NCBI GenBank assembly: GCA_012729535.1
Contig: JAAYCY010000077.1
Coordinates: 1-35,261, forward strand
Reading direction: 5' to 3'
Length of the DNA stretch: 35,261 nucleotides
Source: Methanomicrobiales archaeon
Lineage (GTDB): Archaea > Halobacteriota > Methanomicrobia > Methanomicrobiales > Methanospirillaceae
The position numbers and the translations under genes are program-made. The notes below the pieces were generated by a model. It worked only from the letters and a program-made list of their open reading frames with translations, was not told the origin of the DNA and did no database searches. Below are positions 1-35,261 of the stretch, piece after piece. Each line of letters opens with the position of its first letter. Position 1 is the first letter of the stretch.

Positions 1-51
1 TAGTTCTTTCCTTTCTTCATCAGTCAGATTCACAAAATATCTCTGTTTCAT
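1..51 (-). CDS. Start of an IS630-like transposase, cut by the window edge
   Basis: On the minus strand an ATG at 51 opens a 17-codon frame that runs off the left edge. It reads MKQRYFVNLTDEERKEL, which matches the usual opening of IS630/Tc1-mariner-type transposases (a short leader, then a V-x-L-T-D/E-E-E-R segment before the first helix-turn-helix). Only the N-terminus is visible, so integrity of the element cannot be judged. It is transcribed away from the decayed substrate-binding protein gene that starts about 70 bases to its right. That suggests its insertion removed the 5' part of that gene. The call rests on a short match only. Confidence 0.5.
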   Translation of the reverse strand, partial: MKQRYFVNLTDEERKEL

Positions 52-60
52 TGAGTTTTA

Positions 61-80
61 TAGTACGTACTAATATAAAG
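61..80 (-). promoter_or_regulatory. TATA box and palindrome before the transposase start
   Basis: On the minus strand CTTTATATTA (80-71) is a good archaeal TATA box about 20-29 bases before the ATG at 51, so the transcript would be nearly leaderless. A perfect 12-base palindrome, TAGTACGTACTA (61-72), lies between the TATA box and the start. That is a position where a repressor could block transcription. Confidence 0.4.
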
Positions 81-123
81 TACTTTCTGACAACCTTTTT
101 ATAATATTAAGTGGCGAGGTGCA

Positions 124-865
124 CTAGAAGAACTCATGAAACTGGATCCAGAAGTAGTAATATCATCGATTGACTATACCAAAATCAACGATGATATTGC
201 ACGGGTAAATAATCCAGTGATGAAGAGAGATGGTAAAGAAGCAGATAACCTGGTTGCCAGTTATGAAAAAATCGGTAAATTTTTTGCACAGAACAAGAAA
301 CTCAGGAATTTATCAATTATTATAATGAAAAGATGAATCTGATCAAAAAAACCGGACAAAGCATCACCGGAGAAAAAAATCCATTTACTTTGGCCAGCGG
401 TCTCCACTTCAGATACTAGGGGATGATTATTATGAAGCAGAAATTGCCCGGACCATCGGATCATCCAATGCAGCCCAGGGTCTATCAGGAGGAGATAATA
501 CCGTCTCCATAGACCAGGTATATAATTGGGATCCTTCAGTAATAATCCTCCTGCCATACAATTCAGCAGGTGTTGAGGATATCCTTGCAGATCCTGTTTG
601 GGAATCTCTCCCGGCAGTTCAGGAAAAACAGGTTTTCCAGATGCCAAAGTATCTGATGAGTTGGGAACTGCCGGTTCCTGAATCAATCCTGGGAACTATG
701 CGGCTTTGTAGCACGGTATATCCTGATGCAGTCAGGTATAATCTTAAGGATGAAATCAAGGACTTTTACCAGAAATTCTACCGGATAAACCTATCTGACC
801 AGGATGTGGATAATCTTCTTCAGGACAAAAGCAAGGTTGTTCTGAATAAGCCTTCTTCATCTTAA
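124..865 (+). pseudogene. Remnant of a FecB/BtuF-type ABC substrate-binding protein
   Basis: The coding sequence is spread over three frames. Frame 1 (124-336) reads LEELMKLDPEVVISS, the typical 'lie within the known site' segment of iron/cobalamin-type binding proteins. Frame 3 continues from about 303 (QEFINYYNEKMNLIKKTG) to a stop at 417. Frame 2 then runs from about 419 to the stop at 865 and holds YYEAEIARTIGSSNAAQGL, the 'SIDQVYNWDPSVIILLP' segment, VWESLPAVQEKQVFQMP and a normal C-terminus. There are thus at least two frameshifts, and the N-terminal lobe with its signal peptide is missing. The family binds metal complexes, haem, cobalamin or oxyanions outside the cell for uptake. Nearby Mop, moeA and fmdE make a molybdate/tungstate or metal role plausible, but the substrate cannot be read from the remnant. 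Confidence 0.75.
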
Positions 866-989
866 TTTTTTTAAGAGGAATAATTCTTTTTAAAAATTTG
901 TTTTTGTTTACTGAATATACCGGTAATTCAGAATTTTATAGAAAAATTGGCCGTTAAGAGAGAACCATGGAATTTGCATAATTCTAGAT

Positions 990-1919
990 TCATTCTCCAA
1001 ACTGACCTGAATCAACCCATTCATTCTTTAATATTGACCACCAATCATCTGCAAGACCATTTAAAATATAATCATAGGGTAACCAGCCATACCCATTTTC
1101 TCCCCATTCCTCGCCCCATGAATTCCGGATGAGAATTGCACCAGTTGTTTCTTTAGAATAGACGTTTTCATTTTTAATTTTCATCTGGTCATCATACCCT
1201 GCAGCGATAACAGCGTGACCTCCAACCATTTCTTCTCCGAACACCGGATATGGGATTTTTCCGGCTTTTTCACCCGTTTGATTAGCCTGTTGATATGAAG
1301 TATACACAGTAAACCCAAACATTATCGGCAGTCCGGCAGAGAGATTAGCTTTTATCTTTTTAAGGAGGTCTTCTCCAGCAATCCGGGGAGTATCTAATCG
1401 GTAATAATTTATGGCCTGATAATTCTGAGCATATGCATAACAAAATGCAGAGGGTTCTTTTTCATAATCTTCAATGAAATACGGCCAGAATTTTTCAGGA
1501 GGAACCCCAAATAATGTTAATGCACCCATTGTACTCCGAAGATATGCTCCGGTATCTCCGGTTAATTGTAACAGGTTTCTCGTAACTTTGTAGAGAAAAA
1601 GTCTTGATGCATCAATGTAATTTCCAAAAGCCCTTTTTTCAAAATATTCTACAATTCCGACACCTGCATGTGCTGTACATGAACCTATTGTCTCCTGATT
1701 TTCAACCGGAGTAAACCATGAACGTAAATCAGCAGAATTTTCCATTTTTTTCTTTGTTAGTTTTTCCATACCAACTTGTGAAAGCATGGACTTTATAGAA
1801 TCTTTCTGTCCAAGCGCCTTTCGAGTGGGGGAGATTTTATCATAATCCGACGTATAATCCCTGAAATCGGGGTAATCACGTAACCACCCCATACCAAACT
1901 TCGTATTCGATCCAACCAT
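990..1919 (-). CDS. Papain-like (C1A) cysteine peptidase, cytoplasmic form
   Basis: This 309-residue protein has the full papain signature. Gln75 (oxyanion hole) and the nucleophile Cys81 lie in NQETIGSCTAHAG. His235 lies in the GGHAVIAAGYDD segment, and Asn266 lies in IRNSWGEEWGENGYGWLPYDY. The region ahead of the Gln (residues 1-70) is too short for a classical inhibitory propeptide, and there is no signal peptide, so it probably acts in the cytoplasm. The start at 1919 is preferred over an upstream TTG at 1940 because AGAGGAAGG sits just ahead of the ATG. Such peptidases occur scattered in methanogens; substrates are unknown. It stands alone, with no operon partner. Confidence 0.85.
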   Translation of the reverse strand: MVGSNTKFGMGWLRDYPDFRDYTSDYDKISPTRKALGQKDSIKSMLSQVGMEKLTKKKMENSADLRSWFTPVENQETIGSCTAHAGVGIVEYFEKRAFGNYIDASRLFLYKVTRNLLQLTGDTGAYLRSTMGALTLFGVPPEKFWPYFIEDYEKEPSAFCYAYAQNYQAINYYRLDTPRIAGEDLLKKIKANLSAGLPIMFGFTVYTSYQQANQTGEKAGKIPYPVFGEEMVGGHAVIAAGYDDQMKIKNENVYSKETTGAILIRNSWGEEWGENGYGWLPYDYILNGLADDWWSILKNEWVDSGQFGE

Positions 1920-2092
1920 TACCCTTCCTCTTATCAACAAATCCGTTAGAATACAAAAAAAACATAAATTCTAAAAAACGAACTTATTGAACAATATGCC
2001 GGTTGTAATAGTATACAATAAATATATGCCATGCATTCATAGAGTGGGATAAAATAAAAAATAACAGGAAAAAATCTTGAAAACAATAATCG

Positions 2093-2249
2093 GTGGTGGT
2101 TAGACCGTTTGTTCTTAGGACCGAAAGGTGAAGGGAAACCGGATAAACGGAAGGTATGATCGGATTGTATTATCTTAATTCCAGTTCGGGAGTCTCTCCT
2201 GGCATTTCTCTGGTTAATTTATATCCTTGTTGGATGTACTAACCACCAC
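2093..2249 (+). ncRNA. Candidate structured RNA closed by an 11-bp helix
   Basis: This gene-free stretch folds into nested, non-crossing helices. P1 is GTGGTGGTTAG (2093-2103) with CTAACCACCAC (2239-2249), a perfect 11-bp pairing. P2 is CCGTTT (2105-2110) with AAACGG (2145-2150). Inside it ACC-GAAA-GGT (2120-2129) forms a GNRA-loop hairpin. P4 is AAGGTAT (2151-2157) with ATA-T-CCTT (2221-2228), with one bulge. P5 is TTAA..CCAG (2175-2184) with CTGGTTAA (2210-2217), and GGGAG/CTCCT (2188-2200) caps it. The result is a three-way junction of about 157 bases. An AT-rich stretch precedes it. I do not recognise the family. The strand is assigned by the GAAA loop and could be wrong. A small inverted-repeat element is the alternative. 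Confidence 0.45.
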
Positions 2250-2331
2250 ATATTAATTTTGATACTAATATTAATAAAATTAATTGATACGATACACTTG
2301 TTATCCCAAGTAAAAATAATCGTAACATCAT

Positions 2332-2894
2332 ATGAAAGTATATATCACATATAGATTTACTTACAGTTCTCCTGGAAAAGGCAAGCAGTTAGATGGAGAT
2401 ATCTGTCCGGGTATTGCTACCGGAACCAGAAAGACGGTTGGGGCTATGAGAGAACTCGGGATAAATCCACTTGAAGACAATCATGATCTCATCGTGAATG
2501 TTGAGATTGACGGTGTGTAACCGATGCGATTCAGGCTATTACCGGATGCACGTTAGGCCACCGGATGCTCAAACATGTAAACAACCGGAAATATGCGACA
2601 AGCTTCATCGACACCCGGACTATAAAAGCAGTAAGAGTCGCTTCACTTCCAAAAAAACCTGATCAACCGACAGATATGAATGAACTATGCGACATGATTC
2701 TTAAGGCACCTGAAGAAGAAATTTTCCGTATAGAACATGTTTCAGTTCAGATCCTTCCGGAAGATATGCCCGGGTTTCCAACCAGGATTGAAACCTGATC
2801 CATCTGTAAAGAAATTATCATGGATCGAAGAGAAGTCATATTAGACGGCACAGTTATTTGTAAAAACTGTTCAGGAGAGGCATATTACATCTAG
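2332..2894 (+). pseudogene. fmdE: FmdE-family protein, broken by a frameshift and a TGA
   Basis: The first frame (2332-2520) holds LDGDICPGIATGTRKTVGAM, equivalent to the H-G-H-x-C-P-G segment of the FmdE family (formylmethanofuran dehydrogenase subunit E-like). A one-base shift near 2515 leads into a second frame with RCVTDAIQAITGCTLGHRML and FRIEHVSVQI. That frame meets TGA at 2796-2798 and then stays open to 2894. The continuation gives the expected C-terminal zinc finger: SICKEI, then VILDGTVICKNCSGEAYY. The TGA lies exactly where the first cysteine of the first CxxC is expected. Overall length (about 187 codons) fits the family. A frameshift plus a stop indicates a pseudogene; selenocysteine use is a remote alternative. 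FmdE-like proteins are often found with molybdenum genes, as here. Confidence 0.75.
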
Positions 2895-2904
2895 GAAGTA
2901 ATAC

Positions 2905-3075
2905 ATGACAGATTTTAGTCAGAAAAAAAGATACCGGGCACTCTCCCATGACAAGAAATATCTGAAAAGGTTATGCATAGCAGAAGAAAAAGTGATGAGA
3001 AGAATGATCCATTGCCCAAGAAGTCAGCTCATATTCAAACCCCAATATATCCTGACATTCTAAACGAGCAGGAGA
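2905..3075 (+). other. Decayed short reading frame of unknown origin
   Basis: An ATG at 2905 opens a basic frame (MTDFSQKKRYRALSHDKKYL) that stops near 3062. A second frame over the same end reads AHIQTPIYPDILNEQEM before another stop. The two together look like one short, frameshifted gene. No family is recognised. It lies 10 bases after the fmdE remnant and just before a transposase scrap, so it may be debris of either. Confidence 0.25.
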
Positions 3076-3076
3076 T

Positions 3077-3415
3077 GTGAAGCTTTTTTGGCATATTGCT
3101 GAAAATATGCTAAATATGCCGAAAATTATTGATTCGATCGATTGTGGTGATGGATACATTGATGGGAAATCCCCAGGAAAGATATTGACTACATGGGCAA
3201 TCAATAAAACATTGGATCCATTAAGTGCAACTAACCTCGGGGAATGGGTAACAAGCAGTATCATTCAAGATTTATCCGGTCTTCCTGGAGAGTACTTTAC
3301 TGATAGTGCCTTTTATTCTGCGTTAGATCGAGTCTTTTTTAAAGATACAACCGCAGATGGATATACTGATTTCATCATACACCTTATTTTACGTACAAGA
3401 GCATGCCACCAGTAA
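3077..3415 (+). pseudogene. Transposase fragment, IS1634-like N-terminal part
   Basis: The frame holds IDSIDCGDGYIDGKSPGKIL, then TTWAINKTLDPLSATNLGEW and GEYFTDSAFYSALDRVF. This resembles the N-terminal third of IS1634/DUF4277-type transposases (an 'ISPGKLL..WAINR..DP.SAT.L' block followed by '..F...ALD'). The similarity ends soon after the aspartate of ALDRVFFKD, and the frame stops at 3415, with no DDE catalytic part following. It is therefore a dead fragment. It is a different lineage from the full element at 17.7-19.4 kb. Confidence 0.45.
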
Positions 3416-3515
3416 TAAATTAGTTAATATTATATTTCAGGAAACTAAAAATGATTATAATTCACTAAATATAGTTAATAAAAATCGGTTTTAATTAGAT
3501 AATAAGTCAGTAGGA

Positions 3516-3725
3516 TTACTCTGTTGCAATCATCACTTCACTGGACTTTATCACCGCATATGCTTTGTTCCCTTCTAAAAGTCCCAGGTTTTCTACTGCA
3601 TGAGTAGTAATTATAGATGTAATCATATTTCCATTTCCTATATCGAGGATAACCTCTGCATTTACCGGGCCCTTAATTATTGATTTAATAGTTCCCGGAA
3701 TACAATTTCTTGCACTGATTTTCAT
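3516..3725 (-). CDS. mop: Molbindin (single Mop/TOBE domain), molybdate/tungstate binding
   Basis: This 69-residue protein is one complete Mop domain: SARNCIPGTIKSIIKGPVNA near the N-terminus, then AEVILDIGNGNMITSIIT, then ENLGLLEGNKAYAVIKSSEV. The SARN...GxV...G.V.AEV..ITxxxxxxLGL.xGxxxxxxIKxSxV pattern is the molbindin hallmark. These small proteins assemble as hexamers and store or buffer molybdate or tungstate in the cytoplasm. The start is supported by AGAGGAGAT six bases ahead of the ATG. It lies in the same neighbourhood as moeA and the fmdE remnant, although it is transcribed on the opposite strand from both. Confidence 0.9.
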   Translation of the reverse strand: MKISARNCIPGTIKSIIKGPVNAEVILDIGNGNMITSIITTHAVENLGLLEGNKAYAVIKSSEVMIATE

Positions 3726-4538
3726 TACTTATCTCCTCTTTACTCATTTAAGACGTAATTTTTTACTGTGTTTCCCTTTATGAAATCTTTAAATCAAATT
3801 AATTTAGATCACATATTTAATAATAATTGTTATTTATCATAAGAACAAACGTGAGTGATATCATCTTTGCATTACCTATGAGCATGAAAGGGATAAATCC
3901 AGTTTTCTGATAGAATTCAGAATACAAGAAATAGAAAAGACAGAATCAGAAATCCATCAGAATTGACCTGGTGAACTGATAAAATAATTGTAAATCTGTC
4001 ACTATGACAAATATCGAGAATTTAGTACTATGTAATTATTGCGAATGCAGATGTCAGATCCCGATGCATATGTAAGGGAAATGCACGATGACCATGCATG
4101 AAATGAACCATCCTGAGATGATCTGGACGGTCCGTAGATTTTTGTAGATGCGATAATGAAACAGTGGCCATATACGACTAAAATCACCGCTGATATCAGA
4201 AAAATTTCCAGGAAAATCTTATCCACCATATTTTTAATAAGATTCATGGCAGGAAATGATATCCAGGTAAAATACAGATTTATTCTGCTTGAACAGATCG
4301 ATAATCCTTGATTAACAATAATCACCAAATGAACCGTAATGAGTGGAGACAGAGCAGTATCCCCTGATAGAATTTTAAAAATCCAAATGAACTCAAAGAT
4401 ATGACAGGTTTCTCATGCAAAATGGATAATTTTATCTATCCTAATTGAGGATCCTAACCTGAACAAAAAAATAATAACACCCTCATAGTTACATTTTTGT
4501 CTTTGTCAAACAATATAGTAGAACCTTGTGAGATAAAT
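3726..4538. other. Gene-poor stretch between mop and moeA
   Basis: About 800 AT-rich bases lack a convincing gene. The part next to mop must carry its promoter. At 4002-4328 on the minus strand there is a 108-codon frame with one plausible hydrophobic segment (IFLEIFLISAVILVVYGHCF). It has no recognisable family, no ribosome binding site and an odd C-terminal half, so it may be a membrane protein remnant. Just before moeA, GGATA/TATCC (about 4422-4440) forms a short inverted repeat. No molybdate-responsive ModE site could be identified. Confidence 0.4.
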
Positions 4539-5708
4539 ATGTCAGAAATTTTTCGCTCCACAAACCTTATCTCCATGAAAGAAGCACAAAAATCTATATT
4601 ATCGTCATTTCATCAGGTTTTACGAACCAAAATTATACCAGTAAAGGAAGCCAGGGGATATATCCTGGCTGAACCAGTACTCTCTCAACGGACCATACCT
4701 CCCTTACCTCTTGCAGGGATCGATGGAACAGCAGTTCACAGCAAACAGACAAAAAGAGCATCAAAGGAACACCCGCGTGAAATTGAATGTGTAAAAGTCA
4801 ATATCGGGCTTCCTATGCCTGAGGGATATGATGCAGTACTTCAGGATGAAGAAACAGAGGTTTTGAATCAGGAACAGTGCATTGTCGTCTCTCCTGTCCC
4901 CTCCCACTATAATGTCATAAAAAAGGGATCAGATACCGTAAAGGGACAGGTTATCATACAAAAAGACCACTGTCTTATCCCTTATGATATTGCAACTCTC
5001 TCGCATTTCGGAGTCAAAACGGTAAAGGTAAAACAATGGAAGATAGGGCTGATTGCTACCGGCGACGAGATTATCCCCCTGAAAAAAGATCCCCTTCCAG
5101 GACAGATTACTGACACCAATACCCTGATGATCTCCGAATATTTAAAAGAATACAAAGCAAATACTGAACTCTATCCGATAACTCCCGATGATCCTGATCT
5201 AATCTCCAGACAGATAACTGCTGCGTGTGAAAATTGTGACATGGTCCTGGTATTTGGTGGATCGTCAGACGGAACCAGGGATTACACAGTGGATGCCATA
5301 AAAAAAAGTGGGACCATGATCTTTCATGGCGTAGCAATGTATCCGGGGACATCGGTTTCTTGTGGATCTGTCCTTGAAAAACCGGTTTTTGGAATACCCG
5401 GACAGGCAATTGCCAGTTTAATTACCTTTTTCAACCTGGTTTTTCCCCTGCTCAAGTCCTGGGGAGTCCCCATCCGTGCTAAGAAACATATTATCGGTGA
5501 AATAACCGAGGACATACTCCCATATAACCAGTTTGACATGTTTCACCTGGTTTCTGCCAGGTATGCAGACGGGAAGATACGAATTTTTCCACTGGAGTTG
5601 AATTTTGGCCATATGACCGGAATGGCAGCAGACGGTATCCTCCATCTTCCCCCGTGGAGTAATGGGTATAGAAAAGGTGAACGGGTCCAGGTACTACTTA
5701 TCCGGTAA
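4539..5708 (+). CDS. moeA: Molybdopterin molybdenumtransferase MoeA
   Basis: MoeA inserts molybdenum (or tungsten) into adenylylated molybdopterin in the last step of cofactor synthesis, in the cytoplasm. The 389-residue protein shows the family blocks in order: PLPLAGIDGTAVHS (residues 56-68, normally S-x-x-D-G-Y/F-A), IGLPMPEGYDAVLQDEE (89-105), GLIATGDEIIP (170-180, TGDE motif), GQITDTN (188-194), LVFGGSSDGTRDYT (237-250) and the PGTS...GIPGQAIASL block before the C-terminal domain. The start at 4539 is preferred because GTGAG stands 12 bases ahead of it; a TTG at 4497 would add 14 poorly conserved residues. The usual Tyr of DGYA is Thr here, a small deviation. Methanogens need this cofactor for formylmethanofuran and formate dehydrogenases. 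Confidence 0.93.
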   Translation: MSEIFRSTNLISMKEAQKSILSSFHQVLRTKIIPVKEARGYILAEPVLSQRTIPPLPLAGIDGTAVHSKQTKRASKEHPREIECVKVNIGLPMPEGYDAVLQDEETEVLNQEQCIVVSPVPSHYNVIKKGSDTVKGQVIIQKDHCLIPYDIATLSHFGVKTVKVKQWKIGLIATGDEIIPLKKDPLPGQITDTNTLMISEYLKEYKANTELYPITPDDPDLISRQITAACENCDMVLVFGGSSDGTRDYTVDAIKKSGTMIFHGVAMYPGTSVSCGSVLEKPVFGIPGQAIASLITFFNLVFPLLKSWGVPIRAKKHIIGEITEDILPYNQFDMFHLVSARYADGKIRIFPLELNFGHMTGMAADGILHLPPWSNGYRKGERVQVLLIR

Positions 5709-5721
5709 CCTCATCCTGAAT

Positions 5722-6180
5722 TTACCGTTTTAATGAGGGATGAGCCTCTTTGTGTTTCAGGTGCTGACCTAACAGGTACAGTATAATGAGCACCAGCGGA
5801 ACCAGAAGGTCCATCCAGAGTATTGGTCCTGCATTGTTCACCGCCATATTTCCAGTCGTACGTATCTGCCAGATATGGCCGATACCGGCTCCGAACATGA
5901 ATATACTGTACGCAATGATCGTCGCTACCCGAAATGATCCGGTGATCCTGAATGAAAGTATACCAAGAATACCAATTGCCAGGTTGGCAAGGGCAACCTC
6001 CTGCTGAAACGGATTTCCAGACGGCCACCCGATACTCGCGGCAACATTGTCAGCAAACATTGTGTGGCCGATAAATGCCCAGATACCACCTAATCCGACA
6101 ATAACCAGGAATATCCAGCTGAGAAGTATTTCAATCCGGCGTGAAGTGATAATTCTCCCTTTTCCTTTGTTCATCTGCAC
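5722..6180 (-). CDS. Four-helix integral membrane protein, DUF6790-like
   Basis: This 152-residue protein has four hydrophobic segments, at roughly residues 17-38, 65-80, 85-105 and 120-141. Between the first two lies FADNVAASIGWPSGNPFQQEVALANLAIGILG. This 'GWP.GNPFQ.EV..ANL..G' pattern is characteristic of a small membrane family annotated DUF6790, named from memory. The N-terminus is basic (KGKGRIITSRR), consistent with a cytoplasmic end, and the C-terminus is charged and cytoplasmic. Function is unknown. It is convergent with moeA, the two stops lying 13 bases apart, so it is not part of the molybdenum operon. Confidence 0.75.
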   Translation of the reverse strand: MQMNKGKGRIITSRRIEILLSWIFLVIVGLGGIWAFIGHTMFADNVAASIGWPSGNPFQQEVALANLAIGILGILSFRITGSFRVATIIAYSIFMFGAGIGHIWQIRTTGNMAVNNAGPILWMDLLVPLVLIILYLLGQHLKHKEAHPSLKR

Positions 6181-6324
6181 TCCTGTACCAATACACGCAA
6201 TGAAAATAAAAAACCAGGGGGAGAAGATACAACAATGTCATTCATAAAAATTGGCAAAAAATGATTAATAATGGTGAGAAAGAAGAAAAATAAAAACCGG
6301 GATATCACCCGCCTGTATTCACAT

Positions 6325-6955
6325 TACTACCGGATGATTCATGAGAAAAAGAAAACACCAGCATACATCAAGATCACGACAGTATTTTTCATTACGATTC
6401 AAAACTATCTCTCGTGCATATTCTCGAAAATACAACCATTTTGACAGGATAAGCCAAATGATAAAAATGGAATCATATATAAAAGAAAAACTTTTCGCAT
6501 GTGTTGATCTTATCCGGATGGATCTTGCCATTGGTGCAGGATTTTTTCTTGTTGCCGGGGAGATTCTTGCAACCGGAGGCCTGCCCCCCATATAACAGAT
6601 GTTATTCGGATTTCTCACCCTGTTTTTTATTTCAGGTTCAGCGAATATTTCAAATGATTATTTTGACCGGAATGTTGACAAAATCAATCTGCCGAGCCGC
6701 TCTCTCCCATCTGGCCGGATAACCGTCCGTGAACTGTGGGCCCTCTTTTCCCTGTTTATAATCCTCGGATTTATTACTGCCAGCCTGCTCGGTCCGAACG
6801 TGCTTATACTGGTATTTCTCCTCTGGGGAATTGCATTCCTCTACAATATGAAACGTAAGGAATGTGGTTTAAATCCTCATAATCAGAGAACTGAATTAGA
6901 TAGTATACCAATTTTCACCACCATTCCAATAATACGATACCTTCATCCGGTAGTA
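6325..6955. repeat. 13-bp perfect inverted repeat flanking the dead UbiA gene
   Basis: TACTACCGGATGA (6325-6337) and its exact complement TCATCCGGTAGTA (6943-6955) bracket the ubiA remnant almost end to end. A match this long over 600 bases can arise by chance once or so in a window this size. The placement is suggestive of terminal repeats of a small element but not proof. No target duplication was found. Confidence 0.3.
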
Positions 6956-6958
6956 TGA
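6458..6958 (+). pseudogene. UbiA-family prenyltransferase, truncated and stop-interrupted
   Basis: The first part (from ATG 6458) reads LFACVDLIRMDLAIGAGFFL and ends at TAA 6593-6595. The same frame resumes at once with QMLFGFLTLFFISGSANISN and the first Asp-rich motif NDYFDRNVDKINLPSRSLPSG. This is the Mg-prenyl-diphosphate site of the archaeal digeranylgeranylglyceryl phosphate synthase branch. After YNMKRKECGL (about 6880) the homology is lost, and the second Asp-rich motif and the last five or so helices are absent. A stop in the first third plus loss of the C-terminal half makes this non-functional. The organism must have a working copy elsewhere if this was the lipid enzyme; UbiA paralogues with other roles are also common. 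Confidence 0.75.
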
Positions 6959-6970
6959 TAATGAAGACAC

Positions 6971-8413
6971 ATGAAAAATTACTTCATTACAGGAAGTGTG
7001 ATCATGGTGCTAATCCTTGTCCTCCTGGCTATCCCGGTTGTCTGTGCTGACACCACGCCTCCCGGAGAACCAGTAAAACTCATTTTTATCCATCATTCAG
7101 TCGGGGAAAACTGGCTCTCCGATGATAACGGAGGATTGGCAGGAGCAGTTGGGGAAAGCAATTACTTTGTCAGTGATACGTATTACGGATGGGGTCCGGA
7201 TTCAATCGGTGACCGGACAGATATACCGGACTGGCCTGAATGGTTTACCGGACAAAACCGTGATACCTACATGGAAGCGGTATATACTGAATACCATGAT
7301 GATGCTGCAGGGTATGATTATTACAACCGTCCGATGACTGATCCAGGTGGAGAGAACCAGATTATTGTCTTCAAATCCTGTTATCCTAATTCCAATCTGG
7401 CCGGAAATCCCCATGATCCACCCTCTCATAGTCCTGATATGACGGTTGGAGGAGCAAAGTATGTGTATAACCAGCTGCTGGAATATTTCGAGCAGCATCC
7501 GGAGAAACTGTTTATTGCAATCACCCCTCCCCCTGAAATCTCCTCTGAATATGCAGAAGCTGCTGAAACATTCAGCACATGGATGGTAGAAGACTGGCTT
7601 TCTTCTTATCCGGGAACAAATGTCGGAGTCTTTGACCTCCATGCCGTTCTTAGCAGTCCGGACAATCATCACACCGCCGAAGGTGATACCATTGTCTATA
7701 CCCCTGGATTTGGAAATACCCTGGCCTATCCAACCGAAGATCCTCACCCGTCCCAGGCAGGAAATATGAAGGCAACCCGGGAATTTGTCCCTCTTTTAAA
7801 TTATTATTATAACCGGTGGATAAGCGGGGATAGAGCACCCCTGACAACAACAGAAACAACAAAGCCGGCTCAAACTCTTGAAATCCCGGATTCTTCTCAT
7901 CCAGAGGATTTGAATGTTGAACCGGTCAGTTCCTCTTCTATAACAAAAGAAGCAGTTATAGGGGAGATTGGAGAAGGCTGGGTTACCTATGATGATGGAG
8001 AATCATCTATCTCCCTGTCTGCAGACACACCCTCATCTTTTTGCGCATTAACCACGGTTATTCCGGGAGGATGGGCAACGGTTGAGACTTTGTCTGAAGA
8101 GCCATCAGACTGGTCCGGATTTTCAGGGATATCGTATACCCTTTCTGCAGACCGTGAAGGAATACCCTATTCACTGGTTCTTTATGCTGCTGAGGGTCCG
8201 GAAGAAAAAACCGGATATTCAGTCGCTAAAACCACCAATCCTGATAGTGCAGGTTCCGGGGAATTGGTAAATATCCCCTGGGCAGATTTTTTACCCCTGG
8301 AAGGGACCGGAAGTTTTGATCCACAATTAGGCATAGGGCTTTTCTTTTCATTTGAAAGCGGAGACGGAGAACCTGTCAGGATTTGTATCAGTGACCTTTC
8401 ACTCATGGAATAA
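6971..8413 (+). CDS. Secreted SGNH-like hydrolase with C-terminal binding domain
   Basis: The 480-residue protein begins with a signal peptide (hydrophobic residues 8-24, cleavage near VVCA-DTT). The N-terminal domain (33-290) carries FIHHSVGENWL (39-49), a YYGWGPDSIGD block (71-81), FKSCYPNSNL (134-143) and EDPHPSQAGN (256-265). That layout resembles SGNH/GDSL-type hydrolases, with the Asp-x-His of the last block as the likely base pair (D257, H259). The serine is most likely Ser43, but this is inferred. A Thr/Ser/Pro-rich linker (292-325) leads to a beta-rich C-terminal domain (330-478) that looks like a carbohydrate-binding module. Role: probably esterase action on extracellular polysaccharide or sheath material. 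The substrate is not known. Confidence 0.65.
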   Translation: MKNYFITGSVIMVLILVLLAIPVVCADTTPPGEPVKLIFIHHSVGENWLSDDNGGLAGAVGESNYFVSDTYYGWGPDSIGDRTDIPDWPEWFTGQNRDTYMEAVYTEYHDDAAGYDYYNRPMTDPGGENQIIVFKSCYPNSNLAGNPHDPPSHSPDMTVGGAKYVYNQLLEYFEQHPEKLFIAITPPPEISSEYAEAAETFSTWMVEDWLSSYPGTNVGVFDLHAVLSSPDNHHTAEGDTIVYTPGFGNTLAYPTEDPHPSQAGNMKATREFVPLLNYYYNRWISGDRAPLTTTETTKPAQTLEIPDSSHPEDLNVEPVSSSSITKEAVIGEIGEGWVTYDDGESSISLSADTPSSFCALTTVIPGGWATVETLSEEPSDWSGFSGISYTLSADREGIPYSLVLYAAEGPEEKTGYSVAKTTNPDSAGSGELVNIPWADFLPLEGTGSFDPQLGIGLFFSFESGDGEPVRICISDLSLME

Positions 8414-8426
8414 ATAAAGAAGTAAT

Positions 8427-8463
8427 CCTCCTTTTCCTGTCAGAAGAGCAGGGGAGAAGGGGG
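8427..8463. terminator. Hairpin between convergent genes
   Basis: CCTCCTTTTCC (8427-8437) pairs with GGGGAGAAGGGGG (8451-8463) in an 11-12-bp stem with a few G-T pairs. It lies 14 bases after the hydrolase stop and 15 bases before the stop of the convergent zinc-ribbon gene, so it could end transcription from both sides. Confidence 0.4.
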
Positions 8464-8477
8464 AAAAGGTTCACTCC

Positions 8478-8675
8478 CTATTTTTTATCCCCTGATATTT
8501 CATCCAAAGGGTACCGGACAAAGGTACAGGATCCGGATTTCAACGTCTCACCCGGGGCAAGGGAGAGCATATATCGTTCAGCATGGTCTTCACATACAGC
8601 AGATGCACAGCATCCAAGGAACTGCATACCGATTGCAGGTTTGCCACAGACACAACAAATCGTATTATCAGTCAT
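8478..8675 (-). CDS. Small zinc-ribbon-like protein
   Basis: This 65-residue protein has six cysteines and a histidine in the first 30 residues: ICCVCGKPAIGMQFLGCCAS followed by AVCEDHAERY. The spacing (C-x2-C, then C-C, then C-x2-H) suggests one bound zinc. The C-terminal half (LAPGETLKSGSCTFVRYPLDE) is unlike known zinc-finger families. There is no signal peptide or membrane segment. Similar short Cys-rich proteins are frequent in methanogens and usually unnamed. No obvious ribosome binding site precedes the ATG. Function unknown. Confidence 0.6.
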   Translation of the reverse strand: MTDNTICCVCGKPAIGMQFLGCCASAVCEDHAERYMLSLAPGETLKSGSCTFVRYPLDEISGDKK

Positions 8676-8836
8676 GAATATCTGGTTGTGACTTTATCCA
8701 TATATTTCATCTGCATAAAAATTTCATAAAAATTCCGGGAAAAAAAGCGTGAGTTTTTCTCAAATTAATGATAAAAGTTACTTTTTCAGATTAAATACCC
8801 ATTCGAATATATTCCCTTTTTTATTATCCGGAAATA

Positions 8837-9949
8837 TCAATCCTTTTCTTTATCTTTTAACGTCATGATAAATGCCAAAGACCCCTGGTACGATATTTTT
8901 TTAGCTGAACAGTGAAAAGAGATTTCACGGTTACATGAATTTATAGAAATATTAATTTGAAACTCGTTTGTATCAATTGTGTCCTCTAATGTATGTGATA
9001 ATTCCTCATGAGAGCCTGATAAAAGAAAAGGAAAGAGACTGAGATTCATTGATGGGTTAATTTCTTCCGATTCTCCCAATATACGGGCAATACGAAGGTT
9101 AGCATACAGGATTTTTCCGGTGATATCAATAACGACAACTCCGTCACATGAATGAGTAACTATTGAGTGAAAAATCTCATATTTCTCTTTTAATGCTTCT
9201 TCCTTCCGTTTATATTCCGTAATGTCCCGGACAAATGCAAAACTGTATTCTTTTTCCCCTTTTTTAACATAACTTGCAAGGATTTCAACATCAATGAAAG
9301 TCCCATCTTTCCGCAGATGTCTTGAAATTCCTAATAGTATCTTCTCTTTCCTCATTCTTTCTTTACTAGAATTCCAGAGTGATCTGGGTAGATCTGGAGA
9401 GATCTGAAATAATTCCATATTGAGGAGTTCATCACGGGAATATCCAGTTGATTTACACGCGTTTTCATTCGCATAGAGGATGTTTCCTTCGAAATCAATC
9501 CAATAAACCTCATCATACGCCTGTTCAACAGAAATTTCAAGAAGGGATAGTTTTTCTTCCGTTCTTTTTCTTTTTACTGCCAGATTAATTTTATGAACCA
9601 ATTCAGTAAATTGTGCGGCACAATCAATTCCTTTTTGTAGATAAAAATCAGCCCCGTTGTTTAAGGCTTCTATGACTACTTCTTCACGACCACGTCCGGT
9701 AAAAAGAATGAAGGGAGTATCTCCGTAGAGTGCCCGGGTTTTTTTAAGAAACTCAATCCCATTCATTTCAGGCATTTCATAATCTGAAACAATGGCATCA
9801 TAGGTTTGTATGGGGCAATGAGTTAATGCATCACGGGCTGATATTAACGTTGAAACCTGGAAATTTCCTAGTTTTTCTAAGTATGTTTTTCCAATTTCAA
9901 GAAGAGATCTCTCATCATCAACATAAAGGATTTTTATCGGTTTGTTCAT
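8837..9949 (-). CDS. Response regulator with two PAS domains, no output domain
   Basis: Residues 1-125 form a receiver domain: acidic pocket D11-D12, phosphoacceptor D56 in DAIVSDYEMPEMNG, T84 in ILFTGRG, and K106 in YLQKG. A short coiled linker follows, then PAS 1 (about 135-250, with YWIDFEGNILYANENACKST and the RDITEYKRKEE PAC end) and PAS 2 (about 256-366, with GVVVIDITGKILYANLRIAR). The chain ends there: no histidine kinase, GGDEF or DNA-binding part. Such receiver-PAS proteins are abundant in Methanomicrobiales and are thought to relay or sense signals by partner binding. No sensor kinase is adjacent, so the partner is unknown. The start at 9949 gives a complete receiver domain. Confidence 0.88.
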   Translation of the reverse strand: MNKPIKILYVDDERSLLEIGKTYLEKLGNFQVSTLISARDALTHCPIQTYDAIVSDYEMPEMNGIEFLKKTRALYGDTPFILFTGRGREEVVIEALNNGADFYLQKGIDCAAQFTELVHKINLAVKRKRTEEKLSLLEISVEQAYDEVYWIDFEGNILYANENACKSTGYSRDELLNMELFQISPDLPRSLWNSSKERMRKEKILLGISRHLRKDGTFIDVEILASYVKKGEKEYSFAFVRDITEYKRKEEALKEKYEIFHSIVTHSCDGVVVIDITGKILYANLRIARILGESEEINPSMNLSLFPFLLSGSHEELSHTLEDTIDTNEFQINISINSCNREISFHCSAKKISYQGSLAFIMTLKDKEKD

Positions 9950-10099
9950 GATATTTTCATCCTGGATAATTATATGATCTTTCTAAAAAGTCCGGGTATA
10001 TCGTTAAAAAAACTGAATATTATAAAAAAGTTATTGTATTTTGTCATATTCCAATACGATGGGTCATTTATGTCCTTATATCTTTTGTGTATGTGGAAT

Positions 10100-10297
10100 T
10101 CAAAATAACCCATCATTAGACAAAGTAATGGACAAATCTTCTGATTCGATCCAGTTGAGAAGTAAAAATTTTCCATCATCTGATGATGTACCTTCTACTA
10201 CTCCTGTTTCATCTTCTATTCCTTCCATAGGTATTGTAAGCCCGGGTTTTTTAGTCCCGTTCTGAATAAATCTATAGATTTTCCGGGCATTATCAAG
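10100..10297 (-). pseudogene. Fragment of an unknown coding region
   Basis: An open 65-codon minus-strand frame reads LDNARKIYRFIQNGTKKPGL, then TIPMEGIEDETGVVEGTSSD and KFLLLNWIESEDLSITLSND. It has protein-like composition but no upstream start, because a TGA precedes it. A neighbouring frame ahead of it (DTDNSWTADL) suggests a frameshifted continuation. I do not recognise the family. The 69- and 74-codon frames overlapping it on both strands look like shadows. Confidence 0.35.
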
Positions 10298-10342
10298 TCA
10301 GCAGTCCAGGAGTTATCCGTGTCGCATTAAATTCATTATTTC

Positions 10343-10729
10343 TTATTCTGGTAACAACCGGAGGGCAGATGCAAGGATCTTTGTCTTTCCTATCAGGGCA
10401 GCAATCATGATAGTGTCAAAAATCTCATCGCGGGTCGCCCCTTCCTTTTGTGCAGTCCCGATATGTACCTTTAAGCAACTCTCTGCACCGGCTCCGGCAG
10501 CAGCTGCAATCGCTACGAGTTCAGCCATTTTTGGAGAAAGATGCTCTGGCCTTCCGGTTTTACAATCGGCAATGGTGGAAAGGACAAAGGTGTCTGCTCT
10601 CTCCCGCATGGCTGAAAAAATGAATGGGATCACACCAAGGATCTTTTCAACTTCAAGCATGATATCATCGCTTAATTCTTCACTGTGATCCAAAAATTCT
10701 GCAATGATCTGTTGATTTTTTTCCTGCAT
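10343..10729 (-). CDS. Carboxymuconolactone decarboxylase/AhpD-like protein
   Basis: The 128-residue all-alpha protein fits the CMD fold. The core motif is ELVAIAAAAGAGAESCLKVH (residues 70-89), followed by GTAQKEGATRDEIFDTIMIA, the usual 'H...A...GAT..EI.E....A' tail. The canonical CxxC of AhpD peroxidase partners is reduced to one cysteine (C85), with His89 four residues on. It is thus more like the single-Cys CMD group than a true AhpD, and peroxidase-type redox activity is uncertain. In methanogens such proteins are usually linked to oxidative stress. It lies 105 bases downstream of the amber-interrupted gene and is probably a separate unit. Confidence 0.85.
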   Translation of the reverse strand: MQEKNQQIIAEFLDHSEELSDDIMLEVEKILGVIPFIFSAMRERADTFVLSTIADCKTGRPEHLSPKMAELVAIAAAAGAGAESCLKVHIGTAQKEGATRDEIFDTIMIAALIGKTKILASALRLLPE

Positions 10730-10834
10730 AGTACCAGATTAGAATATATACCCTTAAATCTGCCTCATTAATCCGGAACATACCTTATTTGAAAAAAATT
10801 ACATTCGAAAAATTTTCGGAAAAAAGGGATCTAT

Positions 10835-11338
10835 TCAGGCAAGTTCTGAAATGGTATCAGCCCATGTCTCAATAGTGGTCAGAATACTGTCTGCTTCATA
10901 ACTGGAGACGGTTACCTTTTCACGCTTAAATCCGACATTGTAGAGTTCACCTGAATCTGTGTGAAATTTGAGGATTACACTAAATCCATCCTCTGAACTC
11001 TCATGTGATCCAGTCCCACCCATAGCAGATGCCAGTGCAGTGTTTGCAAGGATTGTTGAGATGATGGTATCAAATGCACTCGAAGTTCCTGCCCGGATAC
11101 TGAGCCGGCCAACCTGTTTTCCTTCGGTGTTTTCATAGACGACAGTTCCGGAATAATATTCAGCACTTTTCTAGACTGCCGGGAGTGTTTCGCCTCCGGA
11201 GGTATAGGATGTGTATCCCCACGGATTGTCCGTAATAATCCCGTTGATTATGGTGTTCATTGCTGCTTTACTTTCAAACGGAGAAGCAAGTTTCCGTTCT
11301 GCTGATTTTACGGTTGATTTTGTTACAAAATCTGCCAT
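10835..11338 (-). pseudogene. Amber-interrupted copy of the unknown 167-residue protein
   Basis: This is a full-length paralogue of the gene at 20682-21185. Both are exactly 167 codons and share MADFVTKSTV at the start, AAMNTII, IITDNPW and SYTSGGETL, then STILANTAL, MGGTGSHxSS, and ADSIxTTIETWADxI near the end. The frame is open except for one TAG at 11171-11173, where the paralogue has CAG (Gln). No frameshift is present. It could be a young pseudogene, or the TAG could be read through in a pyrrolysine-using methanogen; nothing in the window decides this. No signal peptide or membrane segment. Function unknown. The 35 bases before the ATG are also conserved with the paralogue. Confidence 0.8.
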
Positions 11339-11354
11339 GTTCGATGATCCCCCT

Positions 11355-11368
11355 GTCACTGATGTGAC
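11355..11368 (-). promoter_or_regulatory. Conserved leader stem-loop before the amber-interrupted gene
   Basis: On the minus strand GTCAC-ATCA-GTGAC lies about 17 bases before the ATG and is followed by a G-rich AGGGGG. The same arrangement, with a six-base loop, precedes the paralogue at 21185. It may be an operator or an RNA hairpin next to the ribosome binding site. Confidence 0.4.
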
Positions 11369-11415
11369 CATACTAGATCGGTTTTGGAAGATAAAGGAGG
11401 GAATCGGGGTTTGAA

Positions 11416-11799
11416 TCAGGGCGATTTACAGGTTTGAAATGAGATTTTAAAATTATTCTTACCCGAGAGAGATGAAATAATGATAAACCGGAAATAATTC
11501 ACAAATATTTCCCATTGTAGACGCTTACCCCATGATTCCTCCTTCATTTTCCGTTTTACCCATTCCCGTGCCAGACTTGCCAGAAATGGAACGACAAACA
11601 AGGCAACGATACCAGAAATCCCACACCACCATTCCGGAATATCCGGATAGTTCGTGATACGAAGACCGACGTAAAACAGAAAGATACAAAACGAGAAGAA
11701 TGAAACGGCGGTATAAACCACAAAGATTCCCAGTACCGCCCTGAGAACGAGCGAGGTCTCCAGGAATTCCATCGAGATGGCAAAGAGGAGAAAGACCAA
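11416..11799 (-). CDS. Small membrane protein, possibly frameshifted at its start
   Basis: The 127-codon frame has three hydrophobic segments: about residues 1-20, 22-46 and 58-77. A charged tail follows (REWVKRKMKEESWGKR). The listed start is a TTG. In a neighbouring frame just upstream, KRILGSITLILVVLGL looks like the true first membrane segment, so the gene may have lost its start through a one-base shift near 11800. No family is recognised. The C-terminal 40 residues are less protein-like and may be read past an original stop. Confidence 0.45.
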   Translation of the reverse strand: MVFLLFAISMEFLETSLVLRAVLGIFVVYTAVSFFSFCIFLFYVGLRITNYPDIPEWWCGISGIVALFVVPFLASLAREWVKRKMKEESWGKRLQWEIFVNYFRFIIISSLSGKNNFKISFQTCKSP

Positions 11800-12130
11800 G
11801 TACCACCAGGATAAGGGTTATCGATCCCAGGATTCGCTTATGAAGTGAACCAATTATTCAATCAGACTTAATTGACTATAGTTCAACCAACGGGGCATTA
11901 AATATTTGGAAATAAACCTAAGGATCTGATCCAGGCAATAAAATCAGGCTCGTTGATAAGTGCTTTTCATCATCTTTCGATTATTTGATAATCTACCAGA
12001 TACAAGCATTTGGGCATTCCAATTCGAAAATCCTGGCCACAAAAGAATTTTTTTTAAAACACGAAATGTGGTGACAGATTATTATGAAAGAGTTAAAAAT
12101 AGGCTGGCCGGGAGAGTCCTGTCATCTCAT
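11800..12130. other. Gene-free stretch
   Basis: About 330 AT-rich bases separate the small membrane protein from the C45-like hydrolase. The first 60 carry the possible broken 5' end of the membrane protein. A plus-strand frame at 11960-12163 runs into the end of the next gene and is not credible. I see no RNA gene or clear repeat. Confidence 0.4.
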
Positions 12131-13354
12131 TCAGGCCGTTTCACTGCCAAAAAACGGAGATAATTCGACCTTCTGCCACTCCTTGTCCATGACATTCATC
12201 CAGAGTGTCAGGGTTGCCGGTTCAAAAACGACCTGGTGATTACTCGAGTATTTTCCGCCTCCCAGGTCAGAATGACAGAACTTCGAGCCACCGTCCTCGA
12301 TGCAGACATCACGGATTTCCATCATTTTCTGTGCATCAATCGATCCTTTTGCCTCTTCTGCCTGGCGAAGGAGGTTATTATACCGGGAGAGTGAGTGTTC
12401 AGGGGGTGCAGGAAGGTTCCAGGATGGATCGACAAAATGGTTTGCTGCTGCAATAACACCATCACCGGTTCTCTTCAAGGTCCGGTTTGTTGACTTCTCG
12501 TACACAAACGCCTCGTTTGGTCCTGCTACATCTACGATCCAGCCAACATCAGGAGCAGTTCCGTAAATTGCAGTCTCCAGTGCATTCAGGTCAGAGTAAT
12601 CGAACATGAACCGGTAGTATTCGGTGATAAATTCCGGACGTGTCTCTGGTGCATCGTCTTCCCGGCCACAGTTATCATCAGCGATAAAAAGTCCTTTATT
12701 GTTCATGAAGGTCTCGGGCCGTGCTCCGGCAGGACTCCAGGTTGCGATACTATTGCTGCCATCTGTCGGGCGGTAGATTGCAAGGACATACCATTCCGTA
12801 AGCGGCATTATCGAATCACCCAGATCCCAGTTACGGGAGACTACCGGAAGACCATCGGTCGTATAATTTCCCCAGGCGGCCAGGTAGGAACAGGAGGCAG
12901 GAACAGCTTCCTGGTTTGGAGTGGAAAATAACAGGAAGATAGGTCCGTAATAGAGGACTGCGATATCATCATCTGTCAGCCCGGTCGTCTCTGCCATACC
13001 GGCAAAGATCTCCTTTATCCGCTGCGGGTAATATGCAGGAACCTTTTGGGCCTCCCCTATGATCTCTTCTTTTGTAATTCCCTGGCTGGTAAGGGTGTCC
13101 ATGATGTACGAGTATTCATCATTTAGTTCAGTTGTCATAAGACCGCCGTACTGACGCCCCATATCACGATAGGACCCGGAAAGGACGATAACCGGGTAGG
13201 TACCTGCCTGGTACCGCTGCCCACCCTCGAATGTAGCGATAAGAGGAAGATCAGTGACCTGAGTTTCAGCAGGAGATCGCTCCTGCTCTGTAGAGAGAAC
13301 AGGAGCAGGAATAGTCAGCATTAAGAACAATAAAACGAGGAAAATTTTTTTCAT
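12131..13354 (-). CDS. Secreted C45/acyltransferase-like N-terminal nucleophile hydrolase
   Basis: The 407-residue protein has a signal peptide (residues 1-21, MKKIFLVLLFLMLTIPAPVL). The N-terminal region (Y.VIVLSGSYRDMGRQYGGLM, 53-73) matches the pre-peptide of peptidase C45 / penicillin acylase-like proteins. The candidate nucleophile is Cys155 in ASCSYLAAWG, at the junction where this Ntn family self-cleaves. SRNWDLG (173-179) and MNNKGLFIADDNC are the usual following blocks. It would hydrolyse an amide bond outside the cell; the substrate is unknown. The start at 13354 is preferred because a strong TATA box lies 20-30 bases upstream of it; an earlier ATG at 13414 would place that box inside the gene. 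Confidence 0.8.
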   Translation of the reverse strand: MKKIFLVLLFLMLTIPAPVLSTEQERSPAETQVTDLPLIATFEGGQRYQAGTYPVIVLSGSYRDMGRQYGGLMTTELNDEYSYIMDTLTSQGITKEEIIGEAQKVPAYYPQRIKEIFAGMAETTGLTDDDIAVLYYGPIFLLFSTPNQEAVPASCSYLAAWGNYTTDGLPVVSRNWDLGDSIMPLTEWYVLAIYRPTDGSNSIATWSPAGARPETFMNNKGLFIADDNCGREDDAPETRPEFITEYYRFMFDYSDLNALETAIYGTAPDVGWIVDVAGPNEAFVYEKSTNRTLKRTGDGVIAAANHFVDPSWNLPAPPEHSLSRYNNLLRQAEEAKGSIDAQKMMEIRDVCIEDGGSKFCHSDLGGGKYSSNHQVVFEPATLTLWMNVMDKEWQKVELSPFFGSETA

Positions 13355-13370
13355 AATGGTATCAGTTATT

Positions 13371-13400
13371 TTATATATATATAAAGGAGGGGGTACCTCC
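13371..13400 (-). promoter_or_regulatory. TATA box with adjacent inverted repeat
   Basis: On the minus strand TTTATATATATATAAAA (about 13385-13369) is a strong TATA box 20-30 bases ahead of the hydrolase ATG. Directly upstream, GGAGG-TACCC-CCTCC (13400-13386) is an inverted repeat at the BRE position, where a regulator could bind. Confidence 0.55.
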
Positions 13401-13507
13401 GAAGTGCATACCATGTTATGGATCCTGAATAGTTACAACAAGAAAAATAATTTATATTCAGATTAATTCAGATATAGTAAATAGAGATTGTTTACCTATT
13501 TAACCTT

Positions 13508-14143
13508 CTATTCTTTTTTCTTTTTTACGGATATCTCTACTTCTTCAGGTTTTTTTGCCTCTGTAATCATGCCTCTTCTTTTTAACTCAAAGTAGCATCT
13601 GACACAAGCCTTTACATCTGCCAATGCATTGTGAGCATCCTCAAAGGGACATTCAAAAAGTGTCAGATGAAGCTCAGATAATTTTGGCCATTTGTTTCCT
13701 TTTTTACCTGATGGATATGGAATTTTACAATAATCTGCTGATTTTTTCATCGTGCAGAAATATGTCGGTTTGATAATATGTGCCTCCTGCTTTGTTCTGG
13801 TATATTCAGCAGCGATTACACCTCTGTCAAATTCGATATTATGACCAATAATGAGTTCTGACTGATGGAGAGCAGCAGTAAATTCTGATAGAACATCAAT
13901 AAGAGGTTCTCCTTCATTTTTGGCTCTTGTTGTAGTGATTCCATGGATGTTGGCAACAATATCGGGGATAATGTATCCATCCGGGTAAATAATATGGCTT
14001 TGTTCATCCAATATTGCCTCTTCTTCATCACAAAGAATCCATGCTATTTGAACCATACGTGGCCAGATTTCCGGGTATAATATAGGATCCGCTTTTCTTT
14101 TAGGAAGACCGGTAGTTTCAGTATCGAGGAATAGATATCTCAA
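13508..14143 (-). CDS. DEDDh 3'-5' exonuclease, DnaQ-like
   Basis: The 211-residue protein has all three exonuclease motifs. Exo I is FLDTETTGLP (D7, E9), Exo II is IIGHNIEFDRGVI (D106) and Exo III is HNALADVKA (H171, D176). It is a single catalytic domain with a short basic tail (KKPEEVEISVKKKKE), longer than oligoribonuclease and without polymerase or helicase parts. Related stand-alone enzymes trim single-stranded DNA 3' ends or act in repair; an RNase T-like role cannot be excluded. It is the last intact gene before the toxin-antitoxin region. Confidence 0.88.
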   Translation of the reverse strand: MRYLFLDTETTGLPKRKADPILYPEIWPRMVQIAWILCDEEEAILDEQSHIIYPDGYIIPDIVANIHGITTTRAKNEGEPLIDVLSEFTAALHQSELIIGHNIEFDRGVIAAEYTRTKQEAHIIKPTYFCTMKKSADYCKIPYPSGKKGNKWPKLSELHLTLFECPFEDAHNALADVKACVRCYFELKRRGMITEAKKPEEVEISVKKKKE

Positions 14144-14409
14144 CTTTTCACCAGCAGATGAGAACAGTTATGCTATTCATGGCATTTAGATGATTGCCGG
14201 GTGGGCAAAGGATCGAAATACAACACGAATTAATACACCTGGTTCACAGGCACTGGAGAGACCAGGCCCAGAATTCAAAACCCTCTTTTCGAATACCACA
14301 TTCCGGGTTATTTAAGGGAGAACGATATGTTTAATTTTTATTCTGAATCCTTCCACCATGGAGTATATCTGGAGAGTAACTGACAGCCAGCGATTCAGGA
14401 AAACTTATC
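14144..14409. other. Gene-free stretch before the rhuM remnant
   Basis: This stretch holds the upstream region of the exonuclease. No gene, RNA or repeat is evident. Confidence 0.35.
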
Positions 14410-14760
14410 CACAACAGCACTGATGACTTTCTGATCGTTACCCTGGAATCAGGGGAACCAGGTATGGAGGTCAAATACGAAGATGAGATGATCTGGCTTA
14501 GTCAGAAGATGATGGCTCTCCTCTTTATGTCTCCATACCAACCGTCAATGAGCATCTGACCAGCATCTTTGAGAGTGAAGAGCTTACCCATGAGACAACT
14601 TATCGGAAATTCCTATTAGTTCAACGGGAAAGAAACCGGAATGTTCTGTTGAAAGATTTGAGATTGATTTCTGGAACCGTGGCCGAGAAGAACGGAAAAA
14701 ATATCAGACAAACTATCTCATGAAATTACAAAATCGATACTTACCTCTACAATGTCAAGT
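14410..14760 (+). pseudogene. RhuM-family remnant
   Basis: A first frame reads STDDFLIVTLESGEPGMEVK then YEDEMIWLSQKMMALLF. That is the N-terminal signature of the RhuM/Bro-like family ('E..YEDE.IWL.Q..MA.LF'). A one-base shift near 14530 then gives SIPTVNEHLTSIFESEELTH and ETTYRKFLLVQREGN-type sequence (ending in frame as RERNR), the next family block ('PTVNEHL..I...EL'). After about 14700 the similarity fades, and the conserved 'Y.LD.IIAVGYRV' block is not readable. It is a truncated, frameshifted remnant. RhuM genes often travel with type I restriction loci, and one lies 10 kb away in this window. Confidence 0.7.
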
Positions 14761-15021
14761 TCGAAACAAGAGGATAATGAATTATATCGTTTGATCTTTA
14801 TATAAGTAACTACAATAAAAAATTTTCATATTTTTGAGAACGTACCTTAATTTCACGATTATTTGAGTATGTTATTTTTTAGATCCGGTTCACAATGACA
14901 TAAATCTGGTCAATTTTGGAAAGATGATCTGATACGAAAAAGATACTATTTTACTGAGGGAGGCACTTATTATTAGTGATTGCATAATACTTAGTATATC
15001 TAGATCAATAAGGTGGTTGTC
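14761..15021. other. Promoter region of the vapBC pair
   Basis: About 260 AT-rich bases without a gene. ATACTTAGTATATCTAG (about 14988-15004) is a TATA-like sequence 20-30 bases before the antitoxin start, and AAGGTGG precedes the ATG at 15022. Confidence 0.35.
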
Positions 15022-15249
15022 ATGACAAGTCAGACAAAAATTTCAGAAGGTTACTCCACAGTCCTCCCTGCTGAAATCAGAAAAAAACTAAATTTAACTC
15101 CCGGGGATATTCTCCAATGGGATATTGATAATAATACCATTATTATTAAACCCAGAAAGAGGGTGACACTATCTGATATTTGTGGTGCCATAAGTTCTGG
15201 AGGGGATGCTGTAGAAGATAAGAAGAAAAACCAATATGGTGAAAAATGA
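15022..15249 (+). CDS. vapB: AbrB/MazE-type antitoxin (VapB)
   Basis: The 75-residue protein has a swapped-hairpin AbrB DNA-binding domain. STVLPAEIRKKLNLTPGDIL then QWDIDNNTIIIKPRK gives the 'P..IRK.L.L..GD.L.W' pattern. The C-terminal 25 residues are acidic/basic and flexible, the part that normally neutralises the toxin. The start at 15022 is chosen over a GTG at 15013 because AAGGTGG stands at the right distance. It overlaps the toxin gene by four bases (ATGA), so the two are coupled. VapB normally represses its own promoter. Confidence 0.88.
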   Translation: MTSQTKISEGYSTVLPAEIRKKLNLTPGDILQWDIDNNTIIIKPRKRVTLSDICGAISSGGDAVEDKKKNQYGEK

Positions 15250-15638
15250 TTTTTGTTGATTCATCTTTTTTTGTCGCACTTGTTGATACAAAGGATCAAT
15301 GGCACAAGAAAGCAGAAGATCTTATGCCTATACTTGCAGATGAAAACATCCTTATTTCAGATTTAATTATAGTTGAATCGGTAACCATAATTGGAAAAAG
15401 AAGTGGAGGTAAAGCAGGAGAGCAACTATTCAATTATTTTACTGACAATTGCCATATTGTTCATTTAGACGAAAAAATTCTCAAAGGAGGCATGTTTGAG
15501 TTTTTAAAATACGATGGAACTCTTTCAGTACAAGATGCTGTATCAGTTTTCATAATGAAGACGAAACATCTTGATAAGATAGTCTCATTTGATTCAGATT
15601 TCGATAAAGCTGATGGAATTATCAGAATCTATGATTAA
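15246..15638 (+). CDS. vapC: PIN-domain ribonuclease toxin (VapC)
   Basis: The 130-residue PIN domain has the acidic residues expected for Mg-dependent RNA cleavage: D5 (MIFVDSSFF), E44 (IIVESVTII), D97 (SVQDAVSVF) and D116/D118 (VSFDSDFD). It forms an operon with the AbrB-type antitoxin upstream through an ATGA overlap. VapC toxins usually cut tRNA or rRNA; the target here is unknown. Confidence 0.9.
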   Translation: MIFVDSSFFVALVDTKDQWHKKAEDLMPILADENILISDLIIVESVTIIGKRSGGKAGEQLFNYFTDNCHIVHLDEKILKGGMFEFLKYDGTLSVQDAVSVFIMKTKHLDKIVSFDSDFDKADGIIRIYD

Positions 15639-15641
15639 TTA

Positions 15642-15691
15642 AGAGGATGTCGCACTCAAGCAACACCCTCTAAAAATTGTAAATTTTTTTT
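15642..15691 (+). terminator. Hairpin and T-run after vapBC
   Basis: AGAGG-TGT-GC pairs with GC-ACA-CCTCT (15642-15653 with 15660-15671), with two single mismatches and a six-base loop. A run of eight to nine T follows at about 15683-15691. This is a classic terminator layout directly after the toxin stop. Confidence 0.6.
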
Positions 15692-15779
15692 CTTGACTGG
15701 CATTCAATCTCAAATATTGCATCTGAAGAGGTAATCATTAAGAGGTGCCTTTTCCCTGCATTTTTCTAGATCCATATGT

Positions 15780-16432
15780 TCAGGATATTGAACCAGAGAT
15801 AATGAAGGATTTTGCCTTGATGTTAAAGGCACTTCCCCTGATGATTATCGATATATTTTTCCGAATGAATCCGGTAGTCTCGGATGTCCCTGACACCCTA
15901 GAGGATGAGAGATGATGGAAATAACTCCGGCCTGTCTGAAAAGCCGGATTGAATCTGACGGAGGAGAGAGATAAGTGTATCACCGACAAGTGCATCAACT
16001 TCATCGATACAGAGGACAGCCGGAAGAGAAGAGCGTTGACAGAGATCTGATAATACCATCTACAATGCTGCATCCGGGCCATATATGTCCAGACTCTGTG
16101 TCATCTGATTTTTCAGGTATGGATCACCTCGTGTCCGGTCCATCTGCAATGCCAGTTCGCCGATTATTATTTTTGATTCCTCTTCCAATATCACTTCTGG
16201 CATCTGGGCGGTTTCTACGTTCATGTAGAGTGCAGAATAGTTACTTTCCCGATTCAGAAGATCCCGCAATGCAAGCAGGCATGAGGTCTTCCCGCTCTGC
16301 CGGGGAGCATGAAGAACAAAATACTTTTTCTGACTGATAAGCATGAGCATTTCTGGCAGATTAAACCGGGACAGAGGCGGGAGGCAGTAATGGTCCTGGC
16401 AGTTCACCGGTCCGGCAGTGTAAAAACCTCAT
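15780..16432 (-). pseudogene. AAA-type ATPase, frameshifted and truncated
   Basis: The sequence corresponds to a family of archaeal/bacterial ATPases that begin 'M..F.TAGPV....HY.LPPL.R'. Here the ATG at 16432 is one base out of frame with TAGPVNCQDHYCLPPLSRFN. The main frame (16407-16060) holds the Walker A motif APRQSGKTS. After it ends, another frame carries the Walker B segment AVLCIDEVDALVGDTLISLL, then SSLILCGVRDIRDYRIHSEK, and a third frame has AFNIKAKSF. The C-terminal half is missing. At least three frameshifts make it dead. Function of the intact family is not established, though its members are often multicopy in methanogen genomes. Confidence 0.8.
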
Positions 16433-16610
16433 TGTATATAATTAGTTATTTTGGTAGATGATAGAACCTTTTTCTGGAGGGTTTACGTTAGTAAATTACA
16501 GGGTTTTTTATTGGTATGAAAATAGGCAGAATGACTGACCTGAAGTGTGCAATAGAAGAGTAAACCTAATATCCATCAATGTAACGAAATTAAGTCACAT
16601 CTTCTTGTGT

Positions 16611-17027
16611 TCAACGAATAATATCTTCCGGGGTTATTGCAGTTAATCCATCAATCCGGGCAAAATGATCAATATTTCTCGTTACGATTGAATGATATCC
16701 AGCATATTGGGCAGTCGAAGCAATAAGACAATCATTAAATTCTATTTTTTGTCCTAATTTGGTTAATTGTGCATAAATTTTCCCACCTTCACGGGCGATT
16801 TCAGAAGTAAAATCTATTATCTCTAAAAATGATAGTAAATCTTCGGTTTTTTCTGCAGCATTTCGTCTTTTTGAAAGATGAACGCCTGCAAAAAGCTCTG
16901 CAACAGTTATTGATGAGATATGCCCAACATTTGATTCTTCAAGTGTCTTAAAAAGTTCAACAGAACTCTCAGGCCCGGCTGTACGTAATACATCTATACA
17001 AATACTTGTATCCAGGAAAAATCTCAT
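16611..17027 (-). CDS. vapC: PIN-domain ribonuclease toxin (VapC), second pair
   Basis: The 138-residue PIN domain carries D6 (FLDTSICID), E44 (SSITVAELFAG), D99 (EFNDCLIAS) and N118/D120 (VTRNIDHF), as in the VapC group with the 'NDxLIA' motif. It overlaps the preceding antitoxin gene by four bases (ATGA at 17024-17027). It is not close in sequence to the vapC at 15.2 kb, so the two pairs are independent arrivals. Confidence 0.9.
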   Translation of the reverse strand: MRFFLDTSICIDVLRTAGPESSVELFKTLEESNVGHISSITVAELFAGVHLSKRRNAAEKTEDLLSFLEIIDFTSEIAREGGKIYAQLTKLGQKIEFNDCLIASTAQYAGYHSIVTRNIDHFARIDGLTAITPEDIIR

Positions 17028-17224
17028 AGTGGTTCAATCGGTTTTGATTTTCTCAAATTTTCAACAAATTCAGCACTATCTACATCAGAACCCCAGGCTC
17101 CCCTGATTGAGTCGATGGATTTTTTCTCAACAATTTTCAAAAATATCTCCTTTTTTGTTGATTGAATATCTTCTGATAATTCGAGGTGTCTGGAATCAAT
17201 TATCTTCGCTTTGATAATTGTCAT
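17024..17224 (-). CDS. vapB: VapB-like antitoxin of the second pair
   Basis: The 66-residue protein (MTIIKAKIIDSRHLELSEDI...) sits directly before vapC and overlaps it by four bases. That position is the main evidence. A beta-rich start (IIKAKIIDSRHLELSEDI) and a C-terminal helix with acidic and basic residues (SAEFVENLRKSKPIE) fit short antitoxins that wrap the PIN domain. The start at 17224 is preferred; an in-frame ATG at 17284 would add 20 residues. No strong ribosome binding site is seen, so transcription may be leaderless. Confidence 0.7.
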   Translation of the reverse strand: MTIIKAKIIDSRHLELSEDIQSTKKEIFLKIVEKKSIDSIRGAWGSDVDSAEFVENLRKSKPIEPL

Positions 17225-17284
17225 AGTATCAATATACACGTGGGTAATTACATAATTATTTCTTCTTCCTTCAGAAAGAAACAT

Positions 17285-17719
17285 ATTAGAACCAGTTTCC
17301 AGGGTAGTGTCAGGATTCAGATTTCAATGGTAAAACTGATTTCAGGGTAAACTGTTAGGATAAGCAGGAAAAATATACTCCTGTCTGCCCAAAAGGTTCA
17401 TGTTGCGAAATGTTCTGTTTAAGATTTTTCGCTGATACAACCCCTGGGAAAGAAATCTCTACTCTTCTTAGCATTCCGGAAGGGATAGCCCATATTGCTG
17501 AAGTGAAATCTTCACGGGCAGCCGGTCCCATTTCAACATTAATTATAGTCCATAATGCTGGTCATGTATTGAAATTATCCCATTGTGCCAGCCGGCAAGA
17601 AATCTTCCTATTATTCTCGTGGAAGTTGTATTGTTATGCAAACCGAATTGTTGGTTCAACGGTTCTGTTTAGTGGCAAATCATTCTGAAATTAAGATGAG
17701 CACAGTACAATCTATTATC
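17285..17719. other. Left flank of the insertion sequence, no secure gene
   Basis: The stretch contains a 92-codon plus-strand frame at 17410-17688 (ADTTPGKEISTLLSIPEGIA). Its first half looks protein-like, but it has no recognised family and no ribosome binding site, and its second half looks random. It may be the stump of a gene damaged before or during the IS insertion. Confidence 0.3.
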
Positions 17720-19438
17720 TGTCAGTCAGCTGATCACCTAGATTCCCGCCCATTCATAACGAGCCCGGCGGCCTTACCTCCAGCTTATGATACAACCGTT
17801 TCTGTTCATCAAGCATCTCACCAATCCGGAGGGTTCTACCCGGCTGCTTAAAGCACTCAATGACATCGAGTTTATCTAAAAGACCTGGCAGAGTGTATCT
17901 CTTGAGAAGATCGGTAACCTGCATCTGTTTTTTGATATATGACAGGTAGATCAATGCTACAAACTGAACAAATAACTTCCCATCAAGACTTTTTTCCGAC
18001 GAAACCAAATCCATACGCATGTTTAGCCGTTCCTTGAGATTTCCGAATGCCTTTTCCACAACGTCTTTGTTCCAGTAGAGTTCGAGAGCGGTAACCGCAT
18101 CCATAGTCTCATTCGTGATCAGCGAAAAAAACCCGAAATAGCGCTTTGCTTTATCAATCTCTTCTTCTTTTACGGTTGCCTTTGTTCCCCGCTTCGGTGT
18201 TGTTTTGCAGATGAAGTACTTCAGATAGAGTTTTTCATGTTCAGGAACACGACTACCAGTCTCCAGTTCCTGCTTCAATGTATTCAATCTTCGGTCAAAA
18301 GCCATCTTATCTTCAGTTGCTCTCTCAATATTGTAATAATAATGGATGTACAGACGACGGTCTTCCCTGAGAGTCTTTTCTTTATATGGGCGTTCCTGTG
18401 AATAATGCCACACAGTCCGAACAGTTTTGCAGTACAGCCCGTATTTATCGTTGTAATTTTCGAAATCCTGAAGAGAATCATATATGGGATCCAATTCTTT
18501 ACGGATGAAAGCAAGCGACATTTTGACGGAGATAAGAAATTTTACATGATTTCTGTACAAATCGTTGATATTTTCTTCACTATAGAATCCACGGTCCATG
18601 ACCAGTTTTACCTTTGAATACCCGAAAATATTTAAATCATCAAGCAATCGACAAACAGTTTTAGAATCAGGAATATTTCCAGCAACTTTTCTGTAGTAGA
18701 ACGGAAGGTTAGACTCCTCCCCAAAAACTAAGGTAAGATTCAACTGAGGTAATCTGTCATGCTCTTTATTGAAGCCATATTGTACTTGTTTCAATGTTTC
18801 TGAGTAACTGGACAGGGTAGTTGTGTCATAAGCCCAGAATTCATGTTCGCACCGCCGTTTTCCCTGAAGAGAGAAGAACTTCTGTTTGTCTTCTTCAGTT
18901 ATGGTCGAAAATAAATCACTGGCTCGCTCGGAACTGATATTTTTTTCGTATGGATGTTTATGAAGAGTTCCCCATTTGTCGAACCGGTATAGGGGAGCAC
19001 TTTCTTCGAGGATCAGATAGTATGCGATGGACAAGATCTGCTGATATGTGTCAGGGAAACACTGTTTCAGATCCTTTGTGATACTGAGTTTTTCACCAAT
19101 CGCATCAAACAGATATGTAGCCCCAAAAAAGGATCTACTGGCTACCGCTGTACATTTTGGCGCCTGTTCTGCGGGTAATTTCGCTTCCCGCTTCTTTCGG
19201 TTTCTCCCATCAGTCGGGACAATCTCTCCAGTTATCTTATCGACTCGTCCAATCAGGGTCCGCCTGGCACGCGATTGCTGCTTTTCCTTATCCCAGTGTG
19301 ATATGGATTCATAGGCATACGTGATCCCTGAGCGTTTGTCAGTTTGATAAACTATTGCCACCATGATCATTTATCCTCGTTATGCATATATATTAACACG
19401 TAACGATGATAAAGGTTTCGGTGGCCGCATTGCTGACA
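17720..19438 (-). mobile_element. Complete IS1634/IS4-like insertion sequence
   Basis: A single intact transposase gene is enclosed by imperfect inverted repeats. The left end begins TGTCAGTCAGCTGATCACC (17720 onward). The right end, read from outside, begins TGTCAGCAATGCGGCCACC (19438 backward), with about 13 of 21 positions alike, including the first six. The element would be about 1.72 kb, a normal size. A clear target duplication was not found, so the exact ends are provisional. It separates an unidentified flank from a decayed HIT gene. Confidence 0.6.
17754..19370 (-). CDS. DDE transposase, IS1634/IS4 superfamily
   Basis: The 538-residue protein has an IS4-type RNase H catalytic core. 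D182 lies in WAYDTTTLSSY, D259 in LVMDRGFYSEENI, and E439 in YWNKDVVEKAFGNLKERL, which is the Y-(2)-R/K-(3)-E-(6)-K type signature. A long beta-rich insertion between the second Asp and the Glu is typical of this group. It begins with MVAIVYQTDKRSGITYAYES and a basic RNRKKREAK segment for DNA binding. Two ATGs are possible (19370, 19364); GAGG stands at workable distance from both. The frame is intact, so the element may still be active. Confidence 0.9.
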   Translation of the reverse strand: MIMVAIVYQTDKRSGITYAYESISHWDKEKQQSRARRTLIGRVDKITGEIVPTDGRNRKKREAKLPAEQAPKCTAVASRSFFGATYLFDAIGEKLSITKDLKQCFPDTYQQILSIAYYLILEESAPLYRFDKWGTLHKHPYEKNISSERASDLFSTITEEDKQKFFSLQGKRRCEHEFWAYDTTTLSSYSETLKQVQYGFNKEHDRLPQLNLTLVFGEESNLPFYYRKVAGNIPDSKTVCRLLDDLNIFGYSKVKLVMDRGFYSEENINDLYRNHVKFLISVKMSLAFIRKELDPIYDSLQDFENYNDKYGLYCKTVRTVWHYSQERPYKEKTLREDRRLYIHYYYNIERATEDKMAFDRRLNTLKQELETGSRVPEHEKLYLKYFICKTTPKRGTKATVKEEEIDKAKRYFGFFSLITNETMDAVTALELYWNKDVVEKAFGNLKERLNMRMDLVSSEKSLDGKLFVQFVALIYLSYIKKQMQVTDLLKRYTLPGLLDKLDVIECFKQPGRTLRIGEMLDEQKRLYHKLEVRPPGSL

Positions 19439-19439
19439 A

Positions 19440-19880
19440 TTTAAAAATAACAAGGCGATTTAAGAAGATATCGTTATGTGTTTGCGGGAATGAAGGGATC
19501 AATACTTCTGTATCCGGAATCACTCCCCGGACACCCCCCTTCGGATCGGCCATGTCACCGAAATACCGGGGGATGACATGGATATGCAGGTGCATAATTG
19601 TCTGGCCTGCCGGAATACCGTCGTTTATCCCGACATTATACCCATCCGGACAGTATTTCCCGTCCAGGAACTCTTTTGCCTCCCGGACCAGTTCCCATAG
19701 AGCAGCACGTCTTTCTCTGTTGCATGAAAGATTGAGGGAATATGACGTTTCGTGATTACCAGCAGGTGGCCAGGTAAGACCGGATACTTATCATACCGGG
19801 CATATACAAATTCTTTTCAAGAACGATTTCGTCCGGTCCGGGAGTGCAGAAGATGCGAGAATTACAGGGCTCATGTAGGA
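19440..19880 (-). pseudogene. HIT-family hydrolase, frameshifted
   Basis: The pieces are, in order on the minus strand: CNSRIFCTPGPDEIVLEKNL, then after a two-base insertion ARYDKYPVLPGHLLVITKRH and IPSIFHATE. Then, after another shift, RAALWELVREAKEFLDGKYC and GYNVGINDGIPAGQTI. The histidine triad MHLHIHVIPRYFGDMADPKG follows, then GVRGVIPDTEV. All HIT landmarks are present (H-x-H-x-H, GYNVGIN, PGHxLVI), but in three frames. The IS element ends 1-2 bases from its 3' side. The intact enzyme would cleave nucleotide phosphoesters such as AMP conjugates. Confidence 0.85.
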
Positions 19881-19940
19881 TATCCTCTGATATCGATGAG
19901 ATATCTGCTTTTCCTGAGGAGAGGAGAGAAAACTGGAATT

Positions 19941-20090
19941 TTAGTTGTTATTTCCGTGTTCATCAACCCGGAGCATGTTAAACACATTCCGGGCACTCCG
20001 CACATATCGCAGGTATACCCCGACAACTGCAAGAGAGTTGACCAGGGAGATCCCAACCGAAATAAACGCGGTGACTGTTTCAATGCTCAT
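19941..20090 (-). CDS. 49-residue single-pass membrane protein
   Basis: This short gene starts at ATG 20090, overlapping the stop of the secreted-protein gene by ATGA, with GGAGGAGA nine bases ahead of the start. It encodes MSIETVTAFISVGISLVNSL then AVVGVYLRYVRSARNVFNML and RVDEHGNNN: one membrane helix (residues 7-27) and a basic cytoplasmic or amphipathic tail. Translational coupling to the upstream gene and a good ribosome binding site argue that it is real. No family is recognised. It could anchor or help export the secreted partner, which is inference. Confidence 0.7.
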   Translation of the reverse strand: MSIETVTAFISVGISLVNSLAVVGVYLRYVRSARNVFNMLRVDEHGNNN

Positions 20091-20650
20091 TCGTCTCCTC
20101 CGAATACGATCTTTTCAGTCATATTCAAGTTGCCTGCTACATCGCTGGTGTGTGTGATTTCAGTCCCGTTTACATCAACAGACTTTGCCCGGACCAGTAT
20201 CATACCAGACCCATTAACCATCGTGACCGCTCCGGTCTGTGAAGGATCAAGAGTCCTGGTCGATACATATTGTCCGGTCTGCATCAGTCCCATGTAATTT
20301 ATCTCATCCCAGCTTGGCGTTCCATTTTCCGGAAGAGCAAACACACAGTTATCAGATGGTCCGGTCTGGTTCGTTCCTTGCCCGGAGTATTCATCTACTC
20401 CGACTGGACCAGCAGACTGCACATTGGTCCTGGTTGAAACCTTTCCATTGCTACCGACATCCAGATTTCTAAAGAGAACTGCAAGATCGGTTGTGAACAG
20501 ATTCGCTGCATACGTCTGCCCCTGGCCTATGACCGAAGAGGACACCCACGAAGACCCGTCACACACGATGGTTGACGAAATTGAGTCTGCACCGACCAGA
20601 CCAGCGATGAGAAGACATATGCACCCGATAAAAACACCATTCCAATTCAT
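20087..20650 (-). CDS. Secreted protein of unknown function
   Basis: The 187-residue protein has a signal peptide (MNWNGVFIGCICLLIAGLVG, cleavage near VGA-DS). The mature part is rich in Ser, Thr, Gly and Asn, with five N-x-S/T sequons, and is predicted beta-rich (STIVCDGSSWVSSSVIGQGQ; VSTRTLDPSQTGAVTMVNGS). There are two cysteines in the mature protein. The phrase STRT occurs twice in similar context, suggesting an internal duplication. The start at 20650 has GAGGTGAT close upstream. It is the middle gene of a three-gene unit, 31 bases after the 167-residue protein gene and overlapping the next. A cell-surface or extracellular structural role is plausible but unproven. Confidence 0.7.
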   Translation of the reverse strand: MNWNGVFIGCICLLIAGLVGADSISSTIVCDGSSWVSSSVIGQGQTYAANLFTTDLAVLFRNLDVGSNGKVSTRTNVQSAGPVGVDEYSGQGTNQTGPSDNCVFALPENGTPSWDEINYMGLMQTGQYVSTRTLDPSQTGAVTMVNGSGMILVRAKSVDVNGTEITHTSDVAGNLNMTEKIVFGGDE

Positions 20651-20681
20651 CTCATCACCTCGGAAAAATGAGATGGTTGGA

Positions 20682-21185
20682 TTATGCGAGAGCGGGTATT
20701 TCGTCTGCCCAGGTCTCGATGGTGGTCATGATCGAATCTGCTTCAAAACTGCTTAGGGCAATTTCCTCACGACCAAACCGGACGTTATACAGTTCTCCGG
20801 TCTCGGTATGACACTTGAGGGTGACACTGAAGTTATCACCTGAACTGTCATGAGACCCGGTTCCACCCATTGAAGATTCTAATGCGGTGTTTGCCAGGAT
20901 GGTTGATACGAGCGTGTCAAATCCTGCGGCGGTGCCGGCCTTGATTGATATCTGACCTACGTTCTTCCCTTCCACGTTTTCATACACAACCTTGCCGGTG
21001 TAATATTCAGAGGTTTTCTGCACAGGAGCGAGTGTTTCCCCACCGGATGTATAAGAGGTGCATTCCCACGGGTTGTCTGTTATGATATCGGTGATGATGG
21101 TGTTCATCGCGGCCTTACTCGCAAATGGTGTTCCGAGTTTTCGCGTTGCTGACCTTACGGTTGACTTAGTTACAAAATCTGCCAT
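20682..21185 (-). CDS. Unknown 167-residue protein, first gene of the cassette
   Basis: This intact paralogue of the gene at 10835-11338 begins MADFVTKSTVRSATRKL; a further in-frame ATG at 21206 lies inside the conserved leader and is rejected. The protein is soluble, without a signal peptide. It has an alpha-helical N-terminal part (KAAMNTIITDIITDNPW), a beta-rich centre (YYTGKVVYENVEGKNVGQIS then IKAGTAAGFDTLVSTILAN), a glycine-rich MGGTGSHDSSGD turn and a C-terminal ADSIMTTIETWADEI helix. The MGGTGSH turn and the helix are the best conserved parts between the copies. No known family matched by eye. Followed closely by the secreted and membrane protein genes. Confidence 0.7.
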   Translation of the reverse strand: MADFVTKSTVRSATRKLGTPFASKAAMNTIITDIITDNPWECTSYTSGGETLAPVQKTSEYYTGKVVYENVEGKNVGQISIKAGTAAGFDTLVSTILANTALESSMGGTGSHDSSGDNFSVTLKCHTETGELYNVRFGREEIALSSFEADSIMTTIETWADEIPALA

Positions 21186-21201
21186 GTTCGATGTTTCCCC
21201 T

Positions 21202-21246
21202 GTCACTGGTGTGTGACAATCAATATTATACGGCCATTTATATAGG
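21202..21246 (-). promoter_or_regulatory. Promoter and leader stem-loop of the three-gene cassette
   Basis: On the minus strand CTATATAAATGG (about 21246-21235) is a TATA box about 50 bases ahead of the ATG. Between them lies GTCAC-ACACCA-GTGAC (21217-21202), followed by AGGGG. The stem and the G-run, but not the loop, are conserved before the amber-interrupted paralogue at 11355-11368. Confidence 0.5.
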
Positions 21247-21369
21247 GTTAAAAAGATTTGTTAACGGATAGAGCATTGCTGCCGGTTAGGAGATTTGAAA
21301 TATTTGAAAACCGTTCAAGACAGAAAAAAGATAGTGCGAGGGTATTTTTCTCTCACATATTGGAGGTGA

Positions 21370-21895
21370 TGAATTCGCCCCTGCGACCGTCACCACCCCA
21401 CCGGCTGTAAAGGACAGCCGTGCCCGCCTCTGCCAAGCCCATAGGCGGGTGCCTCGCCAGCGAACCCTCTAGGGGCACACTCCTCCTCCGCTTTGCTCCG
21501 TCCGGCGTGTGGCTGGCTGCGGGTGGTGGGTCTTCCTCCTGTACTTCTTATGAAAACCGGAAGTAGTGACTCCCTCATTCCCTCCGGTCATTCACTCGGC
21601 CACCACTTCCGGGTGTGAACGCTCGACCCGGGTTCAGACAGACCGTTCCGGCATGACTTCACTCTGGCCTTCGCTCTTCCTTTTTCGCAATGGAACGATC
21701 AATCGGTGTGAATGCTTCGGAGAGAATGTTTCTCCGTCCGCTCCTCGTCGTCATCGTTCCTCTTCCTCCTGTGGTGCTCCTCCGGCACATCATCGCCTCG
21801 CTCCTCCCCTGAAGCCAGGGTAGTACGGTCATAAGTTGACTCTTTCATCCCGCGAACAGGTCGCGGTCTGCCAGGTCAACTGATGCCCTGTACTA
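21370..21895. repeat. Structured GC-rich repeat, copy A (longest)
   Basis: A GC-rich block in an otherwise AT-rich window with no credible gene. Its first 100 bases fold well. GCCCCT/AGGGGC (21377-21382 with 21471-21476) encloses CGGCTGT-aaagg-ACAGCCG (21402-21420) and CCCGCCT/AGGCGGG (21423-21449). Positions 21472-21684 are nearly identical to copy B. They contain CCGGAAGT.GTG paired with CACCACTTCCGG. The last 190 bases match copy C and carry two stem-loops with compensatory differences: 21719-21735 and 21821-21895. Frames read through it (21390-21578, 21566-21823) are repetitive shadows. Confidence 0.7.
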
Positions 21896-21978
21896 TTGTT
21901 ATACCACCCCAAAAGCCGTAATTATTGGTAAAGAGAAAGTAAATGGGAACAAAAGATTTTCAATTATTTAATATCGGG

Positions 21979-22335
21979 TTATTCCCGGTCTGAATAATTA
22001 TCAATTATTTTCCTGATCTTTTCCCGAAGATCCGGTATGTCCCGGGTTATGGTATTCCATATGGTGACCTGTTGCATACCCCAATATTGGTGAATGAGTT
22101 TGTCACGCATTCCGACCATTCGTTTCCATGGAATCTCCGGATGTTCTTCTCGAAAATCTTCAGGAATGGATCGTGTTGCTTCACCGAGTACTAAAAGGTT
22201 GTAAATGATAGCTTCAAGATCCTTATCCGTGCTCACATTTTGTGAACTGTCTTTTTCCTGGTTATACCGGATTATTTTATCTGTAGCATTAAGTATATCT
22301 GTTAAAAAAATACGAAGATCACGTTTTTCAGACAT
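21979..22335 (-). CDS. hepT: HEPN-family RNase toxin HepT
   Basis: The 118-residue all-helical protein (DUF86/HepT) carries the HEPN active site R-x4-H-x-Y: RDKLIHQYWG, with R77, H82 and Y84. The helical segment NLLVLGEATRSIPEDFREEH before it is also typical. It overlaps the upstream nucleotidyltransferase gene by eight bases (22328-22335), so the pair is co-translated. HepT toxins cut RNA and are inactivated when MntA adds AMP to a tyrosine near the active site, probably Tyr84 here. Confidence 0.93.
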   Translation of the reverse strand: MSEKRDLRIFLTDILNATDKIIRYNQEKDSSQNVSTDKDLEAIIYNLLVLGEATRSIPEDFREEHPEIPWKRMVGMRDKLIHQYWGMQQVTIWNTITRDIPDLREKIRKIIDNYSDRE

Positions 22336-22621
22336 ACTGTACTTCCGAGAGGATTTTTGAGCGAAGGAGAGGTTTTATCCCTTCAATATCTACCAGGTCT
22401 ACAGGAGCCTGTAATACCTCTTCCAATTTCTCTTCCAGCTCCAGAAATCCAAAGATACTGGGGGCAGTTTCAAACTCGACAAGGATATCTATATCGCTAT
22501 CCGGTGTTTGTTCTCCACGGATCACTGAACCGAATAAACCAAACCTTCTGATATGATATTGACTGGCTAATTGCGGTTTTATGGTATTGAGTGTTTCAAG
22601 AACCGTCATTGCCTGAGTCAT
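22328..22621 (-). CDS. mntA: MNT-family nucleotidyltransferase antitoxin MntA
   Basis: The 97-residue minimal nucleotidyltransferase has RFGLFGSVIRGEQTPDSDID (residues 26-45). That gives GS (31-32) and the D43-x-D45 metal pair, with a third carboxylate probably in APVDLVDIEG (D74 region). It lies directly upstream of hepT and overlaps it. By analogy with characterised pairs, it AMPylates HepT and neutralises it. Between repeat copies A and C, the pair may be part of the accessory cargo. Confidence 0.92.
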   Translation of the reverse strand: MTQAMTVLETLNTIKPQLASQYHIRRFGLFGSVIRGEQTPDSDIDILVEFETAPSIFGFLELEEKLEEVLQAPVDLVDIEGIKPLLRSKILSEVQYV

Positions 22622-22744
22622 AGTATATCATACGTTGGAATAATCAATAATTATATTTACTTACGATTATGTTTTAGTTTAATTTGAAGGGAAGATATAT
22701 CGGTTCTCATATATATTACTCAACACATAATACAGGGGTGCTCA

Positions 22745-22850
22745 ATGGGTGGAGGCGATATGTCTCTGCAATTCTCCAGAGGGGATGAGGAGATTGCAGA
22801 ATTATTTACTGATATCGGTGTAAAGCGTCATGCTGCCCGGGTCCTGGTCT
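22745..22850 (+). pseudogene. Start of a winged-helix (TrmB-like) regulator cut by repeat C
   Basis: ATG 22745 with AGGGGTG upstream and a TATA box (TCATATATATT, about 22707-22717) starts a good-looking gene: a short leader, then SRGDEEIAELFTDIGVKRHA and ARVLVF. This opening ('..EL...LG....A.VLV.L') is typical of TrmB-like or ArsR-like transcription regulators of methanogens. From about 22845 the sequence turns into repeat C. The open frame continues to 23275 only because the GC-rich repeat lacks stops there. The recognition helix and wing are gone. An intact promoter would still transcribe the repeat. Confidence 0.6.
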
Positions 22851-23115
22851 TCGCTCCCCCTCCCGTAACACGCTTCTACGAATCGGTTGCTCCACTCGGC
22901 GAACATGTTCCGCCGTCTGCTCCTCCTCTTCCGCTCCTCGTTCCTGCGGTGCTCATCGTCGTGCGGTCCTTGTTTCGTCGGTATATTTCTCCTCGCTCGG
23001 TGATGGCGATAGACGGCAATAATTTGACTCTCCCGGCCGGTTCCTCCCTCCGGTCGTCATCTCGTCCGGTAGGTCAATTGATTGCCTTGATAAAGTGGGT
23101 GTTCTCCTCCACTTT
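22845..23115. repeat. Structured GC-rich repeat, copy C
   Basis: The block starts with CTTCGCTCCCCC, matching the end of the A/B shared region, then GTAACACGCTTCTACGAATC (shared with copy B). It continues with the same order of landmarks as copy A: a 17-base stem-loop GGCG...CGCC (22898-22914), CGTCTGCTCCTC, GGTGCTC, CTCGCTC, and a long stem from GGCAAT...TTGACTCT to AGGTCAA...ATTGCC (23015-23086). A last hairpin AAAGTGG/CCACTTT (23092-23115) resembles a terminator stem. The first 350 bases of the full element are absent here. It has replaced most of a regulator gene. Confidence 0.65.
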
Positions 23116-23271
23116 ACGAGAACCAGGACTCCCGGACACCAGGAGAAAATCCGCTGATACGTGTTGCAACCTGGGCTTCTCGGGGCCGCTGGGGCCTCTG
23201 TACTTTATGGACAATCCGCCGAGAACATTTTATTCTCTCCAAAGGTATGCTAGCATGAGAGTTGGACCAAA
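23116..23271. other. Spacer between repeat C and the hydrolase gene
   Basis: No gene is seen. It contains several short inverted repeats (GGGGCCGCTGGGGCC near 23186) and must hold the hydrolase promoter if the gene is expressed on its own. No clear TATA box or ribosome binding site precedes the ATG at 23272. Confidence 0.35.
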
Positions 23272-24324
23272 ATGATACTCATATGGATCGTCTATGCGAT
23301 TGGTATCCTCATCGGATTGTTTGTAATCGAACTCCTCCTGGTTGCACTCCTCCCAGGGTTTGAAGTCCCTCCCCAAACTATTCTGAAAACGCAAAAATCT
23401 TCAGGAGAAGCGCCTGTAACATCGTCATCATCCCGGAAAGATGTGCGATTCTTTGTGAACGGGACCTCTCTCAGTGCCTGGCTGTATCTCCCGGAGCAAC
23501 GCCCCGGTCCATACCCCTGCATCATTATGGGCCATGGGCTGGGTGGCACAAAGGATGCCGGATTGGCGCCTTATGCCCTCCGTTTCCAAGAAGCTGGTTT
23601 TGCTGTTTTCGTATTCGATTACCGGTATTTTGGGGAGAGCGAAGGAACACCAAGACACCTAATTTGGATTCCCTCCCAGTTGGAGGACTGGTCTGCTGCT
23701 CTTACGTACGTCCGTGGGCTCACAGAGATAGATCCAGCCCGGATCGCCCTCTGGGGGACTTCTCTGAGTGGAGGCCATGTGATCGTTTCAGCAGCTCATG
23801 ATCCGACGATAAGATGTGTTTCCGCCCAGTGTCCCGGTATGGATGGCGAGGCTTATGCACAGGAGTCGTTCAAACGGATGGAAATTGTTAATTCGCTCCG
23901 TATGGTTATGCATGGCCAACGGGATATTGTACGCTCCTGGCTTGGTTTATCGCCCCATATGGTCCCTATTGTGGGAAAACCGGGAACGATTGCACTTATG
24001 AATACCCTGGATGCTTATGATGCCTTCAGCAGGCTCATGCCGGAAGGGTATGTGAACGAAGCCTGTGCCCGCATCATTATCCGGGGGGATAAATACCGGC
24101 CGATCAAATATACACCCAAAATCCGATGCCCCGTCCTCCTCCAGATTTGTGATCATGATACCCTTGTCTCCCTTAAATCACTTGAAGAGACTGCCAAGAT
24201 CCTTGGAACTCTTGCAGAAGTGAAACACTACCCTATCGGTCACTTTGATATCTATACTGGTAGCGGATTTGAAAAGGGTGTGCAAGACCAGATTGAATTT
24301 TTCCGGAAGCATCTATCACAGTGA
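23272..24324 (+). CDS. Membrane-anchored alpha/beta hydrolase
   Basis: The 350-residue protein starts with a hydrophobic anchor (residues 2-28, MILIWIVYAIGILIGLFVIE). It then has an alpha/beta-hydrolase fold: oxyanion-side GHGLGG (87-92), FDYRYFGES (115-123), nucleophile S164 in WGTSLSGGH, probable acid D296 in CDHDTLVS, and base H324 in YPIGHFDIY. It resembles the dienelactone hydrolase/'alpha/beta hydrolase with IDPARIALWGTS' group, which includes thioesterase- and lipase-like members. The substrate is unknown. The gene begins 157 bases after repeat C and ends 16 bases before repeat B, so it is enclosed by repeat copies. Confidence 0.88.
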   Translation: MILIWIVYAIGILIGLFVIELLLVALLPGFEVPPQTILKTQKSSGEAPVTSSSSRKDVRFFVNGTSLSAWLYLPEQRPGPYPCIIMGHGLGGTKDAGLAPYALRFQEAGFAVFVFDYRYFGESEGTPRHLIWIPSQLEDWSAALTYVRGLTEIDPARIALWGTSLSGGHVIVSAAHDPTIRCVSAQCPGMDGEAYAQESFKRMEIVNSLRMVMHGQRDIVRSWLGLSPHMVPIVGKPGTIALMNTLDAYDAFSRLMPEGYVNEACARIIIRGDKYRPIKYTPKIRCPVLLQICDHDTLVSLKSLEETAKILGTLAEVKHYPIGHFDIYTGSGFEKGVQDQIEFFRKHLSQ

Positions 24325-24339
24325 GTGTCTACTCCCCCG

Positions 24340-24606
24340 GCCTCTCGGCACTTTGTGGGGGGCACACTCCTCCTCCGCTTTGCTCCGTCCGGCGTGTGGC
24401 TGGCTGCGGTTGGTGGGTCTTCCTCCTGTACTTCTTATGAAAACCGGAAGTCGTGACTCCCTCATTCCCTCCGGTCATTCACTCGGCCACCACTTCCGGG
24501 TGTGAACGCTCGGGTCGGGATTCGGTCAGACCGTCCCGGCATGACTTCACTCTGGCCTTCGCTCTTCCTTTTGTAACACGTTTCTACGAATCGGTTGCTC
24601 CCAAAA
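24340..24606. repeat. Structured GC-rich repeat, copy B (5' part)
   Basis: Positions 24357-24573 repeat 21472-21684 of copy A with only a few differences, including the CCGGAAGTCGTG/CACCACTTCCGG stem. They lead into GTAACACGTTTCTACGAATC and GGTTGCTCC, shared with copy C (22865-22893). The block then breaks off at a run of A (24602-24609), so the 3' stem-loop domain of A and C is missing. Confidence 0.7.
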
Positions 24607-24830
24607 AAAATTATTTGACGATATCTGGGTTTATGATTTTCATCATTTCAATAGCGGATCGGATATATAATATTCAGGGATATATAACTCAGTATGAAAT
24701 GGGAGTCAAATCATTCACTGATTTTATACGGATTTGTCACCGGGTAAAAAAAATTGATTTGCCGAAAATAAGTTATGATCAGATTTTAGATCGGGTGGAA
24801 TATTTACAAACCCAGTACACCATGCAATAA
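24607..24830 (+). pseudogene. C-terminal fragment of an unknown gene behind repeat B
   Basis: After repeat B the frame becomes AT-rich and protein-like: FMIFIISIADRIYNIQGYIT, then QYEMGVKSFTDFIRICHRVK and KISYDQILDRVEYLQTQYTM to the stop at 24830. It has no start of its own and joins the repeat directly, so it looks like the end of a gene whose 5' part was replaced. No family is recognised. Confidence 0.45.
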
Positions 24831-25098
24831 AATCTCCTGCCATTAACAGTTGACAATATACTTTTTCTTAAAGCAAAGAAATCTTACCTACTAAAAAAGA
24901 AAGCAAGCATAGAGTTAGAAGATAATCCTGAAATGGATATCAAACCAATCATAAAAACAATTAAAAAAATTATAACATTTTTTCATCGGTCACAATCTCA
25001 CAGATATCTTTCCAAAATTCAATAACAAATCGAGCCACTTTTACCATTTAACCACTAATTAATTTTTAATATTATTCTCGTTCATTTTCAGGTGTTAC
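24831..25098. other. Promoter region of the restriction operon
   Basis: About 270 AT-rich bases with no gene. TTTTTAATATTATT (about 25063-25076) is a TATA-like stretch 20-35 bases before hsdM, and CAGGTG lies eight bases ahead of its ATG as ribosome binding site. Confidence 0.4.
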
Positions 25099-27237
25099 AT
25101 GGAGGAACAACAGCTTAACTGGATTGCTAACTTTATATGGGGAATCGCTGATGATGTGCTTCGTGATGTTTATGTCAGGGGCAAATACCGAGATGTAATT
25201 CTCCCTATGACGGTAATCCGCCGTCTGGATGTTCTTCTTGAACCAACTAAAAAAGAAGTCCTGGAGATGAAGGACAGACTTGATAATGCGGGAGTTACTC
25301 ATCAAGATGCTGCTCTTCGTCAGGCAGCAGGGCAGGCCTTTTATAACACATCTCCTTTTACTCTTCGTGATCTAAAGGCAAAAGGAAAACATCAACAACT
25401 GAAACTGGATTTCGAAGCATATCTGGATGGATTTTCTCCAAATGTAGTAGAAATTCTTGAGAAGTTCAAGTTCAGAACCCAGATAGATACCCTTGTTGAG
25501 GCTGATATTCTGGGGAGCCTTATTGAAAAGTTCCTAGATAGTAAAATCAACCTCAGTCCCAACCCGGTATATGAATCGGATGGTTCGATCAAACTTCCCG
25601 GATTGGACAATCATGGGATGGGTACCATTTTTGAAGAACTCATCCGCAAGTTTAACGAAGAAAATAATGAGGAGGCTGGAGAGCACTTTACTCCCCGTGA
25701 TGTTGTCAAACTAATGACAAATCTGATCTTCATGCCGATATCGGATTTGATTGAATCCGGGACTTATCTGGTATATGACGGTGCCTGCGGAACCGGGGGG
25801 ATGCTCACTATTGCTGAAGAAACACTCCTTTCTCTTGCTGATAGTCATCAGAAAGAGATCGCAATTCATCTCTATGGCCAGGAAGTAAACCCGGAGACGT
25901 ACGCAATCTCAAAAGCAGATCTTCTCATTAAGGGTGAGGGGGAACAGGCCGAGAATATGAAATTCGGCTCTACTCTTTCCAGTGATGCGTTTCCTACCCA
26001 GCAATTTGACTTCATGCTCTCCAATCCTCCTTATGGTAAGAGCTGGAAGACTGATCTTGACCGTATGGGCGGTAAAGGAGAGATGAATGATCTCCGGTTT
26101 GTCATTGAACATGACAATGATCCGGAATACTCTCTTATTACCCGGTCCAGTGACGGCCAGCTGATGTTTCTTGTCAATATGATCAGCAAGATGAAACATG
26201 ACAGTCAACTCGGAAGCAGGATCGCTGAAGTCCATAATGGATCCTCGCTCTTTACCGGGGATGCTGGATCTGGTGAAAGCAATATCAGGCGGTGGATCAT
26301 TGAGAATGACTGGCTTGAGGCAATCATCGCTCTCCCCCTGAATATCTTTTACAACACTGGTATCGCGACGTATATCTGGGTGCTTTCGAACAGGAAAGCA
26401 GAACACCGAAAAGGAAAGGTCCAACTCATAGATGCAACTCCCTGGTATCGGTCTCTTCGAAAAAACCTGGGTAAGAAGAATTGTGAACTTTCTCCAGAGG
26501 ATATTGTAAAAATTACAGATCTTTGTATTTCTTTCACCGAGTCTGAACAATCGAAAATTTTTCCAAATGAAGCGTTCGGATACTGGAAGGTCATTGTCGA
26601 ACGTCCACTCCGACTGAAGGTCGATTTGTCAGATGAGTCTCTTAATCGTTTCAGAACGGTATGTGATGAGGCAAAAGATGAAGTTCTTTTTGCCGTCCTT
26701 GAACGAGTCAAAAAGGAGATTGGTTCCGGGATTCATTCTGATTATAATCAGTTAAAAACAACCATTGAGTCGGCAGCATCCCTCTCCGGAGTCAAGATGC
26801 TCGCGAGGCGATGGAAAATTATCGAATCCGGCCTTGCAGAAAAGGATGAAGAGGCATCTCCGGTTATCAAAAAGATCCATAAGCCCGGAAAGATGACTCC
26901 GGACCCGCTCCGGGGATTGTTCTCTCTCACCATTGAAGGAAAACAGGTCGTCGTCGAGTACGAATCGGACAGTGAACTCCGGGATACTGAACAGATCCCT
27001 CTTCTTGAAGAAGGAGGAATAGAGGCTTTTATCAGGCGGGAAGTGCTTCCCCATGTCCCCGATGCCTGGATTGATGAGGATGCGACAAAGATCGGGTATG
27101 AGATCTCCTTTACCCGGTATTTCTATAAACCCCAGCCGCTCCGGAGCCTTGAAGAGATCAAGGCTGATATTCTGGCTCTTGAAAATGAGACGGAAGGGTT
27201 ACTGGACCAGATTCTTGGAATTACCAGGGAGGCTTAA
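25099..27237 (+). CDS. hsdM: Type I restriction-modification methyltransferase subunit
   Basis: The 712-residue HsdM makes N6-methyladenine using S-adenosylmethionine. After an N-terminal helical domain (WIANFIWGIADDVLRDVYVR) come GEHFTPRDVVKLM (195-207), motif I DGACGTGGM (227-235) and catalytic motif IV NPPYGKSW (309-316), then NIFYNTGIATYIWVLSNRK of the target-side domain. It is longer than E. coli HsdM (529 residues). An extra C-terminal part (about 560-712) ends in FTRYFYKPQPLRSLEEIKAD and a coiled helix. This matches the larger HsdM subgroup often found with DUF262 or DUF1016 genes. First gene of the operon; its stop abuts the next start. Confidence 0.95.
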   Translation: MEEQQLNWIANFIWGIADDVLRDVYVRGKYRDVILPMTVIRRLDVLLEPTKKEVLEMKDRLDNAGVTHQDAALRQAAGQAFYNTSPFTLRDLKAKGKHQQLKLDFEAYLDGFSPNVVEILEKFKFRTQIDTLVEADILGSLIEKFLDSKINLSPNPVYESDGSIKLPGLDNHGMGTIFEELIRKFNEENNEEAGEHFTPRDVVKLMTNLIFMPISDLIESGTYLVYDGACGTGGMLTIAEETLLSLADSHQKEIAIHLYGQEVNPETYAISKADLLIKGEGEQAENMKFGSTLSSDAFPTQQFDFMLSNPPYGKSWKTDLDRMGGKGEMNDLRFVIEHDNDPEYSLITRSSDGQLMFLVNMISKMKHDSQLGSRIAEVHNGSSLFTGDAGSGESNIRRWIIENDWLEAIIALPLNIFYNTGIATYIWVLSNRKAEHRKGKVQLIDATPWYRSLRKNLGKKNCELSPEDIVKITDLCISFTESEQSKIFPNEAFGYWKVIVERPLRLKVDLSDESLNRFRTVCDEAKDEVLFAVLERVKKEIGSGIHSDYNQLKTTIESAASLSGVKMLARRWKIIESGLAEKDEEASPVIKKIHKPGKMTPDPLRGLFSLTIEGKQVVVEYESDSELRDTEQIPLLEEGGIEAFIRREVLPHVPDAWIDEDATKIGYEISFTRYFYKPQPLRSLEEIKADILALENETEGLLDQILGITREA

Positions 27238-29034
27238 ATGCCAACCCAACGGTATTCTGTAACCCAGCCACCAATTGAGAATATTTTTACCTGGATTAAA
27301 TCTGGGGACATCGCGATTCCTGAGATACAACGCCCATTTGTATGGAAAGCTACAAAAGTTCGCAATTTCCTTGATTCACTCTATCAGGGATATCCGGTTG
27401 GGTATTTGATAGCCTGGCGTAATCCTGATGTTAAACTGAAGGATGGATCCACTTCTGCCGGAAAACGAATTCTCATCGATGGTCAGCAACGAGTTACTGC
27501 CCTGATGGCTGCCCTCCTTGGTCATGAAGTCATTGACAAGGATTACCAGCGGGTCAGGATAAAAATAGCGTTCCATCCGGTTGATTGCAAATTTGAAGTT
27601 TCTAATCCGGCTATTGAGAAAGATTGTGAATGGATAGCAGATGTTTCAACTCTTTTTGATCCTAATACGAAGATGTTTGAGCTCGTGAATACCTATTGCT
27701 CGGTAAATGAAGGAACTTCCCAGGATGAGATATTCCGATGCCTTGAACTCCTTCGGGGGATTACCAGTAACCAGATCGGCCTTATTGAACTCAATTCTGA
27801 TCTTGATATTGAGACGGTAACAGAGATTTTTATCAGGGTGAATTCAGAAGGTGTTCCCCTCAGCCAGGCCGACTTTGCGATGTCAAAGATAGCGGTGAAT
27901 GAGACCTATGGTGGAAACGCTCTCAGAAAAGCGATTGATTACTTCTGTCATCTAGCTGTTGCTCCTGAATTTTATCCATTAATAGAAAAGCATGACCCAG
28001 TTTTCGTGAAAAGTGAGTTCTTCCCGAAGATGACCTGGCTTCGAAGTGAGAACGACGACCTCTATGATCCTTCCTATACCGATATGCTCCGGGTTGCATA
28101 TACCTCGGAATTCAAACGTGGCAGGCTTGAGGATCTGGTTGCACTTCTTTCGGGGAGGAATTTTGAGACAAAACAGTTTGAGGAGACAATTGTTGAGGAT
28201 TCCTTTGCTCGTCTGAAAAAAGGTATTGTCCGGTTCATGAATGAAACCCACTTCAAGCGGTTTATTATGATTATCCGATCAGCCGGGTTTGTCGATACTT
28301 CCCTGATTGGATCACAGAATACCCTCAATTTTGCCTATATTCTCTATCTCACTCTCCGTGACCAGAAAGTGCCGGATGCTGATATTGAACGGTATGTCCG
28401 TCGCTGGTTTGTGTTTTCGATGCTTACCTCCCGGTATACCGGTTCACCTGAATCAGCCTTTGATTATGATATCAGGCAGATTTACTCGCTTGGTATTGAT
28501 GCCTATTCTGATTCTCTCATCCGGGGTGAGTTATCTGAGGCTTTCTGGGATGCTGCACTCCCCCAGCAGATGACGAGTGCAGTGGTATCTAGTCCTCATT
28601 TCCATGTCTATCTTGCTGCCCAGGTGAAGATGAATGATAAAGGGTTCCTGTCACGGGACATCTCAGTCCGTGAGCTGATTGAGCACCGTTCTGATCTGCA
28701 TCATATTTTCCCCCGTGAATACCTGAAAAAGAGTGGACTGACAAAGGGGCTGTATAACCAGGTTGCGAATTATGTTGTTGCTCAGAGTGAGATTAACATT
28801 GCAATCGGGAAGAAAGAGCCGAAGATCTACTTTAGTGAGATTAAAGAGCAGTGTCAGGGCGGAAAGAAGAAATACGGGAATATCGCCACTCCTGATGAAC
28901 TCACAGAAAATCTCCGTATGAACTGTATTCCGGAGAGTATCATGGGAATGACAGTAGCAGAATATTCGGATTTCCTGAATCAACGGCGTGTTCTCATGGC
29001 CCAGAAGATCAAGGATTACTTTGGGAGTCTGTGA
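27238..29034 (+). CDS. GmrSD-like DUF262 protein inside the type I operon
   Basis: The 598-residue protein has the DUF262 (GmrS-like, ParB/sulfiredoxin fold) N-terminal domain. [10 protein letters not shown] (27-36) and the nucleotide-hydrolysis motif DGQQRVTAL (81-89) are followed by [18 protein letters not shown] (196-213). The C-terminal region carries [11 protein letters not shown] (486-496) with H488-H489, the position of the DUF1524 HNH-type nuclease motif. So both halves of a GmrSD type IV restriction enzyme appear to be fused. GmrSD enzymes cut modified DNA. The gene starts one base after the hsdM stop, without its own promoter. It may add restriction of modified phage DNA, or regulate the type I enzyme. 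Confidence 0.88.
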
Positions 29035-29071
29035 GATGGAAGATCTCATGGAAACATCAGAGGAGTAATGG

Positions 29072-30088
29072 ATGTCAGTTGATCTGAATGAATCATATGG
29101 ATCTCTGCTGACGGGGATCAAGGATCGGGTTAAATCCGCCCAATATGAAGCACTCCGTTCGGTAAATCGTGAACTGGTGATGTTGTACTGGGATATCGGG
29201 CATATGATCGCAGACCTTCAGGGCGAAGATAGCTGGGGAAAGTCAGTGGTTACCCGGTTGTCAGAAGACCTTCGGCAGGAGTTTCCTGGGATGATGGGAT
29301 TTTCTGTTCAAAATCTCTGGTATATGCGACAATTCTATCTCACCTATTCTGCTGATCCAAAACTCCAACCACTGGTTGGAGAAATTAGCTGGACCAAACA
29401 CCTCGCTATTATGGGGAAGTGTCATGACTCAATGCAGCGGGAATTTTATATACGGATGACCCGGAGACATGGCTGGTCAAAGAATATTCTGGTGCACCAG
29501 ATTGAGAATCAGACCTATGAGAAGACACTTCTGAATCAGAATAATTTTGAAGAGACGCTCCCCGCATCGATCTCGAATGAGGCCCGGCTTGCATTAAAGG
29601 ATGAATATACGTTTGACTTTCTTGAACTTGGGGCAGAGCATTCAGAACGTGAACTGGAACGTGCTTTAATCTCCCGTATTGAGGAGTTTCTTCGTGCCAT
29701 GGGTGGATTATTTGCCTTTATGGGGAGTCAGTTCAGGCTTGAAGTAGATGGCCGGGAATTTTTTATCGATCTCCTGCTCTATCACCGCCGACTGAAATGT
29801 CTCGTTGCCCTGGAATTGAAGATTGGAGAGTTTGAACCTGAATATGTCGGGAAGATGCAGTTTTATCTTGCTGCTCTTGATACCCAGATGAGAGAGGACG
29901 GGGAGAACCCGTCAATCGGGATTATCCTGTGTAAAGAAAAGAGCCGGACCATCGTGGAATATGCTCTCCGGGACGCAAGCAGACCGATTGGTGTTGCAAC
30001 CTACCGGATTGTCAGTGAACTTCCCCGGGAGCTGGAAGGGCAGATACCCGGACCTGATGAGATTACCCGGTTGCTGGAGGGGATATAA
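29072..30088 (+). CDS. YhcG/DUF1016-type PD-(D/E)XK nuclease
   Basis: The 338-residue protein has the DUF1016 N-terminal helical domain (RSVNRELVMLYWDIGHMIAD; GFSVQNLWYMRQFYLTY) and a C-terminal PD-(D/E)XK nuclease domain. The acidic residues are D233 in FFIDLLLYHRR and E248-x-K250 in LVALELKIGEFEPEYVGKMQ. Related genes are common inside type I restriction loci, where they often lie next to hsdS. They have been linked to recombination-like or restriction activity. AGAGGAG lies eight bases before the ATG. A ten-codon frame (29036-29068) bridges it to the DUF262 gene. Its stop overlaps the hsdS start by one base. Confidence 0.92.
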   Translation: MSVDLNESYGSLLTGIKDRVKSAQYEALRSVNRELVMLYWDIGHMIADLQGEDSWGKSVVTRLSEDLRQEFPGMMGFSVQNLWYMRQFYLTYSADPKLQPLVGEISWTKHLAIMGKCHDSMQREFYIRMTRRHGWSKNILVHQIENQTYEKTLLNQNNFEETLPASISNEARLALKDEYTFDFLELGAEHSERELERALISRIEEFLRAMGGLFAFMGSQFRLEVDGREFFIDLLLYHRRLKCLVALELKIGEFEPEYVGKMQFYLAALDTQMREDGENPSIGIILCKEKSRTIVEYALRDASRPIGVATYRIVSELPRELEGQIPGPDEITRLLEGI

Positions 30089-31479
30089 TGGAAGGGCTAC
30101 AACCGTATCCGGAGTATAGGGATTCAGGGGTTCCATGGCTTGGGGATATCCCGAGTCATTGGGAGTCATCACGTCTTGATAGATTGTTTACTCTTCGAAA
30201 TGAACCTCCAATTGATGGTGATGAAAGAGTAACAGCGTATATCAATGGACGGGTAACAAATCGAAAGAATATTCCTGGACAAAAAATTAAGGGTGTGATA
30301 AAGGAGGCTGGTTGGCAGAGAATTCATCCAGGTGATTTTGCGATAAGCGGAATGAATGCCCATATGGGTGGAATGGGTGTATCTGATTCTCTGGGTAAAT
30401 GCTCACCGATCTATTTAGTTTTGATTCCTAAACCACAGATCAATGCACATTTCATCTCTCACTTTGTCCGATTTGAAGCAGAAATGGGATTAATTCGTTC
30501 ATTAATCCAGACTATTCGTTTTAATTCTGCAGACTTCAAACGTAATGATTTAAAGTCATTATATGTTTGGTATCCTCCAATTGATGAGCAGAAACAAATT
30601 TGTAAGGTAATTGATTGGATTAATGCTGAAGTAAATAAATTCATCAGCATTAAAAAACATCAAATCTTCCTTTTAAACGAGCAGAAGCAGGCCATCATCC
30701 ACCAGGCAGTCACCCGTGGTCTCGACCCGTCCGTCCCAATGAAGCCATCCGGGATTGAATGGCTTGGGGAGATTCCAGAGCATTGGGATATTATTCCAAT
30801 AAAGCGAGTCCTTAAAAGATTAATTGATACTGAGCATAAAACCGCTCCAGCGATAGATGGCGGCAAATATCCAGTAATTCGAACCTCAAATATTAAAAAT
30901 GGCAAATTAGTTTTTGATGATATTTATTATACCGATGAAAAAGGATATTCAGAATGGACGAGACGCGGTAAGCCATTACCTGGAGAATTGCTTTTCACTC
31001 GTGAAGCACCAGCTGGGGAAGCTTGTATTATTCCAGATGGAATTGATCTTTGTATGGGACAGAGAGTGGTTCTACTCGGTGTAGATTCACAAAAGATTAA
31101 TTCTGAATTTCTTCTTTTATCACTTAATAGCGGGGTTTCAAAAGATTATATAAAAAATAAGTCTGTTGGATCTACTGTCCCTCATTTCAATATGTCTGAC
31201 ATAGCAACTATTCCAATATTGGTACCCCCATTATCGGAACAGTTGAAAATTGTTCAAGAAATTGGATTGAAAACACAGAGTTTTGATACAATTATCAATA
31301 AGACCAATAATGAGGTTTTGATAATTGCAGAATATCGAACCCGCCTCATCACCGACGTCGTCACCGGAAAACTCGACGTTCGCTCAATCGCTGCCACCCT
31401 CCCTGACGTAGAAAATATTCCCCTCGAAATACCCACAGAAGAAGAACCGGAGGAGGAATTCACCGATGAAGAAGAGTAA
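30088..31479 (+). CDS. hsdS: Type I restriction specificity subunit
   Basis: The 463-residue HsdS has two target-recognition domains. Each starts with the same block: YRDSGVPWLGDIPSHWE (10-26) and PSGIEWLGEIPEHWD (about 221-235). Each ends in a conserved helix (PPIDEQKQICKVIDWINAEV; PPLSEQLKIVQEI). These helices form the spacer that sets the gap between the two half-sites. The recognition domains are more AT-rich than the conserved parts, as expected when specificity domains are exchanged. The C-terminus ends in an acidic tail (EEEPEEEFTDEEE). The sequence recognised cannot be predicted. Co-translated with the upstream nuclease. Confidence 0.95.
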   Translation: MEGLQPYPEYRDSGVPWLGDIPSHWESSRLDRLFTLRNEPPIDGDERVTAYINGRVTNRKNIPGQKIKGVIKEAGWQRIHPGDFAISGMNAHMGGMGVSDSLGKCSPIYLVLIPKPQINAHFISHFVRFEAEMGLIRSLIQTIRFNSADFKRNDLKSLYVWYPPIDEQKQICKVIDWINAEVNKFISIKKHQIFLLNEQKQAIIHQAVTRGLDPSVPMKPSGIEWLGEIPEHWDIIPIKRVLKRLIDTEHKTAPAIDGGKYPVIRTSNIKNGKLVFDDIYYTDEKGYSEWTRRGKPLPGELLFTREAPAGEACIIPDGIDLCMGQRVVLLGVDSQKINSEFLLLSLNSGVSKDYIKNKSVGSTVPHFNMSDIATIPILVPPLSEQLKIVQEIGLKTQSFDTIINKTNNEVLIIAEYRTRLITDVVTGKLDVRSIAATLPDVENIPLEIPTEEEPEEEFTDEEE

Positions 31480-31783
31480 ACCTGAAGGGGCATTACAGTG
31501 ATACAACTGGCTACCCCCATTACTTTCATCGATCACCTCCAGGGAGAGACCCTAAAGAACTATCTTAGCAAAAGAACAGCAAAACCCTATCAAAGAAATA
31601 CTGATAATTCTCCCCAAAAACTAAAAATATCAAATCTTGCTTTGCTTAGGATTTCTCTTCTTCATTATCCTAATCAAAGCACTCACGATCCCTTAACAAA
31701 AGAAAATCTATAACTACCCTTAAAACAAGATTTCTGACATATTGGTTTTGATTACCCAAACAATAGACACATGAGTTTATTAC
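31480..31783. other. Gap between hsdS and hsdR
   Basis: 304 bases break the otherwise tight operon. A 71-codon frame starting with GTG at 31498 (ends 31713) is possible but has no clear ribosome binding site or family. The last 60 bases are AT-rich and may give hsdR its own promoter. I see no hairpin strong enough to call a terminator. Confidence 0.4.
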
Positions 31784-34723
31784 ATGACCCCAACCGATAC
31801 CTCAGAAAAAGAACTCGAACGGATCATCACCGACTCTCTCATCACTAAATCCGGATATATCCAGGGAAAACCCGAGGAATTCGATCGGGACCATGCAGTT
31901 GATCTCCCTAAACTTCAGGAATTCCTTCAAAGAACTCAGCCAAAGATCTTTGAACAACTCGGTCTGGAAACAGATGGCCCGAAACGACTGCAATTTTTGG
32001 CACGGCTCCAAGGAGAAATAGCGAAAAAAGGAGTCATCGAAGTTCTTCGCAGAGGGGTAAAACATGGACCGGCTTCAGTCTCCCTCTTTTATGGAACCCC
32101 GACTCCAGGGAATACCAGAGCGGCAGAACTCTTTTCATCAAACATATTCAGTGTAACCCGTCAACTCCAGTACAGTAAAGACGAAACAAAGCGTGCTCTG
32201 GATCTCTGTATCTTCATCAACGGCCTCCCAATTGCTACCTTTGAACTCAAGAACCGCCTGACAAAACAGACTGTTGATGATGCCATCCAGCAGTACAAAC
32301 GTGACCGTGATCCTCGTGAACTCCTTTTTCAGTTCGGCAGATGTGTAGTCCACTTTGCGGTTGATGACCAGGAAGTCAGCATGTGTACCTGGCTCAAAGG
32401 GAGTGAATCATGGTTTTTACCGTTCAATAAAGGATTCAATGACGGGGCAGGAAATCCTCCGAATCCGAATGGAATAAAGACCGATTATCTCTGGAAAGAA
32501 ACCCTGACAAAAACAGGTCTTACCGATATCCTTGAAAATTATGCCCAGTTGGTTGAAGAGAAGGATCAAAGAACTGGCAGACAGAAAAAAAGCCAGATAT
32601 TCCCCCGGTATCATCAGTTAGCAGTTGTCCGTTCTCTCCTTGCTCATGCCTCACGATACGGAGTTGGCCATAGGTATTTGATTCAGCACTCTGCCGGGAG
32701 TGGGAAGAGTAACTCAATTGCATGGCTCGCTCACCAACTTATCGGGCTTGATATGGAAGGGAAACCCATCTTTGACTCTGTCTTTGTAGTAACCGACCGG
32801 AGAGTTCTGGATAAACAGATCCGTGATACCATCAAACAATTTGCCCAGGTGTCAGCCATCATCGGAGCGGTTACGGAAGGATCTGAACAACTCAGAAAGT
32901 TCATCGAGGATGGAAAGAAGATCATCATCACCACGGTTCAGAAGTTCCCGTTCATTCTTGATGAAATCGGATCTGCTCACCGGGGGAGAAAATTCGCTCT
33001 TATAATCGATGAAGCCCACTCAAGCCAGGGTGGTCGGACTACTGCAAAGATGCACATGGCTCTTTCTGAAGATGGTTCCGGGGAAGATGATGAAACCACG
33101 GAAGATAAGATCAATACCATCATGGAGTCCAGAAAACTCCTGAAAAATGCCAGTTACTTTGCATTCACCGCCACTCCCAAGAATAAGACCCTGGAACTCT
33201 TCGGTGAACCATATCAGAATGGTGAATCTGTCAGCCACCGTGCATTTCATAGTTATACCATGAAACAAGCCATCGACGAGGGATTCATCCTGGATGTTCT
33301 CAAGACCTACACACCAGTTCAGAGTTACTATCAGCTCATGAAGACCGTCCCCGATGATCCACTCTTTGATAAAAAGAAGGCGAAGAAAAAACTCCGGCGG
33401 TATGTTGAATCTCATGAGCATGCCATCCGGTTAAAATCAGAGATCATGGTTGACCATTTCCATGAACAGGTTATCCAACGGAAAAAGATCGGAGGGAAAG
33501 CCCGTGCAATGGTGGTAACGAGTGGGATCGAGCGGGCCATTCAATACTATCATGCCATATCTGCATACCTCGCTGATGAAAAATACCCTTACAAGGCAAT
33601 TGTTGCATTTTCTGGTGAACATGAATATGGTAATGAAAAAGTAACCGAAGCAACCCTGAACGGATTTCCCAGTATCCAGATTCCTGATAAAGTTATAGAA
33701 GATCCATACCGGTTCTTGGTTGTCGCAGACAAATTCCAGACCGGATATGATGAACCGCTTCTTCATACCATGTACGTGGATAAGATCCTTACCGACATTA
33801 AAGCGGTACAGACTTTATCACGTCTGAACAGGTCACATCCACAGAAACATGATACATTTGTGCTTGATTTTGTCAACGACGTGGATACCATCAAGGAAGC
33901 TTTTGAGACCTATTACCGGACTACTGTTCTCTGTGATGAGACCGACCCAAATAAATTGCATGACCTGAAGAGTGATCTCGATACATATCAGGTTTATACA
34001 CCGGACCGGATAGAAAACCTTGTTGAACTCTATATTAACGGAGCAGACCGGGATAAACTTGACCCGTACCTGGATATCTGTGTTGTTGATTATAACGCTC
34101 TTGATGAAGATAGCCAGGTTGATTTCAAAGGAAAAGCAAAAACATTCCTCCGGACCTACAGTTTTCTTTCCGCTATCCTTCCGTATACGAATGCCGAGTG
34201 GGAAAAACTCTCAATATTCCTCAACTTTTTGACTCCAAAACTTCCGGCACCAAAAGAAGAAGATCTATCGAAAGGTATCCTCGAAGCAATCGATATGGAG
34301 AGTTACCGGGTTGAAATTCAGGCATCCCTCTCAATTGATCTTAAAGATGAGGATTCAGAAATATACCCAGTCCCGACATCCGGCGGAGGTCATGTCAGAG
34401 AGCCGGAACTGGATTACCTAAGTAATATTGTCAGAGCATTCAACGATCTCTTTGGAAGTATCGAATGGAAGGATGGGGATAAAATCCGGAAAGTAATTAC
34501 AGAAGAGATTCCCCAGAAAGTCAAAGAGGATAAAGCGTATCAGAATGCAATCAAGCATTCAGATAAACAAAACGCCCGGATTGAGCATGATAAAGCACTT
34601 CTCCGGGTGATTACTGCTATGCTTAGTGATCATACCGAGCTCTTTAAGCAGTTTAGCGATAATCCGTCGTTCAAGAAATGGCTTCAGGATTCGATATTTG
34701 CAATGACGTATGAGGGGGAGTGA
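31784..34723 (+). CDS. hsdR: Type I restriction endonuclease/translocase subunit
   Basis: The 979-residue HsdR cleaves DNA after ATP-driven translocation. The N-terminal PD-(D/E)XK nuclease shows D140 (RALDLCIFING) and E154-x-K156 (ATFELKNRL). The SF2 helicase motor follows. Q-motif region FPRYHQ is at 273-278, Walker A HSAGSGKSNS at 302-311, DEAH box at 409-412 (LIIDEAHSSQGG), motif III FAFTATPKNKT, and motif VI QTLSRLNRSHP. A helical C-terminal domain (VKEDKAYQNAIKHSDKQNAR...) binds the methylase core. The length fits the family. No strong ribosome binding site precedes the ATG. All motifs are intact, so the enzyme should be active together with HsdM and HsdS. Confidence 0.95.
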   Translation: MTPTDTSEKELERIITDSLITKSGYIQGKPEEFDRDHAVDLPKLQEFLQRTQPKIFEQLGLETDGPKRLQFLARLQGEIAKKGVIEVLRRGVKHGPASVSLFYGTPTPGNTRAAELFSSNIFSVTRQLQYSKDETKRALDLCIFINGLPIATFELKNRLTKQTVDDAIQQYKRDRDPRELLFQFGRCVVHFAVDDQEVSMCTWLKGSESWFLPFNKGFNDGAGNPPNPNGIKTDYLWKETLTKTGLTDILENYAQLVEEKDQRTGRQKKSQIFPRYHQLAVVRSLLAHASRYGVGHRYLIQHSAGSGKSNSIAWLAHQLIGLDMEGKPIFDSVFVVTDRRVLDKQIRDTIKQFAQVSAIIGAVTEGSEQLRKFIEDGKKIIITTVQKFPFILDEIGSAHRGRKFALIIDEAHSSQGGRTTAKMHMALSEDGSGEDDETTEDKINTIMESRKLLKNASYFAFTATPKNKTLELFGEPYQNGESVSHRAFHSYTMKQAIDEGFILDVLKTYTPVQSYYQLMKTVPDDPLFDKKKAKKKLRRYVESHEHAIRLKSEIMVDHFHEQVIQRKKIGGKARAMVVTSGIERAIQYYHAISAYLADEKYPYKAIVAFSGEHEYGNEKVTEATLNGFPSIQIPDKVIEDPYRFLVVADKFQTGYDEPLLHTMYVDKILTDIKAVQTLSRLNRSHPQKHDTFVLDFVNDVDTIKEAFETYYRTTVLCDETDPNKLHDLKSDLDTYQVYTPDRIENLVELYINGADRDKLDPYLDICVVDYNALDEDSQVDFKGKAKTFLRTYSFLSAILPYTNAEWEKLSIFLNFLTPKLPAPKEEDLSKGILEAIDMESYRVEIQASLSIDLKDEDSEIYPVPTSGGGHVREPELDYLSNIVRAFNDLFGSIEWKDGDKIRKVITEEIPQKVKEDKAYQNAIKHSDKQNARIEHDKALLRVITAMLSDHTELFKQFSDNPSFKKWLQDSIFAMTYEGE

Positions 34724-34740
34724 TGATTAATTCTATTCTT

Positions 34741-35118
34741 TTAAATAATTCCCTCTTTTACCAATAAAGATTGATAATCTTCTTGGGAGACTGTACACTC
34801 TAAAAATGCATCAAAATTCATGAGGTTTATGATATATGATATGATCTGGATGGGGACTCTGTCTTAATGTTGTCCCTTGATGGCCGGGTTGACCTCCAGG
34901 ATTTTTCTTTCGCGAATCTGATTTATTTCGGATCTTTTTTGCATAACCATCAGAGGATGGGGGTTTTCCGCTGTTTCTACTATTAAGATTGAGTCTGGAT
35001 TCAAGTTCTTTGACTCTGGATTCTAATTTTTCGATTTTTTCATGAAGAGAATAATATATTCGATTACTTCAGGAGGAGTTTCCTTTAATTTAGATTTCAA
35101 TTCTTCTGGGAATTCCAT
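34741..35118 (-). pseudogene. IS66-family transposase, N-terminal remnant
   Basis: From ATG 35118 the minus strand encodes MEFPEELKSKLKETPPEVIE. Then, after a one-base shift near 35047, it gives HEKIEKLESRVKELESRLNL, NSRNSGKPPSSDGYAKK and KKNPGGQPGHQGTTLRQSPH. This leucine-zipper plus 'NS.NS.KPPSSDG....R..S...PGGQPGH.G.TL' order is the N-terminal signature of IS66 transposases. Downstream the zinc-finger region is degenerate (HKPHEF then a stop; another frame stays open to 34741). The catalytic domain is absent. A matching IS66-type terminal repeat lies about 120 bases upstream. Confidence 0.8.
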
Positions 35119-35238
35119 TCGTAAATTTAACGTTAATACTCATTATAAAAAACTTTCTCGGTTATATTGGATTTAAAAAAAAGACGACTCATAATTGAGC
35201 AGATTTATGGATGATTGGGATCAGGGCGCTGAGACCGG

Positions 35239-35250
35239 CTGAATAGTTAC
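35239..35250 (-). repeat. Probable IS66 terminal inverted repeat
   Basis: Read inward from 35250 the minus strand is GTAACTATTCAGCCGG. IS66 elements typically begin with GTAA, and the distance to the transposase start (about 130 bases) is reasonable. So 35250 is a likely outer end of the dead element. The other end is not found. The same CTGAATAGTTACAA occurs at 13425-13438. Confidence 0.5.
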
Positions 35251-35261
35251 AAAAACCCACA

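Follow-up and report, generated by a model that had tools for sequence, protein, structure and literature searches.

Covarying modules of noncoding repeats as probable ends of small mobile elements in Methanospirillum and sister genera

Introduction

The 35,261-nt stretch of DNA that we analysed from a Methanomicrobiales archaeon (as a whole called the window) contains three related GC-rich noncoding repeats, with a G+C content of 56-60% vs 42% for the window. A preliminary description, made from the sequence, took them for mosaics of one structured element and offered three guesses: a large noncoding RNA, a hairpin-ended non-autonomous element, or a guide or reverse-transcription-type RNA. 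This raises the question of what the repeats are and why their folds are preserved. The answer that we prefer, and to which we give a probability of about 0.55, is that they are terminal modules of small mobile elements, integrated in the genomes of Methanospirillum and its sister genera, with ends that would be recognised as folds.

Results and discussion

Three copies of one repeat in the window

Compared side by side, the copies showed that the family is defined on the window's minus strand and contains two recurring folding modules: D3, the last 80 nt, with a sharp terminus (GGTCGCAGGGGCG), and D5 (GGTTGACC...GAGTCAAC). Three covariance models were used, R1 for D3, R2 as an improved D3 model and R3 for the inner hairpin, D5. 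All three copies of the preliminary description (A, C and B) were recovered, with the edge of A corrected from 21370 to 21376 (Table 1). Copy A comprises one R2 and one R3 match, and its boundary was set where the likeness between family members stops. Its D3 consists of a CCCGCC/GGCGGG stem enclosing a conserved loop (TATGGGCTTGGCAGA), a variable hairpin and a conserved end (GGTGACGGTCGCAGGGGCG), and its D5 is a long hairpin, GGGCAT..AGTTGACCT...AGAGTCAACT..ATGACC.

Table 1. Repeat copies, their modules and adjoining genes in the window
Feature	Position	Strand	Description and basis
Copy A	21376-21895	-	Near full-length terminal region, D5...middle...D3; outer end at 21376
D3 of copy A	21376-21453	-	R1 96.7 bits, R2 65.8 bits; covariation count
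Conserved terminus GACGGTCGCAGGGGCG	21376-21391	-	Past the terminus, sequence is unlike between most copies
Middle block of A common to B	21472-21684	-	214 nt, 96%; B side 24359-24572
D5 of copy A	21823-21889	-	R3 78.4 bits; arm-permutation test
Toxin-antitoxin pair (HepT, nucleotidyltransferase) lying between A and C	21979-22621	-	Pfam; synteny with L009
Regulator gene, 5' part cut by copy C	22683-22851	+	89% alike to the paralogue along 170 nt; the likeness ends at the junction
Copy C	22845-23115	-	D5 and part of the middle region; without D3
D5 of copy C	23011-23087	-	R3 63.3 bits; outer stem GGCAAT/ATTGCC
Copy B	24340-24606	-	Middle block only; without D5 and without D3 (R2 and R3 searches)

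The sharing reported between A and B was confirmed, as was that between B and C, which amounts to 50 nt at 86% (22844-22893 and 24552-24601) and includes GTAACACG.TTCTACGAATC and GGTTGCTCC. A 3' domain had been described as common to A and C; a shared 66-nt piece at 76% and the D5 fold in both copies bear out the common domain but not its label, since on the minus strand, which gives the best reading of the family, this domain is the inner one, D5. The 17-nt stem-loops GGAGAGAATGTTTCTCC (21719-21735 in A) and GGCGAACATGTTCCGCC (22898-22914 in C) were found as described, and the TAGTAC/GTACTA outer arms of A, like those of C, were confirmed by reading.

No conserved coding gene was found in the repeats, in agreement with the preliminary description; the reading frame at 22745-23275 is a truncated regulator gene that runs into copy C, with the junction at about 22851. 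An intact paralogue of this regulator is present in the same genome (G000:C74, L008). Since copy C starts where the similarity to the regulator ends, it arose through insertion or recombination. The HepT/nucleotidyltransferase pair also adjoins a related copy in another genome (G078), and copy B adjoins a type I restriction island. A, B and C have identical orientation and no family cargo lies between them, and we therefore read them as worn remnants (solo or decayed ends) of small mobile elements of an apparently undescribed family.

Distribution of the D3 and D5 modules

The R2 model matched D3 in 28 of the 232 Methanomicrobiales genomes, in eight genera of one family, and R3 matched D5 in 21 of the 232. 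Strong matches of both modules are confined to that one family; R1 also matched across part of Methanomicrobiales, where the weak matches are doubtful. Among 393 genomes of the phylum, R3 found D5 in members of this family only. A nucleotide search returned copies from the same genus only, and records of M. stamsii Pt1 and of a Methanospirillum MAG carry the repeat. With copy A as query, phage and plasmid collections gave no match; an exact 17-mer match in one unrelated viral contig was rejected, as it lies in apparently coding sequence. A search of Rfam (4227 models) at the gathering threshold gave only tRNAs, located away from the repeats, and the best sub-threshold matches were chance-like. 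No named RNA family thus matches the repeat; the preliminary description, too, had known of no named family for it.

Selection on the fold

The preliminary description had proposed selection on a base-paired fold and had named covariation among a larger set of copies as its own test. In larger copy sets the proposal received strong support. The cleaner test was arm permutation of the D5 outer stem, for which the arms of 14 copies, related to each other, were taken straight from the sequence: 111 of 140 positions pair, vs 72.5 +/- 6.2 with the right arms dealt randomly, and 0 of 20,000 random deals reached 111 pairs. In alignments fitted to the models (one of which, A6, holds some doubtful weak matches), 92.9% of the cells were paired for D3 and 93.9% for D5, and double changes numbered 51 vs 15.7 in shuffles for D3 and 66 vs 20.0 for D5, a level reached in 0 of 500 shuffles in either case; in slid controls the pairing went down to 30-60%. 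We disregarded substitution counts made with RNAalifold on copy pairs, since the way they are constructed biases them. The letters of the D3 stem vary between copies (CCCGCC/GGCGGG, CCCTTCA/TGAAGGG, CCTCCC/GGGAGG) around a conserved loop (TATGGGYTTGGCAGA). Pairing is kept while the letters change, indicating that the fold itself matters and is under selection.

Consensus folding, compared with shuffled columns, was significant on both strands; of five sets, three gave the outward strand the better z-score. On the oriented strand, G.U (or G.T) exceeded A.C by 31 to 7 in D5 and by 6 to 2 in D3. The z-scores and the G.U excess indicate that one strand is favoured as the functional one, which would be expected of RNA and of single-stranded DNA alike. 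Among the loops, GNA was somewhat over-represented and GNRA somewhat under-represented, a weak trend that we count towards the reading as mobile-element ends and in which the GNA enrichment was not significant with 3-bp stems.

RNA or DNA

The covariation, the strand bias of the z-score and the preference for G.U over A.C could thus come from an outward structured noncoding RNA that each end encodes (in the window, on its minus strand) and that travels with the element and acts as RNA, either like the large RNAs borne by phages and plasmids or as a scaffold with a 3' end running into the flank. To the extent that RNA gives the tolerance of G.U/G.T and the strand bias equally well, they count against a reading of the fold as DNA. 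The conserved 3' terminus followed by variable sequence also fits an RNA, as do TATA-like stretches that lie between D5 and the inward-facing HTH gene.

The arrangement of the modules speaks for a different reading. In g1, D5 and D3 point in the same direction, outward, whereas in g10 and g17 D5 is reversed relative to D3, with an orientation that is clear from the scores, so no single RNA spans both modules there. Despite this reversal, both modules hold their place around the cargo, which suggests that they are independent, as expected for DNA sites. Moreover, copies with D3 only (L016, L116 at 4355, L124 and L140 at 1477) and with D5 only (C, L003, L009, L010 and L014) are common; together with the reversal, they make a continuous D5-D3 RNA unlikely as the conserved unit. 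DNA-end modules, or two separate RNAs, fit better than one continuous RNA. The lack of GNRA enrichment and of an Rfam match also counts against an RNA role, which we regard as possible but unlikely. The first of the three guesses, one large noncoding RNA, was accordingly not borne out, the flip of D5 in two other genera being the argument against it.

The repeats resemble GOLLD, ROOL and HEARO in being long, structured, GC-rich noncoding sequences on a mobile element, but differ from them in lacking an Rfam match, in lying at both element ends and in having D5 and D3 that can lie on opposite strands. For a guide RNA of the TnpB/IscB kind (HEARO and relatives), no RuvC-type nuclease domain was found among the proteins scanned around the copies. 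The guess of a guide or reverse-transcription RNA found nothing in its favour either, as the scanned neighbouring and cargo proteins included no Cas protein, no TnpB/IscB and no reverse transcriptase.

Complete elements and their cargo

The window's own genome has two complete elements of about 6-6.5 kb. One, at 1217-7200 on contig C78, has 544-nt inverted ends that are 93% alike (1215-1757 and 7202-6661), with D5 inside and D3 at the outermost end. A second complete element, on contig C51, has 113-nt identical inverted ends (L219, 1326-1438 and 7879-7767), D5 and D3 in the same mirror order and a cargo homologous to that of C78. Besides short uncharacterised proteins, both encode DUF6573 (PF20213), a small protein with HTH_17 and an ATPase of the RecF/SMC type that belongs to a phage family (phrog_1499). 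In C78, C51 and C45, and also in a relative, one end is closely followed on its inner side by a second HTH_17 gene, which faces inward. Altogether, seven inverted pairs enclose DUF6573 and HTH_17 (L146, L219, L140, L220, L221, L222 and L223), five of them, all inverted D5 pairs, in other genera: G020 (two loci), G023, G027 and G098. Of the three initial guesses, the hairpin-ended non-autonomous element therefore came closest, since mobile elements carry the modules inverted at their two ends.

Family scans and a scan of the C78 genes recognised no transposase inside the elements; tyrosine recombinases occur near some copies, in no constant place. A fold search with DUF6573 found no solved relative, and viral contigs contain DUF6573 relatives without the element ends. 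In the literature searched, no paper dealt with such ends in Methanospirillum or named DUF6573.

Boundaries and mobility

In 34 ends the outer boundary stays the same, and most flanks beyond it are unlike each other. Some copies of M. stamsii (L015, L016 and L076) and of g10 and g17 share a flank, and these may be duplicated loci or have a longer end. Neither C78 nor C51 shows a target duplication, and searches with the moeA flank and with the restriction gene flank gave no empty site, the flanks being too divergent or unique; mobility of the element is thus what we infer from the remaining evidence. At both complete elements of this genome (L146, 542-1195; L219, 415-1320), related proteins with RHH and HTH domains (RHH-XRE) end 7-21 nt from the outer terminus. 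The RHH-XRE gene was considered as a target of both complete elements and rejected, having no homologue elsewhere in the order and being present in this genome only.

The repeats could also be ordinary repetitive intergenic sequence, shaped into mosaics by recombination, with hairpins acting as terminators or recombination hot spots and with no mobile element involved. The many fragments and mosaic joins, the siting in variable toxin-antitoxin and restriction islands and the indirect nature of the case for mobility agree with this. It would leave unexplained the sharp boundary at 34 ends, the mirrored pairs around the same cargo at seven loci and the long specific stems that covary around conserved loops, and we consider it very improbable.

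Comparison with known elements

As in DNA transposons and MITEs with long terminal inverted repeats, inverted ends flank one cargo, the ends are sharp while the flanks differ, and many copies are solo or non-autonomous. Unlike in those, and in particular unlike in DDE transposons, no transposase was recognised and no target duplication was seen, and each end is a covarying fold of about 300-600 nt in which two independent modules are combined. The methanogen casposons are likewise integrated archaeal elements with terminal inverted repeats; here, in contrast, neither Cas1 nor a family B polymerase (PolB) was present among the C78 genes scanned, with which the C51 cargo is homologous, and no target duplication was seen.

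In Streptomyces telomeres, the 3' overhangs form tightly packed hairpins, bound by an HTH-containing protein (PMC4513846). The repeats share with such telomeres the long terminal inverted repeats, the hairpins crowded into the last few hundred bases of the better-folding strand, which has its 3' end at the terminus, and the HTH proteins; a phage-type ATPase (phrog_1499) is also present. The elements might on this basis be integrated linear plasmids or virus satellites whose telomere-like ends form 3' strand hairpins for end replication. We find this improbable, as no polymerase or terminal protein was found (family scans recognised no Tpg/Tap-like terminal or telomere-associated protein), the complete copies are integrated, with chromosomal-type flanking genes, and the orientation of D5 varies. 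Streptomyces telomeres are nevertheless the closest working analogy for the ends, a likeness for which we claim neither sequence relation nor membership.

Proposed organisation of the elements

The paired inverted copies around the same cargo, the sharp outer boundary and the covariation support the reading of the repeats as ends of mobile elements. A complete element begins with an outer D3 bearing the terminus, followed by a purine-rich middle, an inner D5, a cargo of short genes including DUF6573 and the excisionase-like HTH_17, and then the modules in inverted form. The unit would move, and its ends would be recognised folded, most likely as single-stranded DNA, while it is excised or inserted or while its ends are replicated; the HTH proteins of the element may be what binds them. 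Cutting and joining would fall to an enzyme that escaped our scans, or to one supplied by the host or another element. The copies in the window would be solo or decayed ends that stayed behind in an island of toxin-antitoxin and restriction genes and were shuffled as copies recombined with each other. What counts against this reading is that no transposase or integrase lies consistently inside, that neither a target duplication nor an empty site was found, that inverted copies at L111 and L138 enclose other or rearranged cargo without DUF6573, and that many copies are single.

A bolder proposal, which we put forward tentatively and with low confidence, is that these are archaeal mobile elements of a new class, with ends that act as folded single strands, be it telomere-like DNA or outward RNA. 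Their mover would be an unrecognised enzyme among the short genes, with the DUF6573 or HTH_17 proteins part of the machinery.

The elements make up a compact and testable family of probable methanogen mobile elements with no recognised recombinase, and the covariance models find their ends. Should the folded ends prove to be the substrate, they would be an archaeal addition to the few systems that move or replicate via structured single strands. The reading as mobile-element ends would also account for the mosaic noncoding islands beside toxin-antitoxin and restriction genes in these genomes.

Neighbouring genes and other loci

The type I restriction-modification island of the window (25099-34723) has added genes (PDC-S02, HEC-05-like) between its subunits. 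On the other side, a DDE_Tnp_1 transposase gene lies at 17754-19370 (minus strand), with PIN-domain toxin-like genes further left. An orphan protein of 174 aa, with no Pfam, PHROG or NCBIfam match, is encoded at 20682-21206 (minus strand). The idea that the repeat is an RNA leader of this gene was dropped, because the orphan family occurs in 193 of the 232 Methanomicrobiales genomes, often in many copies and mostly without the repeat. In M. stamsii and in this genome, the start of some orphan-family copies lies about 170-190 nt away from a D3 end; one copy, L005, is cut short at a fragment of D3.

At L111 (G006:C9, 3950-11061), four end-module copies enclose HicAB-like and RelE-like toxin-antitoxin genes and a methyltransferase, in a layout that resembles the window. 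Ribonuclease III is unusual in archaea, and a gene with a ribonuclease III domain (L116, 11454-11963, G004:C132) lies between the inverted end and the cargo of one element. Finally, a contig of 7,968 nt (L133, G000:C46) carries identical 93-nt direct repeats at both ends, and is possibly circular or the product of an assembly overlap.
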